64,000 nt of DNA from Methylotenera sp. (GTDB lineage: Bacteria > Pseudomonadota > Gammaproteobacteria > Burkholderiales > Methylophilaceae): positions 62,001 to 126,000 of the forward strand of contig JAUSAG010000009.1 in the NCBI GenBank assembly GCA_030652995.1, given 5' to 3'. This document shows positions 1 through 64,000 of this stretch, one piece after another. Made by a program: the position numbers and the translations under genes. Under the pieces are notes generated by a model. It was not told the DNA's origin. It did not search any database and worked only from the letters and a program-made list of their open reading frames with translations. Each line of letters opens with the position of its first letter. Positions within the stretch are counted from its first letter, which is position 1.

Positions 1-109
1 AAACAGTGGTAAAACACAGTAAAAAAATACATAAAACGAACATATTTAGTGAGCAAGCGTCGAATTCGAGGTTTTTTACCCGAGCAAAATTTTACCAAGG
101 AATTAAGTC

Positions 110-190
110 ATGAACCCGGAACAGAAAAAATCCATCCTCGCTATCACCCTCTACGCCGCCTTTGCCGATGGCGGAATTTGTACTGCATGA
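110..190 (+). pseudogene. Truncated start of a TerB/DUF697-like gene
   Basis: A start with an AAGGA ribosome site 9 nt upstream opens a 26-residue frame beginning MNPEQKKSILAITLYAAFAD, then stops. The opening resembles the first residues of TerB-like or DUF697 cytoplasmic proteins, in which a helical domain of more than 100 residues follows the 'AAFADG' segment. Here the frame diverges right after 'ADGG' and ends at a TGA, so it looks like a remnant left by a deletion whose right edge lies about 20 nt before the downstream hydrolase. The family assignment rests on about 20 residues and is tentative; a chance frame is possible. Confidence 0.4.
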
Positions 191-211
191 TATTTTTCAG
201 AGAAAAACACC

Positions 212-1069
212 ATGAATGGGATGAGTAAGATGCTATCGAGTCTTTTAACCATACTGGCGCTGGCTTATGGCAGCGTTGCCGCGCTGCTGTTCCTGATGCA
301 GGACAAGCTGGCCTATTACCCGCAGATCGGCCGCGAGATTCAGACAACCCCGCGCGAGCATGGTCTTGACTATGAGGCACTGACTCTGGCTACATCCGAC
401 GGCGAACGGCTGGACGCCTGGTTCGTGCCAGCGCGTGGGCAGGCAGTTGTGCTCATTCTGCACGGCAATGCCGGAAATATCTCCCATCGCATGGATAGCA
501 TCGCCATGTTCCACCGCTTAGGCTATGGCGTGCTGATATTCGATTATCGTGGCTATGGCCGCAGCAGCGGTAAACCATCAGAAGAAGGGCTATACCGCGA
601 CGCGCAGACCGCTTGGGATCACCTGACCCGACAGCGCGGCATTGCGCCTGCGCACATTATCCTTTTCGGCGAATCACTGGGCGGGGCAGTGGCGGCTTGG
701 TTGGCATCGCGGGAGAAGCCTGGCGCGCTGGCGCTGTCTTCAGTGCTCACCTCTGCACCTGAACTCGGCGCCGATCTTTACCCGTGGCTGCCGGCTAAAT
801 GGCTGGTGCGCATGCGTTACGACACTTTGGCCACGATGGCGCAGGTAAGCTGCCCAGTGCTGATTGCCCACAGCCCTGATGACGAAATCATTCCATTCCG
901 CCACGGACAAAGGCTGTTCGACGCAGCGGCGCAACCCAAGGCTTTTCTGCCATTAACGGGCGGCCACAACGACAGCTTCATTTTCATGCGACAGGAATGG
1001 ATGGATGTTCTGGCTGGCTTTCTGAGCCAGCATATTGAAAATAAAACCCCATCAATGCCCCCATTCTGA
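212..1069 (+). CDS. Alpha/beta hydrolase, Bem46-like
   Basis: A 285-residue alpha/beta-hydrolase. Residues 8-30 form an uncleaved signal anchor or signal peptide, so the catalytic part probably faces the periplasm. The oxyanion segment LHGNAGN is at 83-89, the nucleophile elbow GESLGG places Ser155, and Asp224 (in SPDDE) and His252 (in GGHND) complete the triad. The family contains esterases and lipases of unknown substrate; none can be named here. Base composition is unlike the neighbours: row 661-720 has 40 G+C of 60, against 25 of 60 for row 7741-7800 in smc. With the gene remnant just upstream this suggests acquired DNA. Starts at 221 or 230 are also possible. Confidence 0.85.
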   Translation: MNGMSKMLSSLLTILALAYGSVAALLFLMQDKLAYYPQIGREIQTTPREHGLDYEALTLATSDGERLDAWFVPARGQAVVLILHGNAGNISHRMDSIAMFHRLGYGVLIFDYRGYGRSSGKPSEEGLYRDAQTAWDHLTRQRGIAPAHIILFGESLGGAVAAWLASREKPGALALSSVLTSAPELGADLYPWLPAKWLVRMRYDTLATMAQVSCPVLIAHSPDDEIIPFRHGQRLFDAAAQPKAFLPLTGGHNDSFIFMRQEWMDVLAGFLSQHIENKTPSMPPF

Positions 1070-1452
1070 TGGAGGCTTAAAATACCTTGTTAATTCATTG
1101 AAAACGTTTATAAAGCAAGTCAGTATATTCAGTAAAAACCTACGTCAGAGGATGTTGCATGCATGAAATGTCATTGGCGTGCCTGGTATTGGTCAGTGCA
1201 GGCAATGCGCAACAACTGCGCCGATGGGCGAGCAGTATGGCGTATGCCTGCAATGGGCAACTATCAGATGCAGCCTGTCAGCGGTATGGAGAAAGCTGAA
1301 TATTGTAATTTTGTTGCGGTGTAGCGTTTGCCATTTTGGCTTCTTTTGGAAGAGACCAAAAGCAGGGTTAAAAATGAATAACTGTTCCGCAAAATAATAT
1401 ACACTATTTCGTATAATGTATATTATGTAAAATTAAATAATTACCCATGTCA
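1070..1452. other. Intergenic region without a clear gene
   Basis: This 383 bp gap lies between the hydrolase and the convergent TPR gene. It keeps the G+C-rich character to about 1300 and then becomes A+T-rich. A 46-codon frame at 1159-1299 starts with a hydrophobic stretch and ends in a Cys-containing segment, but it has no recognisable family and no strong ribosome site. I see no convincing terminator. Confidence 0.4.
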
Positions 1453-2355
1453 TTAAAATAAATGTTGGGTCTCTTTGTTGATTTCTTCAACCAAGGTTTG
1501 GTCATTAGTATTTTTAGCTATTAATTTTGCATGCGCTATTAAGTCTTTAGCGGATGAAGTATCACCCATCGCAACTTTAAGTTGAGCTAGTACGATGCTT
1601 CCTTTCGCTTCAAAATACGCACCGCCTTGTTTTTTAGCAAAGTTAATAATTTTATTGAGAATACGTTCTGCACTCGCGTAATTTTTTTCAATTGTGTAAT
1701 AGCGACCAAGTTCAATGCTTGTATGTGCATATTGGTCTAATGTGCCTACTTTTTCATGCATAAAGTAAGCTTTGAGTTGAGATTCAAGCGCTAAAGTATG
1801 CTGATTCAGCTCATGATAAGTAAGTGCAATTCTTTCATAGCTTTCTCCACGTTCATTATCATTAGCGTCTAGTTTGTTCGCTGATATAAAAAACGCTAGC
1901 GCCTGAGTATATTGTTTATCCTGAAAATAAATATCACCAATGGCAACAAGACCCATCCGCTCGAATCCTTGATGTTTTGCGGTTTGTGCAAATTCAATTG
2001 TTTGCTGATAGCTTGAAATTGCTTGTGGAAACTGCTTAGCGGTTTTGTAGGCATGCGCTGTAACCAAGGCAATCACGGCTTTATCAAAAGCATCGGTTGA
2101 AAATTCATTTGCAGCTTTAAACGCGGCTAAAGCACCATTTAGATCATCTTTGATACTAAATAATCGTCCTTGGCATATCAAGGCGTCACGGTCTGTTTTA
2201 TCAATTTCTAATGCTTTTTTTGCGGCGATTGTTGCCGCGGCTACATCTCCATGCTCAAAAGCTTTATTACAATCTGCCGCATTGGGGCTTATAGCGTAAA
2301 CATTGTTAAAAAACAATGAAATAAATATTGAAGTTAAAGTGATTTGTAGTTTCAT
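1453..2355 (-). CDS. Exported tetratricopeptide-repeat protein
   Basis: A 300-residue protein with a cleavable-type signal peptide (residues 1-21, MKLQ then a hydrophobic run ending in VYA), so it is predicted to be periplasmic. The rest is alpha-helical with TPR-like units, for example 'AFEHGDVAAATIAAKKALEI', 'GRLFSIKDDLNGALAAFKAA' and 'GDIYFQDKQYTQALAFFISA', which indicates a protein-binding scaffold. The partner is unknown. It follows cysQ on the same strand after 84 bp and may be the last gene of that unit or independently transcribed. Confidence 0.8.
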   Translation of the reverse strand: MKLQITLTSIFISLFFNNVYAISPNAADCNKAFEHGDVAAATIAAKKALEIDKTDRDALICQGRLFSIKDDLNGALAAFKAANEFSTDAFDKAVIALVTAHAYKTAKQFPQAISSYQQTIEFAQTAKHQGFERMGLVAIGDIYFQDKQYTQALAFFISANKLDANDNERGESYERIALTYHELNQHTLALESQLKAYFMHEKVGTLDQYAHTSIELGRYYTIEKNYASAERILNKIINFAKKQGGAYFEAKGSIVLAQLKVAMGDTSSAKDLIAHAKLIAKNTNDQTLVEEINKETQHLF

Positions 2356-2439
2356 TTTTGTTTGTTTTCTCTATGGCTAAATAGTTAGAATACTTAGGGT
2401 TTAATAAAAATAGTTTGTAATAACATCAAAAAAATACGC

Positions 2440-3255
2440 TTATAAATAAGCTTCCCACCGTTGTGAATTTTCGCCAGATGCAAAGAACATTGGATTTAAT
2501 AATGAGCGTTTGGTGTTATAGCGTAACGCACTGCCTGACACCTCAGCAATATCTCCACCGGCTTCTTGCAAGATGCAATGCGCGGCAGCGGTATCCCACT
2601 CAGAGGTTGGCCCTAACCTAGGATATACATCAGCCCGCCCTTCAGCCACCAGACATATTTTCAGAGAGCTTCCCATACTAATAAGTTCAGGCATCTGGCC
2701 CGTATGATTTTTAATGTTATGCAAAAAGCGTTGCATTTTTTCATCGCTATGCGAGCGGCTACCTGCAATAATTGGCCGCTTGGAGTCCAATGTTTTAGTG
2801 TGAATTTTTAATGCAGGATTTGCCCCAGCTTGCTTATAGGCACCATGTGACGTTACAGCGAAATAAAGCAAGTCATCTACGGGTGCATAAACTACACCGA
2901 GCACTGGAATATGTTGGTCGATTAACGCAATGTTAACCGTAAACTCCCCGTTGCGTTTTACAAACTCTCGGGTGCCATCTAGAGGGTCAATTAACCAATA
3001 TTGGCTCCATTTTTTACGTATTTCTTCATCTACGCCTTCTGACTCTTCTGAAAGAATTGGGATGGGCGGTGTAAGTTGTTTTAACGCATTGACAATCACA
3101 TAATGCGCTGCCAAATCAGCTTGAGTAAGCGGTGAGTTGTCATCTTTGTATTCAACATTAAAATCTGTGGCATAAACTTGCATAATGGCTGCCCCAGCAG
3201 ATTTGGCAATTGTAATCACTGATTCTAAATATTGATGATAGTTTTGAGTATTCAT
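2440..3255 (-). CDS. cysQ: 3'(2'),5'-bisphosphate nucleotidase CysQ
   Basis: A 271-residue member of the inositol-monophosphatase-like, Mg-dependent, Li-sensitive family. CysQ removes the 3' phosphate from 3'-phosphoadenosine 5'-phosphate (PAP), a by-product of sulfate assimilation. Metal ligands are visible: Glu70 in SEESEG, Asp90 and Asp93 in DPLDGTREF, and Asp221 in EWDTAAAH. The N-terminal SPLTQAD (41-47) is also typical. Length fits the family. It starts 9 nt after the ligA stop and is probably co-transcribed with smc-zipA-ligA. Another inositol-monophosphatase-like substrate cannot be excluded, but DGTREF favours CysQ. Confidence 0.9.
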   Translation of the reverse strand: MNTQNYHQYLESVITIAKSAGAAIMQVYATDFNVEYKDDNSPLTQADLAAHYVIVNALKQLTPPIPILSEESEGVDEEIRKKWSQYWLIDPLDGTREFVKRNGEFTVNIALIDQHIPVLGVVYAPVDDLLYFAVTSHGAYKQAGANPALKIHTKTLDSKRPIIAGSRSHSDEKMQRFLHNIKNHTGQMPELISMGSSLKICLVAEGRADVYPRLGPTSEWDTAAAHCILQEAGGDIAEVSGSALRYNTKRSLLNPMFFASGENSQRWEAYL

Positions 3256-3264
3256 AACGAGCGC

Positions 3265-5274
<2,010 letters not shown>

Positions 5275-5287
5275 TTAAAACAATCCA

Positions 5288-6769
5288 TCAAGAAAACAAT
5301 CTAAGCGCGCTCTCGGAGCCAGGTACGATACCCCGCACTAACATCGTGGCATGAATCACCTTGAGTTGTTGACGGATTTTTTCAATTTGCATATCGCCTA
5401 GCACTTTATTGTTAGCATCTACTAATACAGCATTTAAACCAGTCTCCATTTGCTTTGCTACCTGCACCATGTGATTAAAGACTTCTGCACAGTGTTTAAC
5501 ATGCGGAATATCCAATTGAAAACTAACCGCTTTCACGACGGATGTTCTTAACATGTCAGGACTAAAAGGATGTTGATCACGATTAAACATGATAAAAGAA
5601 GGCTTCTGTATGACGGCAGTGTTGTTTAAAGCTTGCGTGGCAGTTGCTTCATCAAAATATTTAAAAGCACCATCTGCCGACAATACTAACCCTTGCGACT
5701 CTGCCAGGCCTCTTAATTTAGTGCCAGTAAACGCGCCATTATCACCATGCACCAGATGAAACCCCATGGTTTTATCCACATCCATACAAAATGCATCCAG
5801 TGCGTTGGCCGCAGTTAAGGCATCCCCAGAACTTTGCCATTCCACATGGGCATTTATATCTAAACCAAGCGTTTCAACCGCCAATTGAAAACGATTCAAC
5901 ATATTGCGTGAAATCGGCCCCGCGCGGTCTGCCAGCTGTAAGCTACAAGTAAGCCGTGAAGCTTGTTGATTTAAAATTTGCGGTTTAGATAAGGTATCGC
6001 TTAATAACAGCCATTGTTTATTTGAATCCAGCGCATGGATGTAAACTGGCTTTTCGTAGCCGTCAAATAAGCCATGCAAAGCATTATTCAGTTCATTAAA
6101 GCTTGATTCTGCCGCCAAATACAACACGGCGGTTAAGTCCATTTGCGAGTGCAGCATGGCTGGTAAGCTCAGTACAGGCTCTTCAAACGCGGCTTGTTTT
6201 GAAGATAAATGCGGAATATCTTCAATAGAATGATGTTGCACTGCCCCATCATTACTTGGCTGGCTAAATGCTTCATCAAAAATCGCTTTAATTTCATGAT
6301 GTTGCGCTGGTTTAATTTCAGGCGTTGATTCGAGCTTTTTAACCTCAGCCTCAATTGGGATAATTTTTGAAGATTTATTGATGAGCTCGGCATAAGTTGC
6401 CTCGATTGAAGCTTCATCTGCCAACACATGACCAGATACCTCATATTGAGCGGCTTGAACAAAACGGTCTTCATTTTGCATGGCTGAATTTTCAGCTTCT
6501 GGCAAAGGCTCATCTAATATTTGTTGAGGTAAATTATCATCGTTAGAAAAACCACTCGAGGCAAAGTCATCTTGATGATGATCAAACTGACTTACATCGA
6601 GCTTACTAATATCTAATGTGGGTTCATCAAGTAATGCATCACTTTTTAATTGAGTGAAACTACTTTCGACCTGCTGATTAAATCGCCGCTCTTGCCACCA
6701 GTTAAGAATGAGCACAGCGGCAATAATTAACGCACCTATGACAATCAATACTATTTGCAAATCACTCAT
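5288..6769 (-). CDS. zipA: Cell division protein ZipA homologue
   Basis: A 493-residue membrane-anchored divisome protein. A single N-terminal membrane segment (about residues 4-26) is followed by a long acidic, low-complexity linker (about 30-200). A C-terminal domain resembling the ZipA FtsZ-binding domain follows (for example 'MDLTAVLYLAAESSFNELNN' and 'GDNGAFTGTKLRGLAESQGL'). ZipA tethers FtsZ to the inner membrane. Betaproteobacterial ZipA proteins are divergent, and the call leans on position between smc and ligA as well as topology. I chose the ATG at 6769 over the in-frame TTG at 6775. Confidence 0.85.
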   Translation of the reverse strand: MSDLQIVLIVIGALIIAAVLILNWWQERRFNQQVESSFTQLKSDALLDEPTLDISKLDVSQFDHHQDDFASSGFSNDDNLPQQILDEPLPEAENSAMQNEDRFVQAAQYEVSGHVLADEASIEATYAELINKSSKIIPIEAEVKKLESTPEIKPAQHHEIKAIFDEAFSQPSNDGAVQHHSIEDIPHLSSKQAAFEEPVLSLPAMLHSQMDLTAVLYLAAESSFNELNNALHGLFDGYEKPVYIHALDSNKQWLLLSDTLSKPQILNQQASRLTCSLQLADRAGPISRNMLNRFQLAVETLGLDINAHVEWQSSGDALTAANALDAFCMDVDKTMGFHLVHGDNGAFTGTKLRGLAESQGLVLSADGAFKYFDEATATQALNNTAVIQKPSFIMFNRDQHPFSPDMLRTSVVKAVSFQLDIPHVKHCAEVFNHMVQVAKQMETGLNAVLVDANNKVLGDMQIEKIRQQLKVIHATMLVRGIVPGSESALRLFS

Positions 6770-6813
6770 CACCAATAAACCTTCAACATTATTAAACTAA
6801 CCTGTAGCCTGTT

Positions 6814-9800
6814 TTAAGCTTCAGCCATTCTTACGGCAGCTTCCATATCTACATCAACAATACGTGAAACCCCAGACTCCTGCATGGTAACACCTATCAA
6901 TTGCTGCGCCATCTCCATGGTAATTTTATTATGACTTACGTATAAAAACTGCGTTCTTTCAGACATTTTTTTTACCATGGCACAAAAACGCTCAGTATTA
7001 CTATCGTCAAGTGGTGCATCTACCTCGTCCATCAAGCAAAATGGCGCAGGGTTCAACCGAAACAGGGCAAACACTAACGCCAAAGCAGTTAAGGCTTTTT
7101 CGCCACCGGACAACAAATGGATGGTGCTATTCTTTTTGCCTGGCGGCTGGGCAAACACTTGCATGCCAGTATCCAGAATCTCTTCGCCAAGTAACTCTAA
7201 TCTCGCCTGCCCGCCGCCAAATAAAGTGGTAAAGAGTTCGTTAAAGTGTCGATTGGCCTCATCAAAAGTTGCTTGCAGACGGCTACGTGTTTCACGGTCT
7301 ATTTTACGAATAGCATCCTCAAGTGTTTGGCTGGCTTCAATCAGGTCACGACATTGACTATCTAAATAATCCTTGCGCGTTTGCTCGCTCGCAAGTTCTT
7401 GAATAGCTGCCAGGTTAACTGCACCTAATAACTCAATATCAATTTCTAGCTTACTTTTCTTTTTTTCCAAGTCAGAAACTTTCGTATCCGCACCCATTGA
7501 TTGCGATAAATGGCTAGCAAGCAGTGACTCTTCAATGTTGGCGGTCGTAAGTTCGGCTTGGCATTGCTCAAAATGCAAACGTGCTTCTTGTTCGTTTAAT
7601 CGGCTCGCTTCCAGCTTATCGCGTAATGGGTGTAATTGTTGCTCAAATTGCAATCGCAACCGCTCCTGTTGCTGTAGTGCCGATTCATCATCACTCATTG
7701 TATTGCGGGCATTGGCTAATGCCAGTTCACGCTGCTGCTTAGCATTTAGTGCAGCCTCTAAATTGGCTTTTAACGCCTCCATTTTAGTTGCTGACAAGGT
7801 AGCTTCAACCTCGTTGCAACGCAATTGAAGTGAGGTTTTTTCTTCAAGTAAAAATTCAAGTTTTGAATTTAACTCATTGATATTATTTTGGATAAGTTTA
7901 ATGTTAAAACTTTTTTCCTGATGTGCCCGTTCAGCAGTTTGTAGTTGCTGGCGCACCTCGCTTAACAATGCCTCAGCCGATTGTTTTTCAGCGTCTTTAG
8001 TAGATTTCTCAACTTGCAATTGCGTTAAGCTGGCTGCAATCTCGCTCACTAACTTTTCTTTTTGCAAACTTTCATCCTGAAGTTTACTGAGTTTTTCTTC
8101 TGCTAAAACACAATCTGTTTGCAGAGATTTTTGTCGCTGAATTGCGTTAGATTGCTGCTGTTTAAGCTGTTGTAAGCTAAGATTAAGTTGATGCGCCTGC
8201 TGGATAAAAATCTTTAATTGCTGCTGAAGCCGATGTTGTTTAGCGCGCAATGCTTGAAGTGCACTTTCAGATTGCACTAATTGACTATTCGTATCAGTTA
8301 AATGCTTTTGAACCTCTGGTAATTGTTGCGCCAACTGCTCCAGACGCGCTTGCCGCTCTAATACACCATGCATTATTGATTGTGCACCAAAATACGTCAC
8401 GCTATGCCGAGTGTAAATATCTCCTTGCTTATTAACTAAGCACTCACCGTGATTAAGTGTACGGCTTGCAGAGAGCGCGTCATTATCATCCTCTAGCAAG
8501 TACGAACCCGTTAGCCAATCATGCAGTACAGCCTGATGATGAGGTTCAATATGGTCAATACGTGAATATAAAGATATAAAGGCTAATGATTGCGGCGTCA
8601 CATCCAACACGACTTCAGGTACTGTTAACGCCAAACTTAATGCGGCTGGCGGTCTATTTTCAACGGATAGTTCATGATGCATAATCGCATTAAGTCTAGT
8701 GCCAAGAACAGCTTCAAATGCGGTCTCCCAGCCTGATTGAATGCGCACAGCCTGCCAAGTGCGTAAGTTGTCATTTAAACCTGACTTTTTTAACCAAGCA
8801 GTTAGCGTGGCCTCATCATTGCCATCGCGCATAGCGTGCTGAATTTTAGTTAAAGAACTGATCTCCGCTTCAAGTAAATCTAACGCTCGTTGCTGCAGAT
8901 GCACTTCTTCTCTGCGCGTTTTTAAATCCGCATGAATAGCTTGCTCATTTTGCAGTGCTTGCGCGTTTTGTGTTTCTAACGTTGCAATTTCAGCATCCAA
9001 ACCAGTTAACTGCGTTTGCTTCTCAGTAAGCGCATCATCTGCGGGTATTTGCAAGCCAGTGTAACTTTGCTGCAAGCGCTTTAGTTGTTCTTTGGTTTCA
9101 TCTGTAGCGCGTGCTATATGCCCAATACCAGCCTGCTCCAAGCGTAAGCGTTGCTCTGCATTTAACCACGCAGTTTGGCTGGTATTGAACGCTGCAAGGG
9201 TAGCTTGATAGTGCTGGAGTTGAGCTGGAACGGCTTTGCGCGCGACCTCAACGTTAATGTCGGTATTAGCAAAGCTTGTATTTTCTTCAAATATCTCAGA
9301 TTGTGCTTTTGCTAACGAGATTTCAATTTGACTCTGCTGACCGGTGCTTTTTTCTAATTGTGCAATCAGCTGCTGCAATTGTAGTTGCATGCGTTCACGT
9401 GCATCAGCGGTGTTTTTCACTTGATTTTCAAGATTGGAAACCACCGCATTTGCCTCGTAATAACCCGCTTGCGCCGTATTAACAGCCTCACTTGATGCGA
9501 TATGATGCTGCCGCGCGTTTTCTAACGCACGTTCACTACTGCGCAAACTTGCCATCTGCGCTTCCAGTTCAATCACCAGCTTTTCAACAGTGCGCTGCGA
9601 CTTCTCCCAAACTGCGCTGGCATCACGTTTTTTTAATAGCCAAACCTGACCTTTAGTCATGTTGAGCGCAGTCTGCATCTGATGGTACTTCTCTGCAACA
9701 ACGGCCTGCGATTGCAGACGCAGAATCTGCTTATCAAGTTCACGCAGAATATCTTCAACTCGCGTTAAATTTTCACGCGTATCACGCAAACGTAACTCAG

Positions 9801-10338
9801 TTTCACGACGACGTTCTTTATATTTACTAATACCCGCCGCTTCTTCTAAAAAAATACGCATCTCTTCAGGCTTGGCTTCTACAATGCGACTAATAGTATT
9901 TTGCCCAATAATAGCGTAAGCACGACCACCTAAGCCGGTACCCAAGAACAAGTCTGCCACATCACGCCGTCGCACTACACTATTATTGATGTAGTAAGTT
10001 GAGCCTTTGTCGCGTTCAATCACACGCTTAACAGAAATTTCAGCATATTGCGACCATTCGCCCAATGCGCCGCCCAGGCCGTTATCAAATACCAGTTCAA
10101 CACTGGCACGAGATATAGGCTTACGGTTACCAGAGCCATTGAAAATTACTGCATCCATGGCGTCGGCACGCATCTCTTTAGCTGACGACTCGCCTAACAC
10201 CCAGCGTACGGACTCCATTACATTGGATTTCCCGCAACCATTGGGGCCAACAACACCTACGCGCTGCCCGTGAATGTGCAACGTTGTTGGATCAACAAAC
10301 GATTTGAAACCGGCAAGTTTTAGGTGAGTTAAACGCAA
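6814..10338 (-). CDS. smc: Chromosome partition protein SMC
   Basis: A 1174-residue SMC ATPase of the condensin type that compacts and segregates the chromosome. The N-terminal head carries the Walker A motif GPNGCGKS (31-38). Two long coiled-coil arms (about 170-500 and 660-1000) flank a hinge around 510-640. The C-terminal head has the ABC signature LSGGE (from about 1076) and Walker B with Asp1104-Glu1105 in CLMDEVDAP. Length matches the family. It is the first gene of the unit reading smc-zipA-ligA-cysQ and is divergent from queF, sharing an 88 bp promoter interval. Confidence 0.97.
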
Positions 10339-10364
10339 AGTGAAGTTTGATGTTTGTTACAAAG

Positions 10365-10392
10365 TTTGGTTTGAATTTTTAAGCGTTATAAT
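10365..10392 (+). promoter_or_regulatory. Putative queF promoter
   Basis: A perfect TATAAT at 10387-10392 is preceded, 16 bp upstream, by TTTGGT as a weak -35 box. Transcription would start about 30 nt before the queF start. No preQ1-type aptamer is evident in so short a leader. Confidence 0.5.
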
Positions 10393-10426
10393 AACGTTTT
10401 TTAAGCCAAAAGCCCCATTTTCTATC

Positions 10427-10873
10427 ATGACAGAACAATCTTTAGGTGCAAAACCTAGCGCACAACCTTCTAAAACATTAGAAACATTTGAAAACCCAAA
10501 CACAGCACGTGATTTTCACATTCACATGGAAATCCCAGAGTTCACCTGTTTATGTCCAAAAACAGGTCAACCAGATTTTGCTGTGATTTACTTAGACTAT
10601 ATTCCAGACCAAACCTGTGTAGAACTTAAAAGCTTAAAACTCTATATGTGGTCATTTCGCGATGAAGGCTGCTTCCATGAAGCCGTAACTAATCAAATTT
10701 TAGATGACTTAGTAACAGCAACCCAGCCAAAATTCATGCGCTTAACCGCTAAATTTTACGTACGTGGCGGTGTATTCACTAATGTTGTGGCTGAACATCG
10801 TAAAACCGACTGGCAACCCCTACCTCGCGTAGATTTAATCCAATTTGAAAGCCAATCTAATATTCGCGGTTAA
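10427..10873 (+). CDS. queF: NADPH-dependent preQ0 reductase QueF
   Basis: A 148-residue short-form QueF, which reduces 7-cyano-7-deazaguanine (preQ0) to preQ1 in queuosine synthesis. The catalytic Cys43 lies in [11 protein letters not shown], with Asp50 as the proton donor. The NADPH/substrate motif ELKSLKLY is at 66-73 and FHE at 83-85. The frame extends upstream to 10340, but ATG 10427 gives the family N-terminus and lies after the promoter-like TATAAT. Other queuosine genes are not in the window. Confidence 0.95.
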
Positions 10874-10940
10874 CTTGCAAAATCTTGATATTGAAAATTA
10901 GAGGCTGAAATATAAATTAAGCAAAATATAATGAAAGTCA

Positions 10941-10969
10941 TTGACAAGCGCGCCACCCATCTTTAATAT
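10941..10969 (+). promoter_or_regulatory. Promoter of the tRNA-Ala/tRNA-Glu pair
   Basis: A consensus -35 box TTGACA (10941-10946), a 17 bp spacer and TAATAT (10964-10969) are followed by the G+C-rich discriminator GGCGCC. This is a strong sigma-70-type arrangement about 50 nt before the first tRNA, as expected for a stable-RNA operon. Confidence 0.75.
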
Positions 10970-11018
10970 GGCGCCTCGCTGATGACGCAATTAATTGAAA
11001 GCGAAAAGATGTAGGTAC

Positions 11019-11094
<76 letters not shown>

Positions 11095-11174
11095 AAATAG
11101 TTAAAAATTAATTTTAAATTAAGCAGTAAGTTGTAGTAAAATGTTGCACTTGTAACAAAGCAGTAAAATCTTAG

Positions 11175-11250
11175 GTCCCCATCGTCTAGAGGCCTAGGAC
11201 ACCTCCCTTTCACGGAGGCGACCCGGGTTCGAATCCCGGTGGGGACGCCA
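11175..11250 (+). tRNA. tRNA-Glu (anticodon TTC)
   Basis: A 76 nt cloverleaf with encoded GCCA end. The acceptor GTCCCCA pairs with TGGGGAC, the anticodon loop CTTTCAC has TTC at 34-36, and the T arm is CCGGGTTCGAATCCCGG. It lies 80 nt after tRNA-Ala and is probably co-transcribed. Confidence 0.98.
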
Positions 11251-11277
11251 ACTATTATAATAATTGGCAACGTAAAC

Positions 11278-11310
11278 AAGGCCTTGTATATCAAGGCCTT
11301 TTTTGTTTTT
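11278..11310 (+). terminator. Rho-independent terminator after the tRNAs
   Basis: A 9 bp perfect stem AAGGCCTTG / CAAGGCCTT with a TATAT loop is followed by TTTTGTTTTTT, 27 nt after tRNA-Glu. Confidence 0.9.
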
Positions 11311-11606
11311 TGCGACTACGCCAAGCAACACTACACCAAGCAATTAAGTAGTTGCGACTATTCTGTAGCAATTTCAAATAATTAAATACACCTCAAATCT
11401 AATTACTTACCATTTACGTGATACCACTATATGAATGCAAGTAAAAGTAGCATAGCGTCAACAGTATCGAAATCGAACGCAGTTTTCTTTTTTTTAATTT
11501 CACGATTCTAGTTACAATAATTAACGTTACGCTTTGAATTAAAAAAGATAAACGGATTAAATAAGATAAACACACAGTTTTTTAGCACTGAATTTGGCGG
11601 ATAAAA
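11311..11606. other. Intergenic region before the J-domain cluster
   Basis: About 296 bp of A+T-rich DNA between the tRNA terminator and the J-domain gene. It presumably carries the cluster's promoter, but no match good enough to name is visible. No frame or repeat is convincing. Confidence 0.4.
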
Positions 11607-11888
11607 TTGAAAGATTACTACGCAGTTTTAGGTATTTCAGCAAATGCTACCTTAGCTGAAATAAAAACGACTTACCGCAGAATGGCCACTCAATTCCATC
11701 CTGACAAAAACACATCAATTGATGCGCCTGCAAAGTTCAGAATAGTGCAGGAAGCTTATGAAGTGCTTTCTGATGTTGATAAAAGAAAAGCATTTGACGA
11801 AAACCGCAGGCGTAGCCTATTGGATAGCCCGATAGACACAGCCCATGAAATTTGGCAGAACTACTTTAATGGAATATTGAAAAAATGA
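11607..11888 (+). CDS. Minimal J-domain (DnaJ-like) protein
   Basis: A 93-residue protein that is almost only a J domain (about 2-66). The start KDYYAVLGISANAT is standard and the Hsp70-activating HPD is at 31-33, followed by EAYEVLSD and the helix IV region DKRKAFDE. There is no G/F linker, zinc finger or client-binding domain, so it should act as a dedicated DnaK cochaperone with specificity from its short C-terminal tail or its partners. The start codon is TTG, chosen because J proteins begin exactly at this MKDYY position and a GGCGG lies upstream. Its stop overlaps the next start (ATGA), implying translational coupling and a shared role. Confidence 0.85.
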   Translation: MKDYYAVLGISANATLAEIKTTYRRMATQFHPDKNTSIDAPAKFRIVQEAYEVLSDVDKRKAFDENRRRSLLDSPIDTAHEIWQNYFNGILKK

Positions 11889-12376
11889 GAATATCGCGCT
11901 ACTTCACTGACTTAATGGCCACTTATGTGGCCGACATTGATGACTTAAAAACTGACTCAGGTGGTGATGATGTCCTCGATGAGCGTCTTGTAGAAAAACG
12001 CTCGCAGATATCAGATTTAATACCTATGATTAAAACCAACCCTGAAATGTTAGCGGTTGTTTTTCATAGAAGTGTGGTAGTGAAAAAGCCAGAAGTGATC
12101 TTGAGCTATCTTGATAAAGAGCCTGCCAAGTTCCCTGCGTGGGACAGCATCTCTTCTAGCGTTCAGTTTGCCCCTTGGGCAATTGATCTGGTTGCTAAAC
12201 TAAAAACTGAGGTTGGTGGTGAGCAATGTTTATTAACCACAGTGATGCTCGAGCATTTGTATGCGCTGTATGAGGTGAGTGAAGATGCAGCGGAAGAAAT
12301 GGAAACAGAAGAGTCGGACGACCTAGCCGAGTCAGGTGGCGAATGGCTATCTGAGCATGGGTTTGACAGTCATTAA
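11885..12376 (+). CDS. Unknown acidic protein, coupled to J-domain gene
   Basis: I do not recognise this 163-residue protein. It is soluble, without a signal peptide or membrane segment, mainly helical, and has a strongly acidic C-terminus (about 128-150, rich in Glu and Asp: 'EDAAEEMETEESDDLAES'). The start overlaps the J-domain stop by 4 nt, so the two should be made together; it is a natural candidate client, adaptor or partner of that cochaperone. The Asp-rich segment near residue 20 (ADIDDLKTDSGGDD) is also noticeable. No nuclease, protease or nucleotide-binding motif is visible. Confidence 0.75.
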   Translation: MRISRYFTDLMATYVADIDDLKTDSGGDDVLDERLVEKRSQISDLIPMIKTNPEMLAVVFHRSVVVKKPEVILSYLDKEPAKFPAWDSISSSVQFAPWAIDLVAKLKTEVGGEQCLLTTVMLEHLYALYEVSEDAAEEMETEESDDLAESGGEWLSEHGFDSH

Positions 12377-12432
12377 AGCCCAGTATTTAGTCAACTTTAG
12401 TAAATGCCCTGTATTTATTCAATAGGATAAAC

Positions 12433-13107
12433 ATGACAAATTTAGTCGTTGTACAAGCACGTAGCCTTATTCAATCGGGCGATATCGTAAGCGCAGAAGC
12501 TTTACTCACAGCGCTAGTGGAAACCGATGGTGATCACGCTCTGGTTGAAGTGCTTGATGAAATGCCATCAAAAGACCTGCTAGCGGTTATCCGTGAATAT
12601 GATTCATCTAAGCAGTCACTTTTAAATTTGTTAATTACCCCTGAGCAGTTTGCACGCGTCGTGGTTTTAGATCGACTCTATAAAGATATGTCACACGAGC
12701 ATCTGCGTGGCATGATCAACTCTGTGCTGTTTCGAGAAGATGCCGATGCTAACGAATTTATCGAGGCCATCGCTGAACTTGAGTTTGGTTATGAGACCTT
12801 GGCAGATTATCTTTCAGATCGTGCTGAAGAAGTCACGGGCGATACTTTTGCGGCACTTGATACAGATGATATTACGCGCGCGGAGATTAGTGATCATGAC
12901 TGGAAAGAACTGACTTGGTTGCTCCGTCATAACCACTCTGATATTTACAATATTGTTCATGCCTTATTAAAGACAAAACTTCAGGATAAATTGATTTCTG
13001 AAATTGCGCATGCTGCTGAAGATGATGATGATGAAGTCGTTGTAAATGCGGATCCGGTAGCAAAAGTAACTAGGGGCGATGATGAGGACGAAGACTCTGC
13101 AATTTAA
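12433..13107 (+). CDS. Unknown helical protein, third gene of J-domain cluster
   Basis: A 224-residue soluble helical protein with no firm family assignment. Residues about 42-110 (DEMPSKDLLAVIREYD, then a LITPEQFARVVVLDRLY segment) have the pattern of helical repeats seen in DUF6178 and in MgtE N-terminal-like domains. That is a weak resemblance by eye. The tail (about 195-224) is very acidic (AEDDDDEVVV, then GDDEDEDSAI). It starts 56 nt after the previous gene with an AGGA ribosome site and is followed 47 nt later by the fourth gene, so the four probably form one operon. Confidence 0.75.
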   Translation: MTNLVVVQARSLIQSGDIVSAEALLTALVETDGDHALVEVLDEMPSKDLLAVIREYDSSKQSLLNLLITPEQFARVVVLDRLYKDMSHEHLRGMINSVLFREDADANEFIEAIAELEFGYETLADYLSDRAEEVTGDTFAALDTDDITRAEISDHDWKELTWLLRHNHSDIYNIVHALLKTKLQDKLISEIAHAAEDDDDEVVVNADPVAKVTRGDDEDEDSAI

Positions 13108-13154
13108 GTAACATTCTTTATATGCGTAATCTTTTCATCATTAAATAGCCACTT

Positions 13155-14402
13155 ATGACCTCTGCTAAAAATACACAATCTATTGCAGCATACGATAATG
13201 CACCTTATTTTGAAAAAGCGTTTAGGCATGCCGTTCAGCACAGTTACGTTGATCAAACACGTATTGATGCAATTATCGATGAGGCGGCCACAGGATCTGT
13301 TCAAATAGCCGATTATTTTGGAGAGTCTTCGCACTTAAGAAAAAACCTGGAAGTGTCCATGACGCGCATGGTCAGTTTAGTTAGTTTGTATCTTGAGGAC
13401 ACAACGGATGCTGAGCTGGATAAAGCCGCACAGTTATTAAAAGAAAAACCATTTCGAGCACTGTCACGCGGTGGTTCGCAAATGCTAAAAGCGCTGTACT
13501 GCCTTCCAGAAGATGATTACTTTGGCTCACCCCGACTAGATTCTGAGCGTGAGTTTCTTAAAAAATGTTTAAGTAAAAAGCAGTCTGTTACCAAATATAG
13601 GCAAACTTTGACAGACTGTGAACGATTTAAAAAAAATATTGATTTTGCCACCCTCTTGGCCAAAAGGGTTGGAGCATCTATCAATCAACTGCATGAGCAT
13701 CACGCGCCTGCTGAACATGTTATTCGCACAGCTTTGTTATCGTTGGCGTATGGTACAAAAAAAATACAGGCGAACAAAGCGCATCCTTATAATGAAGCTG
13801 GCTTATTTGAAACCTTTAGTGCCATTCGCAAAGAGTATGAGTTTTTAGGTGATGTGACTTGCAAAGCCAATTTTATACAAGAATTACCACTAGCATTTCA
13901 AGACGAGGCAATCAGCGTTCTATCAAGCATTAACAAAGACGATATCCCTAAAATAGTTAATCAATCCGTCACACTGGAATCTGCTTTCAGCGATCTGAAA
14001 GACCGAAAGTACTTTTACATTCGTGACCAATTGAATGAAGTGAGTCGATTCGATCAAAGGCTGGCGACAGACTGGTCTGCACTTACGGGAGGGGCTGAAG
14101 ATGATGTATTGTTGCTCACATTACTTCTATGCACAGCTGCAGGCGTCCCTCAAAAGACTATGTTAAAAAGAAATGAAGCTAAAAAAGCAGTATTAAGCAT
14201 TCGTGAAAATGGTCTTATGCAAAACGCGGTGCTTAATCTCATTGAAAAAGCACCACACGATGAAGTGGACCAACTTAGATCGTTGTGGGATGACTTCATT
14301 GATGAAGCTACACCGTTTTTATTAGACGATTCAGATGAGAAGTTAAATGAGGTTATGACCTATCTGGCTGATCGCTGCAACATTCAAAAACCACAGCAGT
14401 AA
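13155..14402 (+). CDS. Unknown 415-residue protein, last gene of J-domain cluster
   Basis: I do not recognise this protein. It is soluble and almost wholly alpha-helical by its hydrophobic spacing, with no signal peptide or membrane segment. It contains a basic middle region (about 120-160, FLKKCLSKKQSVTKYR) and a HEHHAP segment near 190. The N-terminus (AYDNAPYFEKAFRHAVQHSY) is aromatic-rich and looks conserved. No Walker, HD, DEDD or zinc motif is evident. It closes the four-gene row that starts with the J-domain gene, and its neighbour downstream is convergent amtB. Confidence 0.75.
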   Translation: MTSAKNTQSIAAYDNAPYFEKAFRHAVQHSYVDQTRIDAIIDEAATGSVQIADYFGESSHLRKNLEVSMTRMVSLVSLYLEDTTDAELDKAAQLLKEKPFRALSRGGSQMLKALYCLPEDDYFGSPRLDSEREFLKKCLSKKQSVTKYRQTLTDCERFKKNIDFATLLAKRVGASINQLHEHHAPAEHVIRTALLSLAYGTKKIQANKAHPYNEAGLFETFSAIRKEYEFLGDVTCKANFIQELPLAFQDEAISVLSSINKDDIPKIVNQSVTLESAFSDLKDRKYFYIRDQLNEVSRFDQRLATDWSALTGGAEDDVLLLTLLLCTAAGVPQKTMLKRNEAKKAVLSIRENGLMQNAVLNLIEKAPHDEVDQLRSLWDDFIDEATPFLLDDSDEKLNEVMTYLADRCNIQKPQQ

Positions 14403-14525
14403 TAGGCTGATTATTGCAATTGCCAACGGAACCATCTGGACAAGATATTTCCATTACCTCTACTGCCTGGAATTGATACTAGGCTTGTTTAGGCAAAAGG
14501 TGCTAAGTGAATTTAAATCGAATCA

Positions 14526-15716
14526 TCAATTATCTGTGGATGCTGCAATTTTATGAATACTTAAATCTGCCCCATCAAACTCTTCTTCCGCGCTCAAGCG
14601 AATACCAACCAGTTTTTTAAGTACGCCATAAATTATAACGCCGCCAACCAGTGCGATACTAACACCTAATACTGTTCCGATTAGCTGTGATATGAGACTG
14701 ACGCCGCCTATGCCTCCAAGTGCTTTTGCCCCAAAAATACCGGCGGCAATGCCACCCCAAGCACCACACAAGCCATGTAATGGCCACACACCAAGTACGT
14801 CATCGATTTTCCAACGATTTTGTGTCAATGTAAAAGCTTTCACAAACAACATGCCGGCAATCAGTCCTGTCGTTAACGCACCTAATGGATGCATAACATC
14901 TGACCCCGCACACACAGCCACAAGACCTGCAAGCGGTCCATTATGTACGAACCCTGGGTCATTTTTACCCATGACTAACGCAGCTAAAGTGCCGCCTACC
15001 AATGCCATGAGTGAATTAACAGCCACTAGGCCAGAAATGCCTTGCACTGATTGTGCCGACATCACATTAAAGCCAAACCAGCCGACAGTGAGTATCCATG
15101 CACCAAGCGCTAAAAATGGAATGCTTGATGGTGGGTGCGCGTGTAAGCCCCCGTCCCTACTATAACGACCTCTGCGAGCGCCTAATAGGATCACTGCAGT
15201 CAGCGCAATCCAGCCGCCCATTGCGTGTACTACAACCGAGCCAGCGAAGTCGTGAAAACTTGCACCAAATGTCGCTTTCAACCAGTCTTGCAAGCCGAAG
15301 TGATTATGCCAGGCAATGCCTTCAAAAAACGGATATACAAAACCTACCAATAAGAAGGTCGCCGCAAGTTGAGGGTTAAATTTAGCACGCTCTGCAATGC
15401 CACCAGAAATAATGGCGGGTATTGCCGCAGCAAAGGTGAGTAAGAAAAAAAACTTAACTAATTCAAAGCCATTTTTTGCCGCCAACGTTTCTGCACTACT
15501 AAAAAAGTTAACACCATATGCAATACTGTAGCCGATAAAAAAGTAAGCAATAGTCGATACAGAAAAATCCACCATGATTTTAACCAAGGCATTAACCTGG
15601 TTTTTTTTACGCACGGTGCCTAACTCTAAAAAAGCAAACCCCGCATGCATCGCCAGCACCATAATAGCGCCTATCAGTACAAATAACGTATCGTTAGCTG
15701 AGATTGAAGCTTCCAT
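14526..15716 (-). CDS. amtB: Ammonium transporter, Amt/AmtB family
   Basis: A 396-residue Amt channel with about 11 membrane segments conducting ammonium/ammonia across the inner membrane. The paired pore histidines are in VVVHAMGGW and PLHGLCGAWGG, and the loop FNPQLAATFLLVGFVYPFFE and the Gly-rich ISGGIAERAKF are typical. There is no N-terminal signal peptide. I took the ATG at 15716 (MEASISAND), which has an AGGG 7 nt upstream, rather than the in-frame codon at 15743. A PII gene (glnK) usually adjoins amtB but none is seen here, so regulation must come from elsewhere. Confidence 0.9.
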   Translation of the reverse strand: MEASISANDTLFVLIGAIMVLAMHAGFAFLELGTVRKKNQVNALVKIMVDFSVSTIAYFFIGYSIAYGVNFFSSAETLAAKNGFELVKFFFLLTFAAAIPAIISGGIAERAKFNPQLAATFLLVGFVYPFFEGIAWHNHFGLQDWLKATFGASFHDFAGSVVVHAMGGWIALTAVILLGARRGRYSRDGGLHAHPPSSIPFLALGAWILTVGWFGFNVMSAQSVQGISGLVAVNSLMALVGGTLAALVMGKNDPGFVHNGPLAGLVAVCAGSDVMHPLGALTTGLIAGMLFVKAFTLTQNRWKIDDVLGVWPLHGLCGAWGGIAAGIFGAKALGGIGGVSLISQLIGTVLGVSIALVGGVIIYGVLKKLVGIRLSAEEEFDGADLSIHKIAASTDN

Positions 15717-15901
15717 TAGTAGCCCTTTAATTTTTAAAAACAAGGAAGTTAAGCAAAGAATGCGCCAATTTGTAACCCATTGTTTTTTATAAGCTATAAA
15801 AAAATAAAAAGTTAAACCTGCACTTTATTAATGCGCTGGTGAGCACGCCGCACCTTAATTGTGCAAATGGGTAGAAGGCATTATCATAATCTAGGCTAGA
15901 T

Positions 15902-16576
15902 CTAGAGCAGAATATTGCCTGAGCCGTCTTTAAGTACCATATTTGCTGCGTCTGGGTTACCTGACCAAAAATGATAAAACTCGCGCACGACGACTAAAAA
16001 TAAACGCCTGTTTTGCTTGATATTAAAAAGCGGGAGCGTTAGGTCAACCGCAATGCGATAAGCTTTGTGATTTTTTTCAGGTGCATTTCTAAGGCGTATC
16101 AATATGACTTTAGCAAGCTTGACCCGGGTATCTACAGTGACTTGCTCCGCGCCTTCATGACGTAGCGCTTGCGTATAAGCCTTGAGTGGCCAATTTTCTG
16201 AAGTATCAAACTTTTCAGTTTCCAAACTATCGGTGAGTGACTTTAAAGAGGCATAACCTGGTTTCCACCTTGATGGATGGATATCAAAACCAGGGTTGAT
16301 ATTCAACGCTGCAATCGCTTTAATATCTTTCACCCAGAATAAGTAGAACTCACGTGCTGCAGTCAGGTTTTCATGCCAATCATCAGCCGGAATCGTTTCC
16401 ATCACCTCTTCTATCACTAGCCGATATTCACCACCATCCAGTGTTTTACCAGCGAGCCCGCTACTCAATTTATCTAAAAATAATGCACGCCTATGTAGCA
16501 CAGCACTTGTAGCGCCTTTTGCTTGCAAAAGTTTTAAATAAGCATTGATGGCTTCTTTTTCACGCATTTCATTCAT
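15902..16576 (-). CDS. Unknown protein with internal duplication
   Basis: A 224-residue soluble protein I cannot assign. It is built of two related halves of about 70 residues: AYLKLLQAKGAT at 12-23 and REFYLFW at 75-81 match AYTQALRHEGAE at 133-144 and REFYHFW at 198-204, with nearly equal spacing (63 and 65). Each half looks like a four-helix unit, vaguely like the SAM-like N-terminal domain of tyrosine recombinases but without any catalytic domain. It is divergent from pilU, 138 bp apart. An alternative start is Met4. Confidence 0.7.
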   Translation of the reverse strand: MNEMREKEAINAYLKLLQAKGATSAVLHRRALFLDKLSSGLAGKTLDGGEYRLVIEEVMETIPADDWHENLTAAREFYLFWVKDIKAIAALNINPGFDIHPSRWKPGYASLKSLTDSLETEKFDTSENWPLKAYTQALRHEGAEQVTVDTRVKLAKVILIRLRNAPEKNHKAYRIAVDLTLPLFNIKQNRRLFLVVVREFYHFWSGNPDAANMVLKDGSGNILL

Positions 16577-16714
16577 TTTAACTAATGTTTGTCCTAATAA
16601 CTGGCAAAACTATGGCTGACAACTGAGTTGTTTGGCTTACAATTCGTTATCAATTATTCTATAACGATAAATAACTTAAGCTGTATTGTAACTCTAATGT
16701 ATGAGGTTTTCTGA

Positions 16715-17884
16715 ATGACCAATGAACAAGCACTCAATTATATGTATAACCTTTTGCGAGGTATGCTCGATAAGAAAGCTTCTGATTTATTTATTTCTGC
16801 TGACTTTCCACCCGCAATGAAAATTGACGGGAAAATGACACCTGTCACGCAACAAAAACTGACTGGAGAATATACCAAAGTCTTTGCTGATGCGCTCATG
16901 AATGAAAAGCAACGCGCTGAATTTGCAACAGAAAAAGAATGCAACTTCGCTATTTGGCCAAAAGACATCGGGCGATTTCGTGTCAATGTGTTTATGCAAC
17001 AAGAAAAAGTAGGCATGGTGCTACGCACAATTACCACTAACATTCCCAAATTTGATGACTTAGGCCTACCAGACGTATTAAAAGAAGTGATGATGACCAA
17101 GCGCGGCTTGGTTATTTTGGTGGGTGGCACCGGTTCGGGTAAATCTACTACACTGGCAGCGCTGATTGATTACCGTAATGAACATAGCTATGGGCATATT
17201 ATTACGGTAGAAGACCCCGTTGAATACGTACACCAAAGCAAAAATTGTTTAATCACCCACCGCGAAGTTGGCCGAGATACCAATGGTTGGTTTAATGCGC
17301 TAAAAAATACATTACGCCAGGCGCCCGATGTGATTTTAATTGGAGAGATTCGCGACAGAGAAACCATGGAGTTTGCTCTGGCATTTGCTGAGACTGGTCA
17401 CCTATGCATGGCAACCTTACACGCTAATAGCTCTAATCAAGCATTGGACCGAATTGTTAACTTTTTTCCTGAGGAGCGTCATGCACAGCTACACATGGAT
17501 TTATCGCTCAACTTGCGTGCATTTGTCTCTCAGCGCTTGGTTTCAAAAACCGGTGGGGGGCGCTGTGCTGCCATTGAAATACTGCTAAACTCGCCGTTGA
17601 TTTCAGATCTGATTCTTAAAGGTGAAACCAATATGATCAAAGAGGTGATGGCAAAGTCTGTTGAGTTAGGCATGCAAACGTTTGATCAAGCCTTATTTCA
17701 TCTGAGTGAAGAAGGTCGCATCACGCAAGAAGATGCTTTACGCAATGCAGATTCTATTAACGAGTTACGCTTACGCTTTAAATTACATGGCAAAGATGCA
17801 GGGTCTAAATCTAGTGAGTCTAAGGCTGACAGCTTATCACTGCACGAAGAGACGCCTGAAGAAACCAACAAAGAAAGTGAATAA
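16715..17884 (+). CDS. pilU: Type IV pilus retraction ATPase PilU
   Basis: A 389-residue secretion-type ATPase of the PilT/PilU group, which powers type IV pilus retraction and twitching from the cytoplasmic face. Walker A GGTGSGKST is at 137-145, then the Asp box around VEDPVEYVHQ, Walker B with APDVILIGEIRD, and the His box GHLCMATLHANSS. A Ser/Glu-rich tail of about 30 residues follows. The GGTGSGKST context and the KASDLFIS N-terminus favour PilU over PilT; pilT is not in the window. The next gene starts at the following base. Confidence 0.9.
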   Translation: MTNEQALNYMYNLLRGMLDKKASDLFISADFPPAMKIDGKMTPVTQQKLTGEYTKVFADALMNEKQRAEFATEKECNFAIWPKDIGRFRVNVFMQQEKVGMVLRTITTNIPKFDDLGLPDVLKEVMMTKRGLVILVGGTGSGKSTTLAALIDYRNEHSYGHIITVEDPVEYVHQSKNCLITHREVGRDTNGWFNALKNTLRQAPDVILIGEIRDRETMEFALAFAETGHLCMATLHANSSNQALDRIVNFFPEERHAQLHMDLSLNLRAFVSQRLVSKTGGGRCAAIEILLNSPLISDLILKGETNMIKEVMAKSVELGMQTFDQALFHLSEEGRITQEDALRNADSINELRLRFKLHGKDAGSKSSESKADSLSLHEETPEETNKESE

Positions 17885-18196
17885 ATGGAATTAGCCCTAT
17901 TATTTGTATTAATCGCACTTGCCTGGTTTTGGCTAGATAGCTTAGATAAACGCGAACGTGCTATTTTGCTAGGCACTGAACTGGCCGCACGCTTTAATTT
18001 GCAATTGTTAGATCAAACCGTCGTTTGCAGTAAATTGTCGATGGGTAGAAATCGGCGTGGTCACATGCAACTATTACGCACTTATGAGTTTGATGTCAGT
18101 GCTAGCGGTGATGATCGACTACATTGCCACTTAATGCTATTAGGCAACCAATTAGGTTCATGGCATATTCCACCTTACTTACAAGCGATGGAATAA
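17885..18196 (+). CDS. DUF3301 family small membrane-anchored protein
   Basis: A 103-residue protein with an N-terminal membrane segment (about 2-18), a basic stretch, and the family-like features ELAARFNLQLLDQTVVCSKL and LRTYEFDVSASGDDR. It matches DUF3301, a proteobacterial family of unknown function. It begins immediately after the pilU stop, so it is co-translated with it. Confidence 0.8.
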   Translation: MELALLFVLIALAWFWLDSLDKRERAILLGTELAARFNLQLLDQTVVCSKLSMGRNRRGHMQLLRTYEFDVSASGDDRLHCHLMLLGNQLGSWHIPPYLQAME

Positions 18197-18215
18197 AACC
18201 TCATGGTTATCGGTT

Positions 18216-18296
18216 GCTTTGCGCGCTCACCTAGCCGCGCTGCGCCATTTCGACTCATTACTAGCAGCTATTGTTACAGAGGGTTTAGCGCAAAGC
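18216..18296. repeat. Inverted repeat 3' of pilU and receptor genes
   Basis: GCTTTGCGC (18216-18224) and GCGCAAAGC (18288-18296) are perfect 9 bp inverted copies separated by 63 bp in the convergent gap. They could form a long stem at the 3' ends of both transcripts; no T-run follows directly, so it is not a standard terminator. Confidence 0.5.
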
Positions 18297-18311
18297 TTTA
18301 CACGCAGATGA

Positions 18312-20375
18312 TTAAAATTTGTAACTTGCACCAATCTCTGCATTACGCTCAACTCCAGGGAAAATACCATCAGGGTTGCGGCTAGTGATATACTTTTTAT
18401 CAAACAGATTACGGACTGTACCAAAAACTGACCAATGCTTGTCTACATCATAGTAAGCATTTAAATTAAATGTTGTGTAGCCTGGCATTTCGCCTAGTGT
18501 ACCAATCGCATTTTGCATTTTTGTATTAGCAGCATTTGCATATTGCTCAGAAACATAGTACGCGCCAATGCTTGCTTTAAAATCAGCAAATTTATAATTT
18601 AAATTAAGATTACTCGTTAGCTTTGGTGAATATGGAATGCGGTTGCCATCTGGCGCAAGACTATTGTTTTTAAATTTAGCCACCGCTACATATGTCGCAT
18701 TACCATCTAAACTCCATCCACTTCCGAACTCATATCCCAAACCAACTTCCAACCCTTGATTGAGGGTCTTACCACCGTTAGCTTGATTGATGCCAGCAGA
18801 TAGCGCTTGATTCACAATTTGATTATCAAAATCCATATGAAACAAGGTGGCCTCATAAGTTAACCTATTAGACGCACCTCTTACTCCAATTTCATAATTT
18901 TTCGAACGTTCTGCATCCAACTGCTGGTCGATACCATCACCTGAAATGGCTGTAGCCACCATCGCTGGTGAAAAACCTTTAAAAGCACCCGCAAATATTT
19001 GCGCTTCTGGCATAAACTGCCACGTTGCACCCAAACCTGGTATTACTTCTGTATTGCTAGCACTACCACTGATACCATTTAGCTCATTCTTACGCCTTTG
19101 ATCATAGGACTCAACTCTTAGCCCGGGAGTAATAGCAACTTTATCATTCAAAATGAATCGGTTTTGCGCATATAACGCAATACCACTAGCCGTTTGCGTA
19201 TCATCTCCAGTTAATTCTCCTGATCTTGCATTTGGATTGGTTCTAGAACGCACTGTCTTATTGCTCATTGTATCGCGATGTATACGCACACCAATTTCTG
19301 ACTCATTTTTAATACCGAATGTATCGTGGTTTACAAACAATCGTGAATCTAAACCAAGCATTTCAAATTCTCGATTACGCCCTGTCATACAGAAACTACC
19401 GATACCACAGGCTACAAAGTTAGTACCGTTGGCTGTTCGAGTTGCAATATCTCGACGCCAAAAATCACGCGTCAAATTGCTCCAATACAGTAAGGTGTTA
19501 AGTTTCACACCGCTTGCAATATCCCACTCATGGTTGATATCAAATGACTTGCGATCAGTGATAAAGTAATCATTGGGGGCTGGATTTTTGGTTGGATTAT
19601 TTTGATATTCGTTTGGTCTTAAACCAACATATGATGTATTAATCTCATTGTCATAATATGAAAACTTAGCACTTAGCCATTGATTATCACCAATTTGCAG
19701 GCCACCTTTTGCAACAATATCAGTTAAATCAAAACCATTACTTCTAAAGCCATCACCGCGTGATGTAACCACGCTGATACCTGCAACACCCTCACCTGAT
19801 GGTGTTGCTCCGCCAGCGTCAACACCTAACAACTTAAAGCCATGCGTACCCACTCTGGTTGTTAACTTTACCCCTTGTTCTGGATCTTTTGTTTTGTAGT
19901 TAATCACTCCACCAATCGTCGTAGGGCCATAGCGTAGACCAGCAGCGCCTTTGAGTACTTCAATACTTTGCATACGTTCAATGCGAGGGCTATAGTATGA
20001 TTCATTCGCTAAAAACAAGCCTGGAGCAATCGGCACACCATCTTCTAACACTAATAATTTTTGGCTACGATTAGGATTTAATCCTCGCATTCCAATATTA
20101 GGAATGAAACCATAACCTTCTTCTTCACGAATCACAATGCCAGGTACAGATTTAAGCGCATCTTGTGTCGATAAAGGTTGCAACAACTCTAACTTTTCTT
20201 GCTTAATAATAGCCACTGAGCCAGGTTGTTTTGCAACAGCATGTTCACCAACACCGATGACATCAATACGCGGCAAGGTTATTTCATTAGCCATTGCTGG
20301 TGTTTGATATAAAAATAATGAGGCGACTGCAAATACAATCTTGTTTGGCTTTAGTTTCATTTTAATTTTTGACAT
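18312..20375 (-). CDS. TonB-dependent outer membrane receptor, FecA-like
   Basis: A 687-residue TonB-dependent receptor for an iron chelate or similar ligand. Residues 1-29 are a signal peptide (cleavage after AMA). A TonB box-like LPRIDVIG (about 33-40) and a plug domain follow (STQDALKSVPGIVIREEEGY, MRGLNPNRSQ, IEVLKGAAGLRYGPTTIGG). The rest is a 22-strand-type barrel ending in the aromatic residue Phe (ASYKF). The plug resembles FecA-type ferric dicitrate receptors, but no FecA signalling extension is present, so it is not a sigma-factor transducer. The start has an AGGG site 8 nt upstream. A Fur-like palindrome lies 46 nt upstream. Confidence 0.88.
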   Translation of the reverse strand: MSKIKMKLKPNKIVFAVASLFLYQTPAMANEITLPRIDVIGVGEHAVAKQPGSVAIIKQEKLELLQPLSTQDALKSVPGIVIREEEGYGFIPNIGMRGLNPNRSQKLLVLEDGVPIAPGLFLANESYYSPRIERMQSIEVLKGAAGLRYGPTTIGGVINYKTKDPEQGVKLTTRVGTHGFKLLGVDAGGATPSGEGVAGISVVTSRGDGFRSNGFDLTDIVAKGGLQIGDNQWLSAKFSYYDNEINTSYVGLRPNEYQNNPTKNPAPNDYFITDRKSFDINHEWDIASGVKLNTLLYWSNLTRDFWRRDIATRTANGTNFVACGIGSFCMTGRNREFEMLGLDSRLFVNHDTFGIKNESEIGVRIHRDTMSNKTVRSRTNPNARSGELTGDDTQTASGIALYAQNRFILNDKVAITPGLRVESYDQRRKNELNGISGSASNTEVIPGLGATWQFMPEAQIFAGAFKGFSPAMVATAISGDGIDQQLDAERSKNYEIGVRGASNRLTYEATLFHMDFDNQIVNQALSAGINQANGGKTLNQGLEVGLGYEFGSGWSLDGNATYVAVAKFKNNSLAPDGNRIPYSPKLTSNLNLNYKFADFKASIGAYYVSEQYANAANTKMQNAIGTLGEMPGYTTFNLNAYYDVDKHWSVFGTVRNLFDKKYITSRNPDGIFPGVERNAEIGASYKF

Positions 20376-20421
20376 AACAACCCTTTTTTAATTTAACAAC
20401 TTTCAATAAAGCGATTCTACA

Positions 20422-20436
20422 TGATAATCATTATCA
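20422..20436. promoter_or_regulatory. Fur box-like palindrome
   Basis: TGATAAT-C-ATTATCA is a perfect 7-1-7 palindrome matching the core of the Fur consensus GATAATGATAATCATTATC. It sits between the receptor (minus) and hslO (plus), 46 nt before the receptor start. Iron-dependent repression of the receptor is the likely role. Confidence 0.75.
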
Positions 20437-20451
20437 TTTACAAGTAATTTT

Positions 20452-20466
20452 TAATGAGAGTCATTA
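20452..20466. promoter_or_regulatory. Second dyad in receptor/hslO interval
   Basis: TAATGA-GAG-TCATTA is a 6-3-6 dyad 15 bp after the Fur box-like palindrome. Its half-sites resemble Fur hexamer units, so it may extend Fur binding towards the hslO promoter. Confidence 0.4.
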
Positions 20467-20497
20467 ATGAATTAGCATCCAATGTTAAAATGCAACC

Positions 20498-21409
20498 ATG
20501 AAAAATGATCAAGACACATTACAACGCTTTGTATTTGAAAACACGCCAGTACGCGGCAATCTGGTTAATCTTACAAGTACGTTTCAACTTGCACTTAACA
20601 AACAATCATTACCATCAGGCTTAAGGCAGGCATTAGGCGAGCTGATGGCTGCAAGCGCCCTACTTACAGCTACGCTTAAAATGAACGGCTCTCTGGTATT
20701 GCAAATTCAAAGTAAGGGTTTATTAAAACTGCTGGTTGTAGAATGCAACTCAGATTTTGGCATCCGTGCTACAGCAAAATGGACGGGAGAAGTGAATGAT
20801 CAACAAAGTTTGTTTGATCTAATTGAACACGGTCAGTTTATGATTACACTAGACCCAAAAGATGGCGGACAAGCGTATCAAGGCATTGTGCCGTTAGAAG
20901 GCGATAGCATCAGTGCAATACTCGAAAACTATATGTTGCGCTCAGAGCAAATTGACACCAAAATTTGGTTATGTTGTGATGGAAACTCTGCTGCCGGCAT
21001 GCTATTACAAAAATTGCCAGATACCATGAATCAAATAACACAAAGCCAAGAGCACTCTGATCATGACTTAGATACGTGGAATCGTGTTGGCCACTTAGCC
21101 AGTACAATTACCGATGATGAATTGTTAAACTTACCCACTGAAACCCTGCTTAAACGATTATTTAACGAAGAAGATATACGCCTGTTTGAAGCCAGTCATA
21201 CTGCGTTTTTTTGTAGTTGCTCGCGTGAAAGTGTGGCCAACATGCTACGCATGTTAGGTCCTGACGAGCTAAGTAGCATCATTGAGGAGCAAGGTCAGAT
21301 TGAAGTTAACTGCGATTTTTGCAATACGCATTACAAGTTTGACAAAATAGATGCGGTACAACTGCTTGTCGCTGAAGTCACCACGCCAAGCAGTTTAAAG
21401 GTACATTAA
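20498..21409 (+). CDS. hslO: Redox-regulated chaperone Hsp33
   Basis: A 303-residue Hsp33, a cytoplasmic holdase activated by oxidation. The C-terminal zinc redox switch has Cys239 and Cys241 (CSCS) and Cys272 and Cys275 (CDFC), matching the family CxC plus CxxC arrangement. The N-terminal beta domain contains VRGNLVNLTSTF, and the segment DPKDGGQAYQGIVPL is characteristic. The start lies about 60 nt after the Fur-like palindromes, which places an oxidative-stress chaperone next to an iron-uptake receptor; shared control is inferred only. Confidence 0.95.
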   Translation: MKNDQDTLQRFVFENTPVRGNLVNLTSTFQLALNKQSLPSGLRQALGELMAASALLTATLKMNGSLVLQIQSKGLLKLLVVECNSDFGIRATAKWTGEVNDQQSLFDLIEHGQFMITLDPKDGGQAYQGIVPLEGDSISAILENYMLRSEQIDTKIWLCCDGNSAAGMLLQKLPDTMNQITQSQEHSDHDLDTWNRVGHLASTITDDELLNLPTETLLKRLFNEEDIRLFEASHTAFFCSCSRESVANMLRMLGPDELSSIIEEQGQIEVNCDFCNTHYKFDKIDAVQLLVAEVTTPSSLKVH

Positions 21410-21433
21410 TTCCACAAGTATTTTTGATACTGA

Positions 21434-21946
21434 TTATTTACATAAATGCGGTAAATAATCAGCTGTAACGTTGGTTTTATTTTCACCCTTTACCGTCATC
21501 TTTTCAGGTGCTTTGGCATTACCGCACACCCAAGTCACTGGCACGATTTTCGACTCTTCAATCACTGCAGGACGCATTGAAAGCACTTTATCCTTAATTT
21601 GCGGATGTGCTTTATTGCCAAAAGTCATGTGAATTGCACCATTCTCAACCAGTACGGAACGCACAAAATTACTGACGATTTTGTCATTACTAGGCAACCC
21701 TGCCTCGCCATTGTCTGCCAGCAAGGTTTTAGATGTTGCCCAACCTGCTGCAATGGGTGCTTTAGCGATATCTGCTAAGGGCATCGCCGCTACAATCTGC
21801 TCTTTAATAATGCGATGCATGCTTGAAGGTATCGCAATCATTGCCAAAATACCCAATATCGCTACGACGACCATCATCTCTATTGCGGTAAAACCTTGTT
21901 CAAGATAATTAGATTTTACGCATGGTGGTATTCGGCTAAATTGCAT
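21434..21946 (-). CDS. Type IV pilin-like protein
   Basis: A 170-residue prepilin. A leader of 18 residues ends in Gly, then FTAIEMMVVVAILGILAMIA gives the conserved N-terminus with Glu at position +5 and a hydrophobic helix of about 20 residues. Two cysteines (in WVCGNAK and at the C-terminal LCK) could close the D-region disulfide loop typical of pilins. It would be processed by PilD and inserted in a type IV pilus, as major pilin or minor pilin; the isolated position does not decide. It is the last gene on the minus strand here, 16 bp after the methyltransferase gene. Confidence 0.85.
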   Translation of the reverse strand: MQFSRIPPCVKSNYLEQGFTAIEMMVVVAILGILAMIAIPSSMHRIIKEQIVAAMPLADIAKAPIAAGWATSKTLLADNGEAGLPSNDKIVSNFVRSVLVENGAIHMTFGNKAHPQIKDKVLSMRPAVIEESKIVPVTWVCGNAKAPEKMTVKGENKTNVTADYLPHLCK

Positions 21947-21962
21947 ATGTAGTCCTACGTTT

Positions 21963-22769
21963 TTATCTTAAAGAAATTTGACGCAATCGTTCAAACAAAC
22001 AAACAGCAGTGGCCGCACCCGCGTTTAAAGATTCAACTGAACCCAGCGAAGTTTCTGCCATCGGTATAGTGATGCGTTTAGTTGCGGCCGCAATCGTTTG
22101 ATTACGCAAGCCGGCGCCTTCATTACCAATCACAAAAGCGGTGTGCTGCGATAAATCTTGTGCATAGAGTGATTCACCCGCCATCGTGGTTGCGTAACTG
22201 CACCCCTGAAAATTTTGTAATTCTGAAATCAAATCCGCGCGCTCTACAATCGGCAACACAAACTGTGCGCCCTGCCCGCCACGCAATGCTTTTGGTGACC
22301 ATGCATCGGTGCAACTAGTACTCAAATACGCCACTTCAACACCAGATGCCGCAGCGGTACGTAGCATGCTGCCAATATTACCCGGGTCTTGAATATCTTC
22401 TAACATTAAGGCAAATGAAGGATTTTGAGGAATCGGCAATTGCGGTATTTTCACCAATGCCAAAATACCAGTAGCGCTGGCAACCGGTGTGAGTTCGGCA
22501 AACATCAAGGTAGGCAACATCACAGTAGAAACATCCACCAGACTTTGGATTAAGCCTGTCGCTTCTACACTGCTTTTACCTTCAGGAATGATGATCAACT
22601 CAATCCCAGCTACATCAGGCGCACCAAAAGTCACCATGTATGATTCAATTAAATGTACGCCATCTAGCAAAGTTTTACCCTCACTGCGCCGCTCGCGTGC
22701 ATTATCTGCAAATTTCTTGAGTTGCTTAAAAACTGGATTGTCGCGTGAAACGATGTGCTTAAAAGACAT
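21963..22769 (-). CDS. TrmH/SpoU-family RNA methyltransferase
   Basis: A 268-residue SPOUT-class 2'-O-ribose methyltransferase acting on rRNA or tRNA. The three motifs are present: motif 1 EDIQDPGNIGSMLRTAAASG, motif 2 FVIGNEGAGL, and motif 3 IPMAETSLGSVESLNAGAA; these form the trefoil-knot SAM site. An N-terminal substrate-binding domain (about 1-105) begins with SRDNPVFKQLKKF. It resembles TsnR/RlmB-like proteins, but the target nucleotide cannot be fixed from sequence, so no symbol is given. Confidence 0.88.
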   Translation of the reverse strand: MSFKHIVSRDNPVFKQLKKFADNARERRSEGKTLLDGVHLIESYMVTFGAPDVAGIELIIIPEGKSSVEATGLIQSLVDVSTVMLPTLMFAELTPVASATGILALVKIPQLPIPQNPSFALMLEDIQDPGNIGSMLRTAAASGVEVAYLSTSCTDAWSPKALRGGQGAQFVLPIVERADLISELQNFQGCSYATTMAGESLYAQDLSQHTAFVIGNEGAGLRNQTIAAATKRITIPMAETSLGSVESLNAGAATAVCLFERLRQISLR

Positions 22770-22854
22770 ATAACGATTGTTTACAATTTAAAGCGTTAGT
22801 TTAACTGAAACCAGCTTATGAGCGCATAAGGATTACAGTTAATTAGCAAGGCAG

Positions 22855-22923
22855 TTATTGATGTGTCCCGATGATATGTGAAGTCCTAACGGAAGTTGAT
22901 ACTTCGTCGAGTCACATCAATAA
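22855..22923. repeat. Long imperfect hairpin between mcp and methyltransferase gene
   Basis: TTATTGATGTG (22855-22865) and CACATCAATAA (22913-22923) are a perfect 11 bp inverted pair. Inside, CGATGA/TCGTCG (with one G-T) or GAAGT-TGAT-ACTTC can fold, the two overlapping by two bases. In a 258 bp gap between two minus-strand genes it could be a 3' end structure of mcp, a leader of the methyltransferase gene, or a small RNA. No T-run follows. Confidence 0.5.
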
Positions 22924-23027
22924 GTCACTCGATTGGTTAAACCTGACAATTAATTAAACGTGGTGACAATCAATTTAGTTTGGGAACCGTATTAATGCAA
23001 AACAGCCCCCAAACATACCCCTATTAC

Positions 23028-26000
23028 CTAAAACTCCTCCCAGTCGCCGTCATTTGAACCAGACTTTGCAGATAGTTTTAATGGCTTAACAGGTGCTAAC
23101 TTTACTACCTTGCTCGCTAAACTTATACCCGAACTCCTCATCGGGCTTTTGGATGCACGTTTATCCTGATTGCCTACACCTTCGAGCTTAAACACGCTGA
23201 TAACATCAGTTAAGGCATTAGCTTGATCCACCAATGACTCAGCTGCCGCTGCCGCTTGCTCTACCAATGCGGCATTCTGCTGAGTGACCTCATCCATACT
23301 GGTCACAGCGGTGTTAACCTGATCAATGCCCACACTTTGCTCCACAGAGGCCGCAGCAATTTCACTAATAATATCTGCAACGCGCTTGACCGAAGTCACC
23401 ACTTCATCCATGGTCTTGCCCGCGTTCTCAACCTGTTTTGTGCCCTCAGTAGTTTTAGCTACAGAATCAGTGATAAGTTCTTTGATTTCTTTAGCCGCAC
23501 TAGCTGAACGTTGCGCCAGGTTGCGTACTTCGCCTGCTACCACAGCAAAACCGCGGCCTTGCTCACCCGCACGTGCGGCTTCAACCGCAGCATTGAGCGC
23601 AAGAATATTGGTCTGGAAGGCAATACCGTCAATGACACTGATAATATCTTCTATCTTGCGCGCACTTTCATTAATGGCACTCATGGTGCTAACCACCCCA
23701 GAGACGACCTCTCCGCCTTTAACTGCAACCCCTGAGGCTGCCACTGCCAGCTGATTCGCCTGCTTGGCGTTCTCAGCATTCTGTTTTACTGTAGATGCCA
23801 GTTCTTCCATGCTGGCTGCCGTTTCTTCTAGGCTGGAAGCTTGTTGTTCCGTACGGCTAGAGAGGTCAGTGTTGCCAGATGAGATTTCGCCTGCGGCGGT
23901 ATTGATGGTTTCTACCGCCTCTTTTACGGCAATAATCGGCGCGACGATAGTTTCAAGGGTTGCATTAACACCTTCAACAACTTTACGGAAATCTCCCTGA
24001 TGTCGTGTTGCATCAGCACGCGTAGTGACACGTCCTTCACTGGCTGCATCTGCCAGCAGATTCGCATCACTTACCAGCGCATTAACAGCATCAATACACT
24101 GATTGAGGTTGTTTTTAATGGTGTTAAAGTCACCGTAATAGTTATCTGTAATTTTTACAGGGATGTCGCCATTGGAAATACGCTCCACATATTCAGCAGC
24201 CACGTTAAGGGGGCCAATCACATCATCCAGCGTACTGTTGACGCCATCAACCACTTTACGGAAGTCGCCATGATGACGGCTGGCATCTGCGCGGGTTGAG
24301 AGCAGGCCTTTTTTGGCGGCATCAGCCAACATAGAAGCATCCGTCACCAATAGAGTTACCGCATCAATACACTGATTAAGGTTGTTCTTGATAGTGTTAA
24401 AGTCGCCATTGTAGGTATCAGTAATTTTAGACGGGATATTACCTTTCGAAATATCATCCACATATTTGGCTGCAACATTCAGTGGGCTGATAACGGCATC
24501 TAATGTGCTGTTCACACCTTCTACAATTTTTCGGAAATCCCCTTGATGCTGTGTCGCATCGGCGCGGGTTGCCAATCGCCCATTAACAGCTGCCTCAGAA
24601 AGCATGACTGCATCTGCTGCCATCTTGTTGACCGCCTCAATACACGCATTGAGGTTGTTTTTGATAGTATTAAAATCACCGTTATAGGTATCGGTGATTT
24701 TGTCAGGAATATCCCCTTTAGAAATTCGGTCCACGTAGTTAGCGGCAACATTGAGTGGGCCGATAACAGAATCCAGAGTGGCGTTCACGCCTTCTACAAC
24801 TTTACGGAAGTCACCCTGATGTTGTGCTGCATCCGCGCGCGTCGATAGCTTGCCTTCAACCGCGGCTTTAGAGAGCATCACCGCGTCAGAAATAAGTAAT
24901 TTGACTCTATCTTGTAGCGCGCTCATTGCAGCCATGGCGCTAGTGCGGTCATTGTTCGCAAGTGAAATAGTAAAACTGAGGTCACCTGATGCCATGCGGG
25001 TAGCCGCACGACTAATGTCTATTGGCTCACCACCCAAAGCTCGGCCAATGGAACGGGCCAGAGCGAAGCCAAGCCAGATCAAGATGACAATGGCGCCAGC
25101 CAGCGCACCGAGTGAGATCATGAGCGTGCTCTCATAGCGCTTGACACTGCCCTGATATTCTTCATGTGCGATATTCAGCTGCAGTTTGGTCAGCGCTTCT
25201 ACGTCTTTGTCAGCGTCAGCATAAAGCACACGCGCCTGCTCGTCATACCTTTTCGTTGCCACATGATTGTTTGCACGTAATGCTATTACGGCAGGTTTCA
25301 AGCCTATATTCACGAACTTGCCGCGGCTTTCCGCAAATTTTTCAGCCAGTATTTTTTCTTCTGGCGTCAGGTAGGTGGCCATGTATCCCTTCCATAGATC
25401 GCCGATAACCTCTATATTCTGTTCGATAACTTCAGCTGCTTTTGTAGCCACTTCCTGATTCATGACCAGCGAGGTTTGCTTTTCATCAACATTAACATCC
25501 ACTTCGCTAAGCGCTGTTCTCAGCAGCGTCCGGTTATCCTGCATGAGTTTGGATATTTGTTCTAAATCAACTAAAGGCTGCATGCGATCTTCATAAACAG
25601 TTTTAAGGCTGCCTTTAGATGTAGATAGCCCATAAAGACCAAGCGCCGTTAGTATCACCGCTGTCAAAACTGCCAGACCAATCATACCTGCCAAACGCTG
25701 ACTTACTTTCATAGCACTAAACCTCCTTTTTATCTTATTTAAACTTGAATTTTTGATTACTTTGCCATCGCTTATCATCAGGCCTTTAGCCTTACCCTCT
25801 TTAAATAAGCGGTAGGCATTATCGACTGCTTCAACTTGGCTCCGTGCGGGTTTTCTGCGCACCGATTCATAACCTGTCACAGTGCCTCGCTCAACAATTG
25901 GCGCAACATTTGCTTCTACCCAATAAAAATCACCTGCTTTAGTTCTATTTTTCACCAACCCATTCCATGGTCTGCCAGCTTTAAGGTTTCCCCACAAGTC

Positions 26001-26201
26001 TTTAAAAGCCTCTACTGGCATGTCTGGGTGGCGCACAACATTGTGGTTATGTCCCACAAGCTCAGCTTCACTAAAACCACTGACCTTGATAAAATCTTGG
26101 TTAGCGTAAGTAATCATGCCCTTGACATTGGTTCTGGTCATCATTATCTCTGCATCATCAAACATAATTTCATTGCTGGTGACGGGCATATTGATTTTCA
26201 T
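23028..26201 (-). CDS. PAS-containing chemoreceptor with 91-residue tandem repeat
   Basis: A 1057-residue methyl-accepting chemotaxis protein. Order: Aer-like PAS domain (about 10-115, [31 protein letters not shown]); membrane segment 1 (about 170-191); a four-helix-bundle type periplasmic domain; membrane segment 2 (about 360-382); HAMP (about 383-436). Next comes a repeat region with four copies of the 'TRADA..[13 protein letters not shown].TLD' unit, Thr at 454, 545, 636 and 727, period exactly 91. The signalling hairpin carries [20 protein letters not shown]. The C-terminus DWEEF resembles the NWETF tether for CheR/CheB. It follows cheW after 90 bp. PAS suggests redox or energy sensing, as in Aer; the ligand is unknown. 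Confidence 0.92.
23936..24890 (-). repeat. Diverged 273 bp tandem repeat inside mcp
   Basis: The coding DNA contains a 273 bp unit (91 codons) present three full times plus a fourth first half. The copies are diverged in third positions but almost unchanged in protein sequence (for example [12 protein letters not shown] in three copies, the third as [12 protein letters not shown]). This indicates old duplication under selection rather than recent slippage. Confidence 0.85.
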
Positions 26202-26278
26202 AATGGCTTCTTTCTAACTTTTCTAAATAGTAATATTGATGGTTTCAGAGATTTTCTGCGCTGTCTTGAAAATACCGG

Positions 26279-26788
26279 TTAGTGAATTGACACATCATCA
26301 ATCAGTGCCATTTCCTGGCTACTCATGAGTTGCTCAATATCTACCAGAATCAGCATCTGTGACGCCACTGTGGCTAAACCTACGATGTACTTAGTATCAA
26401 TATTGGTCACCAACGCAGGTACCTCACGAATTTGTTCATCTTTTATTGCTGTTACATCTGAAACACCATCCACTACAATGCCGACCACGCGCCCATTGAG
26501 ATTTAGAATAATGACTACTGTTAATTCGTCGTACTCCACTTTGCCAAGATTTAACTTGATGCGTAAATCTACAATCGGCACAATCTTGCCGCGTAAATTA
26601 ACCACGCCTTTGATGAAGTCTGGCGTATTGGCGATTTGCGTGACAGCGTCATAGCCGCGAATCTCCTGTACTTTTAAAATCTCCAATCCATATTCTTCAG
26701 TACCCAATATAAAGGTAAGATACTCACCTGCCGCGCTTTTTTCTTTAGTATTGATTGTGCTGATGGCAGCACCGCTATTCAAATTCAT
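26279..26788 (-). CDS. cheW: Chemotaxis adaptor CheW
   Basis: A 169-residue CheW that couples chemoreceptors to CheA. Family marks: [20 protein letters not shown], then [41 protein letters not shown], and [12 protein letters not shown] chose the ATG at 26788 because GGAAG lies 7 nt upstream; an in-frame codon at 26812 has no site. It is placed between the GGDEF-EAL gene (35 bp) and the chemoreceptor gene, so it probably serves that receptor. No cheA, cheY or cheR is in the window. Confidence 0.93.
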
Positions 26789-26823
26789 GTTGTAGCTTCC
26801 TTCATCTAACATTAGATTGAGTG

Positions 26824-28944
26824 TTAATTAGTTGAGGGGTCAATTCTTATAGACTTGCTGATAAGTTTTTCAAATTCTGCCAACGGCACTGGCTTACTAA
26901 ATAAATAACCCTGGAAAGTAAAGCAGCCTTGGTGCTCCAGACAGTCACGTTGCGCCACGGTTTCTACCCCTTCGGCAATCACATTAAAACCAAAATTATT
27001 AGCCATGCCAATAATGGTCTGCGTAATGATGGCATCACTATGATTGGTATCGATTTCGCGCACAAAGCTCTGGTCAATTTTCAGCTGGTTAATTGGTAGC
27101 TTTTTCAGATAACTTAATGAAGAATAACCCGTGCCAAAATCATCTATTGAGAAGTGAATCCCAAGTAACTTCAGCGCCTCCATCTTTTCAATAGTGTCGG
27201 TAACATCCTTCAGTACTAAACTTTCTGTGAGTTCTATTTTAAGTCGTGTCGCCTTGGCACCGGTTTCTTCCAGCACCCTGCACACCTGCTCAACAAAATC
27301 AGATTGGCCAAACTGCCGTGCGCTCACATTAACAGCAAGAATCAAATGTTGGGTGAGTGGGTTTGCTTCCCATGTTTTGAGATGCGTACAGGCAGTTACC
27401 AGCACCCAGAGACCAATCGGGATAATCAAACCAGATTCTTCAGCCAGTGGAATAAACTCAGCCGGAGACACTAATCCCCGCTGTGGATGCTGCCACCGCA
27501 ATAGCACCTCTGCACCCAGCACTTTACTTTCACCATCAATCTGAGCAACTTGAATTTGGAAATATAGTAAGAGTTGATCTTTAGGTAAGGCCTGATGCAA
27601 CTCAGATAATATAGTCTGACGTTTTTCAAGCGACGCATGCACGTTTGGATCAAAAAAACTCATGGTATTGCGGCCCGCAGATTTGGCTTGATACATGGCA
27701 ATATCAGCACGTTTTAGCATTTCTTCACTCGTTGCCAAGGGCATAGTAAATAAACTGATACCGATGCTGAGCGTATAATGTAGCTCTTCTCCGGCAACCA
27801 AGATGGGCTGACTGCTAATATCCAGTATTTTTTTGCTTAATGCTTCTGCTTGCAAAGCTGCCTGATTTGCATCCTTACTCAAAATCTCCAGCATGATGAC
27901 AAACTCATCACCACCCAGCCGGGCCACGGTATCGCCTTCACGCACGCATGATTTTAAACGCTTAGCGACCTCTATCAGCAACAGGTCGCCAATGGCGTGC
28001 CCTTTGGTATCATTAATAAATTTAAAATTATCAAGATCAATCATGAACACTGCGCCGTGGTGCAGGCTACGTGCACTATTGTGCAAAGCGATATCCATGT
28101 GATCACGAAGTAGCCTGCGATTTGGCAGATCCGTCAGCGGGTCGTAGTAGGCAAGACGGTAAATAGCCTCCTTAGCCTCTTTATGTTCACTCAGGTCAGT
28201 AAAAGTGCCTATGTAATTATGAACCTCACCATCAGGCCCACTCACCGCAGTAATGCTTAGCCACTTGAGGTAGATCTGGCCATTTTTGCGCCGATCCCAA
28301 ATCTCGCCCTGCCAGAATTTCTTTTCTGCTAAAATTTTCCACATCGCCTGATAAAAGGCCTTGTCATGGCGACCAGACTTCAACATCGCGGTGGTTTTAC
28401 CAACGGCCTCCTCTGTGCTATACCCTGTCATCCGCGTAAATGCACCATTGATGCGCAAGATACGGTTATTGGCATCAGAAATCACAATCGCCTCTTGCGA
28501 TTCTATCGCCGCATCGGCAACGCGCAAATCACGCTCAGCCAATTTTCGGTCAGTGATGTCGCGACCCATAATGACAATACCTTTACGCGTACCATCTTTA
28601 TTGAATGTTGGCTTTTTGCGCACCTCATACTCACGCACATTGCCTGTGGCATCAATGGAGAGTTCTTCAAACACCAGTAGCTGCCCCACATTCCAGGTAG
28701 CTTCATCATCCGCAAAGCATTTCATATGTATTGATTGCATGTCGGGGCGCTCGGCAGCAAGCTCTTTATCCGTCTTACCTTGCCAGTCAAATCCATGTAG
28801 CTGAAAAAGCGCTTTGGCAGCCTCGTTAGTAATAAGCCAGCGCCCTGCGCCATCTTTGAGAAAAATCGCGTCAGGAATTGCCTCAATCAGGCAAGTGAAT
28901 TCCTCATCCAACACGGCGGAAAAGTCGTAGATTTGTCTCATCAT
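26824..28944 (-). CDS. PAS-PAS-GGDEF-EAL c-di-GMP turnover protein
   Basis: A 706-residue cytoplasmic protein with two PAS domains (about 15-133 and 140-258), a GGDEF cyclase domain (about 262-425) and an EAL phosphodiesterase domain (about 445-695). The cyclase site is intact (RLGGDEFV, with the [14 protein letters not shown] substrate motif). In the phosphodiesterase the EAL signature reads EVL (GAEVLLRW), while [20 protein letters not shown] and AEGVET are present, so activity is plausible. It overlaps the upstream small membrane-protein gene by 4 nt (ATGA) and precedes cheW, which ties c-di-GMP to this chemotaxis unit. Confidence 0.93.
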
Positions 28945-29108
28945 GATTTTCTCACTTTCGCCACAACCATGTCAGCAGGTTGATTGACTTGACTTGGAAA
29001 CTTACGCGCAAAAATGCATATGCGCATCATCAACAATGAGATGATCAATAGACAGAAAACGGCTAAGCCAAAGGGAATATCAGAAAAATTATCAAGCGAC
29101 CCAAACAT
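28941..29108 (-). CDS. Small single-span membrane protein
   Basis: A 55-residue protein starting MFGSLDNFSDIPFG with one membrane segment (about 14-36) and a basic C-terminal tail (ARKFPSQVN, then VAKVRKS). The start at 29108 has a strong GGAAGG site 8 nt upstream, better than the in-frame codon at 29138. Its stop overlaps the start of the PAS-GGDEF-EAL gene (ATGA), a sign of translational coupling and of a real gene. Unknown family. A likely role is to anchor or regulate the downstream c-di-GMP protein. Confidence 0.65.
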   Translation of the reverse strand: MFGSLDNFSDIPFGLAVFCLLIISLLMMRICIFARKFPSQVNQPADMVVAKVRKS

Positions 29109-29427
29109 GTTTACACCTTCCTTTGCAGGAAAAACCATCGTTTCTTTCCGTTGTTAACGTAACCGTTGTTTTGTAAACGGTACTAACTTAGATAACGGAA
29201 AACTAAACGAGGCATGTTCGGGGCCTCAGATGCTGGGTGCCGAGGTCATGGGCAACCCGTATTTACACTTACTAATTCGCAATCTATATTTAAAATACAG
29301 TTTTTACAATATATTAACAATTTTTATAATATATTAAAAAAGGGCTTTCACTGCTGATATCGGTAGCAGCGTAACAAAATTTAGGGTAACTTTATAAAAT
29401 AAATTCAATTACGTAAAAAAAGTAATT
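29109..29427 (-). promoter_or_regulatory. Structured leader of the sensory operon
   Basis: A 319 bp gap between the ANTAR regulator and the small membrane-protein gene. Minus-strand features: an A+T-rich promoter-like stretch around 29281-29335 (TTGTTA, 17 bp, TATTTT). Then a G+C-rich module at about 29209-29260 in which one GAGGC can pair either with an upstream CCTC or with a downstream GCCTC, giving exclusive hairpins. Then a nested stem with outer arms 29194-29201/29145-29152 (8 bp) and inner arms 29176-29181/29162-29167 (6 bp). It matches no riboswitch class that I can name. Confidence 0.5.
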
Positions 29428-30063
29428 TTATCCGCCATTCCCAAGATTTAAAATCTCGCGTGAGCTCACAATTCTCATGGCAAGATCTACCAGTTTAATG
29501 TGTTGGGTTCGGGCAGTCTTACGTAATAGTTCCGTTGCCTCAACCCGCCCAATGTTGCGTTGGTCCATAATAATTCCCACAGCCACGCAAATTGAGCGAT
29601 CCGCATCCAGCGCCGTTTGTAATTGCTGTTTTTCTCCCCGCAAGCCCTGAAAATCATGCGATCGAGATAGCGCGGTTTCAATCGCCGGTATTAGTTGCGT
29701 AATATCTACCGGCTTGACCATGTAACCCATCGCCCCTGATTCCGTAGCCTGTTTAATAACTTCCTGTTCACTGTGCGCTGTTAATAAAATGAACGGAATA
29801 TGATGCAGCGCCTCCAGCCGCTTGGTCAATTCCAGCCCATTGCGGCCAGGCATACGTACATCCAACAAAACTAGGTCAGGTCGCTCGTTATTCTCGAGCC
29901 ATGTTTCAGCCTCATCCACTGACTCTACAGAGCTGACCAGATAACCTGCTCTAACAAGCCCGCTCGTCATTGTGGATATAATCAGGCGATCATCTTCCAC
30001 CAACAGCAGGTGTCGTATAGCGGGCGTGAGCTCAAGATTAGCGTTCTGTTGCGGGGTCATCAT
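29428..30063 (-). CDS. ANTAR response regulator
   Basis: A 211-residue response regulator with a receiver domain (about 17-135) and a C-terminal ANTAR RNA-binding domain (about 150-205, with VGIIMDQRNIGRVEATELL). The phosphorylation site is Asp68 in LVLLDVRMPG; the Asp pair is in LVEDD, the Thr in LLTAHS, and the Lys in MVKPVD. ANTAR proteins act as antiterminators by binding paired hairpins in leader RNAs. I start it at the ATG at 30063, which overlaps the kinase stop by 4 nt; codons further upstream lie inside the kinase gene. The cognate kinase is the gene just before it. Confidence 0.9.
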   Translation of the reverse strand: MMTPQQNANLELTPAIRHLLLVEDDRLIISTMTSGLVRAGYLVSSVESVDEAETWLENNERPDLVLLDVRMPGRNGLELTKRLEALHHIPFILLTAHSEQEVIKQATESGAMGYMVKPVDITQLIPAIETALSRSHDFQGLRGEKQQLQTALDADRSICVAVGIIMDQRNIGRVEATELLRKTARTQHIKLVDLAMRIVSSREILNLGNGG

Positions 30064-31661
30064 GTTTCCATTTCTCCTTGTTCCAATGTAATGATGGGCG
30101 GTGCCAGTTCCAGCCGGACAATCACATTGCCATCCTGCTGCTTCCATGACAGCGTCGCAGATTTTCGTGGTAATAACGATGCTACCAGTTGTAGCCCTGC
30201 ACCGGTAGTGGGCAAATGAGGAAAATCGAAATCTGGCGGTAGCTGACCAGAATTAGTGATTGTCACTTGCACCATGTAGGGTAAGGGTTCATGTCTAAGT
30301 GTAATGCTGACCCCCTTTGTACGATCACCGTGTTTGACAGCATTGGATATCAACTCGTTCAGTACCAGTGCCAGTGGCACCGCCTCGGCTTCGGCAACCC
30401 GACTGGGTACCCATTGCAGTGGAATATCCACTGTAATCGGGGTTTGCCACAAAGCTTCATTGTTAGTGGCAATAGCACTGATCAACTCACATAGCCGCAC
30501 TTTTGTCTGCGCCACACGCCCCTGTAGCCCGTAAAATACAGCAATGCTTTGCACCTGACTGACAGCAGTGGTGATTGGGTCGGCAAGCTCCGGATGCAGT
30601 GCCGCAAAGTTACGTAATATACCCGTGACCCCTTGTAAGTTATTTTTGATACGGTGGTGTACTTCACGCACCAGCGCATCACGGTGGGCTGACTCCTCGG
30701 CAAGGCGTTGCTGCTCGCGCTGTTTGTACTTGGTGGAATCGGTTAGTGTGGCAACGTAATTGGTCACTAGCCCGTGATTATCAGTCACTGCAGTGATCGT
30801 AAGCCATTCAGGATACTCTTCACCGCTCTTGCGATGATTCCAGATTTCCCCATGCCAGGCACCATTGCGGCTGATGCTCTCCCACATCACAGCATAAAAA
30901 GCGGCATCGTGCCGTCCTGAACTGAGCAATCGCGGCGTTTGCCCCACAACCTCCTCTGCTGTATAGCCAGTAATATCAGTGAACGCCCGGTTGACCCGCA
31001 GTATCACCTCCTTGGCATCGGTAATAAACATACCTACTTGACTTTCAAAAACAGTGGCTGCAATTCGTAATTCCGACTCCACATGCCTGCGCTCAATGTG
31101 CCTGCGTTCAGAGATAGGAATCATGGCTACTTGAAATGTAAGTGGCTCCCCTTTGACTTCTAAACGTAAGCAATCCAGCCTGACATTAAATAGAGAGCCA
31201 TCTGCATGCATTAGTGCCAGATCAAGACTCTGCTTGAGCTCCTGTCGAATTAAACCTCTAAATACAAGATACCAACGATCACTATCTTTTGAGCTAACAA
31301 AGCGAGAGAAAGGGCGTTTCAATAAATTTTCACGTGCCACACCGAGCATGTCGGCACCAGTAAGGTTGATAGCCGAAATCAGTCCGTCCTGTGTAAGATT
31401 AACATGCCCAATGGGCGCAAAATCATACATATCCATATAGCGGTCACGCGACTCCTCCAAGGCAACGTGCGCCTGTCGCATCTCCTCATTCTGCATCTCA
31501 AGCTCAATCTGATTTACTTGCAGTTCATGCAGAAGCTCTTCTTTAGACTTTGGTGGAGCGAGTTTATGTGATGGTGCAGTGTTCAAGCTAAGGCTCGCCT
31601 CAGCAGCGTCTCGTAATGCTTGAAGTCTTTTCTGATAATGCTTGATGTTTTTTTCACTCAA
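30060..31661 (-). CDS. PAS-PAS sensor histidine kinase, HisKA_2 type
   Basis: A 533-residue soluble sensor kinase: a coiled coil (about 40-75), two PAS domains (about 72-185 and 196-315), a HisKA_2 dimerisation domain with HHRIKNNLQ (phospho-acceptor His335 or His336), and an HATPase domain with LNELISNAVKHG and TTGAGLQLV. HisKA_2 kinases commonly pair with ANTAR regulators, as EutW with EutV, and here the partner overlaps by 4 nt. There is no membrane segment, so the signal is cytoplasmic. The start codon is a TTG; no ATG is available upstream in frame. Confidence 0.9.
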   Translation of the reverse strand: MSEKNIKHYQKRLQALRDAAEASLSLNTAPSHKLAPPKSKEELLHELQVNQIELEMQNEEMRQAHVALEESRDRYMDMYDFAPIGHVNLTQDGLISAINLTGADMLGVARENLLKRPFSRFVSSKDSDRWYLVFRGLIRQELKQSLDLALMHADGSLFNVRLDCLRLEVKGEPLTFQVAMIPISERRHIERRHVESELRIAATVFESQVGMFITDAKEVILRVNRAFTDITGYTAEEVVGQTPRLLSSGRHDAAFYAVMWESISRNGAWHGEIWNHRKSGEEYPEWLTITAVTDNHGLVTNYVATLTDSTKYKQREQQRLAEESAHRDALVREVHHRIKNNLQGVTGILRNFAALHPELADPITTAVSQVQSIAVFYGLQGRVAQTKVRLCELISAIATNNEALWQTPITVDIPLQWVPSRVAEAEAVPLALVLNELISNAVKHGDRTKGVSITLRHEPLPYMVQVTITNSGQLPPDFDFPHLPTTGAGLQLVASLLPRKSATLSWKQQDGNVIVRLELAPPIITLEQGEMET

Positions 31662-31996
31662 TGGATTGTTCTTTCATCAATATGATGACTTTTGCAAAGG
31701 TCTTATTAAAGAAATCTATACGGCTTTATTGTATATCGTTAGATATACTTTAAACCAGCGCAATTGACATGCCATATGTCGAATAAAACAAACAATAAGT
31801 TACGGCTTTATCTCAGAGAGATTGTGTTTTGTGCTACAAAAGTAAGACTTTTAATAAATTAAATTACTTAATTTAAAGCAACACTTAAAATACAACTCAA
31901 AGTCCAGCCCATTACTATGCAGATATACTACAGACCATAAACAATAAAAACGCCCATATCATGTAGGTGTTTTTATTTGTCCTTTATAATAGCGCT
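31662..31996. other. Divergent gap between sensor kinase and rsuA
   Basis: 335 bp upstream of both genes. It contains the palindrome GTATATC-gtta-GATATAC (31731-31748) about 70 nt before the kinase start, an operator candidate, and GACAT/ATGTC at about 31767-31781. No gene is visible. Confidence 0.4.
31985..31990 (+). promoter_or_regulatory. -10 box directly before rsuA
   Basis: TATAAT at 31985-31990 ends only 6 nt before the rsuA ATG at 31997. Transcription from it would begin at or very near the start codon, suggesting a leaderless message, if this box is the one used. Confidence 0.35.
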
Positions 31997-32728
31997 ATGG
32001 CTAAAAAACTAAACTTAGAACGTATCCTGTGTAACCAAGGTTTTGGCACACGCAAGCAATGTCGCATCATGATTATCAATGAAGAAGTCACCGTCAATGG
32101 CACGCTGTGCGACGACCCCGATGTGAGTTTTGATACCGACAACTTGCACTACAGTGTTAAAGGTGAAGCGTGGGATTACCGAGAAAAATCGTACTTAATG
32201 CTGCATAAACCCAGCAATTATGAGTGTTCACACAAAACCCAGCATCACCCCACCATTTATAGCTTATTACCGCATCCATTGGTTGTGCGTGACGTACAAT
32301 GTATCGGTCGTTTGGATGAAGACACCACCGGCTTAATCCTGATTTCGGACGACGGCCAGTTTATTCATCGCATGAGTTCGCCCAAACACAAAGTACCTAA
32401 AGTGTATGAAGTGACCTGCAAACATGCGATAGACGACAACCAAATCGCCCATATTCTAAAAGGTGTGCAGTTGATTGACGAAGATGCGCCAATCGCAGCG
32501 TTAGCTTGCACGCGCATTAACGACCATGTGATTCACATGACATTGGCTGAAGGCAAATATCACCAGGTAAAACGCATGCTAGCGGCTATTAGTAATCGTG
32601 TTGAAGCGTTAAAACGTATACAGATTGGCGAACTAAAGTTGCCTGATGATTTAGCCGTGGGTGAATGGCGCTGGTTGAGTAACGATGATTTGCGCAAACT
32701 AGGTGCAATTCAGCATTTAAACAATTAG
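31997..32728 (+). CDS. rsuA: 16S rRNA pseudouridine synthase RsuA-like
   Basis: A 243-residue pseudouridine synthase of the RsuA/RluB/RluE/RluF group. An S4-like N-terminal RNA-binding segment (about 1-60, LERILCNQGFGTRKQC) precedes the catalytic domain with Asp107 in GRLDEDTTGL and the motif EGKYHQVKRMLAAI. The family modifies uridine in 16S (U516) or 23S rRNA; length and the short S4 region favour RsuA. The ATG at 31997 gives the expected start MAKKLNLERI; the GTG at 31967 is upstream of the promoter-like TATAAT. Confidence 0.85.
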   Translation: MAKKLNLERILCNQGFGTRKQCRIMIINEEVTVNGTLCDDPDVSFDTDNLHYSVKGEAWDYREKSYLMLHKPSNYECSHKTQHHPTIYSLLPHPLVVRDVQCIGRLDEDTTGLILISDDGQFIHRMSSPKHKVPKVYEVTCKHAIDDNQIAHILKGVQLIDEDAPIAALACTRINDHVIHMTLAEGKYHQVKRMLAAISNRVEALKRIQIGELKLPDDLAVGEWRWLSNDDLRKLGAIQHLNN

Positions 32729-32751
32729 CATTTAAACGCTGTGTAATCCTG

Positions 32752-32789
32752 CAAATAAAACAGGGCGCTTCAGTGCCATGTTTTATTTG
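32752..32789. terminator. Bidirectional terminator between rsuA and sppA
   Basis: An 11 bp perfect stem CAAATAAAACA (32752-32762) / TGTTTTATTTG (32779-32789), extended inward by GGC/GCC after one mismatch, lies in the gap between convergent genes. The A/T-rich arms can supply the U-tract for either direction. Confidence 0.7.
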
Positions 32790-32829
32790 TAAAGGTAGAG
32801 ATTTAGTTTTTACATCAAAGACTTAAAAT

Positions 32830-33843
32830 CTAGCGCAACTTCACCTCACCCGCGCTTATTAATTGTTTAGCAATCACATTAGATACACCTTCACTCACAC
32901 TAGCACCAATACGTTTGGCAATGCGACTGGCTAAATCATCCTGGTAGGTAAAATCTACAATTTCCTCTTGCTTGATGATTTCACGCGCAACATAATCTGC
33001 ACTGCCAATCGCGTCCGCTAGCCCGATTTTAATACTCTGCTCGCCGCTCCAAAACAAACCGCTAAAAGTTTCAGAGGTTTCTTTTAAGCGCGCGCCTCTA
33101 CCCTGCCTGACCACTGTTTTAAATTGCTCGTGAATTTCATTGAGCATGGTTTGCGCAAATTGCTGATGCCTTGGGTTCACCGGTGAGAACGGATCCAGCA
33201 TGGCCTTATTTTCACCTGCCGTCATCAAACGACGCTCAACACCGACTTTTTTCATCACTTCAGTAAAGCCGTAACCATCCATCAACACGCCGATAGAGCC
33301 TACGATACTGGCTTTATCCACATAAATTTTATCAGCGGCTGCCGCTATATAATATCCACCAGAGGCGCAAATATCCTCAACCACTGCATACACGGGAATT
33401 GCTGGGTGTAGCTTTTTTTGACGTTTGATTTCATCAAAAATGATACCCGCCTGCACCGGGCTACCACCCGGACTATTAATGCGAAAAATAATACCTTTGG
33501 TGCCTTTATTATCGTATGCATCATGCAAACTGCTCATCACAGCCTCAGCATTTACATCTCCACCCGCCTGAATAACCCCAGAAATATCAATCAGTGCGGT
33601 GTGTGCTTCGAACTTTTTCTTGGCTCCGCTAAAAACACCTAGCGCCATCAATAAAATAATCAGCAAATAGGTGAAAGTAAGCCCTTTAAAAAAAATACCC
33701 CAGCGACGCGCTGTCCGTTGCTCGTTAAGTGCGGCTGATGCTAAGCGCTCAATCGCATCACGCTGCCATTTTGTATCTTCAGCCTGTGAAGCTTTATTTT
33801 CTGCATTGTTTGCAGCAACCGTTTGCTGATTTTCTTCTGACAT
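32830..33843 (-). CDS. sppA: Signal peptide peptidase SppA, S49 family
   Basis: A 337-residue inner membrane protease of family S49 (short form) that degrades released signal peptides. After a polar N-terminus of about 47 residues comes a single membrane segment (about 50-70). The catalytic Ser161 lies in CASGGYYIAAAADKI, with RINSPGGSPVQAG (121-133) as the oxyanion-type loop and Lys213 (in ENKAMLDPFS) as the probable general base. It ends the unit rluC-gph-Rieske-sppA, 28 nt after the Rieske gene. Confidence 0.92.
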   Translation of the reverse strand: MSEENQQTVAANNAENKASQAEDTKWQRDAIERLASAALNEQRTARRWGIFFKGLTFTYLLIILLMALGVFSGAKKKFEAHTALIDISGVIQAGGDVNAEAVMSSLHDAYDNKGTKGIIFRINSPGGSPVQAGIIFDEIKRQKKLHPAIPVYAVVEDICASGGYYIAAAADKIYVDKASIVGSIGVLMDGYGFTEVMKKVGVERRLMTAGENKAMLDPFSPVNPRHQQFAQTMLNEIHEQFKTVVRQGRGARLKETSETFSGLFWSGEQSIKIGLADAIGSADYVAREIIKQEEIVDFTYQDDLASRIAKRIGASVSEGVSNVIAKQLISAGEVKLR

Positions 33844-33871
33844 AGTTCAAGCCTTCTAATATGTAATTTTT

Positions 33872-34243
33872 TCATTCACTTACCGATGTTACATTGATAA
33901 TAATTTTTTGATTTTGTTCAATGACTTTAATTGGTTTTAAACTTTTACCTTTACATGGACCCATGACACAAAAGCCGTTATCGGGCCGATAGTGCGCGCC
34001 GTGCGTACTGCATATTAAAAAGTCCTGTTGCGCCGTAAAAAAATCACCCTCGTTCCAATCCAGCTCTACCGAAATATGGGCGCATCGGTTTACATAAGCG
34101 TATGGCTTACCTTGAAATCGTACTACAAAGCCAGTGACGAATTCACCTAAAGCCGGCAATGCGAACCTAATCCCTTTGCCTCCATCTACCAAGTCAGCAC
34201 TATCAATTGCAATAAGGCCTTGCTCGCTATCCGCATTATGCAT
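33872..34243 (-). CDS. Rieske [2Fe-2S] domain protein
   Basis: A 123-residue protein consisting of a single Rieske domain. Cluster ligands are Cys54 and His56 (CAH) and Cys78 and His81 (CSTH), in the family pattern CxH...CxxH. It may act as a small ferredoxin-like electron carrier for an oxygenase, but no partner is nearby. The start overlaps the gph stop by 8 nt, so it is translated with gph; similar small Rieske genes are found beside rluC/gph/sppA in related bacteria (recalled, not checked). Confidence 0.9.
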   Translation of the reverse strand: MHNADSEQGLIAIDSADLVDGGKGIRFALPALGEFVTGFVVRFQGKPYAYVNRCAHISVELDWNEGDFFTAQQDFLICSTHGAHYRPDNGFCVMGPCKGKSLKPIKVIEQNQKIIINVTSVSE

Positions 34244-34892
34244 CTTCTAACAACCACTGTCCTAGGCTGGCAAAATCATCAAATTGCTGAACCGGGTTCA
34301 AATGCTGCCATTGCGTTGCTGACTGCGCACCATAAGTGACGCCAACAGCGCTTACTCCAGCGTTGTTGGCCATCTGTAAATCGTAACTCGTATCGCCGAT
34401 CATCAAAGTGCGCTCTGGCAATACAACTAAATTATCCATGAGTTCATCGATCATTTGCGGATGCGGTTTAGAAAAACATTCATCCACAGTACGTGTAGCA
34501 TGAAAATACTTGCCTAATCCACAATGCTCAAATGCCAGATCAAGCCCGCGCCTGCCCTTACCTGTAGCTACCGCTAACTTAAAACCGCGCATATTTAGCA
34601 TCTTAATAGTATCAGCAACGCCCTCAAACAACGGTATCTCACTTTCACCTGCATAATAATTTGCAGTATAAAGCCTTGCCATTTCTTGCGCTTGTTCGGT
34701 AGGTAGTTTTCCATACAACGCTTCAATAGCCTCATATAAACCTAAACCAATAATATTACTGGCCTCTTGACGCGCTAGGGTTGGCAAGCCTAACTGCTCT
34801 GCCGCTTTCAACACTGCATTGGTAATCATACTGGTAGAATCGGCTAAAGTACCATCCCAATCCCACACGATTAAATCAAACTGCTTTGGCAT
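34236..34892 (-). CDS. gph: HAD phosphatase, phosphoglycolate phosphatase-like
   Basis: A 218-residue HAD-superfamily hydrolase. Motif I is DWDGTLADS with nucleophile Asp11 and acid Asp13, motif II is in VATGKG, and motif IV is MIGDTSYD. A helical cap (about 20-90) is typical of the Gph/phosphoglycolate-phosphatase group, which removes 2-phosphoglycolate formed in DNA repair. Substrate specificity is inferred from resemblance. It starts 8 nt after rluC and overlaps the Rieske gene. Confidence 0.8.
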   Translation of the reverse strand: MPKQFDLIVWDWDGTLADSTSMITNAVLKAAEQLGLPTLARQEASNIIGLGLYEAIEALYGKLPTEQAQEMARLYTANYYAGESEIPLFEGVADTIKMLNMRGFKLAVATGKGRRGLDLAFEHCGLGKYFHATRTVDECFSKPHPQMIDELMDNLVVLPERTLMIGDTSYDLQMANNAGVSAVGVTYGAQSATQWQHLNPVQQFDDFASLGQWLLEDA

Positions 34893-34900
34893 ACTTTCAA

Positions 34901-35923
34901 TTATTCCTTCTCTAATTTTTGTACGAACTTACTGAGCTCTGCTGGCAAAGGTGCATTAAGCTCAAGTTTATCATTGGTTAAAGGGTGACGTAGTTTAGTC
35001 ACGGCAGAATGCAAAAACATGCGTTTGATGCCCTGCTTTGCTAATGCTTTATTCACGGCAAAGTCACCATATTTATCATCACCGACAATAGGAAAACCCA
35101 AATGTGCCAACTGCACACGTAATTGGTGCGTGCGCCCAGTAACTAATTGCGCTTCAAGCAAACTGAATGGTCCCATCGCAGTGCTATTGAAATTTTTCAA
35201 TAAACGAAACAGCGTTTCCGATGTTTGGCGTTCATCATATTTATCTTTAGAGATATCAGTCACCACATTGACGCGTCGCTCACCATTGGGCAAAAGATAT
35301 TTTTGCAAATCCAATACCACACGTTTTTTGGGCTCCAGCCATTCACCGCTTACCAGCATCAAGTAACGCTTATCTGTTTGGTTGTTTCGAATCGCCTCAT
35401 GTAGCGCCACCAAAGCACTGCGCTTTTTAGCCAGCATCAACACACCCGATGTTTCCCGATCTAAACGATGCACTAACTCTAAAAACTTGGCACGAGGCCG
35501 CTCTAAACGTAATTGCTCAATCACGCCCCGGCTAATGCCGCTCCCACCATGTACCGCAAAACCAGCAGGTTTATCAATCACCAACATGGCGTCATCTTCA
35601 AAGATAATCGCATGCTCAAATTTTGAGGTAACTGGTGCAGTTTGCTCTGTTTTTTCAACGGCAGTAGAACGTGTAGGCGGGATTCTCACCACATCGCCCA
35701 AACTTAATCGAAAATCAGCATCTATCCGTTTTTTATTTACGCGCACTTCACCGCTACGCAAAATACGATAGACATGACTTTTTGGTACACCTTTTAAGGT
35801 TTTAGTGAGGAAATTATCAACGCGCTGCCCTTCGCTGGCTTCATCTATTGTTAAAAATGCAGCGGCTGATTCGCTGACAGTTGATAATTTACTGCTTTGA
35901 TGTTGTGTATTTAAATTGTTCAT
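34901..35923 (-). CDS. rluC: 23S rRNA pseudouridine synthase RluC
   Basis: A 340-residue RluA-family pseudouridine synthase. An S4 domain (about 30-85, GQRVDNFLTKTLKGVPKSHV) precedes the catalytic domain with Asp155 in HRLDRETSGVL. The RluC enzyme modifies U955, U2504 and U2580 in 23S rRNA. Its position opposite rne is conserved among many proteobacteria and supports RluC over RluD. It begins the rluC-gph-Rieske-sppA unit, with a promoter at 35948-35977. Confidence 0.92.
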   Translation of the reverse strand: MNNLNTQHQSSKLSTVSESAAAFLTIDEASEGQRVDNFLTKTLKGVPKSHVYRILRSGEVRVNKKRIDADFRLSLGDVVRIPPTRSTAVEKTEQTAPVTSKFEHAIIFEDDAMLVIDKPAGFAVHGGSGISRGVIEQLRLERPRAKFLELVHRLDRETSGVLMLAKKRSALVALHEAIRNNQTDKRYLMLVSGEWLEPKKRVVLDLQKYLLPNGERRVNVVTDISKDKYDERQTSETLFRLLKNFNSTAMGPFSLLEAQLVTGRTHQLRVQLAHLGFPIVGDDKYGDFAVNKALAKQGIKRMFLHSAVTKLRHPLTNDKLELNAPLPAELSKFVQKLEKE

Positions 35924-35947
35924 TCGTAGCTTTTATGAAAGATGTAG

Positions 35948-35977
35948 CTTATACTTTGCGAATTCTTGTGAAGTCAA
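35948..35977 (-). promoter_or_regulatory. Promoter of the rluC unit
   Basis: On the minus strand, TTGACT (35972-35977), an 18 bp spacer and TATAAG (35948-35953) stand about 25 nt before the rluC start. Confidence 0.6.
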
Positions 35978-36752
35978 CCGTATAAATGGTTGATAAGAAT
36001 ACACTTAATACCAATAAACGCATCGTGTTGCGACGATTTTAATTATCGCCTGATGCCTTTATTAAAAAATAGTGACCACTAAACACTTGGTTAACATCGC
36101 TCGCCATATTATAAAGTAGCGGTAAGTAAATTTAGCGCTAAAGCCGCCGCAGACAAAATAAAGATAAAGCGCGACTTAAAGTGAAAAGTAAAATTTGACA
36201 GGTTATCAAATCAGCGTTGCTCGACCCAAAAGGCTTGCAGTACGAAATTAAATAATCCAGCAAATTATAGATGTACTAAAGATAGAATATTAACGAATTT
36301 AAGCGCTAACTGGCCTGATACTTAGCCACATTTAAGCATAAATTTAACAATTAGTTTGCTTTAACGAACAATAAACTTGTTTCAACATGAGATTCTCTGC
36401 TGAAACAATTAAATTAGATAACTCAATCTGACTCAGCCCATGTGGTTTTTTACGACTGGGCTCGGTAAAACTGGACTCGATCCATATAACTGAATTGACG
36501 AATCTATATTAAGTTACGCGCGGTTTTCCGCCTATGTCTTTAAATTAGACTTTGTTAAATTGCGCCATTGTTATCTTTGTAAAACGTTAAGTTTCACCAG
36601 TGTTAACTACACTGGGCAGCGTGCACTAGGCACCTTGCACACCTTTAGTATTTCAGTCGACACTCGACACTTTCACCTTAAATGCCTTCACTCAATGCTG
36701 AGTTTTTTTCATGCATTAGTCTGCCTGCTATCACTTAGCGCAGGAGCAAACA
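35978..36752 (+). promoter_or_regulatory. Long upstream region of rne
   Basis: The rluC-rne gap totals 829 bp and contains no credible gene. In E. coli a long rne leader mediates feedback by RNase E cleaving its own message, and a similar leader is plausible here. Visible pieces are the hairpin AGCCCA (36435-36440)/TGGGCT (36457-36462), a stem built on GTGCA/TGCAC near 36619-36638, and the strong AGGAG ribosome site 7 nt before the rne ATG. The exact transcription start is not clear. Confidence 0.5.
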
Positions 36753-39443
36753 ATGAAACGCATGTTATTTAATGCAACGCAATCTGAAGAGTTACGCGTT
36801 GCGATTGTAGATGGTCAAAAACTCGTTGATTTAGATATTGAACACGCTGGTAAAGAACAGCGTAAAAGCAATATTTACAAAGGTGTCATTACGCGTATTG
36901 AGCCATCTTTAGAAGCCGCCTTTGTCGATTACGGACAAGATCGCCATGGCTTCTTACCCTTTAAAGAAGTATCACGTAGCTATTATAAAGAAGGCACCGA
37001 TGGTCGTGCACGCATCCAGGACGCGTTAAAAGAAGGCCAAGAACTTATCGTGCAGGTCGATAAAGATGAGCGTGGCAACAAAGGTGCTGCGCTGACAACC
37101 TTCATCTCCCTTGCTGGTCGTTATTTGGTATTAATGCCAAACAACCCACGTGGCGGTGGTGTGTCACGCCGCATTGAAGGCGAGGATCGTGACGAACTAC
37201 GCGACGTATTAGCCAAACTTGAAGTGCCCAAAGGCATGAGCATTATCGCGCGTACTGCTGGTATTGGGCGCAATGCAGAAGAATTACAATGGGATTTAAA
37301 CTACCTCACACAATTATGGACCGCGATTGATGGCGCTTCCGCAATGCAGGCCGGCGCTTATTTAATTTACCAGGAAGGTAGCTTAGTGATTCGCGCAATT
37401 CGCGATTACTTTAGCTCTGATATTGGTGAAATTTTAATTGATACGCCAGATATTCATGAGCAAGCAGTGCAGTTTATGAATCACGTGATGCCGGGCAACG
37501 TAGCACGCGTTAAATTGTATCAAGATGAAATCCCACTATTTACACGCTTCCAAATTGAACACCAGATTGAATCAGCTTTTTCACGTGAGGTACGTTTACC
37601 GTCCGGTGGCGCGATTGTCATAGACCATACTGAAGCGTTAGTTTCAGTTGACGTAAACTCAGGCCGTGCAACACGCGGTAGCGATATTGAACATACCGCA
37701 TTTAATACCAACATTGAAGCCGCTGAAGAAGTAGCACGCCAATTACGTTTACGTGACTTAGGTGGCTTGGTCGTAATTGACTTCATTGACATGGAAAGCC
37801 AACGTAACCAGCGCGAAGTTGAAAATGCACTCCGCGACGCCCTGCATGCTGACCGCGCACGTGTACAAACCGGTAAAATTTCACGCTTTGGCTTACTGGA
37901 GTTATCTCGTCAACGCTTGCGCCCAAGCTTGGGTGAAACCAATCATACCCCTTGTCCACGCTGTCATGGCACAGGCCATATTCGTGGCATTGAATCAACT
38001 GCTCTACATATTCTGCGCATCACGCAAGAAGATGCCATGAAAGAAAATAGCGCAATTATTCAAGTGCAGTTACCTGTTGAAGTGGCTACGTTCTTGCTAA
38101 ATGAAAAGCGGGCTGATATTCATAAAATTGAACAGCGTATGGGTGTTGAAGTGGTGTTGATTCCAAATATTCACCTTGAAACACCTAACTACAACATCAC
38201 GCGTGTTAAGCATGATGATGTAACAGAAGAAACTAGTCGCGCAAGCTACAAGCTAGTAGAACTACCGACTGAAACTACTTACATTCCCAATGCAGCAGAA
38301 GAAGCAAAAGCGGTTCGCGCCGTGGCGGCAGTGAAAGGCATTACTCCTGCCGCACCTGCACCTATCGTTGCAGAAAAAGTAGTAGCAGAAAAAACTCAGC
38401 CCAAGCTGTCACTGTTCGCCCGTATTAAAAACTTTTTTAGCGCTTCATCAACTGAAAGTGAATCACAAAAAGTTGAAGCTGAAAAAGCCAATGCAGCACG
38501 TTCTGAGAGTAATCGCAATCGCAATCGCAACCGCAATCGCAATGAACGCAATCGCAATGAGCGTGGTGAGAAAAATGAACGGACAGATAAAGCCGCTAAT
38601 CAAGAACGCCCTAACCGCAATCAGGAAGCAAAAGTGCAAGAGGCACGACCTGCAGAAAGCAAGCAGCAAGAACCTCGTCAGCAAAAACCACAGCAAGCGC
38701 GTACTGAAACTCAACGTAATGAGCCTGCACGTAATCAGCAAACCAAAGCCCCAGTAGAAGCAACAGGCAATGAAACCGCTGAACAAACTACAGAGCGTGG
38801 CAGTCGTCGCAACCGTAATAATCGCCGTGGTCGCCGCGATCGCGATGATAGCGTTGCGCGTGAGGGTAACCTTCCTTTCGTACCGAATGAGGAAATCAGC
38901 GCTAATCAAGCCAATGCTAGCGCGGAAGCTTCTACTCCAGCACCTGCCAAGAGTGATAACAAAGCTGAAAGCATCACTCAGGTTGTTGAAGCCAAGACAA
39001 ATGATGCATCGAATCAGGGCGCGCCGGCAGTTGAGGTAACAACAGCAGAAAAAAGCACACCAACAGGCGCTAAAAAAGCCAGAGGTCAAAAAAGCACTCC
39101 TAATAAAGCAACCAGTGCTAAGCATGACAACACAGAAGCCATTGTTGAAATAAATGCAGACGTTAATGTAGCAACAACTGCAGAGATGAATGATGGTGTG
39201 ACGGCTAAAGCGGATAAAAAACGTCCAGCACGACCGCGTAAAACTAAAGCCGAAACGAAGCCAGTTGACTTGGCTGCGTCAGGATTGCAATTAGTAGAAA
39301 CTAAGGCCGATGCGCCAAAAGCATCTACTCCCGTAGAAGCTAAAGAACCACGCGCACCTCGTAAAGCTGCCACTTGGCAGACACAAGCTAAAGCGGACGC
39401 TACTGCCGAGCCTTTAGTCATGGTAGAAACGCAAAATAAATAG
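36753..39443 (+). CDS. rne: Ribonuclease E
   Basis: An 896-residue endoribonuclease that heads mRNA decay and rRNA/tRNA processing. The catalytic half has the S1 domain (about 38-120), the DNase-I-like site with Asp300 (VSVDVNSG) and Asp343 (VIDFIDM), and the zinc link Cys401/Cys404 (CPRCHG), close to the E. coli numbering of 303, 346, 404 and 407. The C-terminal half (from about 500) is disordered: Arg/Asn-rich RNA-binding runs made of repeated RN and NR pairs (about 585-605 and 685-700), then Ala/Thr/Lys-rich sequence. Such tails anchor the degradosome. Confidence 0.97.
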
Positions 39444-39476
39444 ACTCAACCTCTTTATTTAGCGAGCTGCAACTAT

Positions 39477-39502
39477 AAAAAAGCCCCACACGGGGCTTTT
39501 TT
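39477..39502 (+). terminator. Terminator after rne
   Basis: AAAAAAGCCCC-ACAC-GGGGCTTTTTT is a GC-rich stem with an A-tract before and a T-tract after, about 35 nt downstream of the rne stop. Confidence 0.92.
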
Positions 39503-39616
39503 ATTTTATTTGGCACTAATAAACCCAATCCAATTACAGTATGATCATATTGGCTTAGCCAATTAAAAACGTGTTAATCACAGTCCGCATCAAACCACTA
39601 ATTAAACATCAAATTT

Positions 39617-40327
39617 ATGAGCCACGCTTATTATCAATTACCAAATGGGCGTGTTGCGATTATTGATGGCAACTGCCAATTCCCATCACTTTCCGTAGCG
39701 CTCACCGAGCCTAACGGTTTGATCGCAGTTGGCGGTGACTTGTCAGTTTCGCGCCTTCTTAATGCCTATCAGCATGGCATATTTCCTTGGTTTAGTGAGG
39801 GGGAGCCGATACTTTGGTGGAGTCCTGACCCGCGTATGGTGCTTTTGCCAAGCGAATTAAAAATATCTAACTCACTGAAAAAAACACTCAAAAATAAAAA
39901 ATTTGAGTTGCGCTTCAACTCCGCTTTTCGTGAAGTGATTACCGCTTGTAGCAAAACTCCTCGGCGCGAACAACCAGGCACATGGATTACCCAAGACATC
40001 ATAGACGCTTACTGTGCGCTCCATGTTGCAGGCTATGCAATTTCTGCCGAAGCTTGGCAGAACGGTCAATTAGTCGGTGGCTGTTACGGCGTTCAAATCG
40101 GCAATATGTTTTATGGCGAAAGCATGTTTCATCTAGTGACAGACGCGTCAAAAGTTGCCTTTGTCAGCTTGATAGAATATCTTAAAACCCAAGGGGTTGG
40201 CATGATCGACTGCCAAATGAAAACGGCGCATCTCGCAAGCTTTGGGGCGCATGAAATTAGTCGTGATGATTTTATAGAGCAGTTATCACGACTAATCAAT
40301 GCGGTAAAAAATCAAACTGCAATTTAA
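39617..40327 (+). CDS. aat: Leucyl/phenylalanyl-tRNA-protein transferase
   Basis: A 236-residue Aat, which attaches Leu or Phe from tRNA to proteins with N-terminal Lys or Arg, marking them for ClpAP. Typical segments are FPSLSVALTEPNGLIAVGGD, FPWFSEGEPILWWSPDPRMV, GGCYGVQIGNMFYGESMFH and DCQMKTAHLASFGA. Length fits. Together with bpt, two genes on, it forms a complete set of N-end-rule transferases. Confidence 0.95.
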   Translation: MSHAYYQLPNGRVAIIDGNCQFPSLSVALTEPNGLIAVGGDLSVSRLLNAYQHGIFPWFSEGEPILWWSPDPRMVLLPSELKISNSLKKTLKNKKFELRFNSAFREVITACSKTPRREQPGTWITQDIIDAYCALHVAGYAISAEAWQNGQLVGGCYGVQIGNMFYGESMFHLVTDASKVAFVSLIEYLKTQGVGMIDCQMKTAHLASFGAHEISRDDFIEQLSRLINAVKNQTAI

Positions 40328-40500
40328 AAATCACACCCCAAAATTCAGCTTATAATTTAACCCAGATTTTCCATTAGGACTTGGAATGATAATGCGACAC
40401 AGTTTGATGGATTTTTGTGCAAATTTTATGGGCAATAGTCATTCTATTGACAGAAACTTTGTACGAAAAGACGCAAAATGGGCAAGTTAACATTCAAGTA

Positions 40501-40526
40501 GTGTTCCCTGAGCTTGTCGAAGGGGG
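40501..40526 (+). repeat. Dispersed short palindromic repeat, copy 1
   Basis: GTTCCCTGAGCTTGTCGAAG followed by a G-run. The arms TTCCC and GGGAA can pair. A diverged copy occurs at 52450-52470. The core CTGAGCTTGTCGAAGGG is a motif I recall as widespread in intergenic regions of several proteobacteria. Confidence 0.7.
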
Positions 40527-40559
40527 AAAATCGCCTAATGAAAAAATCCGGGTTTAAAC

Positions 40560-41282
40560 ATGCATCTGCCTAACGACAACGCTTTAGATAAGCTACAGTT
40601 TTATGTGACTACCAGTTACAGTTGCGGCTACTTGCCCAACAAGTTAGCACAGAGCTTAATTGCTACGCCACAACATTTGGTCAATACTGAGATTTATAGC
40701 AGTTTGATACAGCAAGGCTTTCGACGAAGTGGCAAGTTTGTCTACAGACCGCATTGTGAAAACTGCCAAGCGTGCGTGCCTGTAAGGGTTATTCTGCAAG
40801 ATTTCGCCCCCAACCGTAGCCAAAAACGCGCACTCAAACAGCATCAAAATCTCACAACCACCATTCTACCGGTAGCTTTTTATGAAGAGCATTACGCGCT
40901 ATATGCCACTTATCAATGCGCACGACATGCTGATGGCAAGCCCACTAAACTAGTAGATGACACAGAGCAATACCAAAGCTTTTTATGCCAAAGCAATGTA
41001 GAAAGTGTATTAGTTGAGTTTAGAGAAAACAATCAACTCAAAATGGTGAGTGTGATTGATATCGTCAGTGATGGTATTTCAGCTGTTTATACCTTTTATG
41101 ATACGACTGAGACTAAAGCCAGTTTTGGTACGTATAACGTTTTATGGCAAATCGACTGGGCTAAAAGCTTTAACCTGCCCTATTTATATTTAGGCTACTG
41201 GATTAAAGACAGCCCGAAAATGGTTTATAAACAAAATTACAAACCATTGGAAATGCTAATCGATGGCAAGTGGTTGCAATAA
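40560..41282 (+). CDS. bpt: Aspartate/glutamate leucyltransferase Bpt
   Basis: A 240-residue member of the arginyl-tRNA-protein transferase superfamily; bacterial Bpt transfers Leu to N-terminal Asp or Glu. The N-terminal cysteines (CGYLPNKLAQ and YRPHCENCQACVPVR) and the motif TFYDTTETKASFGTYNVLWQI identify it. It is the second N-end-rule transferase after aat, separated by 232 bp that includes the dispersed repeat. Confidence 0.92.
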   Translation: MHLPNDNALDKLQFYVTTSYSCGYLPNKLAQSLIATPQHLVNTEIYSSLIQQGFRRSGKFVYRPHCENCQACVPVRVILQDFAPNRSQKRALKQHQNLTTTILPVAFYEEHYALYATYQCARHADGKPTKLVDDTEQYQSFLCQSNVESVLVEFRENNQLKMVSVIDIVSDGISAVYTFYDTTETKASFGTYNVLWQIDWAKSFNLPYLYLGYWIKDSPKMVYKQNYKPLEMLIDGKWLQ

Positions 41283-41363
41283 ACAGCTTGCATGTTGCTA
41301 ACGCAGATAAAAACAGGGTTCAATGCTACAATTCTGTCTGTTGCTTATTAGAATAAATTTGCT

Positions 41364-42245
41364 TTGAAAAATCCTGTTTTAAAAAAAATTGTTATCTTTG
41401 GTGTGGGCTTGATTGGCGGCTCCGTTGCGCTTGCTTTGAAAAAAGCAGGCTATACTGCACCAATAGTTGGTGTTGGCCGCTCGATTAAAAGTCTGCAAAC
41501 CGCGATTGATTTAGGTGCGATCGACATTGCTTCCAGCAATATTGCAGACGCAATAAAAGATGCAGACATTATTTTGATCGCTGCACCAGTGGCACAAACC
41601 CCAGCCATCCTAAACGCCATTAAGCCGCACCTATCAGCCAACACTGTGATTACTGACGCAGGTAGCACTAAAAATGACGTATTAAGTGCGGCAAAAGAAA
41701 TTCTAGGCGCGAAATTTACCCAATTTGTAGGCGGCCACCCGATTGCAGGTGCTGAAAAAAGCGGTGTAACGGCAGCAACTGCTGATTTATATCGCAATAA
41801 AAATGTTGTGTTAACCCCGACGGCCGTAACCAATCCGGATACTATTCACCGCGTACGTGAGCTTTGGCAAAGCTGCGGTGCTACTGTCAGTGAAATGCCT
41901 GCAGAAACTCATGACGGCATATTTGCCGCAGTAAGTCATTTACCCCATCTGTTAGCGTTTGCTCTGGTAGATGAAGTTGCCTCACGAGCAAACGCAGAGC
42001 AGTTGTTCGGCTTTGCCGCGAGCGGATTTAGAGACTTTACCCGTATTGCCGGTAGCCACCCTGAAATGTGGCGAGATATTAGCTTGGCAAATAAAACGGC
42101 ACTGCTTAATGAAATCACGGCTTATCAAAATGAGCTATCTGATTTGAAGCAAATGCTAGCACGCGAAGACGGTGACGCCTTATATGCCTTGTTTGAACGC
42201 GCCAGCGTGGCACGTAACAATTGGGCAGCAACTAAAAAACTATAA
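41364..42245 (+). CDS. tyrA: Prephenate/arogenate dehydrogenase TyrA
   Basis: A 293-residue NAD(P)-dependent dehydrogenase of tyrosine synthesis. The nucleotide-binding GVGLIGGS is at 13-20, with further conserved GGHPIAGAEKSG and SHLPHLLAFAL segments. It is a stand-alone TyrA without a fused chorismate mutase. The start codon is TTG: it gives the expected N-terminus KIVIFGVGLIGG, and no ATG is nearby upstream in frame. aroA follows after 18 bp, then cmk and rpsA, a conserved betaproteobacterial order. Confidence 0.92.
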   Translation: MKNPVLKKIVIFGVGLIGGSVALALKKAGYTAPIVGVGRSIKSLQTAIDLGAIDIASSNIADAIKDADIILIAAPVAQTPAILNAIKPHLSANTVITDAGSTKNDVLSAAKEILGAKFTQFVGGHPIAGAEKSGVTAATADLYRNKNVVLTPTAVTNPDTIHRVRELWQSCGATVSEMPAETHDGIFAAVSHLPHLLAFALVDEVASRANAEQLFGFAASGFRDFTRIAGSHPEMWRDISLANKTALLNEITAYQNELSDLKQMLAREDGDALYALFERASVARNNWAATKKL

Positions 42246-42263
42246 TTAAAAACGTAAAAAACG

Positions 42264-43547
42264 ATGGAACAACTCATACTAACTGCCAGCCATGAGGCTC
42301 AAGGCACAATCACCCTACCGGGCTCAAAAAGCATTTCAAACCGCACTTTATTACTCGCGGCGCTTGCAAGTGGCACTACCGAAATCCGCGATTTACTCGC
42401 CTCTGACGACACTTCACGCATGCTGGAAGCATTGCAAAGCGTAGGCGTTAAGCTAGAAAATTTTGCCCAAAATGCATGGCGAGTAGTGGGTTGCGGTGGC
42501 AACTTTCCAAACAAACAGGATGACTTGTTTCTTGGTAACGCAGGTACAGCGTTTAGACCCCTTACCGCAGCACTTGCTTTCGCTGGCGGAGATTACAAAC
42601 TTTCCGGCGTGCCCCGCATGCACGAGCGGCCGATTGGCGACTTAGTCGATGCGTTAAGGCAAGCTGGCGCTAACATCGAATACTTAGCCAATGACGGCTA
42701 TCCGCCATTAAAAATAACTTCGCCTAACGTTGATTTATCAAAACCCATTAAGATTCGCGGTGATGTCTCCAGCCAATTTTTAACCGCCTTACTCATGGCA
42801 TTACCGCTCACAAAACAAAAAGCAACCATTGAAGTCGTAGGTGAACTGATTTCAAAACCTTATATTGAAATCACCCTCAATTTAATGGCAAAGTTTGGCG
42901 TGAATGTGCAACGCAGCGGTTGGCAAAGTTTTACCGTTCAAGCCAATAGTAGCTATACCACGCCGCATGAAATTTATGTAGAAGGCGACGCCTCAAGTGC
43001 CTCATACTTCTTAGCGGCTGGCGCAATTGCAGGTAAAGTCACAGTAGAAGGTTTAGGTCAGCACAGTATTCAAGGTGACGTACGCTTTGCTGAAGCGCTT
43101 GCTTTAATGGGCGGCAAACTCACTTATGGTACAAACCATATTACAGCAAGTAAAGCTGATGAACTCAGCGCGATTGACCTCGACTGCAATCATATTCCCG
43201 ATGCGGCAATGACATTAGCGATACTGGCTTTATTTGCGAAAGGCACCACTACTTTACGTAACATCGCCAGCTGGCGTGTAAAAGAAACTGACCGTATTGC
43301 TGCCATGGCCACTGAGCTACGCAAAGTTGGTGCCACGGTCATTGAGGGCGCAGACTACATTAAAGTAACCCCACCCGCACAACTGACGCCTAATGCTGTG
43401 ATTGACACTTATGACGACCACCGCATGGCAATGTGTTTTTCACTGGTATCTTTAGGTGGGGTTCCTATCGTCATTAACGACCCTAAATGTGTAAATAAGA
43501 CTTTCCCTGATTATTTCAATGAATTTAAGAAGATCGCGCATGTATAA
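42264..43547 (+). CDS. aroA: EPSP synthase AroA
   Basis: A 427-residue 5-enolpyruvylshikimate-3-phosphate synthase of the shikimate pathway. Lys22 lies in [10 protein letters not shown], followed by GNAGTAFRP (91-99), the region where glyphosate-sensitive class I enzymes have GNAGTAMRP (here Phe replaces Met), and [11 protein letters not shown] near the C-terminus. It overlaps cmk by 8 nt and follows tyrA by 18 bp, so these are co-transcribed. Confidence 0.96.
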
Positions 43548-44208
43548 CGCCATTCCCGTGATAGCCATAGACGGCCCTTCAGCCTCTGGCAAAGGCACAG
43601 TTGCCCAATTGGCTGCAGATGCGCTTGGCTTTGCTTACTTAGATTCAGGCGCACTTTATCGTGTGGTTGCTTTTGCTACACAGCAAAAAAACATCGCCTG
43701 GGACAATGCCGAAGCCGTAGCGGAATGCGCAAAAGCATTGAGTATTCAATTTAAAAATGGTCAGATTTATCTCAACAATGCAGATATTTCTGATGAAATT
43801 CGTACCGAAGCCATGGGCAAAGGTGCATCCCAAGTGGCTATTCATGCACCACTAAGGGCTGCACTTGTAGAATTACAACATAGTTTTTGCAAGCCACCTG
43901 GCTTAGTTGCCGATGGTCGCGATATGGGTACAGTCATTTTTCCTGAAGCTGAACTTAAAATATTTCTCACAGCATCTACCGAAGTCCGCGCTAATCGCCG
44001 TTATCAACAGTTAATAGGTAAAAACCAAGCCGCCAACTATGAAAGTATCCTGCTGGATTTACAAGAGCGTGACGCAAGAGATAAAGGCCGGGCAAGCGCT
44101 CCGCTTATCATGGCAAAAAATGCTGTTCTGCTAGAAACTGATCATTTAACTATTTCTGAAGCCGTAAACGTAGTTTTACAAAATTATCAGCAGAAAATAC
44201 GTAAATAG
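43540..44208 (+). CDS. cmk: Cytidylate kinase
   Basis: A 222-residue CMP/dCMP kinase. P-loop GPSASGKGT is at 12-20, the substrate segment DSGALYR follows, then [13 protein letters not shown] and a lid with [10 protein letters not shown] start it at the ATG at 43540 ([12 protein letters not shown]); an upstream frame start at 43519 lies deeper inside aroA. The 8 nt overlap with aroA suggests coupling. Order aroA-cmk-rpsA is conserved widely. Confidence 0.95.
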
Positions 44209-44232
44209 TCTTTTATTTTTCAATGTTTTAGT

Positions 44233-44238
44233 TATAAT
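44233..44238 (+). promoter_or_regulatory. rpsA -10 box
   Basis: TATAAT at 44233-44238, 25 nt after the cmk stop, with no clear -35 hexamer. A start near 44245 would place the following hairpin inside the rpsA leader. Confidence 0.4.
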
Positions 44239-44260
44239 TCCATCTTTGTACTTTTGTCGT

Positions 44261-44289
44261 CCGCATATCTCACAGATTTGCGGTTTTTT
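44261..44289 (+). terminator. Terminator or attenuator before rpsA
   Basis: CCGCATATCT-CAC-AGATTTGCGG (nine pairs, one T-T mismatch) followed by six T is an intrinsic terminator 45 nt before the rpsA start. Lying downstream of a TATAAT, it could attenuate rpsA or merely end the cmk transcript. A second stem, CCCAC-TGCTAG-GTGGG (44296-44311), follows. Confidence 0.7.
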
Positions 44290-44333
44290 AATTAGCCCAC
44301 TGCTAGGTGGGATTATTTAGGTAATTTTATTTA

Positions 44334-45836
44334 ATGGCTTCTACCTCTAAATCTACTGCTTCACCCATGGAATCTTTTGCTGCGCTTTTTGAAGAAAGCT
44401 TAGCTCGCCAAGAAATGCGCTCTGGCGAAGTGATTACTGCTGAAGTTGTATCTGTTGATAACGATCATGTGATTGTTAACGCTGGTCTTAAATCTGAAAG
44501 CGTTATTAACGCTGATGAATTCCGTAATGCTCAAGGTGAACTTGAAGTTCAAGTGGGTGACTTTGTTAAAGTAGCGATTGAAAAACTGGAAGATGGCTTC
44601 GGTTCTACGATACTTTCACGCGAAAAAGCTAAACGCATGGAAACATGGTTAGATTTAGAAGACGCAATGAACGAAGGTCGCATCATTAAAGGTTTTGTCA
44701 GCGGTAAAGTTAAAGGCGGTTTACGTGTTTCTGTAAACGGCATCATGGCTTTCTTGCCAGGTTCATTGGTTGATGTGCGTCCTGTGAAAGACACCACACC
44801 ATTTGAAAACAAAGAATGTGATTTAAAAGTAATCAAACTTGACCGTAAACGTAACAACATCGTTGTTTCACGTCGTGCTGTAATGGAAGTTAGCGCTGGC
44901 GCTGACCGCGAAGCATTGCTAGGCACATTGGCTGAAGGTGCAGTAGTTAAAGGTATTGTTAAAAACATTACTGACTACGGTGCATTCGTTGATTTAGGCG
45001 GCATTGATGGCTTGCTACATATTACTGATTTAGCATGGCGTCGTGTTAAGCACCCATCAGAAGTGCTTACAGTAGGTGAAGAAGTTGAAGCAAAAATCTT
45101 AAAATTCGATCAAGAGAAAAACCGTGTTTCATTAGGAATCAAACAATTAGGCGATGACCCATGGGTTGCATTAACTCGCCGTTACCCAGTAAGCACACGC
45201 TTATTTGGTAAAGTTTCAAACTTGACTGACTACGGTGCTTTTGTTGAAATCGAGCCAGGTATCGAAGGTTTAGTTCACGTTTCAGAAATGGATTGGACTA
45301 ACAAAAACATTCATCCAGGCAAAATCGCTCAATTGGGTGACGAAGTAGAAGTGATGATTCTTGAAATCGACGAAGCACGTCGTCGTTTATCATTGGGTAT
45401 GAAACAATGCCAAGCTAACCCTTGGGATGACTTCTCTGCAACGCACGCTAAAGGCGATAAAGTTTCAGGTCAAATCAAGTCTATCACTGACTTTGGCGTG
45501 TTCATCGGTTTGCCAGGCGGTATTGACGGTTTAGTTCACCTGTCTGATTTGTCATGGTCACAAACTGGCGAAGAAGCGATTCGCAACTTCAAAAAAGGTG
45601 ACGAGTTACAAGCTGTTATCTTAGCTATTGATGTTGAAAAAGAGCGCATTTCATTAGGCGTAAAACAATTGACTGCTGACCCATCAGGCGCATCTTCTGA
45701 AGAGAAATCAGAAGCTAAACCTAAAGCTAAATCTGCTAAAACAAAAGAACCTGCACAAGTTCCAGATGACGGAGCAACTGCCGGTACTACCAATCTTGGT
45801 GCTTTGTTAAAAGCCAAATTAGACAGCAAGAAATAA
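44334..45836 (+). CDS. rpsA: 30S ribosomal protein S1, five-domain form
   Basis: A 500-residue S1, which binds mRNA and brings it to the 30S subunit. Five S1 OB-fold domains are visible at about 31-97, 115-182, 202-271, 287-358 and 374-445. The sixth domain found in E. coli S1 (557 residues) is absent; after residue 450 comes a Ser/Glu/Lys/Ala-rich tail ending in [13 protein letters not shown]. Domains 3-5 carry the classical GxF and LxGL-H-S/T pattern ([16 protein letters not shown]). The leader has two hairpins that may serve feedback control, as is known for E. coli rpsA. ihfB follows after 37 bp. Confidence 0.95.
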
Positions 45837-45873
45837 TAGCTAATAATTAGTACCCAAGAAAAGGCAAATTAGC

Positions 45874-46155
45874 ATGACAAAATCTGAGCTAATCACACTA
45901 CTTGCGGAGCGTTTTCCGCAATTAGTGATAAAAGATGCAGAGCTATCAGTCAAGGCAATTTTAGACGCGATGTCTGACAACCTTGCTAGTGGTGAACGCA
46001 TTGAGATACGCGGCTTTGGAAGCTTTAGCTTGAATTACCGCCCGCCACGCTTAGGTCGCAACCCTAAAACTGGCAGTAAAGTACAGGTGCCAGAAAAACA
46101 TGTACCTCACTTTAAAGCAGGTAAAGAACTACGCGAACGCGTTGATTTAAGCTAA
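45874..46155 (+). CDS. ihfB: Integration host factor beta subunit
   Basis: A 93-residue DNA-bending protein of the HU/IHF family. It has [18 protein letters not shown], the beta-arm with the conserved Pro for intercalation, and an ISR-type N-terminus ([15 protein letters not shown]) typical of the IHF beta subunit rather than HU. The order rpsA-ihfB is conserved across Beta- and Gammaproteobacteria. A terminator lies 25 nt downstream. Confidence 0.95.
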
Positions 46156-46180
46156 TAATTGCTTTTAAGTTCTAGTTAAA

Positions 46181-46209
46181 ACGGCAGCCCTCAAGCTGCC
46201 GTTTTTTTT
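46181..46209 (+). terminator. Terminator after ihfB
   Basis: ACGGCAGC-CCTCAA-GCTGCCGT is an 8 bp stem extended by A/T pairs and followed by a run of T. Confidence 0.93.
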
Positions 46210-46268
46210 GTAGCTATCCACAATTCAGGTAAAATGCAAGATGACAATAAATCTAAAAGTGAAACAAG

Positions 46269-47441
46269 ATGGAATTTGAGTTTTGGTGGCTTCTGGCATT
46301 ACCACTTTTTTTTAGCTTGGGCTGGCTAGCCGCACGCGTTGACCTTAAACAGCTACTTGCTGAATCAACTGCACTGCCTGCTGCCTACTTTAAAGGTTTA
46401 AATTTCTTAATCACCAATCAACATGATAAAGCCATTGAGGCTTTTACTGAGGCCGTTCAAGCCAATACAGATTCACTGGAACTGCATTTTGCATTAGGCA
46501 GCTTATTCAGAAAACGTGGTGAAGTGGATCGCGCCATTCACTTACACTTAAATTTACTTTCAAAAAAAGAACTTGAACCTCAGCAAAAACTGGCGGTCAC
46601 TGCCGAACTTGCTCAAGATTACTTAAAAGCAGGTCTGCTAGACCGTGCCGAAGAGCTGTTTGAATCGCTCAATGATGAAAGATACCGCCAACCCGCGTTA
46701 CGCGCCTTACTTGAAATTTATGTGCGTGAGCGCGAATGGGAACGTGCGATTAAAGCAGCTACAGAGCTAGAACGCCTATCCGGCGTACCATTCCGCGTGG
46801 AAATTTCACACTATTATTGTGAAATGGCGGTTAAATCTAAGCTCGAAAATGACACGCATACCGCTAGGTTTGAGTTAGACCTTGCGCTCAACGCCAATAA
46901 AAACTGCGTGCGCGCAAATGTCTTGCTGGGCGACTTAGAAGCGGAAGCCAATGACCATAAATCTGCCATTTCTACTTGGAAACGCATAGAGTTTCAAAAG
47001 CCCGAGTACTTAGGTTTAATCGCGCCTAAATTACTAGCCAGCTATCGCGCCTTAAATCAAACAACCGAAGGTTTAAGTTTACTGAGAACCTACTTGCAAA
47101 CCTACCAGCTCAGTTCGCTGGTTAACGTATTATATGAAGCAACATTAGCGGAAGAAGGCGCAATAAGCGCAGCCACATTAGCACGTAACGAACTCATCAA
47201 AATGCCTAGTTTGAGTACGCTAGACCAGCTATTGCAAGCCCGTGCTATTGTAGAAGCCAGCCAACCACAAAATGAAAACATCCAGGATACACAGCTGATG
47301 CAGCAAGCGGTACGCCATGCTATAGGCAACAAAACAGCTTATTATTGCGAACAGTGTGGCTTCAAGGCCAAATATCACCATTGGCAATGCCCAGCTTGCA
47401 ATGCATGGGAAGCATTACCCGCAGAACCCACTACCGTTTAA
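46269..47441 (+). CDS. lapB: LPS assembly/regulation protein LapB
   Basis: A 390-residue membrane-anchored TPR protein. An N-terminal membrane segment (about 4-22) precedes about nine TPR-like units (for example [20 protein letters not shown]) and a C-terminal rubredoxin-like zinc motif (CEQCGF then CPACNAW). In E. coli LapB (YciM) works with FtsH to limit LpxC and balance LPS and phospholipid. The position between ihfB and pyrF is as in many proteobacteria. pyrF starts 20 nt later. Confidence 0.92.
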
Positions 47442-47461
47442 TCAAAACAGACTTAATAATA

Positions 47462-48214
47462 ATGACTAGCCAATCAAACACAAACCCAAGCCATGAATCA
47501 AAAATTCATGATCCAAAAATAATTGTTGCGCTCGATTACTCGGATGCCACTAGTGCGCTGAAATTGGTTGAGCAGTTAGACCCGACACTATGTCGACTAA
47601 AAGTAGGTAAAGAGTTATTTACTGCGGCAGGGCCAAAATTTGTAGAAGCGTTAACACACTCAAACTTTGGCGTGTTTTTAGATTTAAAATTTCATGACAT
47701 TCCAAACACAGTAGCCAAAGCCTGTACCGCTGCTAGCAATTTAGGTATTTGGATGCTTAATGTGCATGCAAGCGGTGGCTTGGAAATGATGCAAGCGGCG
47801 AAACAAGCTGTGGATAAAAATAGTACCAATAAACCACTTTTAATTGCTGTCACCGTGCTGACCAGCATGAACCAACAAACTCTAAATCAAATTGGTATTC
47901 AAGCTGATTTGGCAAGCCATGTACTCAAGCTCGCTTCATTAACGCAACAAGCCGAGCTTGATGGCGTTGTATGCTCAGCACTGGAAGCCAAAATGTTGAG
48001 AGAAAACTTAGGTCATGAGTTTTGCTTAGTCACCCCTGGCATCCGCCCTGCTAAAGCTAACAAGGATGATCAGTCACGCATAGTGACCCCTGCAAATGCC
48101 TTGGCGCTAGGCGCAAGCTTCTTGGTTATAGGCAGGCCAATTACACAAGCCTCGAACCCACTTAAAGCACTAGAGGCGATTCATGCTGAATGCGCGCAGG
48201 CAAGCTTAACCTGA
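47462..48214 (+). CDS. pyrF: Orotidine 5'-phosphate decarboxylase
   Basis: A 250-residue OMP decarboxylase making UMP. The active-site set is FLDLKFHDI (Asp74, Lys76, Asp79) together with Lys50, and the C-terminal phosphate-binding VIGRPITQA. The frame is open to 47345, overlapping lapB, but the ATG at 47462 gives a family-like N-terminus ending in [11 protein letters not shown]. An extra polar extension of about 17 residues precedes that. Confidence 0.95.
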
Positions 48215-48329
48215 ATCTAATTACGGTTATTTGTTTATTTAAGCTATTAAGCTATGATGTAATGCAATTGCTTGATATATCGAGAAATTAATTTATTGAT
48301 AGGTAGTTTAAAATTTACGGAGAATCAAA

Positions 48330-48794
48330 ATGAAGAAAATGTTGTTCGCATTACTTGCATTTTTAAGCTTAAGTTTCAGTGCTATGGCAGGTGTTAACCT
48401 TAATACAGCAACCCAAGCTGAACTGGAAAGCCTCAATGGCATTGGTCCAGTAAAAGCGCAGGCGATTATTGATTACCGTAAGAAAAATGGCGGTTTTAAA
48501 TCTGTTGATGAACTTGAAAAAGTGGATGGTATCGGTGCAGTCACTTTAGCAAACGTGCGTAAAGACGTTTCTATAGCAGGTAAAACTACGGCAGTAGCAC
48601 CCGTTGACAAAAAACCAGCTAAGGAAATTAAACCACTAGCTACAAAAAAATCCGTTGTAGATAAGACAACTAAAGAGATTAAATCTACAAAAGTAAAGAC
48701 TGTAGCCACAGACCGGCCAGCAAAAGATCCGAAAACTGTTAGCTCTGAAAAAGCAGCAACCAGTAAACCTGCAGTAAAACCAGTCACTAATTAA
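48330..48794 (+). CDS. ComEA-like helix-hairpin-helix protein
   Basis: A 154-residue exported protein. Signal peptide 1-20 ([20 protein letters not shown]), then a double helix-hairpin-helix module (about 21-80, [20 protein letters not shown] and [20 protein letters not shown]) as in ComEA, which binds incoming DNA in the periplasm. The second half (about 85-154) is low-complexity and rich in Lys, Thr, Ala and Val, probably disordered and basic, which may bind DNA or the envelope. ComEA is part of the natural transformation and DNA uptake machinery; other com genes are not in the window. Confidence 0.88.
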
Positions 48795-48802
48795 TTTTAT
48801 TG

Positions 48803-48831
48803 CTAGGTGAATTTACGACTAGGTGAATTTA
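48803..48831 (+). repeat. Two direct copies of a 13 bp unit
   Basis: CTAGGTGAATTTA occurs twice with a period of 16 bp directly after the ComEA-like gene (48803-48815 and 48819-48831). Confidence 0.6.
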
Positions 48832-48860
48832 AAATATATTGATTTAAAACCCTAGTACGT

Positions 48861-48914
48861 AAACTGCATCCTAAAAAAGTTGAGCATAATATTGAGCTGA
48901 TTAAGATGCAGTTT
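48861..48914. terminator. Long stem between the ComEA-like gene and metG
   Basis: AAACTGCATC (48861-48870) and GATGCAGTTT (48905-48914) form a 10 bp stem with a 34 nt loop, in the gap between convergent genes. TT follows on the plus strand, and the arm AAACTGC gives a short A/T end on the other, so it may act for both. Confidence 0.5.
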
Positions 48915-48972
48915 TTATGTCTAATCAGTCAACCGCTTTAAGCTTTAATATTTCAATACTCAAACAGTCAAA

Positions 48973-51066
48973 CTACTTCACACGCATACCCAATTGCGCT
49001 CCTGCATCAGGACTTAAAATAAATGGCCCGCCACGTTCATCACTCGCTGCTAGCACCATGCCTTCACTCATGCCAAATTTCATTTTACGTGGCGCCAAAT
49101 TAGCGACCATGACTGTTAAACGACCAATCAATGTCGCCGGATCGTAAGCAGATTTAATTCCGGCAAATACCTGACGTGGTTTCTGCTCGCCGATATCCAA
49201 GGTGAGTTTAAGTAATTTCTCAGCCCCTTCCACATGCTCGGCATTGACGATTTTAGCGATGCGTAAATCTACCTTTGTAAAATCATCAATGCTGATGTAC
49301 TCGGCCTCAATTGCTTCAGTATTAGCATCATTCTGCTGATGCGTCGCATGGCGTTGCTCAGAATGAGGCTGTGGTGCAGGTGTTGCCTGCAAATTTTCTT
49401 TATTTGCTTCGGTCATCGCTTCAATCAATTTAGCATCCACACGTGTAATAAGGTGCTCGTAAGCGTTAATCTGATGACCTTGTGCTAATGACGCTGTTAC
49501 ACTTTTCCAAGTCAGTGGTTCGATATTAAGGAATGACTCAATCTCACCGGCTAACTTTGGTAGTACAGGCTTCAAATACAAAGTCAGCAAGCGGAACATT
49601 TCAAGTGCGTCTGAGCACACTTGTTGCAATCGGGCTTCCTGCCCTTCTTGTTTAGCCATCACCCAAGGCGCGGCTTCAGCAACAAAGCCATTAGCCTGAT
49701 CAGCTAAAGACATAATTTCCCGAAGTGCTTTGCCGTAATCACGATGATCATAAGCCTCTGAGATTCGAGCCGCAGCTAACTCCATCTCAACAATCACCGT
49801 ATTCGCTTGTGATGTTTTCAATATCCCATCAAAACGTTTATTGATAAAACCAGCGGTTCTACTCGCGATATTGATATATTTACCCACTAAATCACTATTC
49901 ACGCGCGCAACAAAATCTTCAAGATTAAGATCGATGTCTTCCATTGTGCTATTTAATTTAGCTGCATAGTAATAGCGCAGATACTCAGGATTTTTAATGT
50001 GGTCCAAGTAGCTACGTGCTGTAATAAACGTACCGCGCGACTTGCTCATTTTTTCACCGTTTACGGTCAAAAAACCGTGCGCGAAAATTTGCGTAGGTTT
50101 ACGGTGTCCTGAAAACTCGAGCGTAGCCGGCCAAAACAGCGCATGGAAATAAAGAATATCTTTGCCTATAAAGTGATAAAGCTCTGTCTTACTCTCTTTC
50201 GCCCAGTATTCGTCAAAATCCAACCCCTTAGCTTGGCAAAGATTTTTGAAGCTGGCCATGTAGCCGATAGGGGCATCCAGCCATACATAGAAGTATTTAC
50301 CTGGCGCATCTGGAATTTCAAAGCCGAAATATGGCGCATCGCGTGAAATATCCCAGTCATTCAAGCCATTTTCAAACCATTCGCCCATTTTATTGGCAGC
50401 TTCACCTTGTAGCGTAGGCTTATCTGAATTAGCCCCACTACGCGTCCAGTCTTTTAAGAACTGTTCGCATTCAGAGAGCTTGAAGAAATAATGTTCAGTC
50501 TCTTTGCGCACCGGTGCGGCACCAGAAACTGCTGAATAGGCATTAATCAACTCAGTAGGGTTATAAGTTGCGCCACAAACTTCACAAGAATCGCCATACT
50601 GGTCTTTTGCGTGACATTTTGGACATTCACCTTTAATAAAACGGTCCGGCAAGAACATGTTTTTAACCGGGTCATAGAACTGTTCTATCGTTTTAGTAGC
50701 GATCTTGCCCGCAGCTTTGAGTTTTTTATAAATATCTTGAGAGAGCGCTTTATTTTCAGGCGCATTGGTCGAATAGTAATTGTCAAAATCAACCAGAAAC
50801 TCACTGAAATCAGCGAAGTGTTCTTTGTGTACAGCCTCAATCAGCGCTTCAGGCGTAACACCCTCTTTTTCGGCACGCAACATAATTGGTGTGCCGTGCG
50901 TGTCATCCGCACATACATAATGTACGGTATTCCCCTGCATTTTTTGAAAACGCACCCAAATATCGGTTTGAATATATTCAACCAAATGTCCGAGATGAAT
51001 ACTGCCGTTAGCGTAAGGAAGTGCCGAGGTAACAAGAATTTTGCGAGGAGTTTGTGCAGTTGCCAT
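48973..51066 (-). CDS. metG: Methionyl-tRNA synthetase
   Basis: A 697-residue class I synthetase. The HIGH-type motif HLGH is at 24-27 ([14 protein letters not shown]), the zinc knuckle is [17 protein letters not shown], the KMSKS motif reads [11 protein letters not shown], and a C-terminal OB-fold tRNA-binding domain (about 590-697, [20 protein letters not shown], then [21 protein letters not shown]) allows dimerisation. Length is as in E. coli (about 677). It is divergent from apbC with a 217 bp gap. Confidence 0.97.
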
Positions 51067-51283
51067 GAGATAAATGGATCTATTGAGCTAAAACGCTATT
51101 CTAACAAATGACGCATGGTTCACACAGCCTTGATTGGTAATTTTGCATCCATAAATTCCATTAAACCATCATTTTTTAGGCAAAATTCACCAGCAATAAT
51201 GACAATCAGTTAAAATACCTTATCTTTTTACTCAAGTTATTTAGCTTAAAATTCAACTAACGAATAAATCAGGAATTTATACA

Positions 51284-52372
51284 ATGGCAATTACAGAATT
51301 ACTCATTCAAAGCACCTTAAAAGTATGCATAGATCCTAATACTGGTAAAGACTTTGTGAGTAGCAAATCCGCTAGAAACATTAAAATTGACGGCAATGAT
51401 GTCAGCGTAGATATTGTAGTTGGCTACCCAGCCAAATCCGTGATGGCAGGCATACAAAAATTAGTGGCTGATGCGCTCCTGAGCCTTACTGGTGTTGGTC
51501 GAGTAACTGTGAATGTAAACAGCAAGATCGTTGCGCATAAAGCGCAACAAGGCGTCACACTACTACCCAACATAAAAAATATTATCGCTGTGGCTTCTGG
51601 TAAAGGTGGCGTGGGGAAGTCAACTACCTCTGTCAATTTAGCCCTGGCCCTTGCAGCGGAAGGTGCAACAGTCGGTTTGCTGGATGCTGATATCTACGGC
51701 CCTAGTCAGCCGCAAATGTTAGGTATTAGCGGCCGCCCTGAGAGCCTAGATGGTAAAAGCATGGAGCCGATGCAAGCGCATGGTATACAGGCGATGTCGA
51801 TTGGATTTTTAATCGATAATGATACGCCAATGGTGTGGCGCGGCCCAATGGTTACAGGCGCTTTAGAGCAGTTATTACGTGAAACAAAATGGAGCAATTT
51901 AGACTACTTGATTATTGACCTGCCGCCAGGCACCGGTGATATTCAACTCACACTTGCACAAAAAATTCCGGTGACGGGTGCAATTATCGTGACTACACCA
52001 CAGGATATCGCCTTACTAGATGCGCGCAAGGGATTGAAAATGTTTGAGAAAGTGAACATCCCGATTTTAGGTATTGTTGAAAACATGAGTACGCACATCT
52101 GTAGTAATTGTGGCCATGAAGAACATATTTTTGGTGCGGGTGGTGGTGAGCTAATGGCTAAGGACTATCACGTAGATTTACTCGGCTCACTGCCATTGGA
52201 TATTGGTATTCGCATACAGGCAGACAGTGGTAAGCCCACAGTCATTGCAGAGCCTAACGGCAAGATTGCCGGTATTTACAAAGAAATCGCGCGTAAAGCT
52301 GCTATTAAAATTGCCAATGCCAGCCTAGATCACAGCACCAAATTTCCGAACATTGTGATACAAAACACATAA
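51284..52372 (+). CDS. apbC: Iron-sulfur cluster carrier protein ApbC/Mrp
   Basis: A 362-residue P-loop NTPase of the Mrp/ApbC family that transfers [4Fe-4S] clusters to target enzymes. An N-terminal MIP18/DUF59-like domain (about 1-85) precedes the deviant Walker A GKGGVGKST (106-114). The cluster-binding motif CSNC is at 273-276. The order metG | apbC - dcd is common in Betaproteobacteria; here pgl/zwf are inserted before dcd. Confidence 0.92.
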   Translation: MAITELLIQSTLKVCIDPNTGKDFVSSKSARNIKIDGNDVSVDIVVGYPAKSVMAGIQKLVADALLSLTGVGRVTVNVNSKIVAHKAQQGVTLLPNIKNIIAVASGKGGVGKSTTSVNLALALAAEGATVGLLDADIYGPSQPQMLGISGRPESLDGKSMEPMQAHGIQAMSIGFLIDNDTPMVWRGPMVTGALEQLLRETKWSNLDYLIIDLPPGTGDIQLTLAQKIPVTGAIIVTTPQDIALLDARKGLKMFEKVNIPILGIVENMSTHICSNCGHEEHIFGAGGGELMAKDYHVDLLGSLPLDIGIRIQADSGKPTVIAEPNGKIAGIYKEIARKAAIKIANASLDHSTKFPNIVIQNT

Positions 52373-52449
52373 ATGTTCACGAAAAATAAAGCATAGCGAG
52401 TGCTGGTCGCCCCAAATGCTTAATTAAGCCCATCCTTTTATTAGACAGA

Positions 52450-52470
52450 GTTCCCTGAACTTGGTCGAAG
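52450..52470 (+). repeat. Dispersed short palindromic repeat, copy 2
   Basis: GTTCCCTGAACTTGGTCGAAG is a diverged copy of the repeat at 40501-40526, in the gap between apbC and pgl. The flanking AGCCC(A)TC and GA(C)GGGCT at 52425-52435 and 52488-52497 can pair across it with one mismatch. Confidence 0.7.
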
Positions 52471-52506
52471 AGAAATCTTCCTGAAAAAAGACGGGCTAAG
52501 GTTTAA

Positions 52507-53229
52507 TTAAAGTTTTACGCCGAAGCAATACACATCTACACCACAACTTGGAGCAATTAAGGTTGCCGGTATAGCCACACCTTTGCGCCAATGCTCTACC
52601 GCCTCTTGCTTACCAGCCCCTGTCACTATAAAAATCACCTCATGCGTATCATTGAGTCGATTTTGACTAAGGGTAATACGGTCAGTCGGTGGCTTTGGTG
52701 AATTAAAAACGGGAACCGCGTCTGCACTATTATCTACGCTTTGATTCGGAAACAGTGAAGCAGTATGCCCATCTTCACCCAGCCCTAAAATTACCATATC
52801 AAAAGTACGTACACCTGTCAGGGTTTTAGCGTATGCTTTCGCACCTTCAATATTGCCTAGCTCTGCAGGAATATCATGAATTTGCCGTTGTGGAATTGCC
52901 ACATGGTTTAACCAAGCTTCGCGTGCCATTTTGCTGTTACGTTCAGTATGATCCACTGGCAAACAACGGTCGTCATTATGATAAATATGCCAATATCCCC
53001 AGTCAGCCTGCTCTTTGGCGAGTAGCTGGTACACGCTTTTTGGCGTGCTGCCACCAGCCAAAACGATTAAAAAACTGCCGTGTTTTTCAATCGCGTCCTT
53101 AGCCGCTTGAAGAATGCGTTTTACGGTTGCCTGGTTAATTTCATCTTGCGAGTTAAAGCTATGCCAGCGCGAGGTTTGATTATTGGCCAAATTGAGCGAT
53201 TTAAGTTGAAGTGTTTGTGAGTTTTGCAT
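52507..53229 (-). CDS. pgl: 6-phosphogluconolactonase
   Basis: A 240-residue DevB/NagB-family lactonase that hydrolyses 6-phosphogluconolactone, the product of Zwf. Recognisable segments are FLIVLAGGSTPKSVYQLLA, YHNDDRCLPVDHTERN, and ILGLGEDGHTASLFP with His and Asp in the active site. It is divergent from zwf with a 107 bp shared interval; the pair is functionally matched. In methylotrophs this branch oxidises formaldehyde-derived glucose 6-phosphate in the dissimilatory RuMP cycle; gnd is not in the window. Confidence 0.94.
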   Translation of the reverse strand: MQNSQTLQLKSLNLANNQTSRWHSFNSQDEINQATVKRILQAAKDAIEKHGSFLIVLAGGSTPKSVYQLLAKEQADWGYWHIYHNDDRCLPVDHTERNSKMAREAWLNHVAIPQRQIHDIPAELGNIEGAKAYAKTLTGVRTFDMVILGLGEDGHTASLFPNQSVDNSADAVPVFNSPKPPTDRITLSQNRLNDTHEVIFIVTGAGKQEAVEHWRKGVAIPATLIAPSCGVDVYCFGVKL

Positions 53230-53336
53230 AAAACAGTCGTGCCTTTTTCGGTATAATTACTACAAATTCAATGATGCGCTATTTTAACGTAAAGTAGCCC
53301 CAAACCTTATAAAATCCTATAGAGAGAATTGAAGTT

Positions 53337-54842
53337 ATGTCCAAAAAAATAGATCCCTGTACCCTTGTATTGTTTGGTGCGAGCGGCAACTTGTCCCGTA
53401 TCAAATTGATGCCAGGCTTGTTCCGCTTAGATGCTGCGGGACGTCTTCCTGAGCAAATGGTGATTCTCTCTGTAGGCCGCGGTGAATTATCACGTGAAGC
53501 ATGGGCTGCTGAAATCAAAAGCATGCTGGATGCAAAATTCAAAAATGGCTACGATGAAAAAGTATTTGAACGCTTTATTGCGCGTAACCATTACCATTCA
53601 AACCCACCTACTGATCCTGATGCATTTAAAAAACTGCAAGAAAAACTATCAGATGAAAAAGTTTTTCCTCAAAATCTGGCGTATTTCTTATCAGTACGCC
53701 CAACTGATTTTGCAACTATCGTTGCACAACTATCAGGCGTAGGCTTAGTGGATGAAAGCAAATACTGGCGCCGCGTGTTGATTGAAAAACCATTCGGGAC
53801 TGACTTGGCCACTGCACAGGCCTTGCAAGCTGAACTGACAAAATACCTTAAAGAAAGTCAAATCTACCGTATTGACCACTACTTGGGTAAATCTGCAGTA
53901 CAAAACATCATGCTCACACGCTTTGCCAATGCCATATTTGAACCACTTTGGAATAACCAACACATTGACCATGTGCAAATCACCAACAATGAAACATTAG
54001 GGGTTGGTGATCGCACTACGTTTTATAACGCAACAGGTGCTAAACGCGATATGTTCCAAAGTCATTTATTGCAAACATTAGCGTTGGTTGCAATGGAAAA
54101 GCCTGCTGATTTAACACCAGAAAGTATACGCGCAGAAAAAATAAAATTGCTGCAATCAATTCGTCCAATTGACACTAAAAACATTAAAACCCAGGCATTT
54201 CGCGCACAATATGCGGCAGGTCGCGTATGTGTCGGTGATGGTCACGGAGAGAATGTCCACGGTTACTTAGAAGAACTTAAACGTGAAGGCATTGAATCAA
54301 GCAACACAGAAACTTACGCTGCAGTAAAACTATTTATTGACAACCCACGCTGGAAAGGTGTGCCATTCTATGTGCGTACTGCCAAGCGTATGCATGAGGG
54401 TAATACAGCAATCTCTATCCGTTTCAAAAAGGCGCCGATAGAACTGGTTGAAGGTCAACATCAAAACTGGCTTGTCATTAATATTCAGCCCCGTGAATGC
54501 GTCAAAATGGAAATTGAATCAAAAATTCCAGGCTTAGATATTGCCACGCGCACTTTAAGCATGGATTTGGCACAACGGCAAAAAGAAGATGAAACCATCG
54601 ATTCTTACGAAACATTAATGCTGAATCTGATGGAAGGTGACCCGTCACAATACCTACACATCAGCGAGGTGGAAGCGCAGTGGAAACTAGTTGATCCGAT
54701 TGTGAAAGTCTGGTCTGAAGATAATACCACGCTACATCAGTACGCGGCAGGTAGCCGAGACCCTAAAGAATCCAGCGTTATCTTTGAATCAGAAGATCAA
54801 TTCTGGCGTTACAGCATTGAACTAGGCGGCGATAAGCACTAA
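53337..54842 (+). CDS. zwf: Glucose-6-phosphate dehydrogenase
   Basis: A 501-residue NAD(P)-dependent enzyme. The Rossmann motif GASGNLSR (14-21) replaces the more usual GxxGDLxxR; the catalytic segment RIDHYLGK is at about 177-184, with the surrounding KPFG (IEKPFGTDLATAQ) also present. The C-terminus ends in ALGGDKH-like sequence. Ribosome site AGAGAG lies upstream of the start. In RuMP-cycle methylotrophs Zwf feeds formaldehyde oxidation. Cofactor preference is not readable with certainty. Confidence 0.95.
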   Translation: MSKKIDPCTLVLFGASGNLSRIKLMPGLFRLDAAGRLPEQMVILSVGRGELSREAWAAEIKSMLDAKFKNGYDEKVFERFIARNHYHSNPPTDPDAFKKLQEKLSDEKVFPQNLAYFLSVRPTDFATIVAQLSGVGLVDESKYWRRVLIEKPFGTDLATAQALQAELTKYLKESQIYRIDHYLGKSAVQNIMLTRFANAIFEPLWNNQHIDHVQITNNETLGVGDRTTFYNATGAKRDMFQSHLLQTLALVAMEKPADLTPESIRAEKIKLLQSIRPIDTKNIKTQAFRAQYAAGRVCVGDGHGENVHGYLEELKREGIESSNTETYAAVKLFIDNPRWKGVPFYVRTAKRMHEGNTAISIRFKKAPIELVEGQHQNWLVINIQPRECVKMEIESKIPGLDIATRTLSMDLAQRQKEDETIDSYETLMLNLMEGDPSQYLHISEVEAQWKLVDPIVKVWSEDNTTLHQYAAGSRDPKESSVIFESEDQFWRYSIELGGDKH

Positions 54843-54872
54843 TTGATTCGTTTATTTTGATTCAATAAATTC

Positions 54873-54902
54873 TTAACGCAATTAACCTATGCACTTTATA
54901 AT
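54873..54902 (+). promoter_or_regulatory. Putative dcd promoter
   Basis: TTAACG (54873-54878), 18 bp, and TATAAT (54897-54902), about 90 nt before the dcd start. Confidence 0.45.
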
Positions 54903-54919
54903 GCACAACTTAAGCCAAG

Positions 54920-54985
54920 GGGTGCATTTTAGAGTGCATTATTCTTTTATTTTCAAAGTACTTTTTAGAGTGCTTTTTAGAGCAA
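54920..54985 (+). repeat. TTTTAGAGTGC direct repeats before dcd
   Basis: TTTTAGAGTGC occurs at 54927-54937 and 54963-54973, and TTTTAGAGC at 54975-54983, between the dcd promoter and its start. GTGCA or TGCAC words also recur at 54890-54940. Unknown function. Confidence 0.65.
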
Positions 54986-54989
54986 ATAT

Positions 54990-55565
54990 ATGAGCATAAA
55001 ATCAGACAAGTGGATACGCCGTATGGCAGAGCAACACGGCATGATAGAGCCGTTTGAACCTAACCAGGTAAAAATGTCGCCAGATGGTCAGCGCATGGTA
55101 TCTTATGGCACGTCCAGCTATGGATACGATATTCGCTGCTCTAAAGAATTCAAGTTGTTCACTAATATCAATAGCACTATTGTTGACCCTAAAAACTTTG
55201 ATCCAAATTCATTTGTTGAAGTCAATGCAGATTTCTGCATCATTCCACCCAACTCATTTGCACTGGCACGCACTGTAGAGTACTTCCGCATTCCACGTAA
55301 TGTGTTGACGATCTGCTTAGGCAAATCAACCTACGCACGTTGCGGCATCATTGTGAACGTAACGCCGTTCGAACCAGAATGGGAAGGTTATGTCACATTA
55401 GAGTTCAGCAACACCACACCGCTACCTGCCAAAATCTATGCGAATGAAGGCTGCGCGCAAGTGTTGTTTTTTGAAGCCGATGAAGACGATGTTTGCGAAA
55501 CCAGTTACAAAGATCGTGGTGGTAAATATCAAGGGCAAGTCGGCGTGACATTGCCTAAAATCTAG
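54990..55565 (+). CDS. dcd: dCTP deaminase
   Basis: A 191-residue trimeric nucleotide deaminase making dUTP from dCTP for thymidylate synthesis. Typical segments are [43 protein letters not shown] and [18 protein letters not shown], with the catalytic Glu in the last run (equivalent to E. coli Glu138). Length fits the 193 of E. coli. It supplies the dUMP used by ThyA, encoded further along the window. Confidence 0.96.
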
Positions 55566-55663
55566 TCAATGGCTGGTAGTCGTTAGTTAAATCTGCCTCA
55601 ACTAGCCTAGCGACCCATTAACGACCAAGACCAATAACCAACAACTCTCCTTTAGGAGTAAAA

Positions 55664-57904
55664 ATGAAATTCCGCTTTCCTGTCATTATTATCGACGAAG
55701 ATTTCCGCTCTGAAAACTCATCGGGTTTAGGTATCCGCGTACTTGCCAAAGCCATTGAAGATGAAGGAACCGAGGTGCTCGGTGTCACCAGTTATGGTGA
55801 CCTTACCTCATTCGCCCAACAGCAAAGCCGCGCTTCGGCATTTATTTTATCGATAGACGATAACGAGTTTATTGAAGAAAAACCTGAGGCGATTGAGCAA
55901 TTACGAAAATTCGTGACTGAAATTCGTCACCGTAACGAAGAAATTCCTATTTTTCTGTATGGCGAAACGCGGACTTCGCGCCACATTCCAAACGATGTGT
56001 TGCGTGAGTTGCACGGCTTTATTCACATGAATGAAGATACACCTGAGTTCGTGGCACGCCTGATTATTCGAGAAGCCAGAGCCTATTTAGACAGCCTGCC
56101 GCCGCCTTTTTTTAAAGCGCTGACACACTATGCAGCCGATGGCTCCTACTCTTGGCATTGCCCAGGCCACTCTGGTGGCGTGGCGTTTCTGAAGTCACCC
56201 GTCGGGCAAATGTTTCACCAGTTTTTTGGCGAAAACATGCTACGCGCGGATGTGTGTAATGCAGTAGATGAACTTGGTCAATTACTTGATCATACAGGCC
56301 CCGTTGCAGCCTCTGAGCGCAATGCCGCACGCATTTACAACTGTGATCACCTGTACTTTGTAACTAACGGCACTTCTACCTCAAACAAAATCGTGTGGAA
56401 CTCAACCGTAGCACCTGGTGACATTGTCGTTGTGGACCGTAATTGTCATAAATCTGTGTTGCACGCCATCATTATGACCGGTGCGATTCCCGTGTTTTTG
56501 ATGCCGACACGTAACCATTTCGGGATTATTGGACCAATTCCAAAGTCAGAGTTTGCTTGGGAAAATATTCAAAAGAAAATTGAGCGCAACCCATTTGCTA
56601 CTGATAAAAATGCAAAACCACGGGTGCTGACTATTACGCAATCGACCTATGATGGTGTGTTGTATAACGTAGAAGAAATCAAAGAAATGTTAGACGGAAA
56701 AATCGACACCTTACATTTTGATGAAGCTTGGTTGCCGCATGCAACGTTCCATGATTTTTATGGTGATTACCATGCCATTGGCGCAGACCGTCCGCGCTGT
56801 AAACAAAGCATGGTGTTCTCTACGCAATCTACCCATAAATTGCTGGCAGGCTTAAGCCAAGCCTCACAAATTTTGGTACAAAATGCTCAAGACATCCAAC
56901 TTGACCGTGATGTATTCAACGAAGCTTACTTGATGCACACTTCAACCAGCCCACAATACTCTATTATCGCGAGCTGTGATGTGGCAGCAGCGATGATGGA
57001 GGCCCCAGGCGGCACAGCATTAGTAGAAGAATCCATTATGGAGGCGCTGGACTTCCGCCGTGCGATGCGTAAAGTGGACGAAGAATGGGGTGCCGACTGG
57101 TGGTTCAAGGTTTGGGGCCCGAATGATCTTTCAGAAGAAGGTATCGAAGAGCGTGAAGCATGGATGCTAAAAGCCAATGAAAGCTGGCACGGCTTTGGCA
57201 ATCTGGCTGAAGGTTTTAACATGTTGGATCCAATTAAAGCCACCATCATTACGCCTGGCTTGGATATTCATGGCGACTTCTCGGAAGAATTTGGTATTCC
57301 AGCCGCAATTGTGACCAAATATCTGGCTGAACATGGCGTAATTGTTGAAAAAACAGGCCTGTATTCATTCTTTATCATGTTCACCATCGGCATTACCAAA
57401 GGCCGCTGGAACACCATGGTAGCTGCATTGCAGCAATTTAAAGATGACTATGACAAAAATCAACCACTTTGGAAAGTATTGCCAGAGTTTGTGCAAAAAC
57501 ATCCTCGCTATGAACGTATGGGCTTACGCGATTTATGCACACAGATTCACGAAGTATATAAAGCCAATGATGTTGCACGTCTCACCACTGAAATGTATCT
57601 GTCAGACATGGTACCGGCGATGAAACCAACCGATGCCTTTGCGAAAATGGCGCATCGCGAGATAGATCGTGTGCCAATCGATGAACTTGAAGGACGCATC
57701 ACGGCTGTATTGTTAACGCCCTACCCGCCAGGCATTCCATTACTGATTCCGGGTGAGCAGTTCAATAAGATTATCGTGAATTATTTGAAATTTGCACGTG
57801 AGTTTAACGAGCGCTTCCCTGGCTTTGAGACTGATGTACACGGCTTAGTGAAACAGGTGGAAGATGGCAAAGCTATTTACTACGTAGACTGCGTAGAACA
57901 ATAA
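55664..57904 (+). CDS. Orn/Lys/Arg decarboxylase, large PLP form
   Basis: A 746-residue fold-type I PLP decarboxylase of the AdiA/CadA/SpeC group. An N-terminal wing domain (about 1-145) precedes the PLP domain: HCPGHSGG (165-172), His262, Asp353 in DEAW and the Schiff-base Lys392 in STHKLLAGLSQ. The C-terminal domain begins about 600. The family decarboxylates arginine, lysine or ornithine to a polyamine precursor or for acid resistance; I cannot assign the substrate. A strong AGGAG ribosome site precedes the start. Confidence 0.88.
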   Translation: MKFRFPVIIIDEDFRSENSSGLGIRVLAKAIEDEGTEVLGVTSYGDLTSFAQQQSRASAFILSIDDNEFIEEKPEAIEQLRKFVTEIRHRNEEIPIFLYGETRTSRHIPNDVLRELHGFIHMNEDTPEFVARLIIREARAYLDSLPPPFFKALTHYAADGSYSWHCPGHSGGVAFLKSPVGQMFHQFFGENMLRADVCNAVDELGQLLDHTGPVAASERNAARIYNCDHLYFVTNGTSTSNKIVWNSTVAPGDIVVVDRNCHKSVLHAIIMTGAIPVFLMPTRNHFGIIGPIPKSEFAWENIQKKIERNPFATDKNAKPRVLTITQSTYDGVLYNVEEIKEMLDGKIDTLHFDEAWLPHATFHDFYGDYHAIGADRPRCKQSMVFSTQSTHKLLAGLSQASQILVQNAQDIQLDRDVFNEAYLMHTSTSPQYSIIASCDVAAAMMEAPGGTALVEESIMEALDFRRAMRKVDEEWGADWWFKVWGPNDLSEEGIEEREAWMLKANESWHGFGNLAEGFNMLDPIKATIITPGLDIHGDFSEEFGIPAAIVTKYLAEHGVIVEKTGLYSFFIMFTIGITKGRWNTMVAALQQFKDDYDKNQPLWKVLPEFVQKHPRYERMGLRDLCTQIHEVYKANDVARLTTEMYLSDMVPAMKPTDAFAKMAHREIDRVPIDELEGRITAVLLTPYPPGIPLLIPGEQFNKIIVNYLKFAREFNERFPGFETDVHGLVKQVEDGKAIYYVDCVEQ

Positions 57905-57917
57905 GATGAAAGTTACG

Positions 57918-58400
57918 TTACTTACGATTGTAAATAACGTAACTGAAATTTAATCCTTGCGCTGAAGTATGCGCTTCACGCGAGCTTTCCAACCACTCTT
58001 CTGACTGATACTCAGGAAAAAAAGCATCGCCGTCAACATCTAAAGGAATCTCGGTAATATAAAGCTTATTTGAAAGCCGAAGCCCTTCCTGATAAAGTTC
58101 AGCACCACCAATCAAAAACGCTTCATCATCGCCTTTACACAATGCAATAGCCTCTTGTAATGAGTTCGCGATGAGCGCATCTTCGACTTTATAATCTGTA
58201 TTACGCGTCACAATCACTGTAGTGCGCCCCGGTAGCAAGCGCCCTAGCGACTCATAAGTTTTACGCCCCATGATAATGTGATGGCCCATGGTAAGCGCTT
58301 TGAAACGCTTTAAATCTTCTGGCAAGTGCCAAGGCAAGGTGTTATTGATACCAATCACACGATGATGGGCAACCGCAACAATGATAGAAAGTTTGGTCAT
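57918..58400 (-). CDS. folA: Dihydrofolate reductase
   Basis: A 160-residue DHFR that regenerates tetrahydrofolate. Markers are the N-terminal IVAVAHHRVIGINNTLPWHLPEDL, with Trp and Asp/Glu of the Met20 loop and active site, then GRKTYESLGRLLPGRTTVI and DAFLIGGAELYQEGL. It starts 3 nt after the thyA stop, so the two are translationally linked. Confidence 0.95.
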   Translation of the reverse strand: MTKLSIIVAVAHHRVIGINNTLPWHLPEDLKRFKALTMGHHIIMGRKTYESLGRLLPGRTTVIVTRNTDYKVEDALIANSLQEAIALCKGDDEAFLIGGAELYQEGLRLSNKLYITEIPLDVDGDAFFPEYQSEEWLESSREAHTSAQGLNFSYVIYNRK

Positions 58401-58403
58401 CAG

Positions 58404-59198
58404 TTAAACGGCTACTTGCGCTTTAATCGCAGGATATGGATCGTAATTCTCCAAGGTAAAATCTTCAAATTTAAAACTGAAGATATCATTAACATCGGGA
58501 TTAATATGCATTATAGGTAAGGCGCGTGGTGTACGTGCCAGTTGCGCATTCACTTGATCAAGGTGATTAGAATAAATATGCGCATCGCCTAGCGTATGAA
58601 CGAAATCACCTAATTTCAAATTACACACTTGTGCCACCATCATAGTAAGCAGTGCATAAGAAGCAATATTAAATGGTACCCCTAAGAAAATATCAGCACT
58701 ACGCTGATAAAGCTGGCAAGAGAGTTTTCCATCAGCAACATAGAACTGGAAAAATGCATGGCACGGTGGTAATTTCATTTGGTCGACATCAGCCACATTC
58801 CAGGCTGAAACAATTAAACGGCGCGAGTCAGGGTTATTCTTGATTGCATTGACAACATGAGCAATCTGGTCAATATGCGTACCATCCGGCTTTGGCCAAT
58901 TACGCCACTGATAGCCATATACTGGGCCCAGGTTGCCATTCTCATCCGCCCATTCATCCCAAATGCGCACACCGTTTTCTTTAAGATAAGCAATGTTAGT
59001 GCTACCTTGCAAGAACCACAGCAATTCATGAATAATCGACTTTAGATGTACTTTTTTAGTCGTCAGCAGTGGAAAGCCATCAGCCAAATTAAAACGCATT
59101 TGATAGCCAAATACAGAAAGCGTACCTGTACCAGTGCGGTCTTCTTTTTTATTCCCATGCTGTAACACATGGTTAAGTAATTGCTGATAAACCTGCAT
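58404..59198 (-). CDS. thyA: Thymidylate synthase
   Basis: A 264-residue ThyA converting dUMP to dTMP with methylene-tetrahydrofolate. The catalytic Cys146 is in [12 protein letters not shown], at exactly the E. coli position, with RTGTGTLS (21-28) and [10 protein letters not shown]-like context. It is followed by folA after 3 nt and preceded by thrC after 5 nt, so thrC-thyA-folA read as one unit. Confidence 0.97.
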
Positions 59199-59203
59199 AT
59201 GCG

Positions 59204-60634
59204 TTAGCTCGTTTTTTCTACAATAAACTGTTTTATCGCAGCAGAGTCCGCTTCCATCACAGTGAACTTCTGTGGCAAAGCCTCTATGCCACTCAGCGCT
59301 GCTGGGCGTTCTGGCGCGTGCCCTAAAGCCTCAACAATAGAATCCTCAAACTTGGCTGGCAAAGCTGTTTCCAACACGACCATCGGTGTTTTTTCATCAA
59401 AATAAGCTTGGGCCACCTTAAGACCATCGGCTGTGTGCGTATCAATCACCACATCATATTTGGCTTGCGCTTCTCGAATCGTTTGCATACGATTTTCATG
59501 GTTACTACTGCCAGATATAAATCCATAATCAGCGATTTTTGCAAAATAACCATCTGCATTTAGATCAAAACTATTGCCACTATCGACCTTGCTCCACAAC
59601 GCACGTGTTTTATCGCCGCTTCGACCCACCAAATCAAAGACAAATCGCTCAAAATTTGAGGCTTTGCTGATGTCCATCGACGGACTTGAGGTGTGGTACG
59701 TTTTTGCTGAACCGCGTGGGCTATAAACACCCGTTTTAAAAAACTCATCCAGCACATCGTTTTCATTGGTTGCTACAATCAGTTTATCTATCGGCAAACC
59801 CATCATACGCGCAATGTGGCCTGCACACACATTACCAAAGTTGCCTGATGGCACAGAGAAATTAACTTTTTGCACATTATTTTCAGTCACTGCAAAGTAA
59901 CCTTTAAAATAATAAACTACTTGCGCAACAATACGCCCCCAGTTAATAGAATTTACTGCGCCGATTTTATATTGTGCTTTAAAGGTTGCATCATTAGACA
60001 CGGCTTTTACCATATCCTGGCAATCATCAAACACGCCGTTTACTGCAATGTTGTAGATGTTTTCATCTTGTAGACTGAACATTTGTGCCGTTTGAAATCG
60101 GCTCATTTTTTTATGCGGTGACAGCATAAATACACGAATACCTTTTTTACCGCGCATCGCATATTCTGCAGCTGAACCGGTATCGCCAGAAGTTGCCCCT
60201 AAAATATTGGTAGTTTTACCCTCTTTGGTCAGCACATATTCAAACAGATTGCCTAACAACTGCATCGCCATGTCTTTAAAAGCCAGCGTAGGACCGTTAG
60301 AAAGGCTTAACAGATACAGATTATCTTCTAACTTAAGTGTTGGCGTAATATCTGCGGCATTTTGCCCCTTACGCGTAAAGCCATAAACATCCGCACGGTA
60401 AGTTTCATCAATAATCGCTTTTAAATCAGCGGCTGGAATGTCATCGACAAAACGCGACAGAATTGCAAAAGCTAAATCGGCATAAGATAAACCACGCATC
60501 GCAGACAAATCCGCTTCGGTAAGTTGTGGGTAGCTTTCAGGCAGATACAAACCGCCATCTGGCGCTAAGCCTCCAAGTAAAATCTGGCTAAAACTTAAAG
60601 CAGGCGATTGCCCGCGTGTGCTGATGTATTTCAT
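59204..60634 (-). CDS. thrC: Threonine synthase
   Basis: A 476-residue PLP enzyme converting O-phosphohomoserine to threonine. PLP-binding Lys120 is in [11 protein letters not shown], and the glycine-rich phosphate loop is in [18 protein letters not shown], consistent with the longer, E. coli-unlike class II form. Length near 470 fits that class. It is downstream of hom with a MITE-like element in between and upstream of thyA by 5 nt. Confidence 0.95.
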
Positions 60635-60671
60635 AGTTTGAATTAATGACTTTTTTTTCTGTAAATGTTTA

Positions 60672-60808
60672 GGGTATCTCTAAAAATTTAAGTTTCTATG
60701 CCAGGCAAGGCACAAACAAAAAATAATAAGGCGGTATATGTTTTATATATAACGATTTTTTGTGAGTAGCGCAGTAAGGCGACGAAAATTTAATTTTTAG
60801 AGGTGCAC
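60672..60808. mobile_element. MITE-like element between hom and thrC
   Basis: A 137 bp non-coding element with 20 bp terminal inverted repeats (left 60672-60691, right 60789-60808) that match at 16 of 20 positions; the core CTCTAAAAATT/AATTTTTAGAG is perfect. It is flanked by TTTA on both sides (60668-60671 and 60809-60812), as expected for a 4 bp target duplication; the right copy overlaps the hom stop codon. There is no transposase frame, so it would need a helper in trans. It splits what is otherwise a hom-thrC operon. Confidence 0.75.
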
Positions 60809-60809
60809 T

Positions 60810-62123
60810 TTATTTAGCAAGCTCTTCCATACGGATACGCACAACTTTGCCGGTAATTTCAGCCAATGTCTCAATAGCAGTGATGGCCGCATTCATATTT
60901 TTTTCAACGGTAATATGCGTCAGAATCACGATGTCGGCCTCTGTTTCATTTTCATCAGGCTCTTTTTGCATCATCGCATCGATAGAAATTTCACGATCAC
61001 CTAAAATTTTAGTAACATTCGCCAATACGCCTGGCTTGTCGCTTGCGCGTAAACGTAAGTAATAAGCACTTTGCACTTCATCAATTGGCAAAATAGGTAA
61101 ATCTTGCACTTGATCTGGCTGAAACGCTAAATAAGGCACGCGCTGTGAACTGGTTGCATCAATTAAACGTGCAACATCCATCAAATCAGCCACAACCGCA
61201 CTTGCTGTCGGCTCAGCTCCCGCACCGGCACCATAGTAAAGTGTCGGGCCAACGGCATCACCTTTTACAACGACAGCATTCATGGCACCATTTACATTGG
61301 CAACTAGGCGCTTTTCTGGAATAAGGGTTGGATGCACGCGTAACTCAACGCCTTTGTCAGTGCGCTTAGTGATACCCAACAATTTGACGCGATAACCTAG
61401 TTCTTCAGCGTATTTAATATCAACCTGTTGTAACTTGGTAATGCCTTCTGTATAGGCTTGGTCAAACTTCATCGGCATGCCGAAAGCGATCGCTGACATA
61501 ATCGTCAGTTTATGCGCTGCATCAATACCTTCAACGTCAAAAGTTGGGTCTGCCTCGGCATAACCCAAGCGTTGCGCTTCGCCCAGAACATCAGAAAAAT
61601 TCAGGCCTTTTTCGCGCATTTCTGTCAAGATAAAATTAGTTGTGCCATTGATAATGCCAGCTACCCACTCGATACGGTTAGCACCCAAGCCTTCACGTAG
61701 CGCCTTAATAATAGGGATGCCTCCAGCCACTGCCGCCTCAAATGCCACGATCACGTTATTGGCTTTGGCAGCCGCAAAAATCTCATTGCCATGCGTCGCA
61801 ATCAGCGCTTTATTAGCCGTCACTACATGTTTTTTATTCGCAATCGCTTTCAGCACCAACTCTTTACTCAAGGTATAGCCGCCTATCAGCTCAACAACAA
61901 CACCTACCTCAGGGTTATTGACTACAGCAAATGCATCGTCAGTCACACTTACATTTTCAGCTACCGTAGCTTTTGCGTGCTGAAGATTTTTATCTGCAAC
62001 TTGTAACACTTTAATTTCCACACCAGTGCGACGGGTAATCTCAAGCGCGTTACGTGTTAGAACGCTATAAGTACCACCACCTACTGTGCCTAAGCCTAAT
62101 ATACCTACATTTAACTGTTTCAA
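60810..62123 (-). CDS. hom: Homoserine dehydrogenase
   Basis: A 437-residue NAD(P)-dependent dehydrogenase of the Thr/Met pathway. N-terminal GLGTVGGGTY (10-19), a catalytic segment with GIINGTTNFILTEM, and a C-terminal ACT domain (about 350-430, RASDKPGVLANVTKILGDR) giving threonine feedback inhibition. It is monofunctional, without aspartokinase. The start codon is TTG, overlapping the alaA stop (TTGA), so translation is coupled. thrC follows after the MITE-like element. Confidence 0.95.
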   Translation of the reverse strand: MKQLNVGILGLGTVGGGTYSVLTRNALEITRRTGVEIKVLQVADKNLQHAKATVAENVSVTDDAFAVVNNPEVGVVVELIGGYTLSKELVLKAIANKKHVVTANKALIATHGNEIFAAAKANNVIVAFEAAVAGGIPIIKALREGLGANRIEWVAGIINGTTNFILTEMREKGLNFSDVLGEAQRLGYAEADPTFDVEGIDAAHKLTIMSAIAFGMPMKFDQAYTEGITKLQQVDIKYAEELGYRVKLLGITKRTDKGVELRVHPTLIPEKRLVANVNGAMNAVVVKGDAVGPTLYYGAGAGAEPTASAVVADLMDVARLIDATSSQRVPYLAFQPDQVQDLPILPIDEVQSAYYLRLRASDKPGVLANVTKILGDREISIDAMMQKEPDENETEADIVILTHITVEKNMNAAITAIETLAEITGKVVRIRMEELAK

Positions 62124-63367
62124 GCTTCTGCTCCATCTGATTTTGAAACGTGTTTTTTTCTATAATTTTTCAAGAACCTGGCAATACGTTTGATTGCCTC
62201 GGTCAAATCATCCACGTTAGGTAAAAATACCACACGGAAATGATCAGGGGTCTTCCAATTAAAACCTGTGCCCTGCACTAATAATACTTTTTCTTCCAGC
62301 AGCAAATCTAAAATAAACTGCTGGTCATCTTTAATCGGATAAATTTTCGGGTCTAATTTTGGAAACAAATACATGGCCGCCTGCGGTTTTGTGCAACTCA
62401 CCCCTGGAATTGCATTCAGCAACTCATAAGCAATGTCGCGCTGTTTACATAAGCGGCCTTCCGGTGCCACTAAGTCATCTATACTTTGATAGCCGCCTAA
62501 TGCCGTTTGAATCGCAAGCTGTCCGGGTACATTGGCACACAGACGCATTGAAGCCAGCATATTGAGGCCTTCAATGTAATCTTTTGCGTATTCTTTTTCA
62601 CCGCTTAAAACCATCCAGCCTGCACGATAACCACAGGTACGATAGTTTTTTGATAAGCCGTTAAAGGTCACAAATAACACATCGTCTGCCATCGAGGCAA
62701 TAGAGGTATGCACATTGCCATCGAATAAGACTTTGTCGTAAATCTCATCGGCGAAAATAACCAAACTGTGGTGGCGAGCTATCTCAATGATGCCCTCCAA
62801 AATTTCACGTGGATATAAAGCGCCAGTAGGGTTGTTGGGGTTAATCACCACAATGCCACGCGTGTTTGCAGTAATTTTAGATTCTATATCTTTTAAATCC
62901 GGCATCCAACCTGTCGCTTCATCACACAGATAATGACGTGCCGTACCGCCAGCCAAGTTTACTGCAGCTGTCCATAACGGATAATCCGGCATTGGCACTA
63001 ACACTTGATCACCATTATTCAGCAAGCCCTGCATTGCCATCACAATCAACTCAGAAACGCCGTTGCCGATGATGATGTCATCAACCGTCACGCCCTCTAT
63101 ATGTTTACTTTGCGTGTAATGCATAATCGCTTTACGCGGCTCAAACAGGCCTTTGCTATCGGTATACCCACCCGCCTTGCCCATATTACGAATCACATCC
63201 TGTTGAATTTCTTCAGGCACTTCAAAACCAAACGCGGCCGGGTTGCCAATATTCAGCTTAATAATACGCTGACCTTCTTCTTCCATTTGGCGGGCGCGTT
63301 GCAACACTGGGCCACGAATATCGTAGCAAACGTTAGCAAGCTTGTTAGATTTTTCAATTTTTTGCAT
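62120..63367 (-). CDS. alaA: Alanine/aromatic-type aminotransferase AlaA
   Basis: A 415-residue fold-type I aminotransferase. N-terminal segments NIGNPAAFGFEVP and YTDSKGLFEPRKAI, the PLP-binding segment FNGLSKNYRTCGYRAGWM with the Schiff-base Lys, and NPNNPTGALYPRE place it with E. coli AlaA (YfbQ), which makes alanine from pyruvate and glutamate. It opens the alaA-hom-thrC-thyA-folA run and overlaps hom by 4 nt, an arrangement common in Betaproteobacteria. Confidence 0.9.
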   Translation of the reverse strand: MQKIEKSNKLANVCYDIRGPVLQRARQMEEEGQRIIKLNIGNPAAFGFEVPEEIQQDVIRNMGKAGGYTDSKGLFEPRKAIMHYTQSKHIEGVTVDDIIIGNGVSELIVMAMQGLLNNGDQVLVPMPDYPLWTAAVNLAGGTARHYLCDEATGWMPDLKDIESKITANTRGIVVINPNNPTGALYPREILEGIIEIARHHSLVIFADEIYDKVLFDGNVHTSIASMADDVLFVTFNGLSKNYRTCGYRAGWMVLSGEKEYAKDYIEGLNMLASMRLCANVPGQLAIQTALGGYQSIDDLVAPEGRLCKQRDIAYELLNAIPGVSCTKPQAAMYLFPKLDPKIYPIKDDQQFILDLLLEEKVLLVQGTGFNWKTPDHFRVVFLPNVDDLTEAIKRIARFLKNYRKKHVSKSDGAEA

Positions 63368-63456
63368 AAATTTTAAGATGAAATGTCAGCTACTTTTAGC
63401 CAACTTAGTAAAGTATGCTATCTTACCTTTTCACCCTACATCAAGCAATGCAAAGC

Positions 63457-63840
63457 ATGAAACTACACCTCACACAAGCCGAAGGAAACAATCTAATCAC
63501 GGGCATTACTGAGGATGAAATACTGATCAATCATCGCCCCTACTCAACATGCTTAATTGTGATGCCAAACACACTAGTGACTGATTGGCGTTCAAACACC
63601 GTTAATCAATTGTCATTTGAAACGTTAACCGCAGATGACTTTGAAAAAATTGCCGCATTAAAACCAGAAGTGGTATTACTGGGCACTGGTAAAACGCATC
63701 GGTTTTTACACCCAAAACTATGCTTAGCACTCAGCCTGCAAGGGGTTGCAGTGGAGTGCATGACTACCGCAGCGGCTTGCAGAACTTACAATATATTGAT
63801 GAGCGAGGGGCGTGAAGTGGCGGCAGTTTTACTGCTTTAG
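63457..63840 (+). CDS. Mth938-like/DUF498 domain protein
   Basis: A 127-residue protein of the Mth938/NDUFAF3-like family (DUF498), which has no enzyme site established. The central segment LKPEVVLLGTGKTHRFLHPKL and the C-terminal VECMTTAAACRTYNIL fit the family. I chose the ATG at 63457 (MKLHLTQAEG) over starts at 63448 and 63415, as the N-terminus then resembles relatives. It is divergent from alaA. In eukaryotes a relative assists complex I assembly; a role in bacteria is unknown. Confidence 0.8.
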   Translation: MKLHLTQAEGNNLITGITEDEILINHRPYSTCLIVMPNTLVTDWRSNTVNQLSFETLTADDFEKIAALKPEVVLLGTGKTHRFLHPKLCLALSLQGVAVECMTTAAACRTYNILMSEGREVAAVLLL

Positions 63841-63854
63841 AGCATAGAACCTAT

Positions 63855-64000
63855 TTACAGAGGCGATTTAGAGATGAAAGCATCAAATTTGCTGATAGGC
63901 AAAGGATGGCTGAACCAATAACCCTGAAATGCATAACAACCGCTTTCTAATAAAAACTGCTGCTGAGCTTCAGTTTCAACCCCCTCGGCAACCACCCTGA
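63855..64000 (-). CDS. C-terminal end of an EAL-domain protein (partial)
   Basis: The minus strand from the window edge reads VVAEGVETEAQQQFLLESG, then CYAFQGYWFSHPLPISKFDA and a stop at 63855-63857. This is the last part of an EAL c-di-GMP phosphodiesterase domain; AEGVET and QGYWFSHP are its conserved motifs. The rest of the gene lies beyond 64000, so domain order, and whether a GGDEF is present, cannot be told. It resembles the end of the EAL protein at 26824-28944. Confidence 0.9.
   Translation of the reverse strand, partial: RVVAEGVETEAQQQFLLESGCYAFQGYWFSHPLPISKFDAFISKSPL

Follow-up and report, generated by a model that had tools for sequence, protein, structure and literature searches.

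A divergent operon of Methylotenera sp. that very probably corresponds to atcJABC

The question raised by this locus is whether a small J-protein gene, together with the three genes of unfamiliar sequence that follow it, forms a new chaperone system or belongs to a system that has already been described. In this study, the cluster was analyzed within a stretch of 64,000 nucleotides from Methylotenera sp., hereafter called the window. An earlier note had read the four genes as a dedicated DnaK-recruiting complex with three new subunits. The cluster itself proved to be real, and the reading frames, the shared plus strand, the ATGA overlap and the gaps of 56 and 47 bp were as described there (Table 1). 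The proteins of 224 and 415 residues were likewise all-helical in AlphaFold models, bar a few single-residue bridges, and the acidic tails attributed to two of the partners were present in the window. Among the four proteins, the J protein alone gave a Pfam match above the cut-off (DnaJ, 3.1e-23, residues 3-64). The terminator-like hairpin behind the upstream tRNA pair suggests that the operon may start downstream of it, and the interval from 11300 to 11607 contained no listed promoter-like site.

Table 1. Features of the operon and its upstream flank, in positions of the window
Feature	Position	Strand	Description
Terminator-like hairpin 3' of upstream tRNA pair	11278-11300	+	Pattern match only
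atcJ homologue	11607-11888	+	93 aa, TTG start; J domain with HPD and C-terminal tail P75-x7-W83
AtcJ tail end, residues 75-93	11829-11885	+	Conserved block; putative AtcC-docking role
atcA homologue	11885-12376	+	163 aa; start overlaps the atcJ stop (ATGA); acidic linker followed by the conserved motif W-L-x3-GFD near the end
atcB homologue	12433-13107	+	224 aa; 56 bp gap upstream; helical body, tail ending EDSAI
atcC homologue	13155-14402	+	415 aa; 47 bp gap upstream
AtcC C-terminal module, about residues 318-415	14106-14399	+	Resembles the middle module, about residues 188-281

The answer reached here, for the identity of the genes and their docking scheme taken together, is that the four genes very probably constitute a divergent betaproteobacterial atcJABC operon. 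The operon of that name in Shewanella oneidensis (SO_1850, SO_1849, SO_1848 and SO_1846) was described by Maillot et al. 2019 (PMC6715715), who showed that the J domain of AtcJ functions with DnaK, that the AtcJ tail binds AtcC (Kd 7 nM for AtcJ), that AtcC binds AtcB, and that growth at low temperature is strongly reduced without J, B or C and not without A. The window shares with it the gene order, the close or overlapping genes, the three partners without known domains and a J protein of almost the same size (93 residues against 94 in S. oneidensis) that also carries a C-terminal tail. The window differs in that its proteins fall far below the NCBIfam cut-offs, its AtcC has 415 residues with an added C-terminal module against the 297 positions of the NCBIfam AtcC model, and its AtcA and AtcB carry different end motifs; the gene-by-gene likeness was measured on reference loci with an AtcC above the cut-off, standing in for the S. 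oneidensis sequences.

The first line of evidence came from the NCBIfam models. The window J protein matched the AtcJ model at 1e-16 (residues 3-87 over model positions 3-93), and several generic DnaJ models outscored it for the J domain. The second protein matched AtcA at 0.05, ranking behind the unrelated MzaB at 0.038, whereas the third and fourth matched AtcB at 0.0028 and AtcC at 0.00026, respectively. Weak as they are, these matches fall in the known operon order, AtcJ-AtcA-AtcB-AtcC. The curated cut-offs of NF050028, NF047888, NF047889 and NF047890 were all missed (61.2 of 150, 13.4 of 200, 17.1 of 440 and 20.6 of 370 bits), so the four proteins are homologues that stand outside these narrow equivalog families. 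Moreover, the same models recurred among relatives of the window proteins. The AtcC model matched all 11 C relatives (best 5.9e-9), any other model matching at most one of them, and the AtcJ model matched 12 of 12 J relatives. The AtcB model matched 8 of 11 B relatives (best 4.8e-4), as did an unrelated manganese catalase model (best 0.0019), and the AtcA model matched 5 of 12 A relatives (best 2.7e-4), with MzaB reaching 2 of 12. In a draw of 369 genomes of the class, the window was the sole match of the AtcC model.

The second line of evidence was the comparison of profiles. Reference loci were those with an AtcC above the NCBIfam cut-off, namely 3 from a draw of 398 genomes of the phylum and 4 from a draw of 79 genomes, the family of one of the phylum-draw genomes that carried such an AtcC; one locus was shared, which left six in total. 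A divergent set comprised 7 loci fetched of the 9 divergent AtcC matches in the 79-genome family. The six reference and seven divergent loci all carried J-A-B-C on one strand in the same order. Window-type profiles were built from 50-51 sequences each and compared all-against-all with the six-locus reference profiles. Nine repeated contigs, sequences interrupted by runs of X (in L018, the B protein), C genes with an open end (L022 and L044) and identical sequences were left out before the counts, and J proteins whose reading frame opened upstream were shortened to start at a codon further in. Four of the 16 profile pairs matched, always between corresponding proteins (J 1.6e-21, A 1e-6, B 4.2e-4 and C 5.6e-9); the other 12 gave E 0.06 or worse and serve as the control, since these E-values refer to single pairs. 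For AtcB, the hhalign probability against the reference profile was 14.6%. Against the divergent set, the window-type profiles matched at 6.5e-24 for J, 1e-6 for A and 4.7e-5 for B; the window-type AtcC gave no direct match to the divergent AtcC profile (E 0.065), and the reference and divergent AtcC profiles matched each other at 1.3e-5. PDB and Pfam sequence searches of the three partner proteins returned nothing above the cut-off where a cut-off was shown, and a search for SeqA over 70 genomes of the class, intended to locate an enterobacterial point of departure, found none. At the level of profiles, the homology of the operon to atcJABC can be regarded as established, with AtcB as the weakest single case, and the idea of three new subunits has to be given up, the partners being homologues of AtcA, AtcB and AtcC. 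The window operon is a real and coherent system of an already described kind.

The divergent set is also an observation in its own right, as a second Atc type (L083 and L099-L104) within one family of the same class. Its J protein had 86 residues in 5 of 7 loci after start choice, its AtcB had 215 residues, and its AtcC carried an acidic stretch close to the C-terminus.

The J protein had been described as only a J domain. Its HPD motif is indeed intact, and was kept in all 51 window-type J proteins and in all 13 of the reference and divergent sets, but a separate conserved tail follows the residues matched by Pfam. The P-x7-W motif of this tail was found in the same 51 and 13 proteins without exception, and it was absent from the corresponding stretch of all three controls (the DnaJ of the organism, its HscB-like protein and E. 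coli DnaJ). Window-type tails have the sequence DENRRRSLLD and then P-x7-W-xx-Y, with minor variation; DP-x7-W-xx-F/Y stands in the six reference tails, and the seven divergent tails have DP-x7-W without the F/Y. Weber et al. 2023 reportedly described AtcJ-like proteins of beta- and gammaproteobacteria with this tail, which they are said to have named PX7W, and with atcA, atcB and atcC in the operon; the window fits this description. The name PX7W occurred in none of the papers listed by a text search.

The J matches found in the window genome were DnaJ, an HscB-like protein and AtcJ, with no others. The DnaK gene adjoins DnaJ, and the further J match, which lies below the Pfam cut-off, sits beside a second HSP70 gene; by position, we infer that this pair is HscB and HscA. 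The isc operon offers a parallel, HscB-HscA-IscU being a case of a J protein dedicated to a co-encoded client or scaffold, as a passage of PMC6715715 notes. No kinship of the partners of the window J protein to that system was found, however, and the HscB-like match sits elsewhere in the genome.

The AtcC of the window type is longer than that of the other sets. Residues 8-327 align to the whole of the 297-residue reference AtcC, and the remaining stretch of about 90 residues is extra. Complete AtcC proteins had at least 404 residues in 51 of 51 window-type cases versus 296-316 in 13 of 13 reference or divergent ones, the C of 537 residues in L084 reflecting an upstream start chosen by the script. 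In a profile comparison, residues 300-415 scored 31.4 against residues 130-300, whereas 100 column shuffles gave a mean of 12.3 (sd 2.2, maximum 20.4); the module reversed, or set against other helical families, scored 8 to 16, and against the N-terminal stretch it scored 21.8 (E 0.0046). The C-terminal module is therefore likely to be a duplicate of the middle module, its score standing well above the shuffles, and it is possibly new. The AlphaFold model of AtcC (pLDDT 88.7, pTM 0.65) was nearly all helical, and Foldseek against PDB found nothing at E 0.001 or below (best 2.1). A Pfam scan of 46 C relatives gave weak matches. By number, the strongest was DUF6178, found in 12 members (best 0.0021); by E-value it was phage Mu GemA, found in 2 (best 2.2e-5). 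A single rescan of 30 of the 46 placed GemA at residues 195-251 of L067 (25.8 bits against a cut-off of 27) and at residues 189-234 of L065 (16.5 bits); both matches cover the middle module and lie below the Pfam cut-off, so that this module no more than approaches the GemA family in these two relatives.

AtcA and AtcB carry fixed motifs at or near their ends. The motif [WFY][LM]-x3-GF[DE] lay close to the end of AtcA in all 50 window-type proteins, and the last five residues of AtcB were [DE][DE]SA[IL] in all 51. Both differ from the ends of the reference set; for AtcB, these were D[DE]MFSFLD in 6 of 6 reference proteins and TDDMFAPL in 7 of 7 divergent ones. The AtcB linker before the motif is of changeable acidity, its D+E fraction ranging from 0.15 to 0.54 and its net charge being negative in 33 of 33, values taken from 33 of the 51 proteins, the pattern having missed the other 18. 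In the AlphaFold model of AtcB (pLDDT 79.0), residues 200-224 fell below 50, and the tail is probably disordered. The earlier note had supposed that such acidic tails might be segments resembling DnaK or nucleic-acid mimics. This found no support: the parts of the tails that stay fixed are the end motifs and the acidity of the B linker varies, so an acidic mimic is held to be unlikely, with the constant net negative charge leaving it some room. In each Atc type the linker varies and is followed by an end that is fixed in a form peculiar to that type, a pattern that looks more like docking peptides than charge mimicry. The fixed ends on AtcA and AtcB are possibly new.

The helical body of AtcB gave no PDB match at E 0.001 or below in Foldseek (best 0.14). 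Its helices were weakly alike to the cytosolic N domain of MgtE (Foldseek probability 0.82, but E 0.40), and Pfam MgtE_N was the commonest match among 45 B relatives (10 of 45, best 0.03). This kinship was set aside as not significant, a hint of fold only.

Carriers of the operon were, by record titles, Methylotenera and other Methylophilaceae, Collimonas, Glaciimonas, Herminiimonas, Herbaspirillum and Undibacterium, together with other Oxalobacteraceae and Rhodocyclales or Burkholderiales bins. With the window C protein as query, matches were found in 10 of 25 same-genus genomes, among them that of the window, and in 2 of 16 further genomes of the order. Within the family of the window, A, B and C occurred in the same 6 of 100 genomes, and the operon was absent from 93 of the 100, some of them complete, so it is dispensable for life in this family. 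One further genome of the family, G855, held a C fragment, which was rejected as a stand-alone module since it stops 6 bases short of the contig end. This patchy presence and the varied genomic places, together with the extra module of AtcC and the AtcA and AtcB ends unlike those of the reference set, would agree with a retooled atcJABC homologue, in which the docking of the J tail on AtcC delivers DnaK to a different client and the job is not growth in the cold. The spacing of the docking tail and all four genes are kept, however, and some carriers belong to cold-linked genera such as Glaciimonas; on balance, we regard such retooling as rather unlikely.

The genomic places differ in a way that bears on mobility. 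The operon has smc, tRNA-Ala/Glu and amt as neighbours in the window and in two close relatives, L014 and L027, and tRNA-Asn in L016, L017, L019 and L033 (21 loci were scanned for tRNAs); in the window (tRNAs at 11019-11250) and in the latter four it stands just 3' of the tRNA genes, and in L021 and L040 the tRNA-Ala/Glu pair is on the opposite side. Six same-genus genomes, of which five lack the operon and one has it elsewhere, retain the amt side, but the approximately 4 kb read past amt in them showed neither smc nor a tRNA. From the varied places and the joint presence, the four genes seem to move together or to be lost together. A defence or stress island that is mobile and makes use of a J protein only by chance would account for the neighbouring tRNA genes and the differing places; no integrase- or defence-like gene, however, was noticed among the nearby genes read, and the GC content of the operon (0.415) is close to that of the window (0.434), which leaves this explanation very improbable.

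Two observations concern the amt side itself. In L014 (4511-5143) and L027 (7046-7591), a gene of the pagP family, coding for a lipid A palmitoyltransferase (Pfam 4e-67 and 1.7e-67), lies between atcC and amt, as do small genes. In the window, about 62 bp at 14412-14473 match the 3' end of such a gene, and this remnant suggests that the pagP stretch was lost here. Moreover, a protein of 224 residues is encoded at 15902-16576 (-), between amt and what is presumably a pilus-type ATPase gene; it is conserved beside amt in six same-genus genomes, and neither Pfam nor NCBIfam gave a match at E 1.

Linkage to the J gene is conserved in relatives. Of 61 relative loci, 9 of them repeats of a contig already counted, 60 carried all four genes in the same order, which is not a chance arrangement; the exception, L040, starts 36 bp before B. 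When named genomes were scanned with the B family, 49 loci were obtained, 48 of them with the four genes on one strand and in order, and the 49th on a contig that starts at B. The stop of the J gene lay in ATGA in 40 of 48 loci. In the remaining 8 it lay in TTGA or GTGA, where TTG or GTG could serve as the start. A J protein doing general DnaK work upstream of an unrelated A-B-C operon, to which the higher scores of generic DnaJ models would be congenial, is hardly credible and was rejected, linkage and co-occurrence being too strict, with the order kept in all 48 testable named loci, the J stop placed at the overlap, A, B and C either all found or all missing in a given genome of the survey, apart from the C fragment of G855, and the J tail conserved beyond the J domain.

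With the divergent atcJABC operon as the preferred reading, a mechanism may be proposed by analogy. The small J protein would engage DnaK through its J domain and would dock on AtcC by its P-x7-W tail, AtcC would hold AtcB, and the assembly of J, AtcC and AtcB could bring DnaK to a specific target. We infer that the contacts described in S. oneidensis would also be made in Methylotenera. The core of the earlier proposal, a dedicated complex of a J protein and its partners that recruits DnaK, thus holds by homology, as atcJABC was shown to be such a complex in S. oneidensis (PMC6715715) and the linkage is conserved; that the complex is new does not hold. For the target, RNA polymerase reached via AtcB is the best current candidate, a contact of AtcB with RNA polymerase being mentioned in a passage of the report of a November 2020 meeting (PMC7871303), and no full paper on this contact stood among the best-ranked literature matches. 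This is the least sure step of the scheme, its source being that meeting report only, and we would give it somewhat less than an even chance.

In conclusion, it is reasonably probable, by analogy, that the operon serves growth in the cold in Methylotenera. More doubtful is the thought that the betaproteobacterial branch might form a distinct variant, in which an AtcC with a second middle module and an AtcA and AtcB with docking peptides of their own would link DnaK to another target, either in addition to the one used in Shewanella or in its place. Four genes that had stood as unknown become a named and testable chaperone network. By record titles, this Atc network extends to genomes of Methylophilaceae, Oxalobacteraceae and Rhodocyclales type, and the end motifs of AtcA and AtcB, together with the added module of AtcC, provide precise points at which it can be cut.
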